Shown one piece after another: positions 1 to 64,000 of a DNA stretch of 64,000 nucleotides. The notes under the pieces were generated by a model. The model searched no databases. It was given only the letters and a program-made list of their open reading frames with translations, and was not told the origin of the DNA. Position 1 is the first letter of the stretch, and the number at the start of each line of letters is the position of its first letter. The stretch lies in NCBI RefSeq assembly GCF_900215575.1, contig NZ_OBEJ01000002.1, positions 1 to 64,000 of the forward strand, written 5' to 3'. The position numbers and the translations under genes were made by a program. The stretch comes from Natronoarchaeum philippinense (GTDB lineage: Archaea > Halobacteriota > Halobacteria > Halobacteriales > Natronoarchaeaceae).

Positions 1-1
1 G

Positions 2-85
2 GAGGCCTTCCGGCGCTCGTACAACAAGCTCTCCCCGCCGTGTCGCATCGTCGTCGAGCGCGGCGAGGAGAAGCTCGTCTCCTGA
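2..85 (+). CDS. C-terminal fragment of a gene cut by the window edge
   Basis: An open frame enters from the left edge and stops at TGA 83-85. It encodes the last 27 residues of a protein rich in Arg, Lys and Glu, ending EEKLVS. The codon bias matches the neighbouring genes, so it is probably a real gene. The fragment is too short for me to name a family. The next gene on the same strand starts 106 bases later. Confidence 0.5.
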   Translation, partial: EAFRRSYNKLSPPCRIVVERGEEKLVS

Positions 86-190
86 GGCCGGGCCGGATTC
101 GGTTCTGCGGATCTTTTCTCTCGCGCGTGACGCCACAGTCGAACACTCGTAGTACCCGTCTTTTTGCCCCTTCCGCACCGAGTGGGCGGT

Positions 191-1066
191 ATGTTGACGC
201 TCGCGGTCGCAAACCGCGCCGAGACGTTCGAGCGGATGGCCGATCCGCTGGCCGAACGCGGTATCGAGGTTCGTCACGTGCCGGTCTCCGAGCGCACGCT
301 GTCGCTGACCGGCGAGCGCCCGTGGTCGCCCGACGAGTTCGACGTTGGCTTCGTCTACCCCGGCCGGATGATCGAGGGCGGGGCGGCCGAGGCGATGCTC
401 GACGTGCCGTGGCTCAACGGCCGCGACGCCGTGCTGACCTCGCGGAACAAGGCCGGCGTGATCGCCCGTCTCGATCGGGCTGACGTACCTGTCCCCGAGA
501 CGACGCTGGTGTCGAACCCCGTCGACGAGGCCGATCTAATCGACGCCTTCGAGCGGTTCGACCCGCCCGTGGTCGTCAAGCCGACTTCGACGACTCGCGG
601 CGTCGGCGTCGCCAAGGCGACCGATCTCGACTCGTTTCTCGGCGTCGTCGACTACCTCGATCTGGTCCACGACTTCCGGGCGACCGGCGACAAATCCTTT
701 CTCGTCCAAGAGTACCTGCCCGACGCTCGGGACTACCGGGCGATGGTGTTAGACGGCGAGTTCGTCGGCGCCGTCGAGCGTCGCCTCCCCGAAGACGCGC
801 TGGCTGCCGGCCAGTGGAAGCACAACGTCCACCGGGGCGCCGAGGCGACCGGCGTCGACCTGCCCGACGAGTGGCGGCGTCTGGCCGAGCGCGTCGCCGC
901 CGAGGTGAACATTCCGTTCGTCGGCGTCGACCTGCTGGTCAGCGACGGGCGTGTCGTGGTGAGCGAGACGAACGCTCGACCGACGATCGACGCCGAAACG
1001 AAGTACGAACCCGGTTTCTACGATCAGCTGGCGGCGTCGATCAGAGACCGCGGAGAAATCGAGTGA
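191..1066 (+). CDS. RimK/LysX-like ATP-grasp ligase
   Basis: This 291-residue protein has the ATP-grasp layout: an N-terminal alpha/beta part, then a central nucleotide-binding section (about residues 84-140, including VVVKPTSTTRGVG). A C-terminal metal-binding section follows (about 245-270, with the ETNARPT acidic/Asn motif that usually holds Mg2+). RimK-family enzymes join an amino acid or amine to a carboxylate through an acyl-phosphate. The substrate here cannot be read from the sequence and no LysW or biosynthetic partner lies nearby. I chose ATG 191 because the earlier in-frame ATG at 164 would add residues unlike the family start, and 191 gives the usual beta-strand opening (MLTLAVANR). 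Confidence 0.8.
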   Translation: MLTLAVANRAETFERMADPLAERGIEVRHVPVSERTLSLTGERPWSPDEFDVGFVYPGRMIEGGAAEAMLDVPWLNGRDAVLTSRNKAGVIARLDRADVPVPETTLVSNPVDEADLIDAFERFDPPVVVKPTSTTRGVGVAKATDLDSFLGVVDYLDLVHDFRATGDKSFLVQEYLPDARDYRAMVLDGEFVGAVERRLPEDALAAGQWKHNVHRGAEATGVDLPDEWRRLAERVAAEVNIPFVGVDLLVSDGRVVVSETNARPTIDAETKYEPGFYDQLAASIRDRGEIE

Positions 1067-1081
1067 GTCGAGCGACCGCGA

Positions 1082-1471
1082 TCAGTCCAGGTCGATGTCG
1101 GCGGAGTCGTCGGCCTGATCGAACACGACTTCGAGGACGCCGTTGTTGTACGTCGCGCTGGCGGTGTGCTCGTCGACGCGGCTCGGCAGCGTGACCCGAT
1201 CGTCGTAGGTGCGACGCTCGCTGGCGGCGCCGATCGTCAGCACCTTGCCGTCGCACTGCAGGTCGATGTCGTCTTTCTCGACGCCGGGAATGTCCGCGAT
1301 CACGCGGACCTCCTCGTCGGTTTCGTGGACATCCACGTGCGTGTCAGTGCCGAAGCCGGCGTCGTCCTCGAAGCCGACATCGACGTTGCCTTGGCCGATA
1401 GCGTCGTTCATCATCCGCTCAATCTCCCGGAACAGATCGTCGAAGGGGTCGTCGCGGTCGTCGCGGTGCAT
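1082..1471 (-). CDS. Hsp20/alpha-crystallin small heat-shock protein
   Basis: The 129-residue product has a short acidic N-terminal arm (about 1-40) followed by an alpha-crystallin beta-sandwich. Hallmarks are the strand pattern around VRVIADIPGVEKDDI and the late GVL motif in YNNGVLEVVF. Small heat-shock proteins bind unfolding proteins without ATP in the cytoplasm. The very acidic composition fits a halophile. The gene is convergent with the ATP-grasp gene, with 15 bases between the stop codons, and looks monocistronic. Confidence 0.9.
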   Translation of the reverse strand: MHRDDRDDPFDDLFREIERMMNDAIGQGNVDVGFEDDAGFGTDTHVDVHETDEEVRVIADIPGVEKDDIDLQCDGKVLTIGAASERRTYDDRVTLPSRVDEHTASATYNNGVLEVVFDQADDSADIDLD

Positions 1472-1577
1472 GAACGTTGGTAGTCCCTACCGCGGCAAAA
1501 ACCTTCTGTCGGCCCCGGAATTCGCCGCCGCCGTCGAATCGGCTCTCCGACGGTGACTGGGCCTCTCTCGGGCTGGA

Positions 1578-2648
1578 TCAGCGATTCCGACCGCTCCCGT
1601 CGGCGGCGACGCCGGGTGCTTCGATACGGACGGCTTCGTCCGTGAGCCCCAGCGCGGCGTTCGTCCGGGCGACGCTCTCCTCGCGGTCGGCTAGGTCGAA
1701 CATCGCCCGGAGCGCGTCGACGTTCTCGGGCACCACGTCGGCCTCTTGGTGGATCGCCTGAAAACAATAGAAGTCCCGTCCCTCGACGGTGATCGACTCC
1801 TCCCAGACACAGTTCTCCCAGATGTCTCCCCGCGGCCGTCCGGCGTCGCGGGCGTACTCGCGAAGCTCGCCGCAGCTCTCGATCCGCGAGCGTCGGGGGA
1901 CGAGAAACACCCGCGATTCGGCGTCGAGCAGGTCCCGCACGTCGCGGACATCGGGCGCCGATTCGAGCGTGACGTTGACGCTGTGGACGTGCATCAGCGT
2001 CGCGGGCACCGTCAGCCCGAGCGTATCGATCGAGAGATCAGGGAAAACAGTCTGCACGTCCGGGCCGTGGTGAGAGGGAACTTCGACCGGGTTGGGAAGG
2101 ATGTCGTTGATCGGTCCCCGTCCGGACTGGTCGGGGTCGCCGCCACGGCGCACCAGCGTCGCACGCGCCTTCTTGACGCCGTAGGTCTCCGAGAGCGGCG
2201 CGAGCAATCGTGAAAGCCCGGTCGTGTTACACGAGACGACTCGGACGTACTCGGCGTCCCGTGCGTCCTCGAAGTTCGACCGAGCGTTGAAACTCATCTC
2301 GGCCACGTCGGGGCTCTCGGCACCCTGAAACACCGCTGGCGTGTCGTGGGCTTCGTACAGCGATCGGTACTCGGCGCCAACGCCGCCGGGGGTCGCGTCG
2401 ACGATCACGTCGCTGGCGTCGACGAGATCCTCGACGGTACCGGCGATGTCGAGGCCGGCCGCCCGAAACGCATCGACGGCGTCCTCGTCGGTCGCGTGCA
2501 GATCGTAGCCTGCAACACTGGCCCGCTCTGCGGCGAAGTCGGGGCCGGTCTTGGTTACGCCCTCGACGGTCATATCCGGTTGCGATCGCACCGCATCGGC
2601 GACGCGCTTGCCGATGGTACCGTAGCCGTTGACGCCCACGTGGAGCAT
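1578..2648 (-). CDS. gapB: Type II glyceraldehyde-3-phosphate dehydrogenase
   Basis: At 356 residues this matches the archaeal type II GAPDH family. It opens with a Rossmann GxGxxG segment ([10 protein letters not shown], residues 7-16) and has the archaeal active-site motif SCNTTGL with catalytic Cys140. It interconverts glyceraldehyde 3-phosphate and 1,3-bisphosphoglycerate. In Haloferax the type II enzyme works mainly in gluconeogenesis, and I infer the same here from the division of labour with the type I enzyme next door. A TATA-like box at 2671-2680 (read on the minus strand) sits about 25-32 bases before the ATG, so the mRNA is probably leaderless. A TrmB-like site lies upstream of that box. 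Confidence 0.93.
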
Positions 2649-2701
2649 GTGTGTGGGTGCGGTAGGCGCCGGGATAAATCTTCGTGTGGTTGATAGATCC
2701 T

Positions 2702-2717
2702 TACTCGAAATATAGTA
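2702..2717 (-). promoter_or_regulatory. TrmB-like operator, activator position for gapB
   Basis: The site reads TACT-N8-AGTA (TACTCGAAATATAGTA) and resembles the TACT-N7/8-GAGTA motif described for the haloarchaeal sugar regulator TrmB. It lies about 20 bases upstream of the gapB TATA-like box, where an activator would bind. Assignment to TrmB is inference; no trmB gene lies in this window. Confidence 0.5.
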
Positions 2718-2728
2718 CCAAACGATAA

Positions 2729-2770
2729 ATCAGTGCTATCGGTGTCTCAGGCACTGATTGACGCCGATAG
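2729..2770. repeat. Two interleaved inverted repeats
   Basis: ATCAGTGC at 2729-2736 pairs with GCACTGAT at 2751-2758, and CTATCGG at 2736-2742 pairs with CCGATAG at 2764-2770. The arms interlock, so either hairpin could form but both together only as a very tight pseudoknot. As DNA they could equally be overlapping dyad operators. Confidence 0.6.
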
Positions 2771-3004
2771 ACAAATTTTTTCGTTTGTTGATATTCGTGG
2801 TAGATGGCAGCATTCACCATGCCTCCCTGTACTGGCCGCTACCGCTGGATACATATCTATATTGATGTATTTCTCCGCCCGCTCCGTTTGTTTCTGCCCA
2901 TTCCTCGTTTTTTGATGAATCGGGCGATCAGGCACCGTTTTGTAATTCTAAATTATTAATTGCAAGACGGATCTGACATCCGAATCGTCTTTAGGTAAAT
3001 ACTT

Positions 3005-3020
3005 TACTCGGAAGGTCGTA
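3005..3020 (+). promoter_or_regulatory. TrmB-like operator, repressor position for gapA
   Basis: TACT-N8-CGTA (TACTCGGAAGGTCGTA) shares the TACTCG...GTA frame and 16-base length with the site at 2702-2717. It overlaps or directly follows the gapA TATA-like stretch and ends 10 bases before the ATG, where binding would block initiation. The right half matches the published motif only partly. Confidence 0.4.
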
Positions 3021-3030
3021 TCCGACTCGT

Positions 3031-4071
3031 ATGAGTGACTCCGCAGACGATACGCTCCGCGTAGGACTGAACGGGTTCGGTCGTATCGGGCGCAACGTGT
3101 TCCGCGCCTCCCTTGACGCCGAAGGCATCGAGGTCGTCGGCATCAACGACGTGATGGACGTCGACGATATGGCCTATCTCCTGAAGTACGACAGCGTCCA
3201 CGGCCGCACCGAGGACGTCGAGATCGACGACGACGGCGACCTCGTCGTCGGCGATCGGACGGTCCCGATCCTCTCGGAGAAAGACCCCGCCGAACTGCCC
3301 TGGGACGATCTCGACGTCGATGTCGCCTTCGAGTGCACCGGCCTGTTCCGCAACTACGACGACGCGTACAAGCACGTCGAAGCCGGCGCCGAGAAGACCA
3401 TCATCTCCGCGCCGCCGAAAGGCGAGAAGGAGGTCCTGACGATCGTCTACGGCGTCAACCACGACGAGTACGAGGGCCAAGACGTCGTCTCGAACGCCTC
3501 CTGTACCACGAACTCCGTCGCGCCCGTCGCCAAGGTGCTCGACGACGAGTTCGGCATCGAGTCGGGCGTCCTGACGACGACCCACGCCTACACCGGCACC
3601 CAGAGCCTCGTCGACGGCCCCAAGGCCAAGCGCCGCCGCGGCCGCGCCGCCGCCGAGAACATCGTCCCGACCTCGACGGGCGCCGCGCAGGCGACCACCG
3701 AGGTCCTGCCCCAGCTCGAAGGCAAACTCGACGGCATGGCGATGCGCGTGCCCGTTCCGGACGGCTCGATCACCGACCTTACGGTCGACCTCGAAGCCGA
3801 CGCCTCCATCGAGGAGATCAACGCCGCGTTCGAGGACGCCGCCGAGGGCGACCTCGAAGGCGTCATGGGCTACACCGACGACGAGATCGTCTCGCGTGAC
3901 GTGGTCGGCCAGCCCTACTCCTCGCTGATCGACGGCGACGCCACGATGAAAGTCGAGGACGGCCTCGTGAAGGTGCTCGCGTGGTACGACAACGAGTACG
4001 GCTTCTCGAACCGGATGCTCGACCTCGCGGCCTACGTCACCGAAGAGTCCGAACTCGAAGCCTCCGCCTGA
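3031..4071 (+). CDS. gapA: Type I glyceraldehyde-3-phosphate dehydrogenase
   Basis: The 346-residue protein has the bacterial-type GAPDH signature: the NAD(P) loop NGFGRIGRN (about 14-22), the active-site ASCTTN with Cys158, and the partner His185 in TTTHAYTG. It catalyses phosphorylating oxidation of glyceraldehyde 3-phosphate. In haloarchaea the type I enzyme serves sugar breakdown, opposite to the type II enzyme encoded divergently upstream. pgk follows 53 bases downstream on the same strand, so both steps are probably co-transcribed. A TATA-like box about 30 bases before the ATG suggests a leaderless or nearly leaderless mRNA. Confidence 0.95.
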   Translation: MSDSADDTLRVGLNGFGRIGRNVFRASLDAEGIEVVGINDVMDVDDMAYLLKYDSVHGRTEDVEIDDDGDLVVGDRTVPILSEKDPAELPWDDLDVDVAFECTGLFRNYDDAYKHVEAGAEKTIISAPPKGEKEVLTIVYGVNHDEYEGQDVVSNASCTTNSVAPVAKVLDDEFGIESGVLTTTHAYTGTQSLVDGPKAKRRRGRAAAENIVPTSTGAAQATTEVLPQLEGKLDGMAMRVPVPDGSITDLTVDLEADASIEEINAAFEDAAEGDLEGVMGYTDDEIVSRDVVGQPYSSLIDGDATMKVEDGLVKVLAWYDNEYGFSNRMLDLAAYVTEESELEASA

Positions 4072-4124
4072 GGCTCGGCCCCTCGAACCGATCGCGTACT
4101 CACTTTCGGCAGATTCCACCATTC

Positions 4125-5339
4125 ATGTTCAACACCATCGACGACCTCGACTCCGAGCAGCGACTCCTGATGCGCGTCGACCTGAACGCGCCCGTCGACG
4201 ACGGCGACGTGCAGGACAACCGCCGCTTTGCCCGCCACGCCGAGACGGTCGCGGAACTGACCGAGAACGACCACGCCGTCGCGCTGATGGCCCATCAGGG
4301 CCGTCCCGGCCGCGACACGTTCGTCACGCTCGAACAGCACGCCGACATCCTCGCCGACCATCTCGACCACCCCGTCGAGTACGTCCCCTCGACGTACGGC
4401 GAGGAGGCCCTCGACGCGACCGAGGACCTCGAATCCGGCGACGTGCTCATGCTGGAGAACGTCCGGATGACCGACGAGGAACTCGCCGACCTGACGCCCG
4501 AGGAACACGGCGAAACCGAGTTCGTCCAGACGCTGGCGCCGGAGTTCGACGCCTACGTCAACGACGGCTACTCGGTCGCCCACCGCGCCCACACCTCGAT
4601 CGTCGGCTTCCCGCAGGTCATGGACAGCTACGCCGGCTCGGTGATGGAAGACGAGTACGAGTACAACACCTCCATCGAGCGCCGCGAGTTCGACGGCAAG
4701 GTGACGATGGCGCTCGGCGGCACGAAGGCCGAAGATGTCATCGCGGCGATGGAGAACTTAGACGAGAAGGTCGACCAGTTCCTGCTGGGCGGCATCGTCG
4801 GGCACCTGTTCCTCCGAGCGAAAGGCTACGAGATCGGCATCGACACGCCCGACGGCCCCGGCCTCTACGACGAGAGCTGGGAGGAAAATGAGGAGACGAT
4901 CCGCGAGGTCATCGAGACCTACGGCGACCGCATCTCGCTGCCCGTCGATGTCGCCCGCGAGGGCGAGGACGGCGAACGGGTCACCGAGCGCGTCGAGAAC
5001 GCCGACCACCCCGACGAGTACATGGACGTGGGCGAGGCCACCATCGACGAGTACCGACCGCACATCGAGGAGTCCGAGGCCGTCCTCGTCAAGGGCGCAC
5101 TCGGCGTCTTCGAGATGGAGCAGTTCAGCTACGGCACCCGCGGCGTCCTCGAAGCCATCGCCGAGACCGACTGCTACGCGGTCGTCGGCGGCGGCGACAC
5201 CTCCCGGGCCGTCGAGATGTACGACATCGGTGCCGAGCACTTCGATCACCTCTCGATCGCCGGCGGTGCGTACCTGCGCGCGCTGACGGGCGCGCCGCTG
5301 CCCGCCGTCGAGGCCTTGGAAGCCGCCGCCGAGCGGTAG
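4125..5339 (+). CDS. pgk: Phosphoglycerate kinase
   Basis: This 404-residue protein has the PGK opening with RVDLNAPVDDG, the substrate-side MAHQGRPGR, the GGTKAED and LGGIVGH segments, and the C-terminal nucleotide motif AVVGGGDTS. It transfers phosphate between 1,3-bisphosphoglycerate and ADP. ATG 4125 is chosen over upstream in-frame codons because it gives the standard start and normal family length. The last 19 codons (5283-5339) are repeated at 6314-6370 with only two synonymous changes, beyond an inserted toxin-antitoxin pair. The functional gene is complete. Confidence 0.95.
   Translation: MFNTIDDLDSEQRLLMRVDLNAPVDDGDVQDNRRFARHAETVAELTENDHAVALMAHQGRPGRDTFVTLEQHADILADHLDHPVEYVPSTYGEEALDATEDLESGDVLMLENVRMTDEELADLTPEEHGETEFVQTLAPEFDAYVNDGYSVAHRAHTSIVGFPQVMDSYAGSVMEDEYEYNTSIERREFDGKVTMALGGTKAEDVIAAMENLDEKVDQFLLGGIVGHLFLRAKGYEIGIDTPDGPGLYDESWEENEETIREVIETYGDRISLPVDVAREGEDGERVTERVENADHPDEYMDVGEATIDEYRPHIEESEAVLVKGALGVFEMEQFSYGTRGVLEAIAETDCYAVVGGGDTSRAVEMYDIGAEHFDHLSIAGGAYLRALTGAPLPAVEALEAAAER
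5283..5339 (+). repeat. pgk 3'-end repeat, copy A (inside pgk)
   Basis: These 57 bases are the last 19 codons of pgk including the stop. They match 6314-6370 at 55 of 57 positions; both differences (TTG/CTG for Leu, CGG/CGA for Arg) are synonymous. The two copies bracket the MNT-HEPN module. Confidence 0.95.
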
Positions 5340-5417
5340 ACGTTCGCGGAGCCCCGTTCTCTCTTCCGGTTCGAGTGACCAGTACTACCAAGTAAATCGG
5401 AAGTGTAGTGTTCGACA

Positions 5418-5846
5418 ATGCAGACGCGCGAAGACACCGATGTCGAGGACGTTGATCTTGGCGCCGTCACCGCGGCGGTCGATGGGTTTCCGGTGCGCGC
5501 TGCTGTCTTGTATGGGTCTGTGGCCCGCGGAGCCGCCACCGAACGAAGCGACATCGACCTCGCCGTCACGTTCGATCCCGATCTCTCTTCGAGCGCCAAA
5601 ACGGAGGCTCGGCTTGGCCTGACCGAGCAGTTGTCGGTGGTCCTCGAAACTGACGCCGTCGATGTCGTTCCGCTCGAACGCGCGCCGCCGTCGCTCGTCA
5701 CTGACGTGATCGACGAGGGAATCCTCGTGTACGGATCGGCGTCTTCGGTTACGAGTCTTCGTCCCGATTCGCCGTCCGACCGTGCCAGTGAGGACCCTCT
5801 CGAAGAGTTCGACGAGGTACTGACCGACATCGAGCGGGCCGTCTGA
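5418..5846 (+). CDS. mntA: MNT-type nucleotidyltransferase antitoxin
   Basis: The 142-residue protein has the minimal nucleotidyltransferase motif GSx10DxD (Gly33-Ser34, Asp45, Asp47 in YGSVARG...SDIDLAV). In characterised HEPN-MNT pairs the MntA enzyme neutralises its HEPN toxin by attaching AMP to a tyrosine close to the toxin active site. The HEPN gene starts one base after this stop codon, so the two are translationally linked. The short leader 5340-5417 contains AT-rich promoter-like sequence. The pair lies between two copies of the pgk 3' end, which suggests insertion. Confidence 0.85.
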   Translation: MQTREDTDVEDVDLGAVTAAVDGFPVRAAVLYGSVARGAATERSDIDLAVTFDPDLSSSAKTEARLGLTEQLSVVLETDAVDVVPLERAPPSLVTDVIDEGILVYGSASSVTSLRPDSPSDRASEDPLEEFDEVLTDIERAV

Positions 5847-5847
5847 G

Positions 5848-6249
5848 ATGGACTCCCGTACTGAGCGGCGTATTCTCCAGAAGGCCCAGTACGTGCGTGA
5901 CGCCGTCGAAGTGCTCGCCGAGAAGCGAGATTCGCTAACACTGGCTGCGTACCGATCGAGCCGCTCCAATCGGACGATCGTCGAACGGGAGTTCGAGACC
6001 GCGATTCAGGCGTGTATCGACATCGCCAAGATGGTGCTTCGGACAGACGGCGCCGACGTACCGCCAACGAATGCGGCGGCCTTTCGACTCCTCGGTGACA
6101 GAGCTATCCTCGACGACGACACTGCCACGGGAATGGCACAGGCTGCTGGATTCCGAAATGTACTCGCACACCAGTATGGCGACGAGATCGACGACGAGGA
6201 CTGTACAACGTCTTGCAATCCAAGCTTCCGTTGTTCCTCGAGTATCTGA
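5848..6249 (+). pseudogene. hepT: HEPN/DUF86 toxin partner, frameshifted near the 3' end
   Basis: The frame encodes 133 residues and keeps the HEPN RNase/AMPylation motif Rx4HxY (Arg103, His108, Tyr110 in RNVLAHQY). After Asp118 the sequence leaves the family. Reading one frame over from about base 6206 restores a typical DUF86 tail (YNVLQSKLPLFLEYL then TQIRDYLAR) ending at TGA 6276-6278. A single missing base at about 6203-6205 therefore replaces the last helix with 15 unrelated residues. The catalytic motif survives, so activity may be reduced rather than lost. A sequencing error is the other explanation. Confidence 0.8.
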
Positions 6250-6313
6250 CTCAAATAAGGGATTATCTCGCCCGGTGAACGCTCTGGCCGGGGGCGTCTC
6301 GGTCCGAGGTGCA

Positions 6314-6370
6314 CTGACGGGCGCGCCGCTGCCCGCCGTCGAGGCCCTGGAAGCCGCCGCCGAGCGATAG
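6314..6370 (+). repeat. pgk 3'-end repeat, copy B (displaced tail)
   Basis: This is a second copy of the last 19 pgk codons with two synonymous differences. Weaker homology continues upstream to about 6290: the translated AGGVSVRG corresponds to AGGAYLR in pgk, with one extra codon. So this is the remnant of a diverged pgk gene, not just a short repeat. It has no gene body attached. Confidence 0.9.
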
Positions 6371-6439
6371 ATCCGGAAGAGACGCCCCTGAACCCCAGAC
6401 TGTAGCCGGATTCAAGTAGCTGGAAATCACTCTGTGGGT

Positions 6440-8716
6440 ATGGACGCTTCGGGGGAACTCGCTGTTTTGTATGTCGATGCCGATCGTCGGCAGTCGGTGT
6501 CGACGCTTGCCGACGACGAACGCTTTGAGGTTTCGGCCACTGCCGATACAGCTGCGGCGACAGAGCGGATCGAAGCCAGAGCGGTCCACTGCGTCGTCAC
6601 GTCGCCGTCGCTGGATGGCTGGCTGTCGTTCGCCGAACGGGCCTGTGAGAACGTTCCTGTCGTACTGGTTGGCGCCGAACCCGGTGACATCACCGAGGCG
6701 GGCGACGCCATCGCCGAGCACGTCAGAGCCGACGCCGTCGATCCGGTGGATGTACTCGCACGCCGGATCGAAAGTGCCGTCGTGCCGGCCACCCTGCCGG
6801 CCGGATCGAACGACCAGTTCTATCGGGACCTCGTCCACGAGGCGTCGGACGCCATTTTGGTCGTCGACGAGGCGAGCACGATCCGGTTCGTCAACGATAC
6901 CGTCGAGGAGCTGTTCGGGTACGAGCCCGATCAACTCCGTGGCGAGCCCTTGACGACGCTAATCCCCCAGTCGCTGGAGGAGGACCACAACGAGGGGATG
7001 GACACGTACCTCGAAACGGGCGAGCGGACCATCGACTGGGATTACGTCGAGTTGCCGGGACGACACCGCGACGGCCGGGAGCTTACGCTCGCGATCTCGT
7101 TCGACGAGCACCGCAGAAACGGCGAGCGACTGTTCTCTGGAATCGTCCGGGACGTCACCGAGCGCAACGCCCGCGAGCGTCGGCTTCGGGAGTACAAGCG
7201 GCAGTTCGACGCCGTTTTCGGGGATCCGGACTCGTTTATCATTCTCCTCGACCCCGACGGGATTGTTCGGAAAGCGAACAAGGCCGCACTGGAGTTTGCC
7301 GGCACCGACTTCGCGCAGGTAAACGGCATGCCGTTCTGGAACACGGCTTGGTGGGACCATCCAAGCGCGCCCAGAGAGAAGCTCAAAGAGTGGATCGAGC
7401 GCGCCGCCGACGGCGAGTCGGTTCGCTACGAGTCCACACACCACGCCGCCGATGACGCGACGGTGACGATCGACGGGACGATCCGCCCCGTTACCAACGA
7501 AGATGGGCGCGTCGTCTCGCTGATCGCTCAGGGCAAGGACATTTCCGAACGCAATCGCATCCAACAGGAGCTACAGGCCAGCGAGCGATCGTTGCGGAAG
7601 CTCTACGAGATCACGTCCGATCCCGAGCTTACATTCGAGGAGAAGCTACGGCGCATCCTCGACGTGGGGCGCGAGCGTCTCGGCCTCTCGCTTGGCTTTA
7701 TGACCCGGATCGAAGACGACACTCAGGAGATCGTGACGGTCGAGGGCGAGCACGAACTGCTGCGGGAGGGCGCCACCTCGCCGCTTTCGCAGGCCTACTG
7801 CGAAGCGACTGTCGAGTCAGACGAGGTTATTGGCGCCGCCGACGCCGCCGCGGCGGAGTGGGTCGACGGCGACACCTATGAGCGCTGGGGGCTGTCGTGT
7901 TATCTCGGCGGTAAGATCGAGGTTCACGGAGAGCTGTACGGCACGTTTTGCTTCGCCGACGACGCCACCCGCGAGAAACTCTTTTCGGACTCCGAGCGCA
8001 CGTTCGTCGAGCTGCTCGCACAGTGGGCGAGTCAGGAACTCGAACGCAAGCGCCGGCAGGAACAACTCGAAGCCGCAAACGCGGAACTGGCGGCGACGAA
8101 CCAACGGCTCGAACAGTTCGCCAGCGTCGTCAGCCACGATATCCGCAACCCCCTGACGGTCGCCATGGGCCACCTCGATGCCGCCCAAGAGCGTACCGAC
8201 GACGAGCAACTCGACGAGGTCGAGCGGTCGCTTCGACGGATCGACAACCTGATCGACGACCTGCTGACGTTGGCCCGGCAGGGCGAGTCGGTCGGCGAGA
8301 CCGAGACGGTTGCGCCCGACGCCGTTGCGCGGGACGCTTGGGAGACGGTCGATACTCCCGAGGCCGCGATCGAGGTTAGCGATCCGCCGACAGTGCAGGC
8401 CGACGAATCCCGACTGCGCCAACTGTTCGAGAACCTCTTTCGAAACGCGGTCGAACACGGCCCCGACGACGTGACCGTCCGGGTCGGTGGACTCGACGCT
8501 CGGCGGGGATTCTACGTCGAAGATGACGGGCCCGGAATCCCCGAGGGCGAGCGCGAGCAGGTGTTCGAGCAGGGCCACACGACCGCCCCCGACGGCACTG
8601 GCTTCGGCCTCGCCATCGTCGAACAGGTCGTCGACGCCCACGACTGGACAATCACACTCGGGGAGAGCGAGGCCGGCGGCGCGCGGTTCGAGATCGGCGT
8701 CGAGACGTCGGTCTGA
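6440..8716 (+). CDS. Multidomain sensor histidine kinase (REC-like, PAS, PAS, GAF, HisKA, HATPase)
   Basis: The 758-residue protein starts with a degenerate receiver-like domain (about 1-115). Two PAS domains follow (about 125-245 and 255-375), then a GAF domain (about 390-535). Next is a dimerisation helix with phospho-acceptor His566 in VVSHDIRNPL, then the ATP-binding domain (N box ENLFRNAVEHG; G boxes DDGPGIP and GTGFGLAI). No membrane segment is evident, so it should sense a cytoplasmic signal and autophosphorylate. No dedicated response regulator is adjacent. ATG 6440 is preferred to GTG 6434 two codons earlier. Confidence 0.9.
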   Translation: MDASGELAVLYVDADRRQSVSTLADDERFEVSATADTAAATERIEARAVHCVVTSPSLDGWLSFAERACENVPVVLVGAEPGDITEAGDAIAEHVRADAVDPVDVLARRIESAVVPATLPAGSNDQFYRDLVHEASDAILVVDEASTIRFVNDTVEELFGYEPDQLRGEPLTTLIPQSLEEDHNEGMDTYLETGERTIDWDYVELPGRHRDGRELTLAISFDEHRRNGERLFSGIVRDVTERNARERRLREYKRQFDAVFGDPDSFIILLDPDGIVRKANKAALEFAGTDFAQVNGMPFWNTAWWDHPSAPREKLKEWIERAADGESVRYESTHHAADDATVTIDGTIRPVTNEDGRVVSLIAQGKDISERNRIQQELQASERSLRKLYEITSDPELTFEEKLRRILDVGRERLGLSLGFMTRIEDDTQEIVTVEGEHELLREGATSPLSQAYCEATVESDEVIGAADAAAAEWVDGDTYERWGLSCYLGGKIEVHGELYGTFCFADDATREKLFSDSERTFVELLAQWASQELERKRRQEQLEAANAELAATNQRLEQFASVVSHDIRNPLTVAMGHLDAAQERTDDEQLDEVERSLRRIDNLIDDLLTLARQGESVGETETVAPDAVARDAWETVDTPEAAIEVSDPPTVQADESRLRQLFENLFRNAVEHGPDDVTVRVGGLDARRGFYVEDDGPGIPEGEREQVFEQGHTTAPDGTGFGLAIVEQVVDAHDWTITLGESEAGGARFEIGVETSV

Positions 8717-8722
8717 CTCCAG

Positions 8723-9121
8723 TCAGTCGTCGGCCGGCTGGAACCGGTCGCTGGACTGCGGGTCGATCACGAACTGCTCGACGCCGTCCTCGCTCCGAAG
8801 GCGAGCCAGCCAGCGCTTGAGATCGGCGCCAAACAGCGCGAGTCCCCGGACGACTCGTTGTCCGACTCCGCCGCCCGACAGCGGCGACCGCGGCGATCGA
8901 AGCGCGGCGATCAGCGTCCACATCGTGCAGGTGGCCGCGGCGCCAAGCGCCGAGAACGTCATCCCGAGGGTGAGGAAGGTCATCGAGTAGACGCCGCCGA
9001 CGAGCATCGAGGGCAGGCTCGTGGCCAGTGGCACCCGCGCGCTGGTGTCCCGGATCGTCGGCGCTAAAAACAGCACCGACAGCGAACTACCGGCCATGAA
9101 GACGAAGTCCTGCCACATCAC
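8723..9121 (-). CDS. Small membrane protein of unknown function
   Basis: The 132-residue product has two to three hydrophobic stretches in its first 75 residues (around LSVLFLAP, SMLVGGVYSMTFLTLGM and ALGAAATCTMWTLIAAL). A charged cytoplasmic-looking tail with RLRSEDGVEQFVIDP follows. I recognise no family beyond a haloarchaeal conserved membrane protein. It is convergent with the histidine kinase gene, 6 bases apart. Starts at 9121 or 9118 are both possible (MM). Confidence 0.65.
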   Translation of the reverse strand: MMWQDFVFMAGSSLSVLFLAPTIRDTSARVPLATSLPSMLVGGVYSMTFLTLGMTFSALGAAATCTMWTLIAALRSPRSPLSGGGVGQRVVRGLALFGADLKRWLARLRSEDGVEQFVIDPQSSDRFQPADD

Positions 9122-9538
9122 TCCCTGATCACTCCCGTTTCGAACTGAATGAGATCGTTCACACGCACCTATACCGGCGGTAGCTGGAAGTTTCGAGCGG
9201 CTATTTCGTTGGGGGCCGCCCCGTCTCGGGGGCTATTCTGATTCATATGCGAGAGCGAGACAGACTGTCACGCCGCCCGACTGCGTCGGGGTAATCTCGG
9301 GTTGTGCGCGCGACGCGATGACCGGTCGGCGAGCATCGACGGGCAGCGTGTGCGGACGAGCATCGCTCGACGCCGCCGATCGTCGAGCGGTGCTAGGCCT
9401 CACTTTCGAGCCAGTTCGGCGAGGATGGCCGAGCGTACTTCGGGAGAACGCCCACGGCGCCTGTGCAGCCGTCGGCGTCCTCGGCCGTTTTGCCGCCGTG
9501 GGGCAAAACCTAACCCGGTGCCCGCCATCGAATCGGGT
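9122..9538. other. Gene-poor interval with one hairpin near its right end
   Basis: No convincing gene is seen in these 417 bases. A short minus-strand frame ending at 9400 translates to a plausible helical C-terminus (PEVRSAILAELARK) but has no good start or body. An inverted repeat GTTTTGCC/GGCAAAAC (9487-9494 and 9502-9509) lies 30 bases before the aminopeptidase start, in the position of its core promoter. Confidence 0.5.
9487..9509 (+). promoter_or_regulatory. Inverted repeat at the aminopeptidase promoter
   Basis: GTTTTGCC and GGCAAAAC form perfect 8-base arms separated by 7 bases. The repeat ends 29 bases upstream of ATG 9539, so a protein bound here would touch the expected TATA/BFE position of a leaderless transcript. 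Confidence 0.45.
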
Positions 9539-10492
9539 ATGGCAAACCTCCGCGACGCCGCCGAGACGGCGGTACGCCAGTGTCTCGATCTCTCGGCCGA
9601 CGAGTCGTGCGTGATCGTCACCGACGACAAACGCGAGCCCATCGGCGAGGCGCTGTACGACGTGGCCAGCGAGATCGACGACGGCGCGACGATTCTCCGG
9701 TATCCCCCGGGCGACCAGCACGGCGAGGAGCCGCCCGCGCCGGTCGCCGCCGCGATGGCCGACGCCGACGCCTTTCTCGCACCGACGACGAAAAGCATCA
9801 GTCACACGCGCGCTCGGGGCGACGCCTGCGACGCCGGCGCCCGCGGCGCGACGCTGCCCGGCATCACCGAGAACGTGTTCACCGCCGGGTTGGACGCCGA
9901 CTACGAGTCGATCGCCGCCGAGTCCGATCGGATGCTCGGCCTCGTCGACGACGCCGAGGAGATCCGGGTGACGACGCCGGCCGGCACCGACATCACCTTC
10001 GGCATCGGCGCCCGGGAGTGGCACACCGACACCGGGATGGTCCACGACGCGGGCGACTTCTCGAACCTGCCCGCCGGCGAGGTGTTCGTCAGTCCCGAGA
10101 CGGCCGACGGCCGGTTCGTCGTCGACGGCACGATGCGACCCCACGGCCTGCTCGAGGACGGGCAGACGCTCAGTTTCGAGGTCGAGGACGGCTTCGTCAC
10201 CGACATCTCCGACGACGAGATCCGCGAGCAGGTCGAGACCGCAGCCGAGGAAGTCGGTCGAGACGCGTACAACCTCGCGGAACTGGGCATCGGCACGAAT
10301 CTCGCGGTCGAAGAACTCGTAGGATCGGTCCTGCTCGACGAGAAAGCCGGCGGGACGGTTCACATCGCCATCGGCGACGACGCCGGTATCGGCGGCGACA
10401 CCGACGCTCCCTTGCATCTCGACGGCATCCTACGCGAGCCGACGGTCGAAGTCGACGGCGAGGAAATCGAACTGCCGACTGTCGGTCAGTAG
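9539..10492 (+). CDS. M29-like aminopeptidase (AmpS/leucyl aminopeptidase family)
   Basis: The 317-residue protein carries the conserved C-terminal block of the AmpS/M29-like family: AELGIGTN, then DEK..GTVHIAIGDD..IGG, then PLHLDGILREP. Members are metal-dependent exopeptidases, usually with Glu/His/Asp ligands in these segments. This protein is shorter than typical bacterial M29 enzymes (about 400 residues) but normal for the haloarchaeal version. ATG 9539 gives the family-like opening; upstream in-frame sequence is not conserved-looking. Confidence 0.75.
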   Translation: MANLRDAAETAVRQCLDLSADESCVIVTDDKREPIGEALYDVASEIDDGATILRYPPGDQHGEEPPAPVAAAMADADAFLAPTTKSISHTRARGDACDAGARGATLPGITENVFTAGLDADYESIAAESDRMLGLVDDAEEIRVTTPAGTDITFGIGAREWHTDTGMVHDAGDFSNLPAGEVFVSPETADGRFVVDGTMRPHGLLEDGQTLSFEVEDGFVTDISDDEIREQVETAAEEVGRDAYNLAELGIGTNLAVEELVGSVLLDEKAGGTVHIAIGDDAGIGGDTDAPLHLDGILREPTVEVDGEEIELPTVGQ

Positions 10493-10569
10493 CTTCGGCA
10501 CCGTCCGGGACGCCGATGGGGCACCTGCGTCGGCGTCTCGAATCTATTCTTCGGGTGTCATCTCCCGAT

Positions 10570-10590
10570 CTGCGTTGATTTTTTGTGCAT
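10570..10590 (+). terminator. T-rich termination site after the aminopeptidase gene
   Basis: A run of six T (GATTTTTTG) lies about 85 bases after the aminopeptidase stop and just before the next promoter. Archaeal intrinsic termination needs mainly a U-tract, so this is a reasonable but unproven terminator. Confidence 0.35.
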
Positions 10591-10611
10591 CAAACGCGTA
10601 TTCCTACCCGT

Positions 10612-10785
10612 ATGGGATTCGGTAGCTACGACGAATCCGAACAGGAAAACCAAGATTTTGACGCTGATATCGACGGCGACAGCGTCGATTCGTCGGAAAA
10701 CGACCACGACGGCGACGTAGAGTACGAGATCGACGCATCGAACGACGAACTTCTCGACCGGTTACAGGACATCAAAGAGGAGTGA
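10612..10785 (+). CDS. Small acidic haloarchaeal protein (DUF5786-like)
   Basis: This 57-residue acidic protein opens MGFGSYDESEQENQ and ends in a predicted helix [11 protein letters not shown]. The opening is what I recall for DUF5786; the family name is from memory. The stop codon overlaps the GTG of the DUF99 gene, so the two are translationally coupled. Nothing indicates an enzymatic role. Confidence 0.75.
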   Translation: MGFGSYDESEQENQDFDADIDGDSVDSSENDHDGDVEYEIDASNDELLDRLQDIKEE

Positions 10786-11378
10786 AGCCCGGCACGCGGG
10801 CGCTCGGCGTCGCTGAATCGTACGACGGGTCGGACGAGGCGACCGACTCGACGCTCGCCGGCGCGGTCGTGCGCGCGGACCGCGTCGTCGACGGCGTCGG
10901 GTTCGAGCGCTGCACCGTCGGCGGCACGGACGCCACCGAGAGCGTCCGCGCACTGACCGACCGGCTCGCGCGCGAGGACGTTCGCTACGTTTTTCTTGCC
11001 GGCATCGCGCTGGCGTGGTACAACGTCGCCGATCTCCACGGCGTCTACGAGGTGGTCGAGCGACCGGTGCTGTCGGTGTCGTTCGAGGAGAGCACGGGAC
11101 TGGATGACGCCATCGCCGCAGCGTTCGACGGCGCCGAGCGCGAGCGTCGGCTGGCGATCTACCGCGACCAGCCGCCGCGTCACCGCGTCGCCGTCGACGG
11201 CGACGACGTGTACGTCCGCTGGGTCGGCACCGACGAAGACACCGCTCGGCGGGTCGTACGCGAGTTCACGCCGGCGGGCGGTCGCCCCGAACCGCTCCGC
11301 GTAGCTCGGCTGGCCGCGCGGGCCGGCCACGAGTACCGGTGTGGCGACGGGTCGGGCCGGGAAACCCGAAAAGGGTAG
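10782..11378 (+). CDS. DUF99 family protein (endonuclease V-like fold)
   Basis: The 198-residue product has the DUF99/UPF0215 pattern: an ALGVAES start, [14 protein letters not shown], the CTVGGTDAT motif, and a later strand [15 protein letters not shown]. The family is archaeal and distantly related to endonuclease V, but its biochemical role is unproven. The GTG start overlaps the stop of the preceding small gene by four bases. Confidence 0.8.
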
Positions 11379-11402
11379 TACCGCGAGCGCGCTCGACCGA
11401 GT

Positions 11403-11996
11403 ATGGGCGAGATGGACGGGCTGTCGGTGACCGCCTGCGAGCGCTGTCCCGAACTCTGCGAGTCGCGCAGCCGCATCGTCAACGGCGTCGGACCCGACGA
11501 CGCCGATCTCGTGTTCGTCGGCGAGGCGCCCGGCGCCACAGAAGACGAGCGCGGCGAGCCGTTCGTCGGCCGAAGCGGCGACGTGTTAGACGACGCGCTC
11601 CGGGACGCCGGACTCGCGCGGGCCGACATCCGCATCACCAACTGCGTGCGTTGTCGGCCGCCGGACAACCGCGACCCGACCGACGAGGAGCTCTCGAACT
11701 GTCGGGAGTATCTCGAACGGGAACTCGACTTGCTCGATCCCGAGGTGATCGTCACGCTTGGCAAAGTCCCCAGCGAACACCTGCTCGAACGCGATCTGGC
11801 GGTCACGAAGGTCGCCGGCAGCGTCGAGGAGACCCGGATCGCCGGGACGCCCCGTCGTGTGTTGGTCAGCGTCCACCCCGCCGCGACGCTGTACGATCCC
11901 GGCCAGCGCGAGACGTTCGCGGAGACCATCGCAACCGCTGCCGACCTCTCGGGCGTCGACACCGGCGACGGGCAGGCCCGCCTCGGGGACTTCTAG
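11403..11996 (+). CDS. Uracil-DNA glycosylase, family 4-like
   Basis: This 197-residue protein has the iron-sulfur UDG pattern: cysteines in CERCPELC near residue 13 and in NCVRCRPP with a later Cys in LSNCREYL. It also has motif [21 protein letters not shown] and motif B SVHPAA. It removes uracil from DNA to start base-excision repair, which suits a GC-rich genome prone to cytosine deamination. The stop codon overlaps by four bases the stop of the convergent small gene at 11993-12154. Confidence 0.9.
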
Positions 11997-12154
11997 CCGA
12001 CTTCGATCGCGTAGTCCGAGCGTATCCACGCGTCGCCGTCGTCGCGGTCGTAGACGACGACCGACCCGTCCTCGATCTCGAGCGCGCCGTACCGGGGCAC
12101 GCCTCCGAACGTTCCGTCCTCGATCGCGTTTTCGTACCGATCCGATGAGAACAT
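11993..12154 (-). CDS. 53-residue haloarchaeal protein (DUF7331-like)
   Basis: Reading the minus strand from ATG 12154 gives 53 residues, with a central block FGGVPRYGALEIEDG and a late DAWIRSDYA segment, ending in Gly before TAG. The compact beta-rich, acidic pattern matches a small conserved haloarchaeal family that I recall as DUF7331; the name is uncertain. It has no known function. It ends inside the last codons of the uracil-DNA glycosylase gene (tail-to-tail overlap CTAG). Confidence 0.65.
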   Translation of the reverse strand: MFSSDRYENAIEDGTFGGVPRYGALEIEDGSVVVYDRDDGDAWIRSDYAIEVG

Positions 12155-12290
12155 GCGTCAGTGCTAGCGCGTCGATGGGCATAAGCGCGCTACCAATCTG
12201 TCGTGGTTCTCCACGTGCTAGCTCGTCGCGCGGCCGGCGACTGTCACGCGAAGCGGAAGGAACTTCCCAGCGGTGGCCCTACGTCGGGGT

Positions 12291-12956
12291 ATGAGCCAGC
12301 AGACCGAACCGGACGACGCCGCGGCGTCGGCGTCGATCGTCGTCGTCGACTACGGCCTCGGGAACCTCCGCAGCGTGACCCGCGGGCTCGAACGCGCCGG
12401 CGCGGACGTCGAGATCACCGACGATCCCGACGCGTTCGAGGCGGCCGACGGCATCGTCCTACCGGGCGTCGGCGCGTTCCGCGAAGGCGTCGAGAACGCC
12501 GGCCCCTACCGCGAGGCGCTCGACGACGCCGCCGAGCGCGGCCAGCCGCTCTTTGGCATCTGTCTGGGGATGCAGATGCTGCTGACCGACAGCGAGGAAG
12601 CCGACCACGCCGGCGAGGGCGAGGTGACGGGACTGGATCTGATCCCGGGCACGAACGTCCGCTTCGATCAGGGCCAGAAGGTGCCCCAGATGGGCTGGAA
12701 CGAGCTGAACGTCGAGCGCGACCACCCGCTCGTCGACGGCGTCGACGGCGAGCACGCCTACTTCGTCCACTCGTACTACGCCGAGCCCGACGACGAGGAC
12801 GCCGTCGTCGCCACGACCGACTACGGCGTCTCGTTCCCCAGCATCGTCGCCAACGAGGCCGGCAACGTGTTCGGCACTCAGTTCCACCCGGAGAAAAGCG
12901 GCGAGACGGGCCTGCAGATTCTTCGGAACTTCGTCGCAATCTGTGCCGAGGAGTGA
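12291..12956 (+). CDS. hisH: Imidazole glycerol phosphate synthase, glutaminase subunit
   Basis: HisH (221 residues) is a class I glutamine amidotransferase. It has the opening VVVDYGLGNLRSV, the nucleophile elbow GICLGMQ with the catalytic Cys, and the QFHPEKSG segment supplying His and Glu. It feeds ammonia to HisF in histidine synthesis. HisF is not in the window; HisE lies 28 kb away, so the his genes are scattered as is usual in haloarchaea. The last 11 codons start a 156-bp tandem repeat running to 13270. Confidence 0.95.
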   Translation: MSQQTEPDDAAASASIVVVDYGLGNLRSVTRGLERAGADVEITDDPDAFEAADGIVLPGVGAFREGVENAGPYREALDDAAERGQPLFGICLGMQMLLTDSEEADHAGEGEVTGLDLIPGTNVRFDQGQKVPQMGWNELNVERDHPLVDGVDGEHAYFVHSYYAEPDDEDAVVATTDYGVSFPSIVANEAGNVFGTQFHPEKSGETGLQILRNFVAICAEE

Positions 12957-13270
12957 GGTAATTCGACGGCAGCGCCGTCGGTTCACACCGAGCGAACGCA
13001 GTGAGCGAGGGGGCTTTTTCGCCCACGTTTTTCGAGGAGTGGTCGCCGGTGGCGACCCGACGAAGAAAAAGGTGGCTTCCGGAACTTCGTCGCAATCTGT
13101 GCCGAGGAGTGAGGTAATTCGACGGCAGCGCCGTCGGTTCACACCGAGCGAACGCAGTGAGCGAGGGGGCTTTTTCGCCCACGTTTTTCGAGGAGTGGTC
13201 GCCGGTGGCGACCCGACGAAGAAAAAGGTGGCTTCCGGAACTTCGTCGCAATCTGTGCCGAGGAGTGAGG
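12924..13270. repeat. 156-bp tandem repeat containing the hisH 3' end
   Basis: Units begin at 12924, 13080 and 13236 (exact period 156). The first two are complete and appear identical; the third is a 35-bp partial. Each starts with the last codons of hisH plus the stop. The complete units then carry a hairpin (CGACGGC/GCCGTCG at 12964-12980 in unit 1) and two T-runs (GCTTTTTCGCC, CGTTTTTCGAG). The repeat thus multiplies the hisH tail together with its probable terminator. Because 156 is divisible by 3, long spurious open frames cross the array. Confidence 0.97.
12964..13040 (+). terminator. Probable hisH transcription terminator (first of two copies)
   Basis: A perfect 7-bp hairpin (12964-12970 with 12974-12980, loop AGC) is followed by T5 tracts at about 13013 and 13029. 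The same arrangement recurs 156 bases downstream as part of the tandem repeat. Confidence 0.5.
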
Positions 13271-13307
13271 AGCATTCGACGGCCACCGGAGCCAAAACGG
13301 CCGTCAC

Positions 13308-13538
13308 TCAATCCATCGCGATGTAGGTTTGGGTGTCCTCGACGCCGTCGACGCCTTGGATCGCCGTCGCGGCGATGTCTTTGACTTCCGCGGGTGTCTC
13401 CACGTCGACCTTTGCGATGATGTCGACATCGCCGGCCACGATGCGGGCGTGTTCGACGCCGTCGATCGACTCGACATCGCTCCGAAGACGGTCGGCTTCG
13501 CCGGTGTTGGCCTTGATCATCACGTAGGCGATCACCAT
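13308..13538 (-). CDS. Stand-alone Lrp/AsnC RAM-domain protein
   Basis: This 76-residue protein consists only of the ligand-binding RAM domain of Lrp/AsnC regulators (AYVMIKANTGEADRL...ARIVAGDVDIIAKVDVE...GVEDTQTYIAMD); no DNA-binding helix-turn-helix is present. Stand-alone RAM proteins can sense amino acids or pair with full-length Lrp. It starts two bases after the stop of the TrkA-N gene, so they form an operon. A paralogue of equal length lies on the other side of that gene (14424-14654). Confidence 0.85.
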   Translation of the reverse strand: MVIAYVMIKANTGEADRLRSDVESIDGVEHARIVAGDVDIIAKVDVETPAEVKDIAATAIQGVDGVEDTQTYIAMD

Positions 13539-13540
13539 CG

Positions 13541-14230
13541 TCAGACACCCCCCGCTTGGGCCGCCGCGCGGCTGTTGTCACCGACCAGAATCTGTCGAAC
13601 GTCGTCCAGCACGTCGAAGTCGGCGAGTACGATCAGCCGGTCGCCGGGCTCGATAGACTCGTCGGGCGAGGGAATCTCGACCGGGGCGTCGCGCTTGCCG
13701 AAGGCGAGTACCGTGGCGTCGGCGGGCAGTTGAAGCTCGCTGATGGTGTAGCCCGCCGTCGGCGCTTCGGGCGTGATCGTCAACTCGACGACCTGCAGGT
13801 GCTGTGCGATGTCGGCGATCGCGCGGATATCGCCGCCGAGCATCGCGTTTTTGGCGCCGATCGCGCCGAGGCGTTCGGGGTAGACGATCTCGTCGACCTC
13901 GCCGGCGTACTTGCGGTAGATGCCTTCGCGGTAGTCCTCGTCGATCCGAAGCACGGTCCGGCAGTCGTGGTGGTCGCCGATCAGGCAGGCGGCGAAGTTG
14001 ACGTTGAGATCGCCCGACAGCGCTCCGACGGCGTCGGCATCTCCGACGCCCGCCTCTTCGAGCACCGCTTCGCGCGACCCGTCGCCCTCGATCACGTCAT
14101 AGCCCTGCTCCCGGGCACGATCTGCTTTCGTCGGGTCCTGCTCGATGAGCGTCACCTCGTTGCCCTCCTCGTGCAGTACGCGGGCAGTCCGAAGCCCGAC
14201 TCGTCCAGCACCTATGATAACAAACCGCAT
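13541..14230 (-). CDS. TrkA-N/RCK domain potassium-transport regulatory protein
   Basis: The 229-residue protein has a Rossmann NAD(H)-binding domain (residues 1-120, GAGRVGLRTA) followed by a TrkA-C domain (about 145-225, LQLPADATVLAFGK). Such proteins gate K+ channels or Trk transporters from the cytoplasm. No transporter gene is adjacent. ATG 14230 is chosen because the long upstream extension in the same frame lacks conserved features and the Rossmann strand begins right there. It is co-directional with a RAM-domain gene. Confidence 0.85.
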   Translation of the reverse strand: MRFVIIGAGRVGLRTARVLHEEGNEVTLIEQDPTKADRAREQGYDVIEGDGSREAVLEEAGVGDADAVGALSGDLNVNFAACLIGDHHDCRTVLRIDEDYREGIYRKYAGEVDEIVYPERLGAIGAKNAMLGGDIRAIADIAQHLQVVELTITPEAPTAGYTISELQLPADATVLAFGKRDAPVEIPSPDESIEPGDRLIVLADFDVLDDVRQILVGDNSRAAAQAGGV

Positions 14231-14406
14231 GTTCCTCCGTACGAGATAGACCTTCAATAACTTTGCCCTGCCTCCCTTCGAAATCGCCGTCGCTGACACG
14301 ATCGGCTCCGACAGGCATCGACGACGAAACCCTCGAATCGCCGTGGAGAGGCGCCGAACAGACGACAGCGACGGTTTCACCGTGCAAAGATTTTTGTCGT
14401 GCCACA

Positions 14407-14432
14407 GTGTACCACACAGCAGGATGGTACAC
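14407..14432 (+). promoter_or_regulatory. Inverted repeat over the start of the RAM-domain gene
   Basis: GTGTACC (14407-14413) and GGTACAC (14426-14432) are perfect inverted arms with a 12-base spacer. The right arm overlaps the ATG at 14424. Such a site could serve autoregulation by an Lrp-type protein; this is inference. Confidence 0.4.
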
Positions 14433-14654
14433 GCGTTTATAATGATCAAGACGGCCGCGGGGAAATCAGAAGAACTGCTCGGGTCGATCCGGGACCTCTC
14501 GCAGGTCGCCGAGGCCCACATCGTCGCGGGCGATTACGACATCATCGCCGAGGTCGACGTGGGTGAGGTGTACCAAGTGCTCGAAACGGCCTCCTCGGGC
14601 GTCCGCGGACTCGGTGGCGTCACGGACACGAAAACGTACGTCTCGCTGGACTAA
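14424..14654 (+). CDS. Stand-alone Lrp/AsnC RAM-domain protein (second copy)
   Basis: The 76-residue RAM-only protein (FIMIKTAAGKSEELL...HIVAGDYDIIAEVDV...GVTDTKTYVSLD) is a paralogue of the one at 13308-13538. It is transcribed away from the TrkA-N gene across a 193-base intergenic region. It has no DNA-binding domain, so it probably senses a small molecule or modulates another regulator. ATG 14424 gives exactly the RAM domain length. Confidence 0.85.
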   Translation: MVHAFIMIKTAAGKSEELLGSIRDLSQVAEAHIVAGDYDIIAEVDVGEVYQVLETASSGVRGLGGVTDTKTYVSLD

Positions 14655-14696
14655 TACCAGAGTTCCTGCTCGGTGTGTCGCCGCCGGACGCCGACG

Positions 14697-15221
14697 CTAC
14701 AGCGGCGTCCCACCGCGGTTCGTCTCGTCGCTGTCGGCGTTTTGCTGGGCGCGATTGAGCAGGCCGGCGACGGGCTCGCCGTACTCGTAGCCGGGGATGA
14801 CGCCCTGTACGTACGTTCCCTCGACGTAGTCGACGATGGCTTTCGCGTCGTCGACGCCCTGTCGTGCGGTCCATGCTTGGACGCCAAAGCGTGCGACGAC
14901 TTCCTCGTCGCTGCGCTCGATTTCGGGATCGAGTCTGTCGCTCGACTTGACGGCGTCGTAGGCGTCGTCGAGACGCCGTTCGAGCGTGTCGAACCAGCCG
15001 TCTTCGACCACGTCGGCGACGCGTTCGCCCTCGACGACGGCGTCGAGCGACGGCATCCCGACTTCGACCTCGAACGTGGCGTCGCGATCGCCGGGGGCCG
15101 CAGAGAGCGTCACTGTCGCCGAAAGCGGCGTCGTCGTACAGCGATACCCATCTCCCTCAGTCTCGAAGGCGCCGTGGCGCTCGACGGCGTCGTGGGCCGC
15201 CGCAGGTACGTCGTCGGTCAT
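14697..15221 (-). CDS. Conserved haloarchaeal protein (DUF5813-like)
   Basis: This 174-residue acidic soluble protein has no membrane segment. The pattern (DDVPAAAHDAVERHGAF, then TTTPLSATVTLSA, EVGMPSLDAVVEGERV and QAWTARQGVDDAKAIVDYVEGTY) matches a haloarchaeal family I recall as DUF5813. Its function is unknown. ATG 15221 is chosen because the upstream extension lacks coding character. Confidence 0.65.
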   Translation of the reverse strand: MTDDVPAAAHDAVERHGAFETEGDGYRCTTTPLSATVTLSAAPGDRDATFEVEVGMPSLDAVVEGERVADVVEDGWFDTLERRLDDAYDAVKSSDRLDPEIERSDEEVVARFGVQAWTARQGVDDAKAIVDYVEGTYVQGVIPGYEYGEPVAGLLNRAQQNADSDETNRGGTPL

Positions 15222-15302
15222 TGTCGAAAACACGAGTCGAGCAGTGTTGGGCGTTGCGTTTACGGGCCGTTGTGACACCGCTCCGGCCGGCCCCGTGGAG
15301 GG

Positions 15303-15686
15303 CTACTGCTGCTCGCGCAGCACTTCTTTGATCGAGGTAGCGACGTTCTCGAAGTCCTGCATCGTCAGCCCGTCGGTCGTGACGAACACGCCCTCGCGCT
15401 CGTCTGTCACCCGAACGAGGTAGCCGTTGTCGAACGCCCGAATCGTGTACTTGTAGGCGCCGAGTTCGGTTCCCTCGTAGGCGGCTTGGGCGGTCTTGAA
15501 CCCGTACCACTCGTGGCCGATGAAGCTCGTCAGATCGGCATCTTGCTCTAGGTCGTTCCGGAGATACAGCTGGTCGTAGTCGTCGCGCGTGAAGTACGTC
15601 ACCGACCGGAGGCTGTCGCCGATCGCGGTGCGGCTGACTGTCCTGATCTTCTCGGCCGCCTCTTCGGCGAGTAGTGAGTCCGACAT
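15303..15686 (-). CDS. Conserved haloarchaeal protein of unknown function
   Basis: The 127-residue product is soluble. It has a helical N-terminus, a YFTRDDYDQLYLRNDL segment and a beta-rich part (YTIRAFDNGYLVRVTDEREGVFVTTDGL) ending in a helix. The layout suggests a small sensory or roadblock-like fold, but I recognise no named family with confidence. It probably has its own promoter in the 141 bases shared with the divergent sppA gene. Confidence 0.6.
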   Translation of the reverse strand: MSDSLLAEEAAEKIRTVSRTAIGDSLRSVTYFTRDDYDQLYLRNDLEQDADLTSFIGHEWYGFKTAQAAYEGTELGAYKYTIRAFDNGYLVRVTDEREGVFVTTDGLTMQDFENVATSIKEVLREQQ

Positions 15687-15827
15687 TCTACATCGTCTTT
15701 GCAGTCAGTCCTACAAGAAACTGCCCCCGAAACGGGACAGGCCCGCCGATATCTCGACGCCGCCGCGCCGCCCGTTTTATGTCCAATCGTCCCCGAGACC
15801 ACCGCATGCAACGACGAGGTGGATACG

Positions 15828-16832
15828 GTGAGTGACCGACTACGCGCGCTCGGAACGCTCGCGGCGGTGCTCGCGGGGGCGGTGATCGCCGCCGGAATCG
15901 GCTACGTTCTGTTCGTCGAGTTTCCGTTCGGACTGGCCGAACTGCTCGGAATCGTCCTGACGCTGATGCTCGCGCTCGTCGGAGCGCGGCTCGCCGGCAG
16001 CGCAGTCGGATCGCTGTTCCCGCAATACAACGTCGCTGAGGTCGCCGTCGAGGGGCCGATCACCCGCGACGGCGGCGGCGGGCCGTTGCCCAGCCAGCCC
16101 GGATCGACGCCGGCCGACGACATCGTCGAGCAGATCGAGCGCGCCGACGCCGACGACGCGGTCGACGCCTTGCTGGTCAAACTGAACACGCCCGGCGGCG
16201 AAGTCGTCCCGAGCGACGATATCAAGCTCGCTGCCGAATCGTTCGACGGCCCGACGATCGCCTACGCGCAGGACACCTGTGCCAGCGGCGGCTACTGGAT
16301 CGCAAGCGGCTGTGACGAACTCTGGGCCCGCGACGCGACGATCGTCGGCTCGATCGGCGTGATCGGCTCGACGGTCAACGCCGCCGGGCTGGCCGAGAAA
16401 GTCGGACTCAGCTACGAGCGCTTCGCCGCCGGTGAGTACAAGGACGCCGGCGCGTCGCTGAAGGAACTCGACGACGACGAGCGTGCGTACCTGCAGGGGA
16501 TCGTCGACGACCTCTACGACAACTTCGTCGAGCGCGTCGCCGACGGCCGGGATCTCGACGCCGAGGCGATCCGGGACACCGAGGCGCGAGTCTATCTCGG
16601 CGAGGACGCCGCCGAACTCGGGCTGGTCGACCACATTGGGCGCCGCGAGGATGTCGAGGACGAACTCGCAGACCGGCTCGGCGTCGAGTCTGTCACCGTC
16701 GAGCCGTTCGAGCCCGAGCGCGGCATCGCCGCGCGCGTGCGAGGCGGCGCCGAACGCGCCGCGTACGCCTTCGGCGCCGGCGTCGCCGGCACGGTAAGCG
16801 ACGACCGCGAGATCGATCTTCGGCTTCGCTGA
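15828..16832 (+). CDS. sppA: Signal peptide peptidase SppA (family S49)
   Basis: The 334-residue protein has two N-terminal membrane spans (about 8-29 and 36-58) and one S49 protease domain. The Ser-Lys dyad is probably Ser153 (CASGGYWIAS) and Lys205 (EYKDAGAS). It degrades leftover signal peptides in the membrane. The single-domain length fits archaeal SppA. GTG 15828 is chosen because it follows the promoter-like region and places the first membrane span near the N-terminus; the frame runs further upstream without family features. Confidence 0.88.
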   Translation: MSDRLRALGTLAAVLAGAVIAAGIGYVLFVEFPFGLAELLGIVLTLMLALVGARLAGSAVGSLFPQYNVAEVAVEGPITRDGGGGPLPSQPGSTPADDIVEQIERADADDAVDALLVKLNTPGGEVVPSDDIKLAAESFDGPTIAYAQDTCASGGYWIASGCDELWARDATIVGSIGVIGSTVNAAGLAEKVGLSYERFAAGEYKDAGASLKELDDDERAYLQGIVDDLYDNFVERVADGRDLDAEAIRDTEARVYLGEDAAELGLVDHIGRREDVEDELADRLGVESVTVEPFEPERGIAARVRGGAERAAYAFGAGVAGTVSDDREIDLRLR

Positions 16833-16925
16833 GCGGCTCCCAGCGCGGCGTCGACCGCGTGCGTGCCGTCGCGCCCGGTGAACCGAGAGGTGACTTTTTA
16901 TCCCGCGGTCGACATGGTGTCAACA

Positions 16926-18140
16926 GTGACAACGCTGGTGCTCTGTGTCGACCGGACGAACGACGTCGGTCACAAGACCGGGCTGGAGACGCCCGTCGTG
17001 GGCTGGGAAGCCGTCCGTTCGCTCGTCGTCGATGTCGGGCTCTCGGATCCGGAGGATTCGAGCGTCAACTCGCTGCTGGAGACGCTCAAGGTCGCACGCG
17101 AGCTACGCGACGGCGATGACGACGCCGTCGTCGCCGTCGTCTCGGGCGCCAGCGATTCGATGGTCGGCGCCGACCGTGCCGTCGCCAGCCAACTCGACGA
17201 GCTGATCGACGAGCACGATCCCGATTCGGCCGTCGTCGTGATCGACAGCGCCGAGGACGAACGTCTGGTGCCGATCGTCGAGAGCCGGCTGCGCGTCGAC
17301 TCGGTCGACCGGGTTGTCGTCCGGCAGGCTCGGGACATCGAATCGACGTACTACCTGCTGAAGCAGTTCCTCGCCGACGAGGAGCTGCGCCAGACGGTGT
17401 TGGTGCCGATCGGGCTGGCGCTGCTTGCCTTCCCAGCGCTGACGATTTTCACCGGCGTTGCCGAGGCGATGGCTATCATCACCGCCGTTATCGGCGTCTT
17501 CTTGCTGTACAAGGGGATCGGCATCGACGACGCCCTACGGCGGCTGGCGACCCAAGCGCGAGACTCACTGTACTCCGGGCAGGTGTCGGTCGTTACCTAC
17601 GTGGTCGCCGCCGGGCTGACGCTGGTCGGCGTGTTCGCCGGCGCGCTCAGCGTCTCGGAGATCGCCAGTACTAGAGACGCGTTTCTCCCCGCGATGACGT
17701 TTGCGTACGACAGCATCCTCTGGCTGACGATGGCCGCGTTGGCGGCCTCGACCGGCCGCCTGATCGACGAGGTGATCGGGGGCGAGAGCGTCCGGCAGTC
17801 CTATCTCAATCTCCCCTTCGTCGTCGTCGGGATCGGGCTGGTCGTCCGCGGGTTCGCGGGCTATTTCCTCGAACGCGCGGGGCAGGTGCCGCCAGTCACC
17901 GTCCCCTCGATCGAGGCGGGCGCCGTCTCTGTCGAGGGGTTCACTCTCAGTCTGGGCAACCGGCTGGGCGCGTTCGTCGTGGGCGGTGTGCTGGTGAGCC
18001 TGATCGGCATTCGGATTGCGACCGCGATCGGCGGGTCGGCGATCGAGGACGGCGAAGCGCAGCCTCCATCGGCCACCGAGTCGGCGTCGGCTCGTCAGGA
18101 TGCCGACGACGCCGGTCCGAAGGGCGATCCCGAATCGTAG
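16926..18140 (+). CDS. DUF373 family membrane protein
   Basis: The roughly 404-residue protein matches the archaeal DUF373 family. A soluble N-terminal domain (TTLVLCVDRTNDVG, then GASDS and VVVIDSAEDE) of about 150 residues is followed by six or so membrane spans. The tail is acidic and Pro/Ala/Ser-rich. Function is unknown. GTG 16926 yields the typical opening, and the T-rich TATA-like stretch at 16894-16901 lies about 25-30 bases upstream, fitting a leaderless start. ATG 16914 is the alternative. Confidence 0.8.
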   Translation: MTTLVLCVDRTNDVGHKTGLETPVVGWEAVRSLVVDVGLSDPEDSSVNSLLETLKVARELRDGDDDAVVAVVSGASDSMVGADRAVASQLDELIDEHDPDSAVVVIDSAEDERLVPIVESRLRVDSVDRVVVRQARDIESTYYLLKQFLADEELRQTVLVPIGLALLAFPALTIFTGVAEAMAIITAVIGVFLLYKGIGIDDALRRLATQARDSLYSGQVSVVTYVVAAGLTLVGVFAGALSVSEIASTRDAFLPAMTFAYDSILWLTMAALAASTGRLIDEVIGGESVRQSYLNLPFVVVGIGLVVRGFAGYFLERAGQVPPVTVPSIEAGAVSVEGFTLSLGNRLGAFVVGGVLVSLIGIRIATAIGGSAIEDGEAQPPSATESASARQDADDAGPKGDPES

Positions 18141-18188
18141 CGACGGCGCTTCGACGCATCTATCCTCCGGCGACGACAATCGCCGGGC

Positions 18189-18929
18189 ATGGCAGACGAC
18201 GCCGGGCGCTGGGTCAGCCTCTTTTCGGGCGGGAAGGACTCCTCGTGGGCGCTGTACCGCGCGCTCGAAGACGGGCTCGATGTCGGGCGACTCCTCACGG
18301 TCCACCCCGAGGGAGACTCGTATATGTATCACGTTCCGGCGACCGACTTGGCGAGCCTCGCCGCCGAGAGCGTCGGCATTCCGCTCGTCGATGTCGAACC
18401 CGACGACTTCGAGGCCGAGGGCATCGCCGATTCGGGTGCGCAGGGCGACGCCGAAGTCGAGCCGCTCGAGGCCGCGCTGCGCGAGCTCGACGCCGAGCTC
18501 GACGCCGAGCTCGACGGCGGTATCGCCGGCGTCACCGCCGGCGCGGTCGAAAGCGAGTTCCAGACCAGCCGGATCGAAGCGCTCTGTGACCGCCTCGACA
18601 TCGATCTGTTCGCGCCGCTATGGCAGCGCGATCCGCGAGCGCTCGCCGAGGAAATGCTCGACGCGGGGTTCGAGATCCGGATCATTCAGGTCGCCGCCGC
18701 CGGCCTCGACGAGTCGTGGCTCGGTCGCCGTCTCGACGCCGACGCGCTGGCAGACCTCGAAGCGCTCAACGAGGAGTACGGCGTCCACATCCTCGGCGAA
18801 GGCGGCGAGTTCGAGACGCTGGTGACCGACGCGCCGTACATGGACCGTCCGATCGAGTTGGAGTACGAGACCGAGTGGGACGGGACGCGTGGGAGTGTGC
18901 GGATCACGGACGCGCGACTGGGCGAGTAG
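18189..18929 (+). CDS. dph6: Dph6-type diphthamide synthase (ATP-binding PP-loop)
   Basis: This 246-residue PP-loop ATPase has the SGGKDSSWAL pyrophosphate-binding loop near residue 14 and the family-specific LGEGGEFETLVTDAP near residue 200. Dph6 carries out the final amidation of diphthine on elongation factor 2. A short stretch with repeated ELDAELDAEL in the middle is low-complexity. The gene stands alone, with 48 bases after the DUF373 stop. Confidence 0.88.
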   Translation: MADDAGRWVSLFSGGKDSSWALYRALEDGLDVGRLLTVHPEGDSYMYHVPATDLASLAAESVGIPLVDVEPDDFEAEGIADSGAQGDAEVEPLEAALRELDAELDAELDGGIAGVTAGAVESEFQTSRIEALCDRLDIDLFAPLWQRDPRALAEEMLDAGFEIRIIQVAAAGLDESWLGRRLDADALADLEALNEEYGVHILGEGGEFETLVTDAPYMDRPIELEYETEWDGTRGSVRITDARLGE

Positions 18930-18953
18930 CGACTGGAAGGTGCGCCCCGCGGG

Positions 18954-19139
18954 TCACTCCCGCAGGCGAATCGCTGCCGGCTCGTCGACCAGCTCGATAT
19001 CCGGATCGCTACAGAGCCCCGAGAGACACGCGTCACAGAGGTACAGATCGATATTCCTCGAGGGCCGCCCATCCGGAGTGAAGCGAAGCGTGTATCGCAT
19101 CGAGAGCGGCGTCGAGCCGCAGTTCGTACACGTCATCGT
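18954..19139 (-). CDS. Small zinc-ribbon protein
   Basis: The 61-residue product has two cysteine pairs typical of a zinc ribbon (CTNC near the start; CDAC followed by a further Cys in LSGLC). The short beta-rich middle is RYTLRFTPDGRPSRNIDLYLC. ATG 19139 places the first CxxC three residues from the start. It could bind nucleic acid or a protein partner; no function is known. Confidence 0.7.
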   Translation of the reverse strand, partial: TMTCTNCGSTPLSMRYTLRFTPDGRPSRNIDLYLCDACLSGLCSDPDIELVDEPAAIRLRE

Positions 19140-19310
19140 CCAGTCGGCCCCCGAGAGCAGCGACCGGGTATAGCGGTAGTTCGTCGAAGCCGGGCCGGCC
19201 TCGTTGCGATCCCCGTCTTCCTTGCGCTCATCATCGTCTGCAAGACCACCGGTCGTTATTATCTTACCCCGTGGGAAGTTGTGCAGCCCCTGCACAGGGC
19301 CGCCACTCGG

Positions 19311-20111
19311 TCAGAACTCCTCGAACGACATGGGCTGTGCCGTGGCACGATACTCCTCGTACACGTCCTCTGCCCAGCGTCTCACAGTCTGTGCCGAGCT
19401 TTCGAGAAGTGCGCGCGGGAACCCCTCGTCGTCTTCGACGCCGATCTGAACGCGCTCCTCGTCACCGAGTCCTAAATAGAACGGCAGGGCACCGTCGTGG
19501 ACGAGGACCGTCAACTGCCCCGTCTCGAGTTGCGCCCGGAACAGGTCGGCGTACTCGCCTTGCGTGATCGTCTCACTGACCTCCGCGGAGACGACGATTT
19601 CGGCCTCGAACCCGTGTTCGGTGATCTGTTCGTGGACGACGCGCGTCCCCTCGATGTCGATCGCCGGGAGAAACCCCAGGAACCGATCCGTGGCGTAGAG
19701 GAACTCGGTCTGCGTTCTGCCGGCCGCATACGGGTCCGACGACGTGGCGGTCGTGATCGTCGAGTCCTGCAGTTCCGCGAGATCGAGGTCGAACTCCGAG
19801 TAGGGAAACCACTCGAGAAACGTCGAGAACTCGTCGGTCACACGGAGCGCGTCCGCGAGCTCCTCGAACTCTTCGGCGACGATCGTCCCGACCGTCGTCA
19901 ATCGGTACACGCTGCCGTCCGTTTCGATCCAGCCGCGCTGTTCGAGCGCCGTGAGCGTGCGGGCGATCGTCGATCGGGACGCGTCGAGCCGAGTGCGCAA
20001 GGTGCGCTGATCGGCCGAACCGGAGTCCAGTAGCTGTTCGAGGACACGAACGCGAGCGTTCGATCGGGCGAGAAACGCGATCTGTTCGACGGGGTCTGCG
20101 TCGTCTGCCAT
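19311..20111 (-). CDS. Winged-helix regulator with FilR1-like C-terminal domain
   Basis: The 266-residue protein has an N-terminal winged helix (residues about 10-75, recognition region DASRSTIARTLTALEQRGWIE is split by the turn). A C-terminal domain of the kind first named in the methanogen regulator FilR1 follows (about 100-255). Haloarchaea carry many such regulators with unknown ligands. It is transcribed alone; no obvious target lies adjacent except the sugar nucleotidyltransferase downstream in the window. Confidence 0.8.
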   Translation of the reverse strand: MADDADPVEQIAFLARSNARVRVLEQLLDSGSADQRTLRTRLDASRSTIARTLTALEQRGWIETDGSVYRLTTVGTIVAEEFEELADALRVTDEFSTFLEWFPYSEFDLDLAELQDSTITTATSSDPYAAGRTQTEFLYATDRFLGFLPAIDIEGTRVVHEQITEHGFEAEIVVSAEVSETITQGEYADLFRAQLETGQLTVLVHDGALPFYLGLGDEERVQIGVEDDEGFPRALLESSAQTVRRWAEDVYEEYRATAQPMSFEEF

Positions 20112-20175
20112 TCGTAGTACCCCATCGGTGCGCGCCCGGCTACATATATTCCCCGGCGGTCGGTGCGCTGGCGCG

Positions 20176-21144
20176 TTACTTCCCGTTGGAAATCTGAGTG
20201 TGGGCGCCGATCAGCGCGCCCTGAAGGTTCAGGCCGTCCAGATCGGTGTCGCGGTCGATGATCGACGATCGGATGTCACAGTCCCGGAGCGTGGCGTCGG
20301 GGAACACGATCGACTGGTCGACGTCGGAGTCGAACACCTCGGCGTCGGGCATCACGTGGACGTTGTCGCCGAGCCGGGAGTTCTCGATCGTCGCCGACTC
20401 TGCGACGTGGGTGTCGCCGTCGAGGTACCACGCGATCGCTTCGAGGTAGCTCTCTGGCGTACCGATGTCGAACCACGCCTCCTCGAACGTAAAGGCGTGG
20501 ACCGACCGGCGCTCTTGGAGCCACTGGATGAACCAGCCGGGCTCGTCGGGGTTGTTGCCCGAGTCGAGATACTCCGAAAGTAGGTCCAGCGCTTCGGCGG
20601 GGAAGCCATAACAGGCGATCGAGACCAGCGTGCTGTTTGGATCGTCGGGTTTTTCCTGAAAGTCGACGACTTCGTCGCCGTCGAGATCGACGAGTCCGTA
20701 GGACTTGGCTTTCTCCCGGGATCCAACGTCGTAGGCCGCGAGCGTGGGTGATCCTTTCTCCTCGAAGAAGTCGACGAACTCCGACACGTCGAAGCTGATG
20801 AGGTTGTCGCCGGCGATGACGACGGTATCCTCGTCGACGTTCTCGCGCTCGACGAGTTGAGCCAGCGCGCCAACGACGCCGAATTTCTCGTCTTCCTCGC
20901 TCGTCTCCTCGATCGTCAGCGTCGGCTTCTCGAAGGAACTTTCGGCGAGATGATCGCGGAAGTCCTCGGCGAAACGCTCGTTCGTCGAGACGAACACCTC
21001 CGAGATCCGGTCGTCGGCTTCGAGATCCGAGAAGATGCGGTCGATCACCGTCGTGTCGCCGATCGGGAGGAACATCTTGGGCCGATGCTTCGTGATCGGC
21101 CAGAGTCGAGTAGCGTAGCCGCCGGCCAAGACGATCGCCTTCAT
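20176..21144 (-). CDS. Sugar-phosphate nucleotidyltransferase with beta-helix tail
   Basis: The 322-residue enzyme opens with the nucleotidyltransferase loop LAGGYATRLWPITKHRPK. It has a GDN metal site (VIAGDNLI) and a YGLVDLDGDEVVDFQEKP segment. A C-terminal left-handed beta-helix follows (ENSRLGDNVHVMPDAEVFDSDV). It activates a hexose 1-phosphate (glucose-1-phosphate type) with NTP for glycan synthesis. The exact sugar cannot be assigned. ATG 21144 gives the classic MKAIVLAGG start. Confidence 0.88.
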   Translation of the reverse strand: MKAIVLAGGYATRLWPITKHRPKMFLPIGDTTVIDRIFSDLEADDRISEVFVSTNERFAEDFRDHLAESSFEKPTLTIEETSEEDEKFGVVGALAQLVERENVDEDTVVIAGDNLISFDVSEFVDFFEEKGSPTLAAYDVGSREKAKSYGLVDLDGDEVVDFQEKPDDPNSTLVSIACYGFPAEALDLLSEYLDSGNNPDEPGWFIQWLQERRSVHAFTFEEAWFDIGTPESYLEAIAWYLDGDTHVAESATIENSRLGDNVHVMPDAEVFDSDVDQSIVFPDATLRDCDIRSSIIDRDTDLDGLNLQGALIGAHTQISNGK

Positions 21145-21192
21145 ATCGGCATACTCGACCACCTCGACTAAGGCCTTTTTGCTCCCGTCGCG

Positions 21193-22611
21193 TCACTCCG
21201 CCGGCACGGCGTCGGCGTCCTCGACGATCGCTTGCTTCCACGTTCCGCGCGTGAACCACGCGACCGCCGCGATCGCGCCGACCACGTCGCCGATAACGAC
21301 GGCCGTCCAGATGCCGGTCGTCCCCCAGTCGGCGACGAACACGAGGTAGTACGTCGCCGGGACGCGCGCGACCCAGAGGGTGACAACCGAGAACACCAGC
21401 GCCGTCTTCGTGTTGCCCGCGCCGCGGAACGCGCCGAGGATGACCTGCAACACGCCCATGAACACGAACATGGTGGCGACGAACCGGAGATACGTACTCC
21501 CGTAGGCGATCGTTTCGGCCGCGCCCTCGGTGTCGGCGGTCATGAACACGCTGACGATCGGTTCGGGGACCGCAAACGCCAGCAGTCCGGCGGCGGCCAT
21601 CACGCCGGCGATCACAGTCGCCGCGATCCACGTGGCGCGTTCCGCGCGCTCTGGCTTCCCGGCGCCGAGATTCTTCCCGACGATCGTGTCCGTCGCCTGT
21701 CCCAGTCCCATCGCGGGCAGCAGCGCCAGCGAGATGAGCCGGTTGCCCAGCCCGTAGGCCGCGACGACCGCGGGCGGGAACGACACCACCATCGCGGTCA
21801 GCGTGACCATCGCCAGCGAACTCATCGACTGTTCGAGCGCCGTCGGGACGCCGATGCGCGTGATCTCACGGATATACTCCAATCGCGGGACGAGATCGTC
21901 CCGCGAAATATCGGGACCGACGCCGCTGCCGAGCAGCAGGTACAGCCCCAGCACCGTCGCCACCCCGCGCGAGAACACCGTGGCTACCGCAGCACCCTGA
22001 ATCTCAAGCGCCGGGAACGGCCCGACGCCGAAGATCAGAAGCGGGTCGAGCACGAGGTTGAGCACCACGCTGACGATCATTACCCGCATCGGCGCGCGCG
22101 TGTTGCCGTAGCCGCGCATCAGCGAGACGAACACGAAAAAGCCGAAGATAAACGGCACGCCCAGCAGGAAGATGCGCATGTAGTCGGCTGCCAGCGGGAC
22201 GATCTGGGCCTTCGTCTCGGGATCGGCGGGCAGCAGTCCGAGCAGGGGATCGGTCGCCACGTAGCCGACGACGCCGAGGACGATCGCCACGATCGTGACG
22301 AAAGAAATCGTCTGCCCGGCGACGAGGCTGTCTTTCCCGCTCTCGGCGCCGGTGTGCTGGGCGATCAGGATTGCACCCGCGGCGGTGAACCCGCCGCCGA
22401 CGGAGATTAGCAGGAAGATCAGCGGAAACGCGAGGCTCAGCGCGCCGACGGCGTTTTCCGAGAACGCGCCCAGCCAGAACGTGTCGCCGACGTTGTACGC
22501 CACCTGCAACAGCTGGATGGCAACCAGTGGCCACGCCAGCCGAAACATCGGACGCAGAAGCTCCCCGCTGGTGAGCTCGCTCGCGTCGACATCGTCGCTC
22601 GTCGTTGGCAC
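21193..22611 (-). CDS. MATE family multidrug exporter
   Basis: This 472-residue protein has about 12 membrane spans and MATE hallmarks (LVAIQLLQVAYNVGDTFWLG near residue 33; MRGYGNTRAPMRVMI; GLGNRLISLALLPAMGLGQA; FRGAGNTKTAL). It is predicted to use Na+ or H+ to export cationic compounds. A second MATE gene lies at 34702-36204. It is 48 bases from the nucleotidyltransferase gene and could share a transcript. Confidence 0.93.
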   Translation of the reverse strand: MPTTSDDVDASELTSGELLRPMFRLAWPLVAIQLLQVAYNVGDTFWLGAFSENAVGALSLAFPLIFLLISVGGGFTAAGAILIAQHTGAESGKDSLVAGQTISFVTIVAIVLGVVGYVATDPLLGLLPADPETKAQIVPLAADYMRIFLLGVPFIFGFFVFVSLMRGYGNTRAPMRVMIVSVVLNLVLDPLLIFGVGPFPALEIQGAAVATVFSRGVATVLGLYLLLGSGVGPDISRDDLVPRLEYIREITRIGVPTALEQSMSSLAMVTLTAMVVSFPPAVVAAYGLGNRLISLALLPAMGLGQATDTIVGKNLGAGKPERAERATWIAATVIAGVMAAAGLLAFAVPEPIVSVFMTADTEGAAETIAYGSTYLRFVATMFVFMGVLQVILGAFRGAGNTKTALVFSVVTLWVARVPATYYLVFVADWGTTGIWTAVVIGDVVGAIAAVAWFTRGTWKQAIVEDADAVPAE

Positions 22612-22783
22612 TTCCTAACGGATCCGATCATCTGTCTTCAATTTTCATACTCGACCGCCGTGTGCGATGGCATTTCATGCCGCTCGATTCGACACACGCG
22701 CCGCTCTGAGTCTGTTCGAGGAGGGCTACACCTATATCTCGACGAAGCAAGCACTCGGTGTTCCCGAAACCGCAAAAGCAGGA

Positions 22784-24031
22784 TTACCCGTCGATGCCGA
22801 GCAGGCGGTCGACGAGATCCTCGGGCTCGAACTGCTCGATGTCGTCGTAGCCTTGGCCGGTCCCCAAAAAGAGGATCGGCTTGCCCGTCACGTGGGCGAT
22901 CGAGATCGCAGCGCCGCCCTGGGCGTCGGCGTCGGCCTTCGTCAGGATGGCGCCGTCGATCTCGGCGGCGTCGTTGAACTGCTTGGCGCGCTGGACGGCG
23001 TCTTGGCCGGCGACGGCCTCGTCGACGAACAGCGTCATGTCGGGCTCGACCACGCGGTCGATCTTCGAGAGCTGTTCCATCAGGTCGTCGCTGGTGTGGA
23101 GCCGACCTGCCGTGTCGCCCAGCACGACATCCACGTCGTTGGCCTCGGCGTACTCGACGGCGTCGTAGATCACCGCGGCGGGGTCGCCGCCCTGCTCGTG
23201 GGTGATGATCTTCTTGTCGAGCGCGTCGGCGTGCTCCTCGATCTGCTCGTTGGCCCCGGCGCGGTAGGTGTCGCCGTTGGCCAGCACCGTCGAGAGCCCG
23301 CGCTCCTCGAAGTAGCGCGCGAGCTTGGCGATCGAAGTCGTCTTGCCGACGCCGTTGACTCCTGTGAAGACGATCGTCAGGGGCTTGTCGGCCTCTGCGA
23401 CGCGCTCGTCGAAGTCGAACTGCCCGACGCTGATGACCTCCAGCAGGGCGTTTTTGAGCGCGCGCTGGACGACGCCGGTGGTCGACTTCGTGAAGCGGTG
23501 GGTCTCGCCGACCAACTCCTCGCGCAGCGTCGTCATGATCTCTTGGGCGACGCTGAACTCCACGTCGCTCTGGAGCAGCGCCATCTCTAACTCTTCGAGC
23601 GGCGCTTCGAGGTCTTCTTCCTCGATGACGGTCTGGCCCGTGGCGAACGACTTCGCGCGCTTCGCGAAGCCGGGACCGTCGTCGTCATCTTCCTCGACCG
23701 TGTCGGTGACCGCACCGGCGACATCGGCGCCGCCGCTCGGCGAGTCGGCGTCGGACGGCGACGCGGCTGCGCCGGCGTCAGAGTTCGCTTCGGCGTCGCT
23801 CCGCGTATCGGTGCCCTCAGGCTGGGCCGCCTCGGACCGGGACGCCGTGGCGTCGCCGCTTTGGGCGTCGGCAGCCGCATCCGACTGCGCGTCGGCAGCC
23901 GTCTCTGCATCTTCCTCGGCGACTGTCTCGGCCTCGTCGGCCTCGGCTTCCTCGTCGGCCGCCTTCTCCTCGGCGGACTCCTCGACGTCCTCCCGGAAGC
24001 TTCCGAGTTTCTCCTTCAGGCTATCGAACAT
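22784..24031 (-). CDS. ftsY: Signal recognition particle receptor FtsY
   Basis: The 415-residue protein has a long acidic Ala/Glu/Asp-rich N-terminal arm (about 1-120) and an NG GTPase domain. G1 is TGVNGVGKTTS, G3 is GDTAGR, and a TKADADAQGG segment provides G4. It docks the SRP-ribosome complex at the membrane. It ends the conserved archaeal cluster L39e-L31e-aIF6-L18a-pfdA-ftsY, with only 3 bases to pfdA. Confidence 0.95.
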   Translation of the reverse strand: MFDSLKEKLGSFREDVEESAEEKAADEEAEADEAETVAEEDAETAADAQSDAAADAQSGDATASRSEAAQPEGTDTRSDAEANSDAGAAASPSDADSPSGGADVAGAVTDTVEEDDDDGPGFAKRAKSFATGQTVIEEEDLEAPLEELEMALLQSDVEFSVAQEIMTTLREELVGETHRFTKSTTGVVQRALKNALLEVISVGQFDFDERVAEADKPLTIVFTGVNGVGKTTSIAKLARYFEERGLSTVLANGDTYRAGANEQIEEHADALDKKIITHEQGGDPAAVIYDAVEYAEANDVDVVLGDTAGRLHTSDDLMEQLSKIDRVVEPDMTLFVDEAVAGQDAVQRAKQFNDAAEIDGAILTKADADAQGGAAISIAHVTGKPILFLGTGQGYDDIEQFEPEDLVDRLLGIDG

Positions 24032-24034
24032 GCG

Positions 24035-24499
24035 CTACTCTTCGTCGCCTTCCTGCTCCTGCATCTGCTGCATCTGCTGTTGCATCTGCTGTTGCTGGAG
24101 CTGCTGGGCCTTCTGTTCGAGCTGCTCGCTTTCGGCCTCGACCTCGCTGATCTCCTCGTTGACCTCCTCGATGCGGTCGTCGAGGGTCTCCTTTTTGCTC
24201 TCGAGCGTGTCGATGGCGTCGTTCTGGTTCTGCTCTGCGGCGTAGCCGCCGCCGAGACCGACGACGACCTCGTCGATGTCCTGAACCTCGGCGCGGACGT
24301 ACGCGTCGCCGCCCAGCGGGACCTGCACCGTCGAGCCGGTCTCCAGCGTCTCGATTGCCTCGATGGCCTCGTCGACCTCGGACTGCTCGGCTTCGAGGGA
24401 GTCGACTTCCTCCTCGAGCCCTTCGATCTGCTCTTGGAGCTCTTGGAGCTGCTGGCTCATCTCCTGGAGTTGCTGCTGACCGCCGCCACCGCCCATCAT
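24035..24499 (-). CDS. pfdA: Prefoldin alpha subunit
   Basis: The 154-residue protein has the prefoldin alpha form: two long coiled coils (about 8-50 and 95-145) joined by a beta-hairpin region (TVQVPLGGDAYVRAEV). It also has a Gln/Met-rich C-terminal end. It passes unfolded proteins to the thermosome. Its start overlaps the stop of the ribosomal L18a gene (ATGA), indicating coupling. Tandem ATGs at 24499 and 24496 are both possible. Confidence 0.92.
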   Translation of the reverse strand: MMGGGGGQQQLQEMSQQLQELQEQIEGLEEEVDSLEAEQSEVDEAIEAIETLETGSTVQVPLGGDAYVRAEVQDIDEVVVGLGGGYAAEQNQNDAIDTLESKKETLDDRIEEVNEEISEVEAESEQLEQKAQQLQQQQMQQQMQQMQEQEGDEE

Positions 24500-24669
24500 T
24501 GTGCCACCTCGTCGATCTCGATCTGGCGGCGCTTGAGTCCGTGTCGGCTGCCGAAGTTCGACAGCACGTACTCGCGTGCGACGCTGTCGTTCTCCGCCTC
24601 GATCTCGGTCTGGAACGTTTCCCACCCGTCGCGGGCCTCGAACCGTCCACTAACCGTAAACTGGTTCAT
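24496..24669 (-). CDS. rpl18a: 50S ribosomal protein L18Ae (LX)
   Basis: This 57-residue protein (opening MNQFTVSGRFEAR; GSRHGLKRRQIEIDEV near the end) is the archaeal L18a/LX ribosomal protein. ATG 24669 gives the usual length; an upstream ATG in the same frame would add an atypical 15-residue extension. It lies between aIF6 and pfdA in the conserved translation cluster. Confidence 0.92.
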   Translation of the reverse strand: MNQFTVSGRFEARDGWETFQTEIEAENDSVAREYVLSNFGSRHGLKRRQIEIDEVAQ

Positions 24670-24786
24670 GCCATAGACTGCGTCGGGGAGTCGGAAGAAT
24701 CTTCCCTTCCGCATCGGGCTGGCGCTCGACGGTTGGGGCGAGAAAAATCGCGGGAAAGCGGCGTCGTCGCGGTCGATCCGGCTCGA

Positions 24787-25452
24787 TCAGTCGATATAAC
24801 CCAGCGCGTCTTCGATCCGGCCGAGTTCGGGGCCGGTCGTGTCCTCGCCGACGACGTAGCCGTGGTCGTTGGCGATCAGCCCGGAACCGACCAGCGGTGC
24901 GCCGTAGTTGATCGTCCCGACGTCGGCGTGGACATCGAGCAGCTCTTCGAGGTAGTCGAGTTCGGGATCGGAGGTCTTGGGGTGACAGAGCACGCCTCTG
25001 TCGTTGGCGACCGCGGCAGTGCCGACGGTGCGCACGCCCGCAAGCTCGCCCTGTTCGACGGGCACTTCGAGCGCGGTCTCGACCGCGTCGAGCGCTTCCT
25101 CGGGCAGGTCGGGGTGGACGTACGCGCCGTAGTCGTTTGCGAGCACGACGTTGCCGGCGGCGTTGATCCGACCGGGAAGCTCGACGACGGGCACGTCGAC
25201 AGCAGACTCGAGGCGGTCGCGCTCGCGGTCGGTGACGCGACTGCTGACGAGCAGGCCGTTCTCGTTGCCGGTGACGAGCGCGCCGACGGTCGACGAGCCC
25301 GCGACTGTCGTCGGCGTGACCGACACGCCGAGTTCGTCGCCCAGTTCCTCGATCAGGTCGTCGTCGGCGTCGGGGCGGACCAACAGCTGATCGTTGGTGG
25401 CGCGCGCGAAGACGCCGACGTACGCCGATCCGGTGAACGCGGCGCGGAGCAA
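24787..25452 (-). CDS. eif6: Translation initiation factor aIF6
   Basis: The 221-residue protein shows the pentein-like internal repeats of eIF6 (for example [65 protein letters not shown]). It binds the large ribosomal subunit and prevents premature joining. It starts two bases after L31e, inside the ribosomal cluster. Confidence 0.95.
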
Positions 25453-25454
25453 AG

Positions 25455-25733
25455 TTACTCTGCGTGTTCGGCTTCGACGATTGCCTCGCCCTCTTCCTCG
25501 AAGCGGGCGGCGCGCACGCGGAGCTTGCTCGGCGGGTTCTTGCGGCTCTGGGACCAGAGCGCCTCGTTGATCGAGGGGTCCAGACGAACCTGCTCGCCCT
25601 CGACGGAGAAGTGCTTGGCGAGGTGCTCGCGCAGCAGCTTCATCGCCTTGTCGGCGCGCTCGTGGTTGGGGGCGGCCTTGGCGTCACGCAGGGGAACGGT
25701 CATGACCCGTTCCTCGAAGTCTCCGGCGCTCAT
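25455..25733 (-). CDS. rpl31e: 50S ribosomal protein L31e
   Basis: The 92-residue product matches L31e ([51 protein letters not shown]). The acidic C-terminal tail [10 protein letters not shown] is a halophilic feature. Its start overlaps the L39e stop by one base (TAATG), showing tight coupling. Confidence 0.95.
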
Positions 25734-25885
25734 TATTCGTCAGTGTTCTGTCGCCGCCAGTTGCGACGCTTGGGGTTGCGGGTGACTTCGCGGTCCGTCT
25801 TCAGCATGACCCATGCGGGAACGCGGCTGTTCTGGCGCTCCAGCTTGGAGAGGCGCTTCTTCTTGGCCTTCGATTTCTTACCCAT
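25733..25885 (-). CDS. rpl39e: 50S ribosomal protein L39e
   Basis: The minus strand from ATG 25885 encodes 50 residues: a basic, Lys-rich start ([16 protein letters not shown]), then [14 protein letters not shown] and [14 protein letters not shown]. This is L39e, a very small basic protein of the exit tunnel. It is the first gene of the cluster; the promoter lies in 25886-26046, shared with the divergent methyltransferase. Confidence 0.95.
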
Positions 25886-26046
25886 AGTGGGCGCATCTAC
25901 CCGACCGTAGCTTAAAATCTTGTTCCTTTGCGGGCGCGGTCGCCGCCGGCGTCCCGCCGCGCTCGCGGGGTCGGCCGCCGTCCTGATCGTTTCTTCCGCC
26001 CGCCGAATCGCTGAAGTGACCTCCCCGAGAACCCTCCTCCTCAGTC

Positions 26047-26778
26047 ATGGATTCGTCCGCGCGCGAGCGCTCCGGTTCGTTCGGCCGCATGGTCGTCGAC
26101 TACCACGAGGGCGACCTCGTCGAACAGCCACGTCATCGCCGCGACGACGGCGAGGAGAGCGAGGCGCCCTTGGAGTGGTATTTCACCGGCCCGGAAGCGT
26201 GGCCGGAGGTCGAACACGACGCGCTCGCGGACGTTCGTGGCCGGGTGCTCGACGCCGGCTGTGGAGTCGGCCGAACGGCGCTCTGGCTGCAGGATCGCGG
26301 GAACGATGTCGTGGGGATCGACCGCAGCCCCGGCGCCGTCGCGGTGGCGCGCGACCGCGGCGTCGAGCGCGCCGTCGTCGGCGACATGGGTGATCCCGCG
26401 CTGTTCGAAGACGCCTTCGACACCGTGCTGGTCGCCGGCCAGCAGATCGGCGTCGGCGGCGACCGGGAGGGTGTTCGGGATCTGCTCGACGCCTTTGCCG
26501 AACTCACCGGTCCTGACGGACGGCTGATCGCGGACGTTTCCGACCCAACCGCGGCGCCGGCCGAGTTCCGCGAGTACCTCGGCGATGTCTCGGATGGGAC
26601 TGCAACGCGGACGTTCCGAACCGTCTACGACGGCGCGGTCGGTGAGCCGATCACCCTGTTCATGGTCTCGCCCGCCGCGCTCGATGCCATCGTCGCCGGC
26701 ACGCCGTGGTCCGTCGAGACGCTGTACGGCGTCGACGACGAGGGCGGGCACTACTACTTCGTGCTGGAGAAGGCGTAG
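26047..26778 (+). CDS. Class I SAM-dependent methyltransferase
   Basis: The 243-residue protein has the SAM-binding motif I (VLDAGCGVGRTALWL, about 68-82). Motif II is GNDVVGIDRSPGAV and motif III corresponds to VVGDMGDPALF. The substrate is unknown. It diverges from the ribosomal cluster with 161 bases between the starts. Confidence 0.85.
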   Translation: MDSSARERSGSFGRMVVDYHEGDLVEQPRHRRDDGEESEAPLEWYFTGPEAWPEVEHDALADVRGRVLDAGCGVGRTALWLQDRGNDVVGIDRSPGAVAVARDRGVERAVVGDMGDPALFEDAFDTVLVAGQQIGVGGDREGVRDLLDAFAELTGPDGRLIADVSDPTAAPAEFREYLGDVSDGTATRTFRTVYDGAVGEPITLFMVSPAALDAIVAGTPWSVETLYGVDDEGGHYYFVLEKA

Positions 26779-26882
26779 CCTGCTGGTCTTCGGCGTCAGT
26801 GCGACGCCGCCGCTCCGTGCGACGCCGATGGCCACTCGCCGGAACCCCACCGCTTTCGACGCTGGCGCCCGTCGACTCGCGC

Positions 26883-27494
26883 ATGGAGGTCGTCACCGTC
26901 ACCGAAGACGCCGACAGTTTCACCTGCAACGCCTATCTCGCGCTGGGCGAGCGCGACGTGCTGGTCGACGCCGGAGCGATGCCGGGCGTCGAGGACGTGG
27001 TCTCGGAGCACACCGACTCGCTGGACGCCGTCGTGCTCACCCACCAGCACGGCGACCACGTCCAAGAACTCGACGCCGTACTCGACGCGTTCGACGCCGA
27101 CCTGTACGCCTACGCCGACCACCCGCGCCGAACCGATGAACTCGCTGACGGCGATACGGTGGCGATCGGCGACGAGTCCTTCGAGGTCGTCCACACGCCG
27201 GGCCACGCCGACGACCACGTCTCGCTGATCAGCGACTCGACGATCTTCAGCGGCGACGTGGTCGTCCACGACGACGGCGCCTTTGACTACGGGAGCTTCG
27301 GTCGGACCGACCGGCCCGGCCAGTCCCGCGAGGTAGAAATCGAGAGCATCGAGCGCATTCTGGATCGGCTACCAAGCTCGGTCGAGTACATGTACGCCGG
27401 TCACGGCGGCGAGTTCCACGGGGACGTGACGGACGTGATCGAGACGGCCTTGGAACGTGCCGAGAAGCGCGAGCCGAAATATCCCGAGGAGTAA
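26883..27494 (+). CDS. Metallo-beta-lactamase-fold hydrolase
   Basis: The 203-residue protein has the HxHxDH metal motif (THQHGDHV, about residue 53), a later HTPGHADDH and a SGDVVVHDDGAFDYGSFGR segment. It resembles small glyoxalase II-like hydrolases. ATG 26883 gives the family start. Its last 11-12 codons are found again, diverged, at 28063-28097, beyond a lipoprotein gene. Confidence 0.85.
   Translation: MEVVTVTEDADSFTCNAYLALGERDVLVDAGAMPGVEDVVSEHTDSLDAVVLTHQHGDHVQELDAVLDAFDADLYAYADHPRRTDELADGDTVAIGDESFEVVHTPGHADDHVSLISDSTIFSGDVVVHDDGAFDYGSFGRTDRPGQSREVEIESIERILDRLPSSVEYMYAGHGGEFHGDVTDVIETALERAEKREPKYPEE
27459..27494 (+). repeat. Metallo-hydrolase 3'-end repeat, copy A (inside the gene)
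   Basis: The last 11 codons plus stop of the hydrolase gene, encoding AEKREPKYPEE. The first 22 bases are identical to 28063-28084. The remaining codons differ by conservative or synonymous changes (TAT/TTT, CCC/CCA, GAG/GAC, TAA/TAG). Confidence 0.85.
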
Positions 27495-27510
27495 GTAGCC
27501 CGCCGAGCCC

Positions 27511-27951
27511 TCACTCCATCGTGACGTGCTGGCAGTCTGCTTCCATGCGGAGGGTCGGACTTCCGTCCTGACCGCTGTCGATCCACAATTCGATCCCGGA
27601 CGAGTTTGAGCCGTCGCAGGGGAGTCCGGGCTGTTCGAATCCCGGCCAGTCGCGCTCGAACCGGGTGCCGTCGACTGTCACGACGACTGTTTCGGGCTCG
27701 GCCGATTTGGGGAACGGCGCGTCCTCGTCGGCCTCGTTGCTGTCCGAGAGCGCGTAGTCCTTCTCGAAGACGGCGTCGCCACCGTCGTCTCGAACCGTGA
27801 CGGTGACATCGTACGTCGCCTCGCGGTCGGACAGGTACACTGTTACCCAGTGGGCCAGCGTCGGCGACGAACTCCGGGCGGTACAGCCGGCAGCACCGAG
27901 GAGTGCTGCACCTGAGCCTGCAAGCAGTGATCGTCGATGAATGGAGGGCAT
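27511..27951 (-). CDS. Tat-exported lipoprotein of unknown function
   Basis: The 146-residue protein has a twin-arginine signal (HRRSLLAGSGAALLGAAGC) whose lipobox Cys lies near residue 22, so it should be exported folded and lipid-anchored. The mature part is an acidic beta-rich domain (WVTVYLSDREATYDVTVTVRDDGG). ATG 27951 is preferred; ATG 27972 would add seven residues. The gene is antisense to its neighbours and lies between two copies of the hydrolase 3' end. Confidence 0.75.
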   Translation of the reverse strand: MPSIHRRSLLAGSGAALLGAAGCTARSSSPTLAHWVTVYLSDREATYDVTVTVRDDGGDAVFEKDYALSDSNEADEDAPFPKSAEPETVVVTVDGTRFERDWPGFEQPGLPCDGSNSSGIELWIDSGQDGSPTLRMEADCQHVTME

Positions 27952-28062
27952 CCTTTCGGAATCGTCAACCATCCTACCTAAGAGTTGCTATGAGACGTAC
28001 ATAACGGAACGTACCCGCTGGCACGAGCGGGCGGTGGCTGTGCTCCGAACGCAGTGGGGTGC

Positions 28063-28097
28063 GCCGAGAAGCGCGAGCCGAAATTTCCAGACGAGTA
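28063..28097 (+). repeat. Metallo-hydrolase 3'-end repeat, copy B (displaced tail)
   Basis: This encodes AEKREPKFPDE followed by TAG, the diverged twin of the hydrolase end at 27459-27494. No gene body precedes it. Upstream similarity ends abruptly, as expected for a leftover tail. Confidence 0.8.
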
Positions 28098-28098
28098 G

Positions 28099-28341
28099 TC
28101 ACTCCTCGGACTCGTCGATCCCGTACTCCGCGGCGTCGTAGTAGCCATCGGTCAGCGAGAACACTATCAGCGCCCCGAAGCCGATGACTGCGGCGTAAAA
28201 CGCGTCGAACTCGACCGGCCCGATGCTGAGCTGGTGGGTACCCGGACCGTGGAACGCGACGGTGTACACCAGCCCGACGACGCCGACGACGGGGTAGTGG
28301 TAGTGATGTAGTTTCGTCAGCCGGCGAAGTGTTCCGCTCAT
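28099..28341 (-). CDS. Small two-span membrane protein
   Basis: The 80-residue protein has a basic N-terminus with a His/Tyr-rich motif (KLHHYHYP), two hydrophobic spans (about 17-33 and 47-63) and an acidic tail. No family is recognised. It is upstream of, and close to, the displaced hydrolase tail; it starts 16 bases before the stop of the next minus-strand gene. Confidence 0.65.
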   Translation of the reverse strand: MSGTLRRLTKLHHYHYPVVGVVGLVYTVAFHGPGTHQLSIGPVEFDAFYAAVIGFGALIVFSLTDGYYDAAEYGIDESEE

Positions 28342-28357
28342 CCTGCGTGTGGTGCGC

Positions 28358-28846
28358 TCATCGGTCCTCCAGTTGCTTTGCGATCGACGCCAGACTGTCG
28401 TCGGGCGACTCGGTCGCGTCGTAGAACACGCGCTCGCCGGGCTCGCGGACGCCGTACTTGAACCCCTCCTCGATCACGTCGACGAGCACCGACTGGCCGA
28501 GTTCGAGCCCCGCCGAGTCGGTCCACTCGACGAGCCGGTTCGACGCCGAGCCCGGGTCGCGCGCGAACGACGGTGCGTCGTAGGCGCCCGGGATCGAGCG
28601 GTCGCCGGCGTACTCCTCGATCTTGGCGTAGCGCTCGTCCCCGTCGATCACGAGCCGGACGACCTCGCCCGCGGGGAACGCGTCGGCGTCCCGACGAGGC
28701 GACGCCGAGTCGGGGCTCGACGAGCTTTGCTCGTCGGCGTGCTCGTCGGGGAGTTCGATCGCCGGGCGTCGCGTCGCGCCGCGACGGGCCAGCGTTGCGC
28801 GGACGGTCGTGACCGAAGCGTGGTCGGAGGCGACGCGGTCTGCCAT
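28358..28846 (-). CDS. Conserved haloarchaeal protein (DUF7112-like)
   Basis: The 162-residue soluble protein has a conserved start (ASDHASVTTVRATLARRGATRR), an acidic Ser/Asp-rich linker, FPAGEVVRLVIDGDERYAKIE and LVDVIEEGFKYGVREPGE. I recall this as the haloarchaeal DUF7112 family, with an uncertain name. The pattern suggests a beta-barrel or OB-like fold. No function is known. Confidence 0.65.
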   Translation of the reverse strand: MADRVASDHASVTTVRATLARRGATRRPAIELPDEHADEQSSSSPDSASPRRDADAFPAGEVVRLVIDGDERYAKIEEYAGDRSIPGAYDAPSFARDPGSASNRLVEWTDSAGLELGQSVLVDVIEEGFKYGVREPGERVFYDATESPDDSLASIAKQLEDR

Positions 28847-28872
28847 CGGCTCGTTCTCTGCGCTCCCGCCGT

Positions 28873-29550
28873 TTAAAATGTGCGTCGCCAGACCGCGAGT
28901 GCGCCGAGGCCGAGCGTCGCCATCGTCACGCCGAACGTCCCGAGCACGCCGGGCAGCAGCCATCCCCCGCCGAACGTCGGCGTCCACGAGACTGCCTCGG
29001 TCAGCGCCGGCGGCGGCGATCGAAGCCACCCGGGAACGGTCGGCCACTCGATCAGGCTGCCGTCGACCGCTCCGGACTCGCCGGCCGCCGGCGTCGAGCC
29101 GTTCGGCGGCGTCCCGTCGACAGTTCCCACCGGGACGCCGGCGGAGGCGTTCCGAAGGATCGCTTCGATCGACGGCGGTAGCTCGTCCGGTGGGTCCGCA
29201 CTGTGTGTACCCCCATCGTCGCCATCGAGTGCTGCTGTTGCATTTCCACCGTCGAACACTGCTGTTCCGCTTCTACCGTCGATCTCTGTCACGACAGTCT
29301 CGGTCGCGCCATCGACTTCGACGACGGCGACGAGCACACGCTGGCCGTCGTCGAGAACGTGGACCGAGGCGTCGAGGACTCGCGGCTCGGCGCCGTCGCT
29401 GCTATCGCCCGCACTCACGTTGCCGTCTGCCGATGCGCCACTCCCGGCGACGACGCCGACCGACGCCGTCGCCACTCCGAGCGCGATGGCGACTGCGAGC
29501 ACGAGTGCGGCGACTCGACTGGCCGCCGCGGAGCGACGCCGTTCCCCCAC
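28873..29550 (-). CDS. Exported membrane-anchored protein of unknown function
   Basis: This 225-residue protein has a signal-like N-terminal hydrophobic segment (about 12-35) and a low-complexity acidic Gly/Asp/Ser ectodomain. A C-terminal span (about 198-220) ends WRRTF. The topology suggests a surface protein with a short cytoplasmic tail. An overlapping plus-strand frame lacks such features and is judged spurious. Confidence 0.6.
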   Translation of the reverse strand: MGERRRSAAASRVAALVLAVAIALGVATASVGVVAGSGASADGNVSAGDSSDGAEPRVLDASVHVLDDGQRVLVAVVEVDGATETVVTEIDGRSGTAVFDGGNATAALDGDDGGTHSADPPDELPPSIEAILRNASAGVPVGTVDGTPPNGSTPAAGESGAVDGSLIEWPTVPGWLRSPPPALTEAVSWTPTFGGGWLLPGVLGTFGVTMATLGLGALAVWRRTF

Positions 29551-29701
29551 TGTCTCTCGGCGTCAGCCGACTCGCGTATTAGTATGCGCACCGTGAAACT
29601 CCGTATTCGACGCCTGATAGGGAGTAAACAGGCGCTACAAGCTGCCGCCTCGCCCGGTGCTATCGCTGGCGGGCGCAGTTTGCCGGAAAATGATTGGAGC
29701 G

Positions 29702-30100
29702 TTACTCCTCGTCGTCGCCGCCTTCGCCGAACAGGTCCTCGACGTCCTCGGAGCCGTGCTCTGCGATCTTGGCGTTGATCTGTGCGACGGCCTCGCTGAC
29801 CTCGGCGCCGCGGACGGTGACGCGCTTGCGCTCGCCGTCGCGGGACGGCTCGTAGCCGACGCCGCCGGTCAGGAGCACTTCGCGCAGGTTCGGTCCGTCC
29901 ACGTCGGCGCGCATCGGGCGCCCGGCGTCGTCGGAACCGCCGGTGAGTTCGAGCGTGTAGCCGTCGAGGCCGACGGCGGCGCCGTCGACGTCCTCGCCGA
30001 GCGAGCGGCCCATGAATCGGTTCGCGTCCTGTCCGTCTACGTCGCGCTGGTACGTCGCGCCCGTCTCGGGGTCTGCGACGACGACCTGAAAGCTTGCCAT
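29702..30100 (-). CDS. rps6e: 30S ribosomal protein S6e
   Basis: The 132-residue protein matches archaeal S6e ([24 protein letters not shown]-type turn, [35 protein letters not shown]). ATG 30100 gives the standard start; an upstream in-frame ATG at 30127 adds a basic extension not seen in the family. It stands alone, divergent from the beta-CASP gene. Confidence 0.95.
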
Positions 30101-30214
30101 GCGAGAAAGGAAACGACCGCGACTCAAAAGCGTATTGAAACCGCGTTCGCCGCGTGAGGCTGTGCCGGCCGCTGATCGACGGCGTCAAACGGGACGAATC
30201 GCTATCTCTTGGCG

Positions 30215-31459
30215 ATGGACCTTCGGTTTCTCGGCGGCGCCCGCGAGGTCGGCCGCAGCGCGATCCTCGTCAACGACTCGCTGTTGCTCGATTACGGCGT
30301 CCTGACGGGGAATCCGCCGCAGTACCCGGTGGGCGATGTCGATCCCGACGCCGTCGTCGCCTCCCACGGCCACCTCGACCACGTCGGCGCGGTCCCGTCG
30401 CTGCTGAGCGGCAGCGACCGACCGCCGATCCACTGGACGCCGCCGACGCGAGAGCTCGCGCTGACGCTCGCTCGGGACACGCTGAAACTCCACGGCGGGA
30501 CGATGCAGTGTCCGTTTACCGAAACCGACGTGCGCCGGGTCACGCAGGTCTCTGAGACCCACGGCTACCGAGAGACGTTCGAGGCGGCCGGCCACGAGGT
30601 GACGTTTTTCAACGCCGGCCACATCCCCGGCTCGGCGCACGTGCTCGTCGACGACGGCGAGACGCGACTGTTCTACACGGCCGACTTTCACACCGAGGAC
30701 CAGCGACTCGTTTCTGGAACTACTGCGCGGCCGGACGCCGATGTCGTGCTCTGTGAGAGCACCTATTCCGACGTGTCCCACGAGCCCCGGAGCGACATCG
30801 AGAGGCGATTCGCCGAGAGCGTCGAGACGACGCTCTGGGAGGGCGGCACGGTCGTCGTCCCGGCCTTCGCCATCGGCCGTACCCAAGAGATGCTGCTGGT
30901 CTGTGACGCCTACGACCTCGACTGCTACGTCGACGGGATGGGCAAAGAGGTGACGCGCATGCTCGGCAACTACCCCGAGTTCGTCCGGGGCGCCGACGCG
31001 CTGCAGGGCGCAACGTCCCACGCCCGGTTCGTCACGGGCCGCGACGGACAGCGCAAACGCATCGCCGACCAGAACACCGTGATCGTCACGACCAGCGGGA
31101 TGCTCTCGGGCGGCCCGGCGATGACGTACATCCCCGAGATCAAGGGCCGACCGACCAACACGATCGCCCTGACTGGCTATCAAGTCGAGGGGACGCCCGG
31201 ACGGGAACTCCTCGATTCGGGTCGCGCGGAGATCGACGGGCGCGTAATGCCGGTCAGCGCGCAGGTCGAGTGGTACGACTTCTCGGCCCACGCAGACCGA
31301 GACGGGATTCTCGACCTTCTCGACTCGTACCGAGACGCCCGGATTCTCGTGAACCACGGCGACCGCTGTGAGCAGTTCGCGGACGAGCTTCGAGAAGACG
31401 GCTACGTTGCGAGCGCGCCCGAGCTTGGCGACTGCATCTCGATTTCGCCGGGCGAATAG
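30215..31459 (+). CDS. Beta-CASP metallo-ribonuclease (aCPSF2-like)
   Basis: The 414-residue protein combines a metallo-beta-lactamase domain (SHGHLDHVGAVP; TADFHTED) with a beta-CASP insert (VVVPAFAIGRTQEML; TTSGMLSGGPAM; YDFSAHADRDGI). It lacks the N-terminal KH domains of aCPSF1, so it belongs with the shorter archaeal homologues that process RNA ends. ATG 30215 follows an A/T-poor leader; the TTG at 30209 is less likely. Confidence 0.88.
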   Translation: MDLRFLGGAREVGRSAILVNDSLLLDYGVLTGNPPQYPVGDVDPDAVVASHGHLDHVGAVPSLLSGSDRPPIHWTPPTRELALTLARDTLKLHGGTMQCPFTETDVRRVTQVSETHGYRETFEAAGHEVTFFNAGHIPGSAHVLVDDGETRLFYTADFHTEDQRLVSGTTARPDADVVLCESTYSDVSHEPRSDIERRFAESVETTLWEGGTVVVPAFAIGRTQEMLLVCDAYDLDCYVDGMGKEVTRMLGNYPEFVRGADALQGATSHARFVTGRDGQRKRIADQNTVIVTTSGMLSGGPAMTYIPEIKGRPTNTIALTGYQVEGTPGRELLDSGRAEIDGRVMPVSAQVEWYDFSAHADRDGILDLLDSYRDARILVNHGDRCEQFADELREDGYVASAPELGDCISISPGE

Positions 31460-31497
31460 TCACCTCGTCCGGTTTCGGATCGTTGCAGTCTTGCTGT

Positions 31498-31518
31498 AAC
31501 TGGTGTGGGTTACCAGTT
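31498..31518 (+). promoter_or_regulatory. Inverted repeat upstream of the aldehyde dehydrogenase gene
   Basis: AACTGGT (31498-31504) and ACCAGTT (31512-31518) are perfect 7-base arms. The right arm runs into a TATA-like TTTATACT. A second TATA-like stretch at about 31562-31573 fits a leaderless start at 31593, which would put the repeat in an upstream activator position. Confidence 0.45.
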
Positions 31519-31592
31519 TATACTGTCTGTTCAGTCGATAATATTCACCCGCACCCGACATTTATGATTAAATCTACAGTATCTCATATTGT

Positions 31593-33119
31593 ATGTCAGT
31601 TGATGACGATACACAGTCTTCGACGGAGCGAAAATCCACAATCAAGCAGCGACACGAGCAGGCCGCAAGCGAGGTGCTCCCGGACCACCGGGAACTGTAT
31701 ATCGGAGGGGAGTGGGTCCAGAGCGCGTCCGGCGAGACGTTCGAGACCACCGATCCGACGACGGGCGAGACGCTCGCGGAAGTAGAGGCCGGCAACGCCG
31801 AGGACATCGACCGAGCCGTCGACGCCGCGTGGGAGGCCTACGAGGACATCTATAGCGACTATTCGGACGCCGATCGGCAGGCGATGCTGGAGGCGCTCGC
31901 CGACCGCGTCGAGGAGAACAAAGAGGACTTCGCCCGCCTCGAATCGCTCGACAACGGGAAGCCGATCGCAGAGGCCCGTATCGACATGGGGTTGGTCGCC
32001 GACCACTTCCGGTATTTCGCCGGGATCGCCCGCGCTCACGAGGGGCGAACTGTCGACACCGACGATAGCCGGCATCTCCAGACGCTCCGAGAGCCCTACG
32101 GCGTCGTCGGCCAGATCATCCCGTGGAACTTCCCGCTGTTGATGGCCGCGTGGAAACTCGGCCCGGCGCTGGCCGCCGGCAATACGGTCGTGCTCAAACC
32201 CGCCGAGGAGACGCCGCTGACCATCCTCAAACTGATGGAGGAAGCCGACGACGTGCTCCCCGAGGGCGTTGTCAACGTCGTCACCGGGTTCGGTCCCGAC
32301 GCCGGCGAACCCCTCTCGAACCACGGCGACATCCGAAAGCTGGCCTTTACCGGCTCGACCGAGATCGGGAGCGAAGTGATGAAAAACGCCGCCGAGAACA
32401 TCACCGACATCACCTTAGAGCTGGGCGGCAAGAGCCCGCTGGTCGTCTTCCCCGACGCGGATCTGGAGCAGGCCGTCCAGACGACGATCACCGCGATCTT
32501 CTTCAACACCGGCGAGTGTTGCTGTGCGGGCTCGCGGCTGTTCGTCCACGAGGAGATCAAAGACGAGTTCCTCGACGAACTCGCTGCGGCCGCCGAGGAG
32601 ATGACCGTCGACGACCCGCTGCTCGAATCGACGGATCTCGGCCCGAAAGTGACCGCCGAACAGGTCGAGCGGACGATGGGCTACATCGAAGAGGCCGAAG
32701 AATCCGGTGCAGCCTTCGTCACCGGCGGAAGCCAGCCCGACGACGAGGCGCTCTCGGACGGCTGCTTCGTCGCCCCGACGCTGATCGACCAGATCGACCA
32801 TGACAACCGGGCAGTGCAGGAAGAGATTTTCGGCCCCGTCCAAGAGGTGTTCTCGTGGAGCGACTACGACGAGATGATCGAGCTCGCAAACGATGTCGAC
32901 TACGGACTCGCTGCGGGCATTCTCACGGAGGACCTCACCAAAGCACACCAGTGCGCGAAAGACATCGAGGCCGGCCAGATCTGGGTCAACACCTACAACG
33001 ACTTCCCGGCCGGTCAGCCCTTCGGCGGCTACAAGCAGTCGGGAATCGGCCGCGAAACCGCACAGGAAGCCGTCGAGCACTACACGCAGACCAAATCGAT
33101 CAACGTCAGTCTGGACTGA
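31593..33119 (+). CDS. NAD(P)-dependent aldehyde dehydrogenase
   Basis: The 508-residue protein has the ALDH active-site glutamate motif LELGGKSP and the nucleophile motif FNTGECCCAGSR. It also has the IIPWNFPLLMAAWKLGPALAAGN and FGGYKQSGIGRE segments. It oxidises an aldehyde to the acid; betaine-aldehyde or general aldehyde activity cannot be told apart here. The upstream region is AT-rich with a possible operator. Confidence 0.93.
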   Translation: MSVDDDTQSSTERKSTIKQRHEQAASEVLPDHRELYIGGEWVQSASGETFETTDPTTGETLAEVEAGNAEDIDRAVDAAWEAYEDIYSDYSDADRQAMLEALADRVEENKEDFARLESLDNGKPIAEARIDMGLVADHFRYFAGIARAHEGRTVDTDDSRHLQTLREPYGVVGQIIPWNFPLLMAAWKLGPALAAGNTVVLKPAEETPLTILKLMEEADDVLPEGVVNVVTGFGPDAGEPLSNHGDIRKLAFTGSTEIGSEVMKNAAENITDITLELGGKSPLVVFPDADLEQAVQTTITAIFFNTGECCCAGSRLFVHEEIKDEFLDELAAAAEEMTVDDPLLESTDLGPKVTAEQVERTMGYIEEAEESGAAFVTGGSQPDDEALSDGCFVAPTLIDQIDHDNRAVQEEIFGPVQEVFSWSDYDEMIELANDVDYGLAAGILTEDLTKAHQCAKDIEAGQIWVNTYNDFPAGQPFGGYKQSGIGRETAQEAVEHYTQTKSINVSLD

Positions 33120-33123
33120 GCCC

Positions 33124-33480
33124 GTGACCATCCCGTTCCCGCCGGTCGACGGTGACTTCGGCGCTCGACAGGTCGCCATCTCCCCCGAGGGAACGGCGTA
33201 CGTGGTGCCCTCGGGCATGCACGAGCGCCTCCGGGCGATGGTCGCTCCCGACCGGGAGGATCGGGATCCGAAGGTCGCGCTCGCGCTGTCAGGGTGGACC
33301 TGTCTTCAGTCAGACGGGATGACGGATCGGATCAACGTCGACGCTCCGGACGCGTTCGCCGACGAGACGCCGATCCGGCGGTTCGCGCAAGCCCACGACG
33401 CGGGATCGGTCGCCGTCGCTCGGCATCCCAGCGGGGAGGTGTGTCGGTCGAACGATCCGGCGGCATTCACCTTTGAGTGA
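33124..33480 (+). CDS. Uncharacterised 118-residue protein
   Basis: From GTG 33124 the frame encodes TIPFPPVDGDFGARQVAISPEG followed by an acidic soluble sequence ending TFE. It starts four bases after the aldehyde dehydrogenase stop, so it may be co-transcribed. I recognise no family; the coding bias and clean downstream stop support a real gene. Confidence 0.5.
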   Translation: MTIPFPPVDGDFGARQVAISPEGTAYVVPSGMHERLRAMVAPDREDRDPKVALALSGWTCLQSDGMTDRINVDAPDAFADETPIRRFAQAHDAGSVAVARHPSGEVCRSNDPAAFTFE

Positions 33481-33585
33481 GAGGCGCCACAGCGAGTCGA
33501 GACGTCTACCAACAGCCCTGTTCGTTTCGTCACAGCTAGTGTAGAAGCCGGACGTTAGCCGCCGCCCACGGCGTATAAGCGCACA

Positions 33586-34485
33586 ATGACAAAGGCAATG
33601 GGTCAGGTACGCTCGGCCATGTTCGAACGTCGGCCGTCGCTAGAGCGTCCCGACGCTATCGACCCGGGGTCGATGGCAGCTCGTACGTATCGTGACGTAC
33701 GAGTCGTCGGCAACAGAGCGGTGATGACGGCGCGGCGCCAACTCCGGTCGTCGGACGTCGACGCCGTTCCCGAGTCGGCACTGGACGCCGTCTTCGAGCA
33801 GTACGATGAGCACCCGACGGTGTTCGTCCACGTCGGGCTCAGCGATGTCAAATCGGCGTTCAACTGCGATCCATACGAGTTCCTTCGCGATAGGCTCGAC
33901 GCGCACTTCGAGAACGTTCTCGTTCAGGGCTTTACCCCGTCGTTTCGCAACCCCGACGGCCGCGTGTATCACAAGAACTACTCGGTCCCGAAATACGGAA
34001 CCTTTTCGACGCTGTTTCTGGACGACTGTGACTATCGGACCGACGACGCGACGAACTCGATTCTCGTCCGCGGGGACTACCGATTCGAGGACTGCGACCA
34101 TCATGACACGTGGTCACCCGATGGTTGTTTCGGCGCGCTCGATCGGGACAACGTACTGATTCTTGACGTTGGCACGAACTGGATTCGGGCGGCGCAGATC
34201 CACTATCTCGAAGTGTTGCTCGACGTTCCCTACGTGACGACCACCGACTACGAGGGCATCATTTACTACGACGATTCGACCCACGAGTCCGTCACCCAGC
34301 GATCCCACGAGTACGAGCGCCCGATCACGTGGAACCGGGCGAAGATCAAAGACGACCTCCAGCAAGATGGCGTCCTCGAACATCACGAACTGAACGGACT
34401 GGATCTGTTCGCGTTCGAGGCGCGCGAACTGCGCCACGCACTGGCTCCCCGTATCGAAGACGATCCGCACTATCTCGTGACGTAA
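33586..34485 (+). CDS. AAC(3)-fold acetyltransferase-like protein
   Basis: The 299-residue protein follows the aminoglycoside 3-N-acetyltransferase (PF02522-type) plan. It has a start strand TVFVHVGLSDVKSAF, the block VLVQGFTPSFRNPDGRVY, a KYGTFSTLF region and DDATNSILVRGDY. Next comes a SPDGCFGAL segment, then LDVGTNWIRAAQIHYLEVLLDVPY. In archaea such proteins are likely to acetylate an amino sugar or another amine in glycan metabolism rather than a drug. Family placement is by motif memory; the activity is inference. Confidence 0.65.
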   Translation: MTKAMGQVRSAMFERRPSLERPDAIDPGSMAARTYRDVRVVGNRAVMTARRQLRSSDVDAVPESALDAVFEQYDEHPTVFVHVGLSDVKSAFNCDPYEFLRDRLDAHFENVLVQGFTPSFRNPDGRVYHKNYSVPKYGTFSTLFLDDCDYRTDDATNSILVRGDYRFEDCDHHDTWSPDGCFGALDRDNVLILDVGTNWIRAAQIHYLEVLLDVPYVTTTDYEGIIYYDDSTHESVTQRSHEYERPITWNRAKIKDDLQQDGVLEHHELNGLDLFAFEARELRHALAPRIEDDPHYLVT

Positions 34486-34556
34486 GGCCCGCCCGCAGTA
34501 CGATTCGTCGCCTGCTACCTGCTCTCACGTACCGTCTCGTTTCCCAACGCTTTTGG

Positions 34557-34572
34557 CTGACTGGTTAGTCAG
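34557..34572. promoter_or_regulatory. Operator-like palindrome 1 before the MATE gene
   Basis: CTGACT-GGTT-AGTCAG is a perfect 6-base dyad with a 4-base spacer. It shares the core TGACT-N4-AGTCA with the second site 28 bases downstream. Confidence 0.6.
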
Positions 34573-34583
34573 TGTAGTTACGG

Positions 34584-34601
34584 ACTGACTGATGAGTCAG
34601 T
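34584..34601. promoter_or_regulatory. Operator-like palindrome 2 before the MATE gene
   Basis: ACTGACT-GATG-AGTCAGT is a perfect 7-base dyad with a 4-base spacer. Together with the site at 34557-34572 it suggests cooperative binding by a TetR/AcrR-like dimer. No such regulator gene is adjacent. Confidence 0.6.
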
Positions 34602-34701
34602 TAGTCGGGACACGAACGATGAGGTCGCTACACGAAACTCTCACGGACGAGCCCGGGGCGCGTCGCTCGCGTAGCGACGCCGACGCGAGGGGTGGACGGC
34701 G

Positions 34702-36204
34702 GTGAGTCTGCTCGACCGGTTGGGTGCGTTGTTCAAGAGCCGCGAGGAGTTCGATCTCACCGACGGCGAGATCGGGAAGCCGCTGTTTTACTTGTCGCTG
34801 CCGATCGTCGTGACGAACCTCCTCCAGACCGCCTACAACCTCGCCGATACGTTCTGGCTGGGACGCTACAGCACGGACGCGCTGGCGGCGATCGGCTTCG
34901 CGTTCCCGATGGTGTTCCTGCTGATCGCGCTGGGAATGGGGCTGTCGGTCGCCGGAAGCGTGCTGGTCGCCCAGCATATCGGCGCCGAGGAACGAGAGCG
35001 CGCGGAATACGCCGCCTCGCAGACTATTACGTTCTCGCTGCTGGCCGCCGTTGTACTCGGTGTAGCCGGCTACTTCCTCGTCGACGTGTTCCTCGAACTG
35101 CTGGGCGCGTCGGCGGACGTGCTCCCGCTTGCGACCAGCTACATGGAGGTCATCTCGCTCGGCCTCGTCTTCATGTTCGGCTTTTTCGTCTTTATCGCGC
35201 TGATGCGCGGCTCAGGTGACACGATCACGCCGATGCTGGTGATGTTCGGCTCGGTCGTGCTCAACATCGTCCTCGACCCGTTCCTCATCTTCGGCTTCGA
35301 GGGGAACCCGCTGTTTACGATGCTGGGCCTCGGCGGCCTGCAGGCCGACCTGCTCGCGCTGACCGGCTACACGGGATCGGGTATCCAAGGCGCCGCCATC
35401 GCAACGGTGTTCTCCCGCGCGCTGGCGCTTGTCGTCGGGCTCGCGATCATGTTCAGCGGGCGCCGGGGTATCGAGATCAATCTCTCGCAGATGTGGCCTA
35501 ACGTCGGGTACATTCCCAAACTGCTTCGCATCGGCGTCCCGGCGTCGATCGAAGGGACCGGCCGCGCGCTCTCGATCAACCTCCTGCTGGTGATCGTGGC
35601 GATGTTTTCGGACCCGGTGATCGCGGCCTACAGCATCGGGACGCGGGTGTTCTCGGTGATCTTCCTGCCGGCGATCGCGGTCGCCCGCGGCGTCGAGACG
35701 ATGACCGGCCAGAACATCGGCGCCGGCAAGCCCGATCGGGCCGAGACGGCTGCCGGACTAGCCGCAAAGACGCTGTTTGGCATTCTGGCGGCCGTCGGCG
35801 TCCTCGTGTTCTTCGTGCCCGAGCCGATCATCTCGGTGTTCGTCGGCGCCGATCAGGCAAACGCCGATCGGGTCGTCGAAGTGGGCGCCCAGTTCCTCCG
35901 CTACGTCGCGCTCTCCTTTGGCTTCATCGGCGTCATGCGGGCCTACACGGGGAGCTTCCGCGGCGCCGGAAAGACGATGACCGCCGCCACCATCTCCGTG
36001 TTGATGCTCGGCGGAATCCGCCTGCCCGTCGCTTGGATCGGCGCGAATCTGATGGGGCCGTCTGGCATCTGGCTCGCCTTCGCGGTCTCGAACACCGTCG
36101 GCGCGCTCGTCGCGTACGCGTGGTACAAGCGCGGCGGCTGGCGCGACGCCGACGTTACCGACGACGGCGCCACTCCCGGCGCGGCGGCAGCGGGCGACGA
36201 CTGA
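34702..36204 (+). CDS. MATE family multidrug exporter (second)
   Basis: This 500-residue, roughly 12-span protein has the MATE motifs LPIVVTNLLQTAYNLADTFWLG, MRGSGDTITPMLVMF and FRGAGKTM. It is a distant paralogue of the exporter at 21193-22611. The GTG start at 34702 is about 100 bases after twin palindromes, so expression is probably repressor-controlled, a common arrangement for drug exporters. Confidence 0.92.
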   Translation: MSLLDRLGALFKSREEFDLTDGEIGKPLFYLSLPIVVTNLLQTAYNLADTFWLGRYSTDALAAIGFAFPMVFLLIALGMGLSVAGSVLVAQHIGAEERERAEYAASQTITFSLLAAVVLGVAGYFLVDVFLELLGASADVLPLATSYMEVISLGLVFMFGFFVFIALMRGSGDTITPMLVMFGSVVLNIVLDPFLIFGFEGNPLFTMLGLGGLQADLLALTGYTGSGIQGAAIATVFSRALALVVGLAIMFSGRRGIEINLSQMWPNVGYIPKLLRIGVPASIEGTGRALSINLLLVIVAMFSDPVIAAYSIGTRVFSVIFLPAIAVARGVETMTGQNIGAGKPDRAETAAGLAAKTLFGILAAVGVLVFFVPEPIISVFVGADQANADRVVEVGAQFLRYVALSFGFIGVMRAYTGSFRGAGKTMTAATISVLMLGGIRLPVAWIGANLMGPSGIWLAFAVSNTVGALVAYAWYKRGGWRDADVTDDGATPGAAAAGDD

Positions 36205-36243
36205 GTCGAAACCGATTCTATCCCGCAGGTCGAACCCCTGTTC

Positions 36244-36549
36244 GTGAAGCGCGCTTCGCTCGATTTCGACCGCTACTTCGAGGTCGTCCTCGAAACCGAC
36301 GACGCCCAGGCCGCCGAGATGACAGTCGAACCGGGCCGCACCGTCGGCGGCCCCGACAACCGCCACCCCGACAGCGACCAGTGGCTGTTCGTCGCCGCGG
36401 GCACCGCACTCGTGACCGTCGAGGACGAAGAGAGCCGCGTCGCGGCCGGCGACCTGCTCTGCATCGAAGCCGGCGAAGGCCACGAGATCACCAACGACGG
36501 CGACGAGCCGTTCGAGACGGTCAACCTCTACGTTCCGCCCCGTTCCTGA
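36244..36549 (+). CDS. Cupin-domain protein
   Basis: The 101-residue single-cupin protein has the metal-ligand region HPDSDQWLFVAAGTALVTV and the second cupin motif GDLLCIEAGEGHEI. Substrate is unknown. GTG 36244 is the only start before the fold; the gene follows the MATE gene after 39 bases. Confidence 0.75.
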   Translation: MKRASLDFDRYFEVVLETDDAQAAEMTVEPGRTVGGPDNRHPDSDQWLFVAAGTALVTVEDEESRVAAGDLLCIEAGEGHEITNDGDEPFETVNLYVPPRS

Positions 36550-36636
36550 GGGCAGTCCGTTCCTGCTGCGATCGCCGACCGTGATCGTCTGTCCGAACCC
36601 GACACGTCCTTAGTGCCGCCCCGCTTCGTGCCCGAC

Positions 36637-37524
36637 ATGAACGAGGAGCGAGCAGACGCCGCGGTCGACGCCGTCGTCCTCGACGTCGACGGCGTGCTGG
36701 TCGACGTTGCGGACTCGTACCGCCGGGCGATCGTCGAGTCGGTCGACGTAGTGTACGGCGAGACGATCCCGAAGGCGGCGATACAGCAGTTCAAGGACGC
36801 CGGCGGGTTCAACAACGACTGGGAGCTGACCGACGCGGCCGCGCTGTACGTGCTGGCCGCCCGCGAGGGGTACGACCGCGACATCGAGGCGTTCACCGAC
36901 GCCATCGCCGACCGCGGCGGCGGGCTCGACGCCGCCGAAGCCGTGGTGCGGGACGCTCTCGACGCCGACGACTGGGGCGTCGTGGCAGAGCGCTGGACCC
37001 CCGACCGACTGCGCGACGTGTTCCAGCAACTCTACCTCGGCAGCGACCTCTACCGCGAACTGGAGGACAGAACGCCCGACGGCGACGCGTCTGGCTATAT
37101 TAATGACGAGCCGGTGTTGCTCGACGACGCCACACGCGAGGCGCTCGTTTCGGAGTTCGATATCGGCGTCGTCACCGGCCGGCCCGCCGCGGAGGCCGAC
37201 ATCGCCCTCGACCGTGTCGGACTGGCGATTCCCGACGAACACCGGTTCACGATGGACGACTGGGAAGAGGGCAAGCCCCACCCGAAGGCGCTGACGACGC
37301 TGGCCGAGCGCTTCGACGCCGAGACGGTCGCGTTCGTCGGCGACACGCTCGACGACGTTCGGACGGCGGTCAACGCCGACGAGGCCGACCCCGACCGCGA
37401 GTATCTCGGCGTCGGCGTCCTGACCGGCGGGCTCACCGGCGATGCGGGACGGCAAAAGTACGAGGACGCCGGCGCGACGGCCGTTCTGCCCTCGATTAAC
37501 GATCTGCCCGACTGGCTGGCGTAG
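36637..37524 (+). CDS. HAD-superfamily phosphatase (TIGR01548-like)
   Basis: The 295-residue protein has HAD motif I ([11 protein letters not shown]), motif II (GVVTGRP) and motif III/IV ([18 protein letters not shown]). The long helical cap between motifs I and II and the overall length fit the TIGR01548 group known from haloarchaea. The substrate is unknown. ATG 36637 is preferred to 36613. Confidence 0.85.
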
Positions 37525-37623
37525 CGCCGCTCCCGACGGGGACAGCCGACTCGGCGCCGAGCGGGCGACGCCAGTCGTTGCCGGTCACGGAACCCTTTTT
37601 GTGCGCTCGGCTAACTCACGAGT

Positions 37624-38292
37624 ATGCGAATTGCACTACTCGGCGGAACCGGCGATATCGGGCAGGGGCTCGCGCTGCGATGGGCCTACGACACCAACCA
37701 CGAGGTCCTGATCGGCTCCCGGGACCCCGAGAAGGCCCGAACGATGGCCGAGGAGTACGAGACCGAACTCGACAGCCGCGGCGTCGAGACCGCGATCAAC
37801 GGCTTCGAGAACGCGATGGCGGCCGACCGCGCCGACGTGGTCGTGCTGGCGGTGCCGCCGTACCACGTCTCGGATACGGTCGAGTCGATTGCCGACCGAC
37901 TCGACGACGACACCATCCTCGTCTCGCCCGCCGTCGGCATGAAAAGCGACGAGTCCGGGCTCCACTACCACAAACCCGGCGCCGGCAGCGTCGCCGCCGT
38001 CGCCGCTGAAGCCGCTCCCGACGACGTACCGGTGATCGGCGCGTTCCAGAACCTCTCGGCGGACCGGCTGGCGAATCTCGACGTTACCTTCGACATCGAC
38101 ACCCTCGTCGTGGGCGACGACGCCGACGCCAAAGAGACGGTGACGATGCTCGCCGAAGGGATCGAGGGGCTTCGCGCGCTGGACGCCGGCCCGCTCGACA
38201 ACGCCGCCGAAGTCGAGAGCGTGACGCCGTTGGTGATCAACATCGCCCGGTACAACGACGGGATGCACGACGTTGGCGTCAAGTTCCGCTGA
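37624..38292 (+). CDS. npdG: F420H2:NADP oxidoreductase
   Basis: The 222-residue protein opens with the NADP loop LLGGTGDIGQGLALRWA. It has VLAVPPYHVSDTV and the conserved LVSPAVGMK and IGAFQNLSADRL segments of NpdG. It exchanges hydride between coenzyme F420 and NADP. The pyridoxamine-oxidase-fold protein at 46685 may be another user of a flavin or F420 cofactor. Confidence 0.9.
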   Translation: MRIALLGGTGDIGQGLALRWAYDTNHEVLIGSRDPEKARTMAEEYETELDSRGVETAINGFENAMAADRADVVVLAVPPYHVSDTVESIADRLDDDTILVSPAVGMKSDESGLHYHKPGAGSVAAVAAEAAPDDVPVIGAFQNLSADRLANLDVTFDIDTLVVGDDADAKETVTMLAEGIEGLRALDAGPLDNAAEVESVTPLVINIARYNDGMHDVGVKFR

Positions 38293-38351
38293 CACGCGGC
38301 GCTATCGCTGACGGCGCTGTGTGTGAGAAAATCGGTTGCTACGAAACGAAC

Positions 38352-38621
38352 TTAGGCGCCGGCCTGATCGAGCGCGCTCTCGATGTCGTCGCGCTGCGTG
38401 ACGCCGACGAATCGCTCGACGATGCCGTCCTCGTTCTCGATGATCAGCGTCGGGAGCGAGCGAACCTGATACTCGTTTGCAACGTCCTGTTCCTCGTCGA
38501 CGTTGACCTTCTCGATCTCGAAGCTGTCGCCGCGGTCCTTCTCGATCTCCTCGAGGATCGGATCTTGGGTCTTGCACGGCCCACACCAGTCAGCGTAGAA
38601 GTCCTTCAGCGTTACAGTCAT
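38352..38621 (-). CDS. Thioredoxin
   Basis: The 89-residue protein has the active-site WCGPC (Cys13, Cys16) right after a short start, and the cis-proline motif RSLPTLII. It reduces protein disulfides in the cytoplasm. It is slightly shorter than E. coli thioredoxin because it lacks the first strand. ATG 38621 gives the normal haloarchaeal start. Confidence 0.88.
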
Positions 38622-38757
38622 GCTGCTATCGGTTACTGTTCCTCGTCGGTCGCGCATAAGGGTTTCCCACTCTTGTACTCACGACGCGAAAGCGACCTCT
38701 CGACGGGCCGAGCGATCGGTCGAAAGGTTTACCGCCCCGCGACCCGCACCGTCGCGT

Positions 38758-38934
38758 ATGAGCAGCGGCCAGAACTCCGGCGGCCTGATGTCCAGTGCGG
38801 GACTGGTACGGTACTTCGACAACGAGGACCGCAACGCGATCAAGATGGACCCCAAGACGGTCGTCGTCTTTGCGGTACTGCTTGGCATCGCGGTGCAGGC
38901 GATGTCGGTCGCCCTGTACGGCATTCAGGTCTGA
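38758..38934 (+). CDS. secG: Preprotein translocase subunit Sec61-beta (SecG)
   Basis: This 58-residue protein has a Gly/Ser-rich cytoplasmic start and the archaeal Sec61-beta motif [21 protein letters not shown] single C-terminal membrane span follows ([19 protein letters not shown]). It is the small third subunit of the Sec channel. Confidence 0.93.
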
Positions 38935-39102
38935 GGCATCGCGCCATTTTCTCTATCCCGCTCGACCGACCAGCGGCGGCGTCGTGACGCCGAAGCGGCA
39001 TCACGGCGCCGCCCCGTCCTCGCCGTGATCCTGCCCCGATGATCACGATCTGACCGCCTCGATGACGCGGGGTTTTTGCGCGACTGGTCCCTACCCCGAC
39101 CG

Positions 39103-39702
39103 ATGACACTCACTGCAGGCGTCGTCGCCGTTCAGGGCGACGTCAGCGAACACGCCGCGGCGATCGAGCGCGCGGCCGACGCGGTCGGCGAGGACGTGGC
39201 GATCCGTGAGGTACGCGAGGCGGGCCTCGTGCCCGACTGTGACGTTCTCGCGCTGCCGGGCGGCGAGTCGACGACGATCTCCCGGCTGCTCGCCCAGTCG
39301 GGGATCGACGAAGAAATCCGGGAGCACGTCGCGGCGGGCAAGCCCGTGCTTGCGACCTGCGCGGGGCTGATCGTTGCCTCGACCGACGCTCGCGACGACC
39401 GGGTCGACACGCTCGACGTGCTCGACGTGTCCGTCGAACGCAACGCCTTCGGCCGCCAGAAGGACAGCTTCGAGGCCTCGCTCTCGGTCGATGGGCTCGA
39501 CGAGCCGTACCCGGCGGTGTTCATCCGCGCGCCCGCTATCGACGAGGTCGACGACGGCGTCGAGGTGCTGGCGACCGTCGAGGGCCGGCCGGTCGCGGTC
39601 CGCGAGGGTCCAGTCGTCGGTCTTTCCTTCCATCCCGAACTGACGAACGACGACCGTCTCCACCGGCTTGCGCTGTTCGACGCGCTCGCGGCGGCCACGT
39701 GA
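39103..39702 (+). CDS. pdxT: Pyridoxal 5'-phosphate synthase glutaminase subunit
   Basis: The 199-residue protein is a class I glutaminase with GVVAVQGDVSEHAAAI, LPGGESTTISRLL, the nucleophile motif LATCAGLI and SFHPELTNDDRLH. It supplies ammonia to PdxS for vitamin B6 synthesis. PdxS is not in the window. ATG 39103 gives the standard start. Confidence 0.95.
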   Translation: MTLTAGVVAVQGDVSEHAAAIERAADAVGEDVAIREVREAGLVPDCDVLALPGGESTTISRLLAQSGIDEEIREHVAAGKPVLATCAGLIVASTDARDDRVDTLDVLDVSVERNAFGRQKDSFEASLSVDGLDEPYPAVFIRAPAIDEVDDGVEVLATVEGRPVAVREGPVVGLSFHPELTNDDRLHRLALFDALAAAT

Positions 39703-39769
39703 CGCCCGGACCGACCGCGGGCGGCGCCCGGAGCATGCACTTTTCTCTCTGGCGCCCGTGCCCCACGGT

Positions 39770-40219
39770 ATGAAGGCGACTATCGACGCCGTCCGGGTCG
39801 CCGGCACCGAGCAGGGGCCGGTCGCCGTCGTCGTCCTAGCGGTCGAGGCCGAGAGCGACGTGTTGCCGATCTTCATCGGCTTCGAGGAAGCCGCCAGCAT
39901 CGCTCGCGGACTGGATGCCGAGGACATCGGCCGGCCGCTGACCCACGACCTCCTGCTCGACGTAGTGGAGGAGTTGGGCGGGCGCGTGACTCGCGTCGTC
40001 GTCGGAGACGTTGCGGACGGCACGTACATCGCCGATCTTCACATCGACACCCCGCGAGGCAAAGCCGTCGTCGACGCCCGCCCCAGCGACTCGCTGGCGC
40101 TGGCGGCCCGCACCAACGCCGCCGTCGAGGTCGACCGGTCGGTGTTCGAGGCCGGCGCCCAGCCCGCCGCCGAGTTCGCCGATCTGGACGAAATTCAGGA
40201 CGTTGCGGAACTCGCCTGA
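39770..40219 (+). CDS. Bifunctional nuclease-domain protein (DUF151)
   Basis: The 149-residue protein has the DUF151 pattern: VVLAVEAESDVLPIFIGFEEA, RPLTHDLLLDVVEELGG and VDARPSDSLALAARTNA. Homologues in plants and bacteria have reported nuclease activity; the archaeal role is unproven. hisE follows 45 bases downstream. Confidence 0.85.
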   Translation: MKATIDAVRVAGTEQGPVAVVVLAVEAESDVLPIFIGFEEAASIARGLDAEDIGRPLTHDLLLDVVEELGGRVTRVVVGDVADGTYIADLHIDTPRGKAVVDARPSDSLALAARTNAAVEVDRSVFEAGAQPAAEFADLDEIQDVAELA

Positions 40220-40264
40220 GTCGAGACCAGCCGCCTTTTTACCGGCCGACGCGTCCGTTCGGGC

Positions 40265-40573
40265 ATGACCGACGACGCCGCCGATCCGGGCGCCGACGTG
40301 CTCGACGAACTGTTCGCCGTGATCGAGGAGCGCAAAGAGACCCTGCCGGAGGATTCCTACACGGCGTCGCTGTTCGACCACGAGAAAGGCGATAACGCCG
40401 TCTTAGAGAAGCTCGGCGAGGAGTCGACCGAGATCGTGCTGGCCGCGAAAGACGACGACCGCGAGGAGCTGGCCCACGAGAGCGCCGACTTCGTCTACCA
40501 CCTGCTGGTCCTGCTGGCGATGAAAGACATGGATCTGGCAGACCTGCGAGCCGAACTCGCCGAGCGGCGGTAG
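40265..40573 (+). CDS. hisE: Phosphoribosyl-ATP pyrophosphatase
   Basis: The 102-residue all-helical protein has the MazG-like metal motif EESTEIVLAAKDDD and ESADFVYHLLVLLA. It hydrolyses phosphoribosyl-ATP in the second step of histidine synthesis. It is separate from hisH, consistent with dispersed his genes. Confidence 0.93.
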   Translation: MTDDAADPGADVLDELFAVIEERKETLPEDSYTASLFDHEKGDNAVLEKLGEESTEIVLAAKDDDREELAHESADFVYHLLVLLAMKDMDLADLRAELAERR

Positions 40574-40618
40574 GGACGCCGACGACGCGGCGGCGTCACG
40601 CCGCCGGGCGCTCACCAG

Positions 40619-40993
40619 CTACTCGCCCGCCACCGCCGCGCCGATCGCTCCGGCGAGGGCGCTTTCGAGGGCGACGATCATCGAGAACGCGACGACGGCG
40701 AGCCCGAGCGCCAGCCCGCCCAGCGACCCGATAGCGGCGCCGACGGGCCCGCCGACGAAGCCGACCACTGTCAGCCCGACGACCAACACGAGTGCGGCGA
40801 CGATGCCGCCGAGACTCCCCGCCAGCAGGCCGTGCCACGCGCCCGAGCCGAGGCTTCCCCCGGCCATGTACCCGGCGACGAACCCGCCGACCAGCCCCGC
40901 CGTGAGCTGTCCGAGGCCGGGCACGACGACACCGACCGCACCCAGTACGGTGATCACGAGAAAGCCGACGATCGCCGCGCGCCAATTTGTCAT
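40619..40993 (-). CDS. DUF5518-like membrane protein
   Basis: The 124-residue protein has four hydrophobic Gly/Ala/Val-rich segments starting at WRAAIVGFLVITVLG, with the glycine-rich turn GGFVAGYMAGGSLGSGAWHG. This matches a common haloarchaeal family I recall as DUF5518. Function is unknown. ATG 40993 begins the first span. Confidence 0.7.
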   Translation of the reverse strand: MTNWRAAIVGFLVITVLGAVGVVVPGLGQLTAGLVGGFVAGYMAGGSLGSGAWHGLLAGSLGGIVAALVLVVGLTVVGFVGGPVGAAIGSLGGLALGLAVVAFSMIVALESALAGAIGAAVAGE

Positions 40994-41064
40994 GCAGGCC
41001 GGTACGTTGCCGATGGGGAAAACACTGTTCCGAGTATCTGTAGGAGCGACAGCGGCGTCACCGC

Positions 41065-41325
41065 TTACTGCCCGGTGAGTTGTCGCCCTCTGGCGATGAC
41101 GTAGATCAGGACGATCCCGGCGCCGACCGCGAGCACGAACTGGGTGAGCAGGGTGAGAAGCACGCCTACGAGCCCACCCAAGGCCACAAAGCTGAGCACC
41201 ATCGGAACGAGCGCGACCGCCGCGAAGAGCCCGACGAGCTTTGCGAGCGGGACGGCTTCCGCGACGATCTGGTCGGTGTCGAGCGTGTTCGTCGAGGGAT
41301 CGACGAACGGAGGGCTTGCTGGCAT
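41065..41325 (-). CDS. Small two-span membrane protein
   Basis: The 86-residue protein has a polar Asp/Thr-rich start and two long hydrophobic spans (about 27-50 and 53-78), ending in Arg-Gly-Arg-Gln. No family is recognised. It precedes the DUF5518-like gene in the same direction with 71 bases between. Confidence 0.6.
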   Translation of the reverse strand: MPASPPFVDPSTNTLDTDQIVAEAVPLAKLVGLFAAVALVPMVLSFVALGGLVGVLLTLLTQFVLAVGAGIVLIYVIARGRQLTGQ

Positions 41326-41462
41326 CGCTCGTATAATTCCGCTCGGGCGACATATAGTGCAGGGATCAGCGGCATCCGGCGGCTTGTGAGGATCAGCGGC
41401 GTCCGGCGGCGTCCGAGCGCCGAAAGACGCTCTTTTTATAGCCAGCCACGCTAGATCGCGCT

Positions 41463-42455
41463 ATGATTTTCGAGGATCTTCCGACGACGCCCACGTCGGA
41501 GGAGCTGATCGACAAAGCGTTCTCGCGGGCGGCGCGCTCGGGCCGGTCGAAGCAGGGCCGGGAGGCCCAGGAGTCGATGACACAGACTGCGACGAACATT
41601 CTCTCGGACAACCTCCAGAACGTCGTCACGGAGTGGCCGGACTTCGAGACCGTCGACCCGTTCTACCGCGAACTGGCCGACGCCATCGTCGACGCCAGCG
41701 ACTACGGCGTCGACGCCGGCGGGATCGACGCCCTGCGCCAGAGCCTTTCGGAAGTAACGTGGGCCAGCCGTCAGACCCGCCAGATCGGCGAGGACGCCAT
41801 GGCGAAGATGCGCAAGGCCGACGAGGACCTCGCACGGAAGCACCGCAAGCAGGCGTTCGCCCGGATGGCCGACGTGGTCGAGGACGTATCCGAAAACCTC
41901 CTGCTGATCAACGAGGCGCGAAACGACCTGCGCGACCTGCCCGACATCCGCCCCGACGAGCCGGCGATCGTCGTCGCGGGCTACCCCAACGTCGGCAAGT
42001 CCAGTTTCGTCAACGATGTCACGCGAGCGCGCAACGAGACCGCCGAGTACCCCTTCACGACTAGGGGGATCGGCGTCGGCCACTTCGAGCGCGATCACGC
42101 CCGCTACCAGATCGTCGACACGCCCGGTCTGCTCGACCGGCCGCCGGAGGACCGCAACGAGATCGAGTCACAGGCCGTCTCAGCGCTGGAACATCTCGCT
42201 GATTGCGTGCTGGTCGTGCTCGACGCCAGCATGGACTGTGGCTACCCGATCGAGGTCCAGCTCGAACTGCGCGACGCCATCGCCGAGCAGTTCGCGGACG
42301 TTCCGGTCATCACGGTCTGTAACAAGTCCGATCGCTCGACCGACGTGGAGGCCGACCACTACATGAGCGTCGAGACGGGCGAGAACGTCGAGGCCGTGCT
42401 CGACGCCGCCGTCGAGGCCGTCGACTACGAGCCCGAACTGCCCTTCGAGGGGTAG
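41463..42455 (+). CDS. NOG1-type GTPase
   Basis: The 330-residue protein has a helical N-terminal domain (about 1-160) and a GTPase domain: G1 GYPNVGKSS, switch TAEYPFTTRG, G3 DTPGLLDRPP, G4 NKSD. NOG1 acts in large-subunit ribosome maturation. A T-rich TATA-like box (CTTTTTATAG at about 41430-41440) lies 25-30 bases before the start. Its last 31 bases overlap the convergent DUF389 gene. Confidence 0.92.
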   Translation: MIFEDLPTTPTSEELIDKAFSRAARSGRSKQGREAQESMTQTATNILSDNLQNVVTEWPDFETVDPFYRELADAIVDASDYGVDAGGIDALRQSLSEVTWASRQTRQIGEDAMAKMRKADEDLARKHRKQAFARMADVVEDVSENLLLINEARNDLRDLPDIRPDEPAIVVAGYPNVGKSSFVNDVTRARNETAEYPFTTRGIGVGHFERDHARYQIVDTPGLLDRPPEDRNEIESQAVSALEHLADCVLVVLDASMDCGYPIEVQLELRDAIAEQFADVPVITVCNKSDRSTDVEADHYMSVETGENVEAVLDAAVEAVDYEPELPFEG

Positions 42456-43822
42456 TCCGTCGCCAGCCGGGACTGCCGCTCGGCTGCGGTGGCTGCCCGG
42501 CCCGGACGCGCCGTCGCCGACTGATACTCGACGAACCGAACCCGGACAGCGACGCGCTCGCCGGTCCGGTCGGCGATCCGCGCCGCGATGTCCTCGTCGA
42601 GTCCCGAGTGGTTCCCCGAGCGCGCGTCGCTGACGACGACGGTGACGGTCTCGGGCGTGTCGACCGGCGCCGTCGAGGCGTACTGGCTCCGGACGGCGAC
42701 GACGGTGAGATTCTCGCGGGTCGGATCCTCGACCGCGTCGACGGCCGCCTGATTGGCCGCGCGCTCGAACGCCATCTGGTCGGCAGTGACTGCGACCGTC
42801 CCGACGGCCGCCGCCGCGAACAGCGCACCGACGACGCCGACCGCGAGCAGTTGCCGACGGTCAGCGTTTGCGAGCACGCCGCCCGGCACCGACGCCAGCT
42901 CGGTCGTTTCGGCGTCGGGGCGATAGCCAAGCACCCACAGCGTCGCGGCGACGGCGGCGTCGATCGTCACCACCGTGAACGTCACCAGCGCGAGCGTCCC
43001 GATCCCGACCAGCGGCTCGCCCCACGCGAACCCGATGCCGGCCGCGGCCGCCGCCGGCAGCAGCGCCGCGGCGATCATCACGCCGATCAGCGACATCGGC
43101 CCCTTGGTCGTCACGCCGATGCCCGCGGCCGCGCCCGCCCCGAGCGCGACGGTCAGTGCGATGACGTTCGGCGCGAGGCGCACGCCGATCAGCTCGATCG
43201 AACTCACCGCCAGCACCGGCGGGGCAAGCGCCAGCCAGCGCAGCGCGAGGCTCAGCCCGAACGCGACCAGCACGGCGAGCGCCAGCCCGCCGGCCTGCAG
43301 GCGCAGGCTCGACAGCATCATGCGCCGATCCCCGAGCACTGCCCCGACGCTCGCGGTCAGCACCGGCCCGACGACCGGCGCGATCACCATCGACCCGACG
43401 ACGATCGCCGGCGAGTCCGCGAGCAGCCCCACCGTTGCGATCAGCGCGCTCGCCACCATCAGCGCGTAGAACGACCGGCGGTCCTGACTGAGATCCATCG
43501 CCTTCGAGCGCAGTTCACGGCGCGGGAGCGGATCGTAATCGTCCGCGAACCGGTCTTCGAGCTCGCGCCACGTCGGCGTCGCCGCGGTCTGGCCGCTGGC
43601 GACGACAACGTAGCGATCGACGTCGACGCCGGCCTCGACGAGGGCTTCCAACGTCGGCCTGACGGCGTCGGTCGGTACCGGCGCCTGCACCAGTCGACAA
43701 TCGCGGTCCCGTCCGGTCGGATCGTCGGCGTCGAGGACGGTGTAGGCAACGTCGCGGTCGTCGAGTGCGTCGAGCGCCGCTTGGCGCACGTCGGCCGACA
43801 CGAGGACGTAGATGATTCGCAC
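42425..43822 (-). CDS. DUF389 membrane protein (first of two)
   Basis: The roughly 465-residue protein starts with an ACT-like soluble domain (about 1-95). About six membrane spans with DUF389 hallmarks (DSPAIVVGSMVIAPVVGPVL; GVMIAAALLPAAAAAGIGFAWG) follow, then a soluble C-terminal part. GTG 43822 is chosen because the frame then opens VRIIYVLVSADV, matching its paralogue. Function is unknown. Confidence 0.85.
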   Translation of the reverse strand: MRIIYVLVSADVRQAALDALDDRDVAYTVLDADDPTGRDRDCRLVQAPVPTDAVRPTLEALVEAGVDVDRYVVVASGQTAATPTWRELEDRFADDYDPLPRRELRSKAMDLSQDRRSFYALMVASALIATVGLLADSPAIVVGSMVIAPVVGPVLTASVGAVLGDRRMMLSSLRLQAGGLALAVLVAFGLSLALRWLALAPPVLAVSSIELIGVRLAPNVIALTVALGAGAAAGIGVTTKGPMSLIGVMIAAALLPAAAAAGIGFAWGEPLVGIGTLALVTFTVVTIDAAVAATLWVLGYRPDAETTELASVPGGVLANADRRQLLAVGVVGALFAAAAVGTVAVTADQMAFERAANQAAVDAVEDPTRENLTVVAVRSQYASTAPVDTPETVTVVVSDARSGNHSGLDEDIAARIADRTGERVAVRVRFVEYQSATARPGRAATAAERQSRLATDYPSKGSSGS

Positions 43823-43924
43823 GAGTGAGCACCGGGTGTCCCGGGACAAGTGTGGCGCGACCGTTCGCCGTCGCTCGCTCGTTCCGTGCGTCGAAATGAC
43901 GGCGTACCGCGAAGAAAGCTCGTC

Positions 43925-45295
43925 TTAGGCCGCGCCCGCTCTCGGCGCCACCGCCGGCCGACCCATCGACTGCGTCGACGGCTCGAACGCCTCGCCGTTC
44001 CCGCGCTGGTCGATGTCGACGTACCGGACCTGCACGGCGACGTCCCGCTCGGAGTTGTTCTCGATTGCGGCGTAGATCTCGTCCGTCACGGCCGATTGCG
44101 AGGTGGCGTCGCCGGTCTGCCCGACGGTGACGATCACCCGCTCTTGATGCCGGAACGGGAAGTCCTCAGTCATCTCGATCTGGACCGACAGCAGCTGGTA
44201 CTGCTCGTACTCCGACTGGTCGAGCAGGTGTGTGAGATCGGTCTGGACCTCCGTCTCGAAGTTCGCGGTCTGGAAACCAGTGACCGAGGCACCGACCAGA
44301 AAGCTCGACAGTACGATCATCGCCACCGCGAACAGCCCGGCGTTGCGCAGCAGCTTGCGCTGGGCCGCGGCCTCCTCGAACCACTCGCCCGGCCGGTAGC
44401 CCATGTACCACAGCGTCACCAGCCCGGCGAGGTTGACCGACGTGATGTTGACGAGCACGAGCACGGCCGAGCCCAGCCCGGCCAGCGGCAGTCCCCACGC
44501 GAGCGCGATGCCGGCCGCCGCCGCCGGCGGGATCAGCGCCGCGGCGATCATGACGCCGACGAGCGCCGTCGAGACGCCGGTCGAGAGGCTCAACACGCCT
44601 GCGACGCCGGCCCCGAGCGCGATGATCAGGCTGAGCAGGTCGGGTGTGAGCCGCTCGTTGATCTCGCCGACGCTCGTGAGCATCAGATCCGGCGGCACCA
44701 GATGCGTCACTTTGAGTCCGAAGGCGAGCACCGCGGCGCCGGCGATCGCAAGCCCGATGCCGAGCGCCTGGTAGAGCAGCCCCTCGCGGACCAGATCGTC
44801 GTCGTTGATCACCGTCCCGACGCTGGCGCCCAGCGCCGGCCCGATCAGGGGCGCGATCACCATCGACCCGACGACGACCGCCGGCGAGTCGAGCAACAGC
44901 CCCGCCGTAGCGACGAAGGCGCTGATCAGCGTCAGCGTCACGTAGATCGGGAAGTTCGGCGTCATCTCCTCGGCCTCAGTGCGAAGCTCCTGTCTGGAGA
45001 TGCGCTCTTCTTCCACGTCGTCGGTGGCGTAGCGCTCTTCGAGATCGTCGAACTTCCGCGAAACCACTGTCTCGGCGTCGACGACGACGGTGTAGGCGTC
45101 CTCGCTGACGCCGATGTCCTGTAGCGTGTCCAGCACCGGCTCGACGGCGTTGGCCGGTAGCGGGAAGTAGACGACGCCGGTGAACTCCCGGCCGCTGGTC
45201 TCGTCGGTGACGACGTAGTCGACGCCCTCGTCGTCGAGCGCGCCGAGGATCGTCTCGCGTTTGCCCGTCGGAATCGTCAACTGGACGAGTCGCAC
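43925..45295 (-). CDS. DUF389 membrane protein (second of two)
   Basis: The roughly 456-residue protein has the same plan as the downstream gene (DSPAVVVGSMVIAPLIGPAL; GVMIAAALIPPAAAAGIALAWG). The two are tandem paralogues separated by 102 bases. GTG 45295 gives a start (VRLVQLTIPTGKR) parallel to the other copy; ATG 45322 is the alternative. Confidence 0.85.
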   Translation of the reverse strand: MRLVQLTIPTGKRETILGALDDEGVDYVVTDETSGREFTGVVYFPLPANAVEPVLDTLQDIGVSEDAYTVVVDAETVVSRKFDDLEERYATDDVEEERISRQELRTEAEEMTPNFPIYVTLTLISAFVATAGLLLDSPAVVVGSMVIAPLIGPALGASVGTVINDDDLVREGLLYQALGIGLAIAGAAVLAFGLKVTHLVPPDLMLTSVGEINERLTPDLLSLIIALGAGVAGVLSLSTGVSTALVGVMIAAALIPPAAAAGIALAWGLPLAGLGSAVLVLVNITSVNLAGLVTLWYMGYRPGEWFEEAAAQRKLLRNAGLFAVAMIVLSSFLVGASVTGFQTANFETEVQTDLTHLLDQSEYEQYQLLSVQIEMTEDFPFRHQERVIVTVGQTGDATSQSAVTDEIYAAIENNSERDVAVQVRYVDIDQRGNGEAFEPSTQSMGRPAVAPRAGAA

Positions 45296-45371
45296 GTCCC
45301 TCCGGAGGTCCCCGACGGGCAAATAGGTCGGGGATCGGCAGACGGCGACGCAAGCAGCGCAGCGGCGTCGA

Positions 45372-46574
45372 TCAGACCCGATCCCGAATGCGATCGAGGA
45401 CGTACGCCACCTGCTCGTCGGGCAGGCACATCGGGTTGATGGTGAACTGCGCTTGATCGAGGGCGTCGGCGCCGACGAAGATCCGAGGATTCTCCTCGCG
45501 CAGGCCGCGGACGAGTTCGGCCGTGGTGACCGGCGCTTCGGCCTCGTCGACCGACACCGTCACCGTCGGCGCCACGTCGGTCGCGGACGCCGCTGCGAGG
45601 CTCGTCGAGAGCGCCGGCTCGTCGGCGAGTTCCTCGGCGATGCGCTCGGCGCGGTCGCGCCACTCGGCGGTCCGGGCCTCGTGGTCTTCCTCGACGAACA
45701 GTTCGAGCGCTCGAATCAGTCCCACCAATTCCCCCTTGCCGACTTTCATCCCGCGGCCGATCCCTTGGCGCGGGACACCCCCGAGAGCGTCGACATCGAC
45801 CAGTTCCGCCGGCGGCACCCACGCGTCCGCGGCGGCGTGCATGTCCAACTGCTGGGCCGCGACCGACCGGATGAGGTCCTCGCGCCCGGCGAGGATGCCG
45901 GTGGTCTGCGGGCCGCGGATCGCCTTCCCGCCGCTGAAGGCGACGAGGTCGACGCCGAGGTCGATGAAGCGCTCTAAGTTCTCGACGGGCGGCAACTCGG
46001 CGGCGGCGTCGACGATCACCGGCACGTCGTTGTCGTGAGCGACCTCGACGACGGCCTCCAGCGGCGGCGTAGTGTACTCCTTTTGGACGTACGCGACCGC
46101 GGCGGTGTCGGCGCCGATGGCGGCCTCGATCTCCCAGCGCTCGGTGTTCTCCGCACCCGTCCCAAGGTACGCGTCGTTCGCGCCGACATCGACGAGTTCG
46201 GCACCGGCGACGCGGTAGGCGTGGTCGTAGCCCGTCCGGTGGGTTCGGGGAACGACGATTTCGTCGGCCAGCCCCTCCGTGTCGGGCAGCGACGCCATCG
46301 CGGCGGGGTCGTCGCCGGCGATACAGGCCGCCGCCGCGAGCGTCATGCAGGCGCTGGCGCCCGAGGCGACGTAGCCCGCCTGGGCGCCCGTGACATCCTG
46401 AATCAGCTCGGAAGCTCTGGCTTGCAGGTCGGAGATGCGAGCAAAGCCTTCCGCGGCGCGGCGCATCGCGTCGGCGGCTTCCGGCCGGATCAGGCTCCCG
46501 CCGATTCGGGTCTTCGTTCCGGTGGCGTTGATCACCTCCGGAACGTCGAGGTCGTCGTAGACAGAGTCGGTCAT
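45372..46574 (-). CDS. SelA-like PLP-dependent enzyme
   Basis: The 400-residue fold-type I PLP enzyme has the SelA/DgaE-like start EVINATGTKTRIGGSLI, the PLP aspartate in VDAAAELPP (Asp189) and the Schiff-base Lys217 in SGGKAIRGPQTTG. True selenocysteine synthase is not expected in haloarchaea. A lyase such as D-glucosaminate-6-phosphate ammonia-lyase or a related amino-sugar enzyme is more likely. No selenoprotein gene is nearby. Confidence 0.8.
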   Translation of the reverse strand: MTDSVYDDLDVPEVINATGTKTRIGGSLIRPEAADAMRRAAEGFARISDLQARASELIQDVTGAQAGYVASGASACMTLAAAACIAGDDPAAMASLPDTEGLADEIVVPRTHRTGYDHAYRVAGAELVDVGANDAYLGTGAENTERWEIEAAIGADTAAVAYVQKEYTTPPLEAVVEVAHDNDVPVIVDAAAELPPVENLERFIDLGVDLVAFSGGKAIRGPQTTGILAGREDLIRSVAAQQLDMHAAADAWVPPAELVDVDALGGVPRQGIGRGMKVGKGELVGLIRALELFVEEDHEARTAEWRDRAERIAEELADEPALSTSLAAASATDVAPTVTVSVDEAEAPVTTAELVRGLREENPRIFVGADALDQAQFTINPMCLPDEQVAYVLDRIRDRV

Positions 46575-46684
46575 ACCGGACGGTTGCGGGCGAGCACCTT
46601 GAGTCCACTCGTCGGCACCGGCCGCCCGGCCGCCGTCGCCAGCACGACAGTAGTTTCTTCGGGCGACCGATCGAACAGGCGTTC

Positions 46685-47131
46685 ATGCGCGTCGTCGAGA
46701 ACACGATGGATGTCCCGATCGAGAACGTGCTGGAGCGGCCGCTGTTTTGCTTCCTTGCTTCCGTCGACGACGGTCTCCCCCGCGTCTCGCCGCTGTGGTA
46801 TCTCTGGGAGGACGGCGTCGTCTGGATCATGGCCGACCGCGAGAAGACCTACGTCGACCGCGTCGCGGCGACGCCGGAGGCCGCGCTCGCGGTCGTCGAG
46901 TTCCTGCCCGGCTCGGGCGTCGTCCGGCACGTCGGCTTTCGCGGCCGGGCGAGCGTCGAGCCGTTCGACCTCGACCGGACGAATCGGCTCCTCAAACGGT
47001 ATCTCGGCCCCGATCCCGAGGCGTGGGACGACCGGTTTCTGCCGCCGTGGAGCGACCGCTGGTGTTTCGTCCGGTTCGACCCCGAGACCGTCGTCGCGCG
47101 CGACCAGAGCTACGATCTCGGGGCCGCGTAG
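46685..47131 (+). CDS. Pyridoxamine 5'-phosphate oxidase-fold protein
   Basis: The 148-residue protein has the split-barrel flavin/F420-binding pattern: [42 protein letters not shown] and [12 protein letters not shown]. It probably binds FMN or F420 and reduces an unknown substrate. It diverges from the SelA-like gene over 110 bases. Confidence 0.8.
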
Positions 47132-47178
47132 CGACACGGCGGATATCGGCGTCGAACGCTGCGACGCCGATTCCCGGG

Positions 47179-47592
47179 TTAGAGTGTGTGAATCGTCGCC
47201 TGCTCGCCCAGTCTGACATCGTTGAACGTCTCGCGCTCGACCGTCGGTCCCGAGCAGTCGCCGTCGGGATCGCCCGGCGACTCGCAGATGTTGGCCGTGA
47301 GATCGTAGGGGCCGTGGTTCGCGTCGAGGTACGCTGCGGCCTCGCCATCGATTTGGATCGGGAGTTCGGTCGGCAGCGGGGCGTCTTCCTCGGGGAGGTC
47401 CGCGGACAGTTCGCCGTCGTCGAGGAGCCACGTCGCGACAGGCCCTTCGGCGTCGGTCCGCTCGGGATCGATTCGACCCCAGACCTGTTTGGTGACGACG
47501 ACGCCACTGGTCTGGATGCCGAGCGCTTCGAGACAGCCAGCACTGGCGGCGAGGCCGGTCGTCGCGGCGGCGAGGAGGGTGCGGCGGCGCAT
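47179..47592 (-). CDS. Tat lipoprotein of unknown function
   Basis: The 137-residue protein has a short twin-arginine/lipobox signal ([20 protein letters not shown], lipid Cys at 20). The mature domain has paired Cys residues ([12 protein letters not shown]). It should be exported and membrane-anchored. ATG 47592 is chosen because the signal starts there; a long upstream frame is spurious and antisense to engB. Confidence 0.75.
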
Positions 47593-47706
47593 ACGCCACG
47601 GTGTTCGTGTCACCGGATAGGTGTTTCTCTCTTGGCCAGTGGGCGGCGACACAGCGTGTCGGCCCCGAACGCGACCCTTTTCCGCGGCGCCCGCCAACGA
47701 CGCTCC

Positions 47707-48324
47707 ATGTTCGAGAACCGCCCGAACTGTTCGGACGAGGTGATCCTCGTCGGGCGCTCTAACGTCGGGAAGTCGACGCTGATGCGCGAGCTGACGGGCC
47801 ACAGCTTCGAGACCGGCGGCAAGCCGGGCGTGACCCGCTCGCCCAATCACTACGACTGGTCCGGCGACGACTTCATGATCACCGACCTGCCCGGCTTTGG
47901 CTTCATGTCCGGCGTCCCCGACGACGCTCGCGAGCAGATCAAGACCGACATCGTCCGGTACGTCGAGGACAACGCCGAGAACATTCTGGTCGGCATCCTC
48001 GTGCTCGACGGCAAATCGGCGGTCGACATCATCGATCGCCACTCCGGCGAGGACGAGATCCCCCACGACGTGGAGATGTTTCACTTCCTGCGGGACGTGG
48101 GCATCCCGACGGTGGTCGCGGTCAACAAGATGGACAAGGTCGACGACGAGGACGACCGGCTGAACGACATCTGTGACCGGTTGGGGTTGTACCCGCCGTG
48201 GAAGCAGTGGCAAGACACCATCGCCCCGATGACGGCCAAGCGCGGGTCGATCGGCTCGCTGGAAGACGCCGTTTGCGGGCACCTCGAAGACGCCAAGCGC
48301 GACGATCTGAAGAAGTTCTTCTAA
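47707..48324 (+). CDS. engB: GTP-binding protein EngB
   Basis: The 205-residue GTPase has G1 [17 protein letters not shown]3 [10 protein letters not shown] and G4 NKMDKVDD. EngB acts in ribosome assembly and division in bacteria; archaeal homologues are less studied. ATG 47707 fits the family length. Confidence 0.92.
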
Positions 48325-48361
48325 CTCCGGCGGCTCGTGGTGGACAGGTGTCCCGACCCCC

Positions 48362-48556
48362 TCACAACTCCGGGTCGAAGATGGCTTCGATCGGGCACTC
48401 GAAGTGCGCCGCGAGTTTGAACGCGAGTTCTAACGACGGATCGTAGCGGTTGCGTTCGATCGCGTTGATGGTCTGGCGAGTCACGCCGACCGCTTCGGCG
48501 AGGTCGCCCTGGCTGAGTCCCTCGGCTTCGCGTCGGCTGGAGAGATCGTTCTGCAT
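48362..48556 (-). CDS. XRE-family small repressor
   Basis: The 64-residue protein is almost entirely a helix-turn-helix (LSSRREAEGLSQGDLAEAVG, then VTRQTINAIERNRYDPSLEL). It follows the DUF2178 gene after 2 bases, so the pair forms an operon. Such pairs usually autoregulate. Shared GTAAA-N6-TTTAC operators upstream of this operon and of the ABC exporter operon make it the likely repressor of both. Confidence 0.9.
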   Translation of the reverse strand: MQNDLSSRREAEGLSQGDLAEAVGVTRQTINAIERNRYDPSLELAFKLAAHFECPIEAIFDPEL

Positions 48557-48558
48557 GA

Positions 48559-48978
48559 TTAGGTACGGCGCTTGGCGATGCCGAAACACACGCCGTACAG
48601 CAAGAACAGCGCTGAGAGCGTGAGCACGACGCCGGATACTGCTCCCGTTATCTCGACGTGGCCGCCGGCGTCGAGCACGTAGAGTGCCGGAATCCCGCTC
48701 AGTCCGAGCACCATCGTGATCATGATCGCCAGTCCGCTCGCGCGGTTGTGCAACTCGTAGTCGCGCTCGTCCTGGAGCGTCGCATCACTCACGACCGGTG
48801 CGAGAACGGTGATGCCGCCGCCGATCCACGCCCCGAGTAGGTAGATCACGGCTCCGATAAAGTACCGATCGAGCGCGATCCCGGCGAACAGTCCGAGCAC
48901 CGCCACGCCGGTGATGCCGTACACGAGTCGCCGGTACGTCTGGCGTGTGAGTCCTGCGTTGGCTGTGGTTGGTGTCAC
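48559..48978 (-). CDS. DUF2178-like membrane protein
   Basis: The roughly 139-residue protein has four membrane spans (YGITGVAVLGLFAGIAL; FIGAVIYLLGAWIGGGITVL; AIMITMVLGLSGIPALYVL; VLTLSALFLLYGVCFGI). A conserved cytoplasmic loop with DERDYELHNRAS is typical of DUF2178. Families of this kind are often paired with a small XRE regulator, as here. GTG 48978 is chosen because it lies just downstream of the TATA box and operator; an upstream in-frame ATG is inside the promoter. Confidence 0.8.
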   Translation of the reverse strand: MTPTTANAGLTRQTYRRLVYGITGVAVLGLFAGIALDRYFIGAVIYLLGAWIGGGITVLAPVVSDATLQDERDYELHNRASGLAIMITMVLGLSGIPALYVLDAGGHVEITGAVSGVVLTLSALFLLYGVCFGIAKRRT

Positions 48979-48994
48979 GGTCGCTCCCTTGATG

Positions 48995-49010
48995 GTAAAG
49001 GATATTTTAC
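48995..49010. promoter_or_regulatory. GTAAA-N6-TTTAC operator of the DUF2178-XRE operon
   Basis: GTAAA-GGATAT-TTTAC lies between the TATA-like TTTAACA (49023-49017, minus strand) and the predicted start of transcription, where a repressor would act. The flanking sequence TTTACACCC-NN-TGTTAAA is shared with the ABC operon promoter. Confidence 0.7.
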
Positions 49011-49048
49011 ACCCCGTGTTAAAATTGGCGTTCGCCAGATAGCCGTTT

Positions 49049-50791
49049 CTACTGCAATCGATAGGTTTCGAGGCGCCGAACCGCACGCCGGTAGGCGACC
49101 GGCAGCGCTGCGACGCCGCCGACGATGACGACCCAGCCGAGCGTCTCCAGCGTCCCGGCGCCGATCTCGCTCACGCCGGGCAGCCATCGCGGGAGAAGCA
49201 CGGCACCGACCGTCCGAGCGGTCTCGTCGGCGGCGAACGCGACGGCGACCACGATCAGACTCAGGACGGTCGAAAAGAGGCTGTACGCGCGTTTGCTCGG
49301 CGGCACTGCGCGTCGGGAGCCGTCGAGATTGACGGCGTCGAACCGCGGGAAGACAGAGCCAATACCGGTCGCAACGAGCGCACTCGCGGCGACTGCGGTG
49401 ACGCTGGCGACGCCGAGCGCGACGAGCACCGGCGGGGAACTGCCTGCCAGATATCCGGCCGCGAGTGCGACCCCCGCTGTCAGGGGCGCACCGACGAGCG
49501 CCGCCGCGACGATCGTTCCGTGCACAACGTGGCGTCCGTGCGCCGGAGCGGTCAGCAGCGTCGGAAGCGTTGCGCCCTGATTGCCCAGCGGGTTCAACGG
49601 CAACACGGCGCCGGACGCCCACGCGCCGTACCAGACGACGAACCACGGGACGTACCACGGCACCGTCCCGGTCGTCACGGCGCTTTCGACAAAGAGGATC
49701 GCGGCCAGCAGCGGCGGTGCGACGAACACGAACTGGAACGGCGACCGGACCGCACGACGCAGCGTCGTGCTGGCGATCCCGCGCGTCGCGGGCGCTCGGC
49801 AGACGACATCAAGTGCGGCGTCCAGCCGCGTATTCGGCGCTGTCGGCAGTGCTTCCTCGTCGCTTTCGCTCGCGTGGGGCGTATCGGCCAGCCACGCGTA
49901 TCGAGCCGCCGGGACCGCGAGCACCGTCCCACCGATGACGACGATCGGCATCAGTCCGCACAAGAGGAGTACACCGGTCGCGTCGACGCCGGCGTTCGGC
50001 GTCGTTGCGAGGGCGAGGTGGCCGAACCACGCCATCGGCGGGGACTGCAAGACCGGCTCCAACCGCTCGACGATCGTCAGCAGCTCGCCGGTGACAGAGA
50101 GTGTGATATAGGCGAGGCCGAGACCGATTCCGAGAACGGTCACGAGCCGGCTGACGTTCTCCGACCGCCGGCCGAACCCCTTGAGCGTGAAGCCGATTGG
50201 ATAGCCGATCGCCGCGGCCGTGGCCGGGATCCCGACCGCCGCGACGGCGATGCCGAGGATCGGGCTAAACGAATCGGTACCCGCGACGAGCCCCGCGCCG
50301 GCAGCCAGTCCGAGCCCGATCGTGTACACCGAGAATTTGGCAGCAGCCGCGAGCAACAGTCCGCCGACAACGTCGGCTGCCGGACGAATCGTCAGATACT
50401 GACCGTCGTTATCCAGGTCGCCGTTGCTTCCCAGCGCGTCGCCGACGAGCAGAATCGTCAGGAACAGCCAGAGGACGCTCGTCGCCGTCACGAGCCATGC
50501 CGGCATGACGCCGCCGGCGGCGAGCGACGCGCCGATCGCCCGCGCCGCGTCGAAGGTCTGGTAGAGCAAGAACACGCTCATGACGCCGACCAGAATCGTA
50601 AATAGGACCCAGAAGTCCTGATGTCTGACCCAGCGATACCCGCGAAGCAACTCGATCCGCGCGATCTCCAAGCTCTGCCCGAGCGACGGGACGGCGTCTC
50701 CGAGCGTACTGTTCCGTGCTGAGCCGTGGCTGTGCGGGCGCGCCGACGTGGGCGATGGGGAGTCCGAGAGGCCGGCCGAGTCCTCAGACAT
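49049..50791 (-). CDS. ABC-2-type exporter permease
   Basis: The 580-residue protein has about 12 hydrophobic segments in two halves with no ATPase motif, typical of a fused ABC-2 permease. The soluble start (about 1-40) is Ser/Pro-rich. It starts 8 bases inside the end of the ATPase gene, so the two form one transporter. The substrate is unknown; control by a small repressor suggests defence against or export of a specific compound. Confidence 0.8.
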   Translation of the reverse strand: MSEDSAGLSDSPSPTSARPHSHGSARNSTLGDAVPSLGQSLEIARIELLRGYRWVRHQDFWVLFTILVGVMSVFLLYQTFDAARAIGASLAAGGVMPAWLVTATSVLWLFLTILLVGDALGSNGDLDNDGQYLTIRPAADVVGGLLLAAAAKFSVYTIGLGLAAGAGLVAGTDSFSPILGIAVAAVGIPATAAAIGYPIGFTLKGFGRRSENVSRLVTVLGIGLGLAYITLSVTGELLTIVERLEPVLQSPPMAWFGHLALATTPNAGVDATGVLLLCGLMPIVVIGGTVLAVPAARYAWLADTPHASESDEEALPTAPNTRLDAALDVVCRAPATRGIASTTLRRAVRSPFQFVFVAPPLLAAILFVESAVTTGTVPWYVPWFVVWYGAWASGAVLPLNPLGNQGATLPTLLTAPAHGRHVVHGTIVAAALVGAPLTAGVALAAGYLAGSSPPVLVALGVASVTAVAASALVATGIGSVFPRFDAVNLDGSRRAVPPSKRAYSLFSTVLSLIVVAVAFAADETARTVGAVLLPRWLPGVSEIGAGTLETLGWVVIVGGVAALPVAYRRAVRRLETYRLQ

Positions 50792-51587
50792 TCGTCTGGA
50801 ACTCCTCCGTACCGGCGTCACTGGCCTCCTGCGATGCACGCTCGGCTGCTGTGGCGTCCCGCTCGTCGGTGACCTCCAGAAAGGCCGTTTCGAGGTCCCG
50901 CGATTCGTCTGCGCGGGCTTTGAGCTCCGCCGGGGGTGCCTCCGCGACGAGCGTGCCGTCGTTGATGACACCGATCGTGTCGGCGAGTTCGTCGACGATC
51001 GGAAGGATGTGCGTCGAGAGGAAGACGGTCATCTCCCGCGTGACGAGATCGGCGACGGTGTCACGGACGGTCCGTGCGGCACGCGGATCGAGGCCGCTCG
51101 TCGGCTCGTCAAGGAACACGACATCGGGGTCGTGAAACAGCGTTGCGATGATGCCGACCTTCTTGGTCATCCCCGTCGAGTACGATTCGATGCGTCTGTC
51201 GGCGTCAGCGAGGAGATTGAACCGATCGAGCAGCGTTTCGATCCGGTCGTCGGCCCGATCGTCGGGCATGCCGTGGAGGCGGGCGACGTGGCGGAGGTGT
51301 TCCCATGCGGTCAGTTCGTCGAAGACCGGCGGATCGGCCGGAAGATAGCCGATGCGCTGGGTCAATTGCGAACGGTTCGTGATCGGCACCCCGGCAATCT
51401 CCGCGGTTCCGGCCGTGGGTTCGGTGAGAGCCACCAGCATTCGCATCGTCGTCGTCTTGCCGGCGCCGTTCGGTCCGAGAAATCCGTAGATGGTTCCCTG
51501 GGGAATCGAGAGGGAGAGGTCGTCGACGGCGGTGTCCTCGCCGTATCGTTTCGTGAGCCCGTCGGCGGTGATCGCATACTCGGTCAT
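50784..51587 (-). CDS. ABC transporter ATPase
   Basis: The 267-residue ATPase has Walker A GPNGAGKTT, a signature variant YSTGMTKKVG, and Walker B VVFLDEPTSGLD. The organisation matches the CcmA/DrrA-like group that works with ABC-2 permeases. It is preceded by an overlapping 33-codon leader frame and followed by the permease with an 8-base overlap. Confidence 0.92.
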   Translation of the reverse strand: MTEYAITADGLTKRYGEDTAVDDLSLSIPQGTIYGFLGPNGAGKTTTMRMLVALTEPTAGTAEIAGVPITNRSQLTQRIGYLPADPPVFDELTAWEHLRHVARLHGMPDDRADDRIETLLDRFNLLADADRRIESYSTGMTKKVGIIATLFHDPDVVFLDEPTSGLDPRAARTVRDTVADLVTREMTVFLSTHILPIVDELADTIGVINDGTLVAEAPPAELKARADESRDLETAFLEVTDERDATAAERASQEASDAGTEEFQTNV

Positions 51588-51685
51588 GGATGGCCCTCGC
51601 TACCCGTAGCAGAACCGCTGGCGGCCGGGAACTCACTACTGGGGCCCGCTTCGTGGTGCTGGATCGTGTGGAGGTTGTCTGGCAT
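51584..51685 (-). CDS. 33-residue leader ORF coupled to the ABC ATPase gene
   Basis: From ATG 51685 the minus strand encodes 33 residues (MPDNLHTIQHHEAG...TGSEGHP) ending at a TGA that overlaps the ATPase start (ATGA). The sequence is Ser/Gly/Pro-rich and resembles no family. It is the first start codon downstream of the predicted transcription start, so ribosomes would translate it first and could pass directly to the ATPase. It may be a leader peptide or just a coupled mini-gene. Confidence 0.45.
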   Translation of the reverse strand: MPDNLHTIQHHEAGPSSEFPAASGSATGSEGHP

Positions 51686-51690
51686 GGGGT

Positions 51691-51723
51691 GTAAACTCCT
51701 CTTTACAGTAAAGCATGCTTTAC
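51691..51723. promoter_or_regulatory. Twin GTAAA-N6-TTTAC operators of the ABC exporter operon
   Basis: GTAAA-CTCCTC-TTTAC (51691-51706) and GTAAA-GCATGC-TTTAC (51708-51723, a perfect 16-bp palindrome) are spaced 17 bases centre to centre. Outer flanks GGGTGTAAA and TTTACACCC extend the symmetry. They sit between the TATA-like TTTAACA (51736-51730, minus strand) and the leader ORF start, the position of a repressor. Confidence 0.75.
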
Positions 51724-51896
51724 ACCCAATGTTAAATCCACCGGTCGCCCCACTGGTCCGGCTACGAAGCGATTTCGGCACGAAACGCACCAGTCGTGTT
51801 GCTCGTCGCTCTGGCCCGTGGATGCGGCGGGCAGTTCGTGCTACGTGAGGAAGATCATAGCAATCAATAAGTTATATCGGGTTGACATCATCTCCA

Positions 51897-52208
51897 ATGA
51901 TCGAGTGGTTCGGCGGCACAGCGCAGGTATTTCAGATTCTCCTTCCGCTGTTCGGTCTCTGCGTCGTGCTGCTTGCGCCAAAAATAACCGACACCAACCG
52001 TGCCCGGCGGTACGTTGCTCCAGCGTTCGGATGCTGGCTCGCTCTCCAACTTCTGATCGGCTTGGAAGAAGGCACGCTCGTTTCGTTTCCCGACCCATTC
52101 GGGTTCCTCGTTGCAGTGTTGCTGCTGCTCGGGTTCGTCGTACTGATGTTCCGCGGGCTCTTTGCCGCGTGGAAAACGCGAGAAGCGTCCGAGTTCCCGT
52201 CGCAATAG
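51897..52208 (+). CDS. Small membrane protein of unknown function
   Basis: The 103-residue protein has three hydrophobic segments (FQILLPLFGLCVVLLAP; GCWLALQLLIGLEE; GFLVAVLLLLGFVVLMFRGLF) and a short charged tail. No family is recognised. It is surrounded by AT-rich DNA. ATG 51897 is chosen over the upstream TTG. Confidence 0.6.
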   Translation: MIEWFGGTAQVFQILLPLFGLCVVLLAPKITDTNRARRYVAPAFGCWLALQLLIGLEEGTLVSFPDPFGFLVAVLLLLGFVVLMFRGLFAAWKTREASEFPSQ

Positions 52209-52316
52209 CGCCGTTGAAATCAGGTTAATTTGACCTCTCGTCGCTGGAACAGCTGTCAACTAGATGTGCATATTTATTAGCAATATTTATATGTAAACTA
52301 ATTACTATATGCTAAT

Positions 52317-52439
52317 ATGGCATCTGAGTGGGACAGTTTTTGGACAGGGCTCAAAGAACGGCTACTGTTAATCACAGTACAAATGCTAGTTCTGATCGTT
52401 CTGGCTGGTGTTTTCGCATATATTGCTACAAATACTTAA
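52317..52439 (+). CDS. 40-residue single-span membrane protein
   Basis: ATG 52317 to TAA 52437-52439 encodes 40 residues: a polar start (MASEWDSFWTGLKERL), one hydrophobic span (LLITVQMLVLIVLAGVFAYI) and ATNT. The codons are AT-rich, unlike the chromosomal average. A strongly AT-rich promoter-like stretch lies just upstream (about 52265-52310). It resembles small toxin-like or stress membrane peptides only in general shape. Confidence 0.5.
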   Translation: MASEWDSFWTGLKERLLLITVQMLVLIVLAGVFAYIATNT

Positions 52440-52622
52440 TTCATCAAAAGCGTCTGAATGCTGTATTACATCGGGCAATCATCTACTCAGAATCAGTCAG
52501 GAACGAGGTGTTGAACATATCCTCTGTACCGAACAATCGGCAGGACCAGTCCTGTGAATGGCTGCGGGTTTCAACGCAACCACCGTCACGCAAACCCCTG
52601 AAAAGAACGATACCCGGAGACC

Positions 52623-53327
52623 CTATCCCAGTTGTTCGACCAGCGCCTCGCCCTCGACGAACGGAACGTCGTTCCGGGCGGCGTACTCTCGTGCGGCGGC
52701 GGTCGAGAGCGCGTCGCCGGTCCCGTCGTCTAACATCTCGCAGACCACGACCGCCGGGGGCTGGTCGGCGGCGTCGGCCAGCGCGAGCCCGAGTTCGGTG
52801 TGGCCTTGGCGCTCGTCGAGCAGGCCGTCGGCGGCCCGGAGCACGTGGACGTGGCCCGGCGCGCGGAACTCGTCGGCGAACGTCTCGGCGTCGACGGCGT
52901 CGCCGTCGGTCGCGCTCGCGGCGAACGCGCCCAACTCCGAGATGGTCAGCGCGCGGTCGTCGTCGGTGACGCCGGTAAAGGTGTCGCGGTGGTTGACCGT
53001 CAGCGAGAACGACGACCGGTCGCCGTACGCGAGGTGTTCTGACTCGCCGGCGGGGTGGTCGATCACGTCCGAGAGGAAGGGCAATTCGGCGGCGTCGGCG
53101 ACGGGAGCCGACAGGGCGGCACAGATCAGCCCGCCGGCGTCGTTTCGCATGTGGGCGACGGCGTCGGCATCGACCGATCGGGCGGGGTAGATGATGTCGG
53201 TCTCGCCCTCGCGGTCGTCGAAGTCGTGAACGCAGACCGGCTGGCCCTCGCGGAACGCCGCGACGGCGTCGTCGACGGCGCTCGTGGCCTGTGCGTCGCC
53301 GGTCTCGATGTGGGTATCGCCGGTCAT
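52623..53327 (-). CDS. ribB: 3,4-dihydroxy-2-butanone 4-phosphate synthase
   Basis: The 234-residue protein has the RibB start motif DFDDREGETDI, the MRNDAGGLICAAL segment and the late RQGHTE motif. It makes the four-carbon unit of riboflavin from ribulose 5-phosphate. It follows rbkR after one base, forming a riboflavin operon. Confidence 0.92.
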   Translation of the reverse strand: MTGDTHIETGDAQATSAVDDAVAAFREGQPVCVHDFDDREGETDIIYPARSVDADAVAHMRNDAGGLICAALSAPVADAAELPFLSDVIDHPAGESEHLAYGDRSSFSLTVNHRDTFTGVTDDDRALTISELGAFAASATDGDAVDAETFADEFRAPGHVHVLRAADGLLDERQGHTELGLALADAADQPPAVVVCEMLDDGTGDALSTAAAREYAARNDVPFVEGEALVEQLG

Positions 53328-53328
53328 G

Positions 53329-54033
53329 TTATCGGTCCTCGACGGTGACGGTGACGGCGTCGCCGTCTTCGAGTTCCAGTTCGTCCCGGAGCTTCTCGGG
53401 GGCGATCAGCTCGACTTGGTCCTCGTCGTGGTGGGTGCGCTCGGGCGTGATGACGTGGGTCTCCTCGTAGCGACGCCCGTCCGCGGTCGTGAGCGTCGCG
53501 GGGTAGCAGATCGCCGGACCGTAGGTGCGGTCGTCGTCCTCCCAGCCGTCGATCGGCACCGGTTCGAGCGCTTCCAGCGCCGAGCGCCGGCGGACGCTCG
53601 CGTCGGTCAGGTCGACGTTGAGCGTCCCCTCGAACGGCTCGTAGCCCAGCCGGTCCTCGAACTGGCGCATGTAGCCCGGCAGCGAGATGTAGTGGCGGCC
53701 CTCGCCCATCCCGCTGGTGACGCTGCCAGCCAACTCGACCGACGAGGCGCCCTCGAAGATGCGTCGATAGTCCTCGTACTCGCCGCGCAGGGCCTGCTCG
53801 CCGTCGTCGGTGATCTCGATCCACTGTCCGTCCGAGACGGTCTCGCGCTCGACGTAGCCGGCGTCGTCGAGACGCTGGAGACGCCGCGACGCCGTTTGCG
53901 TGGAGGCGCCGAGTTGCTCGGAGACGCCCGAACAGGAGACTTTCATCTCGCCGCCGGTGCCGCCGTCGAGAGCCAACAGTTTCAACACGGCCAGTTCGTC
54001 GTGTCCGACGGCCAGCGACGCTGCGTTCGACAT
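53329..54033 (-). CDS. rbkR: RbkR: winged-helix regulator fused to CTP-dependent riboflavin kinase
   Basis: The 234-residue protein has an N-terminal winged helix (about 8-85, [26 protein letters not shown]) split by its turn. A C-terminal archaeal riboflavin kinase domain follows (about 100-234, [29 protein letters not shown]). In archaea RbkR makes FMN using CTP and represses riboflavin genes, so it probably controls its own operon with ribB. ATG 54033 gives the family start, with a TATA-like AAGTATAAC about 25-30 bases upstream. Confidence 0.92.
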
Positions 54034-54178
54034 GCTAGTGCGTTGGGAGCCGCGCCGGATAAGTATAACGAATATGGGATGCGTAACAGATCTGTGAACG
54101 AAGCGTCCGTTTCCTGCCGTTGACGTGTTTTGGTGCGAGCAGAATAAACGTCTTCGGGAACGCGCTCGGTGCTGCCGC

Positions 54179-55075
54179 CTACCGATCAGATGCAGTCCCG
54201 TCCTGAGCGGCGGTCCGAAACTCGCCAGCATAGTCCTCGACGTACGACCGAATGCTCCGGGGTGGACGCTTTAGCACGCGCTCTACGTCGTCGGTTACGC
54301 GGTCGGCCAGACCGAGCCTCGCAGTCGTGTAGATGCCGACCATCAAGAGCACGTAGCCGAGCGGGTGACCCCGAGAGCGCATCCGGTGGACGAACGCCGG
54401 AATCGATGGGTCGGCGTACTGGATCGATCGTCCCAGCACGTCCGAGAAGATCGTCGCAACCTCGTCGTAGCGCAACGCTGCCGGCCCGGTCAGGTCGTAA
54501 GCGACATGCAGGTGGCCCGATTCGACGAGCACGCGCGCCGCGACCGCAGCAACGTCCCGCGCGTCGACGAAGCTCGTCGCGCCCGCTCCCGCCGGGACGA
54601 ACAGCTCGTCGTGCTCGATCACGTCCGGCCGGTGGACCTCGTGGAGGTTCTGGGCAAAAAACGACGCTCGGAGGAACGTGTAGCCGACCCCTGCGGCCTC
54701 GATCCGGCGTTCGATCCGGTAGTGTGGCAACAGGCGGTTCCGATCAGCACCCAGCGTCGAGAGATAGGCGATCCGCTCGACGCCGACCCGAGCGGTCGCA
54801 TCGACGAAGGCGCAGACATCAGCGGTATCGACCACCGGTGGCCGGACGAGAAAGACGGCGTCGATGTCTGCCAGTGCCGCGCCCCACGTCTCTGGACGGT
54901 CGAAATCGAACTCGACGACCGCGTCGGCCGCCTCGAAGCGCTCGCGGTCGGTATCGGGGTCCCGCGTCGCAGCGCGGACCTCGCACTCGGCGTCGCGCAG
55001 CTCGGCAACGACGTGGCGTCCGACAGTGCCCGTCGCGGCGGTGACCAGCACGGTCCGGGTAGTGTGGTCGCTCAC
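54179..55075 (-). CDS. NmrA-like NAD(P)-binding protein
   Basis: The 298-residue atypical short-chain reductase has the dinucleotide motif [12 protein letters not shown] near its start, then FLVRPPVVD and YLSTLGADR. The later segment SFFAQNLHE is typical of NmrA-like proteins. Substrate is unknown. GTG 55075 overlaps the stop of a truncated homologue upstream, and a decayed HxlR regulator lies nearby; such pairs often respond to redox stress. Confidence 0.85.
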
Positions 55076-55290
55076 GCCGAGATCACCTTCGGCATCTCGC
55101 CGACGTGTACGTCGTTTCTGACACAATCACCGCTGTAGGCGTCGCCCTGAACGACTGTGAGCGTAGGGTCCACGACGGGGAGCTTCTCGGGCGAACGCGC
55201 GAACGTGACGGCATCGCTACCGCAGTCGAGCGCCTGTCTGAGCAGTGAGACGCTAGTTCGCCCGGTCGCATCGAACACTGCGATCTGCAT
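55072..55290 (-). pseudogene. Truncated NAD(P)-binding (NmrA/flavin-reductase-like) protein
   Basis: From ATG 55290 the frame encodes about 72 residues: MQIAVFDATGRTSVSLLRQAL and AVTFARSPEKLPV match the first Rossmann unit of NAD(P)H-binding proteins. After VVQGDAYSG the sequence departs and stops, where the family continues for over 100 residues. It looks like the remnant of a gene cut by deletion against the next gene. Confidence 0.65.
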
Positions 55291-55325
55291 ACAGGTCATA
55301 GGCGGTGAGTTGCCTAATACTTGGC

Positions 55326-55343
55326 ACTTCGAAGCTTCGAAGT
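55326..55343. promoter_or_regulatory. Perfect 18-bp palindrome (orphan operator)
   Basis: ACTTCGAAGCTTCGAAGT is fully self-complementary. It lies between the truncated NAD(P)-binding gene and the decayed HxlR-type regulator, where such a regulator would bind its divergent promoter. Confidence 0.65.
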
Positions 55344-55369
55344 AAGAGGTCTGAGGCGGCTACGGTCGG

Positions 55370-55588
55370 TCGATCGACCCGCACGTTTTTGCGATCTCGC
55401 CCGAACTCGATGCCGCGCCGAACACGCTCTCTGCCCGCCTGCGAGACTTCACCGAGGCGGGCCTGCTAGAGCGAGCAGCCTACGACGAGGTGCACCCGTG
55501 CGTAGAGCACGAGCCGGCGCCGAACGCCGAGCGCTGTTTCCGGTGTTCGGACATTCTCCTCCGCTGGGCGCACGAGCGCAAACGCTGA
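55370..55588 (+). pseudogene. Decayed HxlR-family winged-helix regulator
   Basis: One frame gives HVFAISPELDAAPNTLSARL, then RDFTEAGLLERAAYDEVHP, closely resembling the recognition helix and wing of HxlR regulators. Nearby, another frame yields RALFPVF and a third yields ILLRWAHERKR before TGA 55586-55588, all expected in order in the intact protein. The N-terminal helix is missing. Several frameshifts therefore inactivate it. The partner NmrA-like gene is intact. Confidence 0.7.
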
Positions 55589-55607
55589 GGCGAACGGGCC
55601 AGTCCGA

Positions 55608-56585
55608 TCAGTCGCCGACGACCGGATCCCGCGCCCAGAACTCGCTACCTTTGTTCAGTTTCGGAACCCAGGTGTCGGCGTCGCGCGCGAGCAGGGCGAC
55701 GCGGGACTGGGGAACGTCCTTGATCGTGTCGTGGTCTGGCATGTGCGCCCCGATCTCCTCGGTGAAGGCGAGCACGTCCTCGTGGTCGGGCATCGACGAG
55801 CGGTCGAGCCGCCCGCGGGAGTGGCCGACGTGCATGTACGCTTTGAGCTCGACGAAATCGGGGTCGGCGCGGTCGTAGAATGCGGCGTACCAGTCGGGGT
55901 CGCGCATGTTCTCGCCCTCGACGAGCGTCGTCCTGAGGACGGTTCGAGTATCGTCTTTGTCCGCGAGCACGTCCATCGTGTCGATCAGACGCTCCCAGGC
56001 GTCGTCCTCGACGGCCTTGACCACGTCGTCGAACATCGCGCGGTTGTGCGCGTCGACGCTGACGTACAACTGGGTCGGGTCACAGCGGGCCAGCATCTCG
56101 GGGTTCGTGCCGTTGCTCACGAGGAACGTGGTGATGTCTCGCTCGTGGAACTCGTCGATCAGCTCGGGGAGATAGGGGTACAGCGAGGGCTCGCCGTCGA
56201 GCGAGATGGCGACGTGACGCGGCTCCATCGCCTCCTCGAACACCTCGCGGGGCACCTCGTCGTTGCCGCCAAAGCCCGAGAGCAGTTTCTTCTGGAGCCG
56301 CAGGCTGGCGTCGACGACGGCTTCGGGATCATCCCATTCTACGTCGTCGAGCTCGTAGGCGTGGCCGGCGTGATCCCGCCAGCAGAAGACACAGCGCTCG
56401 TTGCACTTGACCACGGGCGTCATCTGGATGCAGCGGTGGGACTCGATGCCGTAAAAGGCGTACTTGTAGCACTTACCCTCGCCGCGCAGGGCGTTTGCGG
56501 TCCAGCCACAGGTCTGGGCAGCAGTGTGATTCTCACTGTGGTACTCCGGGTCCGAGACCTGTTTCGGACCGTTCGAGTCGCTCAT
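55608..56585 (-). CDS. taw1: 4-demethylwyosine synthase TYW1
   Basis: The 325-residue radical-SAM protein has the Cx3Cx2C iron-sulfur motif (KCNERCVFCWRD), a second set of N-terminal cysteines (TCGW; GKCYKYAFYG) and the HVAISLDGEPSLYP segment. It builds the tricyclic base of wyosine at position 37 of tRNA-Phe. ATG 56585 is chosen; ATG 56597 would add four residues. Confidence 0.93.
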   Translation of the reverse strand: MSDSNGPKQVSDPEYHSENHTAAQTCGWTANALRGEGKCYKYAFYGIESHRCIQMTPVVKCNERCVFCWRDHAGHAYELDDVEWDDPEAVVDASLRLQKKLLSGFGGNDEVPREVFEEAMEPRHVAISLDGEPSLYPYLPELIDEFHERDITTFLVSNGTNPEMLARCDPTQLYVSVDAHNRAMFDDVVKAVEDDAWERLIDTMDVLADKDDTRTVLRTTLVEGENMRDPDWYAAFYDRADPDFVELKAYMHVGHSRGRLDRSSMPDHEDVLAFTEEIGAHMPDHDTIKDVPQSRVALLARDADTWVPKLNKGSEFWARDPVVGD

Positions 56586-56691
56586 TGTAGGAGGCATAGC
56601 TGCCGAGGCTAAAACGTTCTTTCCTCTGTTGTGCCCTGTCCCGAGTTGCATACCGGAGACTGCCGAAAGCCGGACGCATACGGGCCACTGG

Positions 56692-57354
56692 TCAGGACGA
56701 CGCAGCGTCCGTACCAGCGAGTCCCAACAGGTACCCCCCGAAGGCGAGGATCCACAGCACGAGCGGATAGACGACCCAGCGCTCGATTCCGCCGCTCCCG
56801 AGAAACGCCAGCGGATGCGGGCCACCGACGACGAGCCCATAGAAGAAGACGCTCACGAGGACCAGAAGGGAGAGCCCACCAAAGAGGCCACAAAGAACGG
56901 AGAAGGGCCTAGAGACGACTCGTGAAGACAGGACGACGGTGATTCCGCCAGTAAAGAAGGTGAGAAGCGCAAACAGCCCGTGCCAGGGGGTCACGTTGCC
57001 CGGGAACACGCCGACGCCGAAAATGCTGGCGCCGAAAATAGCGAGTGCGACGGGGAAGCCACGCCGATCCACGGCGCGAAAGAGAAAATACGCTGCAACC
57101 AGCACGAGTGCGCCGGTAACCAGCATCGTGCTGTTGAAGATCGTCGCGGAGGGCTCGTGGATGATCGGATTCGGCGGTCGCGTCGATCCGAGGTCGCTGA
57201 TGTCCTGTCTCGTCGAATAGTTCGGATGGAGCACTTCCGCCGTGATGATCCCCATAAATGCGATAAATCCGGACACCACCAAGCTGGATCCCGCGACCGA
57301 CAAGCTCGAAGACTCGAATTGTGACGGAGTTCCACTCGGATTGGACTCGCTCAT
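56692..57354 (-). CDS. DUF998 membrane protein
   Basis: The 220-residue protein has six membrane spans. The DUF998 feature is a loop with HPNYSTRQDISDLG just after the first span. Function is unknown. ATG 57354 is preferred to the upstream GTG. Confidence 0.82.
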   Translation of the reverse strand: MSESNPSGTPSQFESSSLSVAGSSLVVSGFIAFMGIITAEVLHPNYSTRQDISDLGSTRPPNPIIHEPSATIFNSTMLVTGALVLVAAYFLFRAVDRRGFPVALAIFGASIFGVGVFPGNVTPWHGLFALLTFFTGGITVVLSSRVVSRPFSVLCGLFGGLSLLVLVSVFFYGLVVGGPHPLAFLGSGGIERWVVYPLVLWILAFGGYLLGLAGTDAASS

Positions 57355-57633
57355 GGCCACGTAGACGTACTCCGTTTGAAGATATGACTTCGAGGGCGTG
57401 AGGCGACGACGGCCCTAGTGACTAACCCTCTCGATACAGCTACAGCAGCCATTTGGCGCAACCGCTGGGGACCTGACGGCGCCGACGAATCTGCAACGGT
57501 CTGTCTACCAACACCTGAAGGGATTATCCCGCTCGACCACCGAGGACCGATATGCAGTGGTGCGCCAGCCACCGAGTGCATCGGGGAGCGAGGGTCAGAG
57601 TGGCCGTCACCGACGCCAAACGAGGCAAGTGGT

Positions 57634-58287
57634 ATGACCAGTGATCCCCTTCCGGTCGAACACCTCTCGCCGCTCGCCACGCTCGTCGACGAGGTGCTCG
57701 CCGGCCTCGGCTACGAGATGCCAGCAGCCACCGATGCAATCGACGACGCCGTCCCCGGCTACGGCGGCCTGTTCGACCCTGCTACCTCTCCGGACGAGTT
57801 GCGTCGCTCGCTCGAACGGCTGCTGGAGTCGGGACTGACTCGCCCACCGATCCCTGAGCCGATTGGTGATTCCTTCATCCTCTACGTTGACGGAAGCTCG
57901 CGCGGCAACCCTGGCCCCGCAGGTGCAGGCGCGGTCATCATGGACGCCGACGAGAACCAACTCGCTCGTCTCGGCCGCCCCGTCGGCTCGCGGACGGGCA
58001 ACAACACCGCCGAGTACGTCGCCCTCCATCTCGGGCTCTCCGAACTGCTGACGCGCTACGAGCCACGGCGGCTGGAAGTCCGAATCGATTCGATGACGGT
58101 TATCCGAGACGTTTGGGATGGTGAGGGCCCGACGGAGTCCGGCGTCGAGACGTACAGTGAGGCCGTCACGGCGGCGCTGTCGAGGATCCCTGAGCAACAC
58201 TACACGCATCTTGCTGATAGCGATCCGAACCCTGCCGACGCACTGGCGACAGTGGGTGCCGATATCGCGGCATTCGGACCGGGATGA
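57634..58287 (+). CDS. Ribonuclease HI family protein
   Basis: The 217-residue protein has a helical N-terminal domain (about 1-75) and an RNase H domain with the catalytic DGSSRGNPGPAGAGAVI, the Glu in NNTAEYVAL and the Asp in RIDSMTVI. A late DPNPADALA segment supplies the last acidic residue. It degrades RNA in RNA-DNA hybrids. The frame is open upstream to 57418, but that part lacks homology-like features and a start after GTGGT at 57634 is better. Confidence 0.82.
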   Translation: MTSDPLPVEHLSPLATLVDEVLAGLGYEMPAATDAIDDAVPGYGGLFDPATSPDELRRSLERLLESGLTRPPIPEPIGDSFILYVDGSSRGNPGPAGAGAVIMDADENQLARLGRPVGSRTGNNTAEYVALHLGLSELLTRYEPRRLEVRIDSMTVIRDVWDGEGPTESGVETYSEAVTAALSRIPEQHYTHLADSDPNPADALATVGADIAAFGPG

Positions 58288-58321
58288 GTTGTCGTACTCA
58301 AAGCGCTCGGGAGCTCCGGGG

Positions 58322-58576
58322 CTATCCTGGAAGTAGTTCGACTGCAATCTGCGTACCGTCGATGTGTACCATACAGTCTGCGTACTCGAACATCGCGGTG
58401 ATCCCGATCCCGTCTCGAACGATGACGTCCAGTGCTTCCGAGTCGACGACATCGAAGAGTGCTGGCAACTCCAAGACTGGTCGGTCGGCCACTCGAGCAA
58501 CTAGCTCGAGGATCTGAACGTCGACCGCCGTGTCGAGATCGATCTCTACGGTCTCAGCGTCAGGAGGAATGTCCAT
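58322..58576 (-). CDS. HalOD1 output-domain protein
   Basis: The 84-residue protein consists only of a HalOD1 domain (VDVQILELVARVADRPVLELP, ALFDVVDSEALDVIV, VEYADCMVHIDG-like end). HalOD1 occurs as an output domain of haloarchaeal signalling proteins. It begins a small group with the DUF7344 and Bat-like genes. Confidence 0.8.
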   Translation of the reverse strand: MDIPPDAETVEIDLDTAVDVQILELVARVADRPVLELPALFDVVDSEALDVIVRDGIGITAMFEYADCMVHIDGTQIAVELLPG

Positions 58577-58757
58577 GTTGGGTATACGCGTGCGGTCTGA
58601 ATCACCTGCGCGTTGATTCTCCCGTTTAGGGAACCACCCATAGAAAAGAGAACTTCTCTGGCATGAGTTAGCGAATCATCTTCTCAGCACCGGCGGTGCA
58701 GTTTTAACTGGATATGGACGTTTCGTGGATCCCGGCGTCTTCAGGAGCGGGCGGATG

Positions 58758-59111
58758 TCACTCTACTGGAAGCCGATCGTTGTATTCGGTCAGCAGTTCG
58801 ATAGTCGGTACGATCGTCTCGAATCGCGGCCCGCGACTGACCGTGTCGTCCAGTCGGTCCCATTCGAGATAGCCGGCCGCAGCCAGCCGTGGCAAGTGGT
58901 TGTGATGGAGTTCGATCCTGATCCTCTCTGACCGGGGACTACCGGCTACGAAGTCGTCAGGACTGAGCACTGCGTCGGGACTAGTCGCGCAGAGTGCGAG
59001 GAGCACGCGTCTTCGGATCGGATGGCTGAGGTGGCCAAACAGAGCGTCCCGTGGCGCTCTGGGGCTGTCAGCTGAACGGTCTATCTTTTGTTTGCTTTGC
59101 CGTGTACCCAT
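58758..59111 (-). CDS. DUF7344-like winged-helix protein
   Basis: The 117-residue protein has a winged-helix core (LFGHLSHPIRRRVLLAL, ELHHNHLPRLAAAGYLEWD, then TIELLTEYNDRLP) like the haloarchaeal DUF7344 family. It probably binds DNA. ATG 59111 is chosen; an upstream ATG at 59138 is possible. It lies 38 bases from the Bat-like gene in the same direction. Confidence 0.75.
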   Translation of the reverse strand: MGTRQSKQKIDRSADSPRAPRDALFGHLSHPIRRRVLLALCATSPDAVLSPDDFVAGSPRSERIRIELHHNHLPRLAAAGYLEWDRLDDTVSRGPRFETIVPTIELLTEYNDRLPVE

Positions 59112-59149
59112 GATCCCGAGTTGTAGTAGTACTCCCATAGCACTTGACG

Positions 59150-60496
59150 CTAGACTTCTAGCTCCTCGAAGAACCAACGGACGAGCTTGTCCTCGGCGAG
59201 TCGGAGGTGGCGAAGCCACGTTGAGGTGGCAATGTCCATCGACGAGGCGATCCGCTCGGCCTGACTCGAACGCGGCCACTCGAAGTACCCCGCGAGATAG
59301 GCGGCGCGCAACGCCTCGATCTGCCGGTCAGTCAAGCTGTCCACAAGCGTCTCGCGGTACTGCCTCGTCGTTACGATAGGCCGATCTAGGCGGCGTTTCG
59401 CAACAACTGTCGCGTCGGGGTACTCCGCCGTGAACTGGTTGATGAGTCGCTGCAGGTCCAGATCGGCTCCAAGTTCGGCGACGATGGTCGTCACGCCTCG
59501 TTCGCTTCGAATCGACCGACAGCTTGCACCCGCTTCGACGAGCGTCTGCGCTGGCGACCGCTTCGCGGCGAACTCGAGGAGCGTCGACGAGTCGGACTCG
59601 AAGACGACGCGATAGTGGTACACCTCCGAACGGTCGGCCATCACGTCCAGAACGTCCTCAGACGATGCACCGACCACCGTGACGTACTGGAGTAGTCGTC
59701 CGTTCGACGCCGTAACCAGCCCCTCGAACTCGCACTTACAGTCGAGGTGCTCGGAGAGTCGGTCGAAGACGGCGTCGTCGACCTCGATTTCGAGTTGGAT
59801 CACCGTATCAGCGGTGAGCGTCTTCTGGTACTGTCTCGTGCGCTTGCGCTGCTGTTCCAATTCTTCCGTCGCTTCGCGCCGTTCGGTGATGTCACGAATC
59901 ACCGAGAGGTGTCGTCCCGGCAGGATGTTCGGCGTCGCGGCGAACTCGACGATCCGCTGTTCGCCGTCGGCGCGGAACAGCGGGAACAGACCGCGGTCGG
60001 CCTCGGAGATCTGAAATTCTTGCCAGGCCTCCTCGAAATCGTACCCGTCCGCGGCGAACTCCGCGATCGTCCGGCCGAGCAGTTCCTCCCGCGGGAGACC
60101 GAACAGTTCGCACGCTGCCGGGTTGACCTCGACGTATCGAGCCTCGTCGTCGGCGATCAGGATCGCGTCGAACGCCTCTTCGAACACTGCCCGGTACTGC
60201 TGTTCGCTCGCGACGAGGTCTTGGTACTCGCGGCTTCGTTCCGTCGGCTCCGCGGAGACATCTGCGCGCGAGTGATCTGTCGGCGGTGGAAGCCACCACA
60301 CCCGTTCCCGGTCGCCCACGAGTTTCGTTTCGAGGACGCCAGACTCGGCCAGTTCCTGAAGCGTCTCGTCCGCCGTCGATCGCTCCCAGCCGAGTTCGTC
60401 CGCGATTTCGCGTGCCGTGTGGGGCTCTCCGGGCTCCGCGCCTTCGAAGACAGCGACGAGTTCCTCGCCCGCCCGCGAGGGGTCCCCCTTGTCCAT
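59150..60496 (-). CDS. Bat-type transcriptional regulator with PAS sensor
   Basis: The 448-residue protein has an N-terminal winged helix (about 8-65), a PAS domain (about 95-215, AFDAILIADDEARYVEVNPAA) and a bacterioopsin-activator-like middle domain (about 230-385). The C-terminal HTH_10 ends in SLTDRQIEALRAAYLAGYF and STWLRHLRLAEDKLV. It should sense redox or a small ligand through PAS and control transcription. Confidence 0.9.
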   Translation of the reverse strand: MDKGDPSRAGEELVAVFEGAEPGEPHTAREIADELGWERSTADETLQELAESGVLETKLVGDRERVWWLPPPTDHSRADVSAEPTERSREYQDLVASEQQYRAVFEEAFDAILIADDEARYVEVNPAACELFGLPREELLGRTIAEFAADGYDFEEAWQEFQISEADRGLFPLFRADGEQRIVEFAATPNILPGRHLSVIRDITERREATEELEQQRKRTRQYQKTLTADTVIQLEIEVDDAVFDRLSEHLDCKCEFEGLVTASNGRLLQYVTVVGASSEDVLDVMADRSEVYHYRVVFESDSSTLLEFAAKRSPAQTLVEAGASCRSIRSERGVTTIVAELGADLDLQRLINQFTAEYPDATVVAKRRLDRPIVTTRQYRETLVDSLTDRQIEALRAAYLAGYFEWPRSSQAERIASSMDIATSTWLRHLRLAEDKLVRWFFEELEV

Positions 60497-60609
60497 ACTA
60501 CAAAGAGGGCCCCGAACTCGAAGTTGTTAGCGGTGCTTCGGGTTGTACTCGGGCGATCAGCCCGCAGTAGACGAGCGCCACGGCGATTGCGGGTCTGAGT
60601 AAAAAATAT

Positions 60610-60617
60610 CTCCAGTT
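60610..60617 (+). repeat. 8-bp target-site duplication, left copy
   Basis: CTCCAGTT directly before the left inverted repeat of the mobile unit; identical to 62601-62608 directly after the right inverted repeat. Confidence 0.88.
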
Positions 60618-60635
60618 GGCCTTGTTGAAATCCTC
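60618..60635 (+). repeat. Left terminal inverted repeat
   Basis: GGCCTTGTTGAAATCCTC, 16/18 match to the right end read inward. Confidence 0.88.
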
Positions 60636-60773
60636 GCCTTCTGACACAATCAGGATGGCTGTGAGCAATACAGCCAACTACTGAGCGGCTGGTTTACTCC
60701 AAATCAGCTGTTGAGAACCCGCCTCGATATGGCGAGTACCTTCGGTAAGTACTGCGGCGGAAATCAACACTGC

Positions 60774-61127
60774 TCAGACGATATCAGGGACGAAGGGGTA
60801 CTTCCAGGTGGTTCCACGCTTCGCCTTGATAGTTGCCCATACGCAGAGTACGAGATCAAGGATGAACAGCGAGATGATACCGATGATTGTAATCAGGGCG
60901 CTGAAAAACGTATCAAAGAATGCGACGAGCACCAACGCCCCGAAAGCTACGACGAAAATAACCTGCCAATTAAACGCGTTCTTCGCATTCTGCTTCGTGA
61001 ATTCGTCGTCCGAGAAAAGATACACCAATCCAGTTCCGACAAATCCGAAGAACAGACCGATTAGATGAACTAACGTTCCTACCGTCGTTGTGTTCTCGAA
61101 ATTTGATTCAGGGCCTGACGTCGCCAT
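60774..61127 (-). CDS. DUF4870-like membrane protein (passenger gene)
   Basis: The 117-residue protein has the DUF4870 form. A first span lies near LVHLIGLFFGFVGTGLVYLF, followed by a conserved polar loop DDEFTKQNAKNAFNWQ. Two or three more spans follow, ending at KRGTTWKYPFVPDIV. The coding sequence is much less GC-rich than its neighbours. It lies inside the mobile unit, so it probably travels with the transposase. Confidence 0.85.
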   Translation of the reverse strand: MATSGPESNFENTTTVGTLVHLIGLFFGFVGTGLVYLFSDDEFTKQNAKNAFNWQVIFVVAFGALVLVAFFDTFFSALITIIGIISLFILDLVLCVWATIKAKRGTTWKYPFVPDIV

Positions 61128-61178
61128 GTTAGTCAGACAAAATTCAATTATAATGAACTCTTTGTTTCCTAAGCAGTC

Positions 61179-61196
61179 GGCTCTGCTGAAATCCTT
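61179..61196 (+). repeat. Internal terminus-like repeat
   Basis: GGCTCTGCTGAAATCCTT matches the right terminal repeat at 16 of 18 positions and points inward toward the transposase. It may be the original left end of a shorter element (61179-62600). Confidence 0.75.
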
Positions 61197-61372
61197 AATT
61201 GATAATATGTTCTCGGGGTCGTGCTGAATACAGATCGCGAATCGGTCAGCCGAAGCAGACGGAACACGGGTTGTAGTTCGGTCAGAACTCCCATTTCAGA
61301 TAGCATCTCACCGAGGCGGGTGACACCCAGTTCTTCCAAAACTTGTATCAGGTGACGTCGAGACTACGGAGT

Positions 61373-61549
61373 ATGTCTGATACCGGTAGTGGAATTTCAA
61401 AACACTACGTGAAGTCGATTCAGTCGGCTGTCGTCTCAATTCCGTTTGCAGTAATGGCTGCACCCTTACTAGGAAATGATAGCGCAGATTGGTATTTTCT
61501 CGGCGTTTCTATCCTCTTCGTCTTGTATTCGTTCTTCTCGCTAATCTAG
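61373..61549 (+). CDS. 58-residue membrane protein inside the mobile unit
   Basis: ATG 61373 to TAG 61549 encodes a polar start (MSDTGSGISKHYVKSIQ) and two hydrophobic segments (VVSIPFAVMAAPLLG; WYFLGVSILFVLYSFFSLI). No family is recognised. Its codons are AT-rich like the other passenger gene. An in-frame ATG at 61343 would add ten residues. Confidence 0.5.
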   Translation: MSDTGSGISKHYVKSIQSAVVSIPFAVMAAPLLGNDSADWYFLGVSILFVLYSFFSLI

Positions 61550-61729
61550 GCTTGAGAGGGACGACATCCGATGAAACTCGCATCATAGACCGTAGGTTGA
61601 TTCGGTAGAGCAAGAGTGGAACAAACGCTGCCACCGTGCTGCATACAACCTCTGTATCGGTCACGACTCTTCTGACGAGAATCAGAGGGGTTCGACCCAT
61701 TTCGTGTCCCGTTCATCGATATCCGCTGT

Positions 61730-62548
61730 TCAGAGTGACTTGTCGATGTTGTGAGTGAGACAGCCGACAACGAGTTCACGGAACTGCTTCCACCAGTGTC
61801 GTGAGCGGACGAATGCGCCATATCTCCGTTTGAGACTGGAGTTCACTGTCTCGTTCTGACTCCGTTGGCCATACAGGTCGGCGTCCAGCCGAGCATTCCA
61901 CGCCTTGTGGAGCGGCGAAAATTCTCGGTGCTTGATGAGAGGACGAACACCAGCGTCGCGGGCTACTGCGCGGACCTTCCGGTCGTATCCCTTATCACCG
62001 AGGAGAATTGTCACATTCCCGGCATTCCGCTTGATAAGCGACGGTGCGATCCGCGAGTCATGTTTTCTGGTCGTCGTCACGTGGAGATCGAGGATAGCAT
62101 TCGCTCTCGTGTCCACGAGCAGTGTTACTTTCAACTGCTGAATCGTCAGCTTCGTCCGCTTCGTGTAGTGTTTCGAGGCGTGACTGCGGTCGAAGCCGGA
62201 CGCGTCGATCCCGACGACACCGGTAGTCGGGAGAGGCGTGATCGAGAGGTTGATCAGGACACGCCAGACTGCCATATCGAGCCGGTTGAACGCTTTACAC
62301 AACGTTGAGGGTGACGGGAGTTCGTCCAGATCGATGGCTTTCCGAATACGGGGCATCTCGATGAGTTCGTCGAGGAATGTCCTGTAGGTCGTATTCTTCC
62401 GCACCTTAAGACAGAGCAAGACGATGTGCTGGTGGAGTGTGTACCGGCGTTTGGAGAACCTCGATGAGTAGCGGGCGACAACTCGGCGTGCCAAGTGCAT
62501 CGCTTGCTCAACGAACCGGAGCAACCGTGATTTTGGGAGGGCTTCCAT
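61730..62548 (-). CDS. IS5-family transposase
   Basis: The 272-residue transposase has a helical DNA-binding N-terminus and a DDE domain: Asp115 in GIDASGFD, Asp185 in GDKGYD, and the Y(2)R(3)E(6)K signature with Tyr226, Arg229, Glu233 and Lys240. The frame is intact and the family length is normal, so it should be active. It is the haloarchaeal ISH type of IS5; the exact ISfinder name needs a search. Confidence 0.95.
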   Translation of the reverse strand: MEALPKSRLLRFVEQAMHLARRVVARYSSRFSKRRYTLHQHIVLLCLKVRKNTTYRTFLDELIEMPRIRKAIDLDELPSPSTLCKAFNRLDMAVWRVLINLSITPLPTTGVVGIDASGFDRSHASKHYTKRTKLTIQQLKVTLLVDTRANAILDLHVTTTRKHDSRIAPSLIKRNAGNVTILLGDKGYDRKVRAVARDAGVRPLIKHREFSPLHKAWNARLDADLYGQRSQNETVNSSLKRRYGAFVRSRHWWKQFRELVVGCLTHNIDKSL

Positions 62549-62582
62549 CCGGTCAGATTACCGGACGTACCTGTAACTTCTT

Positions 62583-62600
62583 GAGGATTTCAACAGAGCC
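62583..62600 (-). repeat. Right terminal inverted repeat
   Basis: Read on the minus strand it is GGCTCTGTTGAAATCCTC, facing the left end at 60618-60635. Confidence 0.88.
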
Positions 62601-62608
62601 CTCCAGTT
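62601..62608 (+). repeat. 8-bp target-site duplication, right copy
   Basis: CTCCAGTT immediately outside the right end. Its last base is also the first base of the alcohol dehydrogenase stop codon read on the plus strand. Confidence 0.88.
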
Positions 62609-63687
62609 TATTCTTCCTCGGGTTTGACGAGGATTTTGACGTGGTCGCTTTCGGGATCGATGAGTCGGTCGAACCCATTGGCGACGATCTCGTCGAGATC
62701 GATTCGGCCAGTGATGAACGGGTCCGGATCGAGGCGGCCATCGGCGAGCATGTCGATCACCATTCCGTACTCTTCGTCGGACCGCGGGCCACCGAGATAG
62801 GCGAGCGTCCCGGTTACGGTCCGTTCGCCGAGGACGAGGTCGTTCGGGTGCGTACTGACCTCTTCTTCCCAGATGCTCACGATCGTCGTACGGCCGCTCG
62901 GAGCCGTGCTCTCGACGGCCGCATTGAACGAGGGTTCGACGCCGGCGACCTCGAAGGAGATGTCGGCGCCACCGCCCGTGTGCGAGTGGATGTACTCGAC
63001 GGGGTCGGTCGCCGACGGGTCGATCAGTTCCGTGGCGCCACAGTCCGCGGCGCGTTCGCGCCTAGCGTCGCGCGGTTCGGAGACGAAAATCGCTCCCGCA
63101 CCGGCCACGCGCGCACACTGGATCACCGCGAGGCCGATCGGCCCACTCCCGAACACGGCGACGGCATCGCCGGCTTGGAGTCCGGACCGGCGCACCGCGT
63201 GCAGTCCAACGCTGAGTGGCTCGACCAGCGCGCCGTGTTCGACGGGGACGTCGTCCCCGAGCGGGACAGCGTGCTCTGCGTCGACGACCGCACTCTCGGC
63301 GAAGCCGCCGTTCCCGCCGGAGAGTCCGATGAACCCGATCGAATCACAGATGTGGTAGTTTCCCTCTCGGCACTGCCGACACTCCCCGCAGTAGAGGATG
63401 GGGTTGACCGCAACTGCGTCACCGACAGCGAGGTCGGTCACTGCGTCGCCGACTTCCGAGATGGTGCCGCTGTACTCGTGGCCCATCCTGATCGGTGCGA
63501 CTTCCTCGGATACTGGGTGCGGGTCGCCCTCCGGAACGAAAATCGGCCCGGCGGTGTATTCGTGGAGGTCTGATCCACAGATGCCGCAGGCAGTGATGTC
63601 GATTCGAACGTCATCTGGTCCGACTGCCCCTTCTGTGACCTCTTCGACGCGGATGTCTTTTCGGCCGTGATATGTGGCTGCTTGCAT
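62608..63687 (-). CDS. Zinc-dependent alcohol dehydrogenase (butanediol dehydrogenase-like)
   Basis: The 359-residue medium-chain dehydrogenase has the catalytic-zinc motif ACGICGSDLHEY and GHEYSG. A structural-zinc loop CGECRQCREGNYHIC and the NAD-binding VFGSGPIGLAVIQ follow. The pattern is closest to 2,3-butanediol dehydrogenase-type enzymes. The mobile unit inserted exactly at its stop codon, leaving the protein intact but separating it from its native terminator. Confidence 0.92.
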   Translation of the reverse strand: MQAATYHGRKDIRVEEVTEGAVGPDDVRIDITACGICGSDLHEYTAGPIFVPEGDPHPVSEEVAPIRMGHEYSGTISEVGDAVTDLAVGDAVAVNPILYCGECRQCREGNYHICDSIGFIGLSGGNGGFAESAVVDAEHAVPLGDDVPVEHGALVEPLSVGLHAVRRSGLQAGDAVAVFGSGPIGLAVIQCARVAGAGAIFVSEPRDARRERAADCGATELIDPSATDPVEYIHSHTGGGADISFEVAGVEPSFNAAVESTAPSGRTTIVSIWEEEVSTHPNDLVLGERTVTGTLAYLGGPRSDEEYGMVIDMLADGRLDPDPFITGRIDLDEIVANGFDRLIDPESDHVKILVKPEEE

Positions 63688-63873
63688 CACGGTCTATAAT
63701 CGTCTTTAGGAATAGATAGCCGTTGTTACACTCCAGGCGACAGTTCGAGAACTACACCGAGTCACTACGACAAAACATGTTCTTACAGCGGACACGACAT
63801 CCCTGAGCCATCTAAAGATGCCGACCGCAGTATCATATCGACACCTCCCCGGAACAAGTAGGCCCCGAGTCAG

Positions 63874-64000
63874 CTAGGACGATCGCTCCGCTCGCCAGCG
63901 ATCAATGACGCCGTCGACCGATTCCTCGGAACTGACGCCGCCCACTCGCGCCGCAAGCCCGGTTGTCTCGAACAGCTGGACGACTTCGGCGTCCGCACCC
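63874..64000 (-). CDS. C-terminal fragment of a gene cut by the right window edge
   Basis: A minus-strand frame ends at TAG 63874-63876 and runs off the edge. It encodes 41 residues (VVQLFETTGLAARVGGVSSE, then SVDGVIDRWRAERSS). The codon bias is normal. The family is not identifiable from this piece; a STAS-like end is conceivable. Confidence 0.55.
   Translation of the reverse strand, partial: GADAEVVQLFETTGLAARVGGVSSEESVDGVIDRWRAERSS

Follow-up and report, generated by a model that had tools for sequence, protein, structure and literature searches.

An orphaned hydrolase gene end in Natronoarchaeum philippinense and its possible origin by one-sided homologous joining of alleles

Introduction

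In the haloarchaeon Natronoarchaeum philippinense the last codons of a hydrolase gene are found twice, once at the end of the intact gene and again downstream, beyond an antisense gene. This locus raises the question of how a gene end comes to be displaced, and whether the gene lying between the two copies was responsible. The locus is considered here within a 64,000-nt stretch of genomic DNA, referred to as the window, together with orthologous loci in relatives and a survey of displaced gene ends.

Two tails of one hydrolase gene

The metallo-beta-lactamase-fold hydrolase gene (26883..27494, +; Pfam PF00753) is intact and has orthologues in 40 of 40 relatives. Its functional 3' end, tail A (27459..27494, +), encodes AEKREPKYPEE* and is matched by an orphan displaced end, tail B (28063..28098, +), encoding AEKREPKFPDE*. 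The tails are in frame with aligned stops and share 32 of 36 bases. The first 22 bases, GCCGAGAAGCGCGAGCCGAAAT, are identical, and the remaining 14 hold four differences, given as tail A/tail B: TAT/TTT (Y/F), CCC/CCA (silent), GAG/GAC (E/D), and TAA/TAG (stop). Before the stop there are three codon changes, one silent and two conservative. Treated as a repeat, the tails form a 35-nt match with a gap of 569 nt between copies. The original prediction had described such a pair, with 22 identical bases followed by conservative differences at this spacing, and the sequence bears it out.

No exact same-strand repeat of at least 22 nt at 30–3000 nt arose in 60 simulated 64-kb windows (fifth-order Markov), and the 17-mer GAGAAGCGCGAGCCGAA from the repeat core occurs only in tails A and B in the whole 3.16-Mb genome. 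A stop-anchored control scan in the upstream direction likewise found no displaced tails in 464 kb. A chance repeat is rejected on these grounds. Tail B is non-coding, as the frame above it bears no relation to the hydrolase and its stop abuts that of a convergent gene at 28099. The two ends of the interval differ in kind: tail A continues the intact hydrolase gene, while to the left of tail B the DNA shows no relation to what precedes the tail in the hydrolase gene, leaving this junction without extended homology.

Exactly one gene lies between the tails (27511..27972, −; probable start ATG 27951). Its predicted product shows the sequence marks of a Tat lipoprotein, the Tat motif being RRSLLAG and the lipobox GAAGC, in agreement with the single antisense Tat lipoprotein gene that had been predicted; a Pfam search of the predicted lipoprotein gave no match. 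The upstream or promoter region of this gene (27973..28012, −) can be aligned with the sister species, and is followed by ~50 nt of filler (28013..28062) joined to tail B, for which no convincing second copy was found in the genome. Beyond tail B lie the convergent gene, encoding an 80-aa membrane-like protein (28099..28341, −), and a DUF7112 gene (28358..28846, −) that serves as the syntenic anchor on the right.

The lipoprotein gene and the second tail in relatives

The sister species (G001), the only same-genus genome compared, has the same gene order as N. philippinense: methyltransferase, hydrolase, lipoprotein, second metallo-beta-lactamase gene, 80-aa gene and DUF7112. Its lipoprotein gene stands in the same place (80% amino acid identity; 88% for DUF7112) and is therefore probably older than the species split, yet the hydrolase has a single tail. 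The position of tail B corresponds to an extra gene in the sister species. As the lipoprotein gene and one tail occur together there, this locus offers no empty site showing the event. The hydrolase gene of the sister species also carries an in-frame insertion of ~51 nt (L016, about 1999-2052) that resembles a short palindromic repeat, SASEASAGSSDRRSDG.

The reverse arrangement emerged from a search for a second tail at ~90 orthologous hydrolase loci. In two distant uncultured relatives (L066 and L069) two hydrolase tails stand 134–140 nt apart without a lipoprotein gene, and the spacer between them is palindrome-like and alignable between both genomes. Gene and tail are thus uncoupled both ways, and insertion of the lipoprotein gene as a necessary cause of the second tail is rejected. 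The original prediction, a lipoprotein gene inserted between a gene and its displaced 3' end, stands for tail B, a displaced 3' end of the hydrolase gene, whereas the lipoprotein gene is probably not what displaced it. Its corollary, that genomes without the lipoprotein gene should have one tail, holds at most of the ~90 loci and fails in L066 and L069.

Both neighbouring genes are scattered more widely. The lipoprotein gene is patchy in the order (28 of 293 genomes) and the 80-aa gene occurs in 17 of 293. Outside the genus, neither was adjacent to the hydrolase in the loci read, and the 80-aa gene was never found beside it in a search of the 293 genomes with 1.5-kb flanks read. An ancestral adjacency of the hydrolase and 80-aa genes is therefore unsupported outside the genus.

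Comparison of the 36-base tails places tail A at 33/36 and tail B at 31/36 identical bases to the sister species, against 32/36 between A and B. Being nearly equidistant, the three tails do not prove tail B native, and its origin is read by analogy with two other loci. Identity profiles show no recombination breakpoint.

Parallel cases at pgk and a 57-aa gene

The hydrolase locus had been predicted to repeat an architecture seen at pgk, and this resemblance is upheld. The end of pgk (tail A, 5283..5339, +) recurs at 6314..6370 (+), and between the copies lies a pair of genes (5418..6249, +) encoding an MNT nucleotidyltransferase (5418-5846; PF18765/PF01909) and a HepT/HEPN protein (5848-6249; PF01934). 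The pgk tails differ by two silent changes. In the sister species the order is gap, pgk and histidine kinase; pgk has a single tail there and the inserted pair is absent, which makes this an intact empty site. The DNA downstream of pgk in that genome is what follows tail B in N. philippinense, so the displaced tail is continuous with native downstream DNA.

A 57-aa gene at 476525, outside the window on the same contig (C2 475634-476698), has an AbrB-like/PIN (VapBC-like) pair before its displaced tail, with a Pfam match for PIN alone. Of 52 aligned positions, stop included, 50 agree between the displaced tail B and the single tail of the sister species, and tail A matches less well. The suggestion that tail B would match a sister lineage is clearly borne out at this locus; the hydrolase tails, nearly equidistant, leave it ambiguous, although tail B there has the PDE ending typical of the family. 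From these comparisons, pgk and the 57-aa gene are best read as cases where tail B would be the resident end and tail A would have arrived with the insert. By analogy, tail B of the hydrolase may also be the resident end.

Displaced gene ends across genomes

Stop-anchored and direct-repeat scans were applied to one 788-kb contig of N. philippinense (C2) and to 400 kb from each of four relatives (G001, G003, G007 and G032), using rough gene calls from a simple codon-usage script. Seven loci with displaced tails were found in the 788 kb: the hydrolase, pgk, the 57-aa gene, hisH, an SDR gene (284681), a NuoI-like gene (734608) and a weak case (535226). The hisH tail (12922..12956, +) recurs at 13080 and again at 13236, the copies flanking a palindromic spacer of 121 nt. 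Haloarcula rara has one displaced tail, again that of hisH and duplicated around a palindromic spacer (L068 ~352, minus strand); the sister species lacks this duplication.

The 400-kb samples yielded one displaced tail in G001, one clear tail and a cdc6-like case in G003, one in G007 and none in G032. In the G003 case, the 3' part of a cdc6/orc1-like gene (ending at 345143 in the joined sample, close to G003:C1 445143) recurs 1.6 kb downstream at 85% identity, and a nucleotidyltransferase gene separates the two. By inspection, a gene end is apparently repeated at two further loci outside contig C2 (L151 and L153). A looser gapped scan gave 12 matches in 2250 genes versus none (reversed) and four (internal) in controls. 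Displaced heads were few compared with the seven displaced tails; a near copy of the 5' part of a pilin-like gene lies upstream of it (C2 261818-262419, outside the window) and is probably a paralogue. A literature search, chiefly of open journals, turned up no account of displaced gene tails as a recurrent feature of haloarchaeal genomes.

All relics are short, about 20–76 bp. Over nine loci the tail copies differ by 13 synonymous and six non-synonymous changes (13/19), where 23% synonymous would be expected (P = 3.5e-5, relatedness ignored). This excess indicates that, at the time of divergence, both copies were mostly coding sequence, as expected of two alleles.

Probable one-sided joining of alleles

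The best explanation of tail B, held at barely better than even confidence, is that it represents the orphaned 3' end of a former hydrolase allele, left by homology-assisted illegitimate recombination between alleles. The incoming DNA would have come from a related haloarchaeon and carried the 3' part of the hydrolase with its downstream DNA. It would have paired by homology with the resident hydrolase, with a crossover inside the gene, and its non-homologous end would have been joined illegitimately ~36 bp short of the stop codon of the resident gene. Tail A, as the incoming end, would then complete the gene, and tail B, as the resident end, would persist as non-coding debris beside its original neighbour. 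The lipoprotein gene would be a passenger on the incoming segment, or already beside it, and not the agent.

The short relics and the bias towards tails may both reflect what survives. Recombination between longer direct repeats would delete the insert, so short relics alone may persist. Similarly, selection may tolerate an insert behind a gene because promoter and frame stay intact. Nonetheless, the relic lengths lack the broad spread expected of random end-joining. Several other cases also have a palindrome whose right end is constant, a feature that would not be expected from plain illegitimate joining.

A palindromic element behind haloarchaeal genes

This palindrome spans ~65 nt and has the form TTTTTCG...CGA..AAAAAGGTGG, or more fully TTTTTCG...ACCCGACGA..AAAAAGGTGG. 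It occurs at 12957-13236 of the window, at C2 284660(−) and 734682(+), and in the G001, G003 and G007 stretches, and sits 3' of genes in several haloarchaeal genera. An Rfam search returned no family for it, and it folds better than most shuffles (z −2.2). About half of the copies have a duplicate of the last 35–76 bases of the preceding gene immediately after them. Within the sampled stretches, six different displaced tails stand directly behind a palindrome of constant type. This association suggests an element- or hairpin-driven route.

The main rival to allele joining follows from this. A tail may have been duplicated locally at a palindromic terminator-like element, by replication slippage, hairpin breakage or a tail-carrying element, giving a tail-palindrome-tail arrangement. 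The palindrome would have decayed afterwards, and the lipoprotein gene would occupy the interval independently. Besides the six tails, it draws on L066 and L069, where the same hydrolase shows two tails around a palindrome-like spacer, and on the sequence GGGGTGC just left of tail B, which resembles the right end of the element. However, the ~65-nt palindrome does not stand directly before tail B at the hydrolase locus. The filler has no strong fold and its match to the palindromes is unconvincing, with best shuffle fractions of 0.02–0.03 among several comparisons. The gene-bearing pgk and 57-aa-gene cases also lack the palindrome, and local duplication does not account for the mostly synonymous differences. 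The palindrome-based account is consequently regarded as possible and clearly less probable than joining of alleles.

A broader process is more doubtful still. A dedicated or element-driven haloarchaeal mechanism, neither transposition nor integrase-based, might insert the ~65-nt palindrome or small cassettes such as toxin-antitoxin-like pairs or the lipoprotein gene directly behind genes, regenerating the last 35–76 bp from another allele and displacing the old end.

Deleted copies, integration and assembly

Tail B could instead be the remnant of a complete second hydrolase copy, arising by tandem duplication or as an acquired paralogue and since deleted. It evolved as coding sequence and its PDE ending is typical of the hydrolase family, but no coding trace is found upstream of the 36 nt, and none of the ~90 loci of relatives has two hydrolase copies. 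This origin is unlikely.

Integrative elements such as e14 in E. coli icd regenerate gene 3' ends. The hydrolase locus resembles them in that the gene end is restored by incoming DNA, the old end is displaced and the differences are conservative. A remnant of site-specific integration into the 3' end, as by integrases at tRNA genes or icd, would fit this anatomy, with the 22-bp identity as its core and conservative differences beyond. Unlike e14-type elements, the present cases have no integrase, no common target and a tiny cargo. No integrase was seen in the survey intervals examined, the hydrolase interval holding the lipoprotein gene only, and no shared att core was found, the targets being unrelated genes with unrelated tails and the intervals carrying different short cargoes. 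Integration of this kind is very unlikely. An assembly artefact joining two strain alleles in series is more improbable again: the genome is in 11 contigs and alleles at other loci differ mostly silently, but such joining requires reads across the junction of filler and tail B, and the single-contig genome G003 and the complete Haloarcula rara chromosome contain displaced tails as well.

Relation to known systems and significance

If tail B arose by one-sided joining of alleles, the event would be a known recombination type in a new form, with short displaced ends at ordinary haloarchaeal genes. Homology-facilitated illegitimate recombination is established in competent bacteria, namely Acinetobacter, Pseudomonas stutzeri and Streptococcus pneumoniae (as discussed in PMC2884548), and has been invoked for displaced effector 3' ends (PMC5361080, PMC2884548). 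The shared features would be one homologous anchor and one illegitimate joint, with foreign DNA inserted at a gene. In contrast to the bacterial cases, the process here is read from relics. In the T6SS clusters of Vibrio cholerae, which hold orphan immunity arrays and the displaced 3' ends of effectors, and in Rhs C-terminal displacement, an incoming module similarly replaces a gene end and pushes the old 3' end downstream (PMC5361080). The end replaced in those systems is a different effector domain, whereas in the present cases the two ends encode almost identical conserved residues, with unrelated cargo.

The closest haloarchaeal parallel may lie in Haloquadratum walsbyi, for which the portion of the published account considered here describes frequent coupled insertion and deletion of unexplained mechanism (PMC3119063). 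It shares with the present cases a haloarchaeal host and foreign DNA at identical positions, but no duplicated gene tails were found described at its junctions in that portion.

Displaced gene ends are recombination scars that can be detected by a simple scan. The association of duplicated tails with one palindromic element offers a concrete and testable lead. If one-sided homologous joining is correct, a stop-anchored scan would reveal how haloarchaea take up single genes or toxin-antitoxin-like pairs with no mobile-element machinery, and it may also illuminate the unexplained deletion-coupled insertions.
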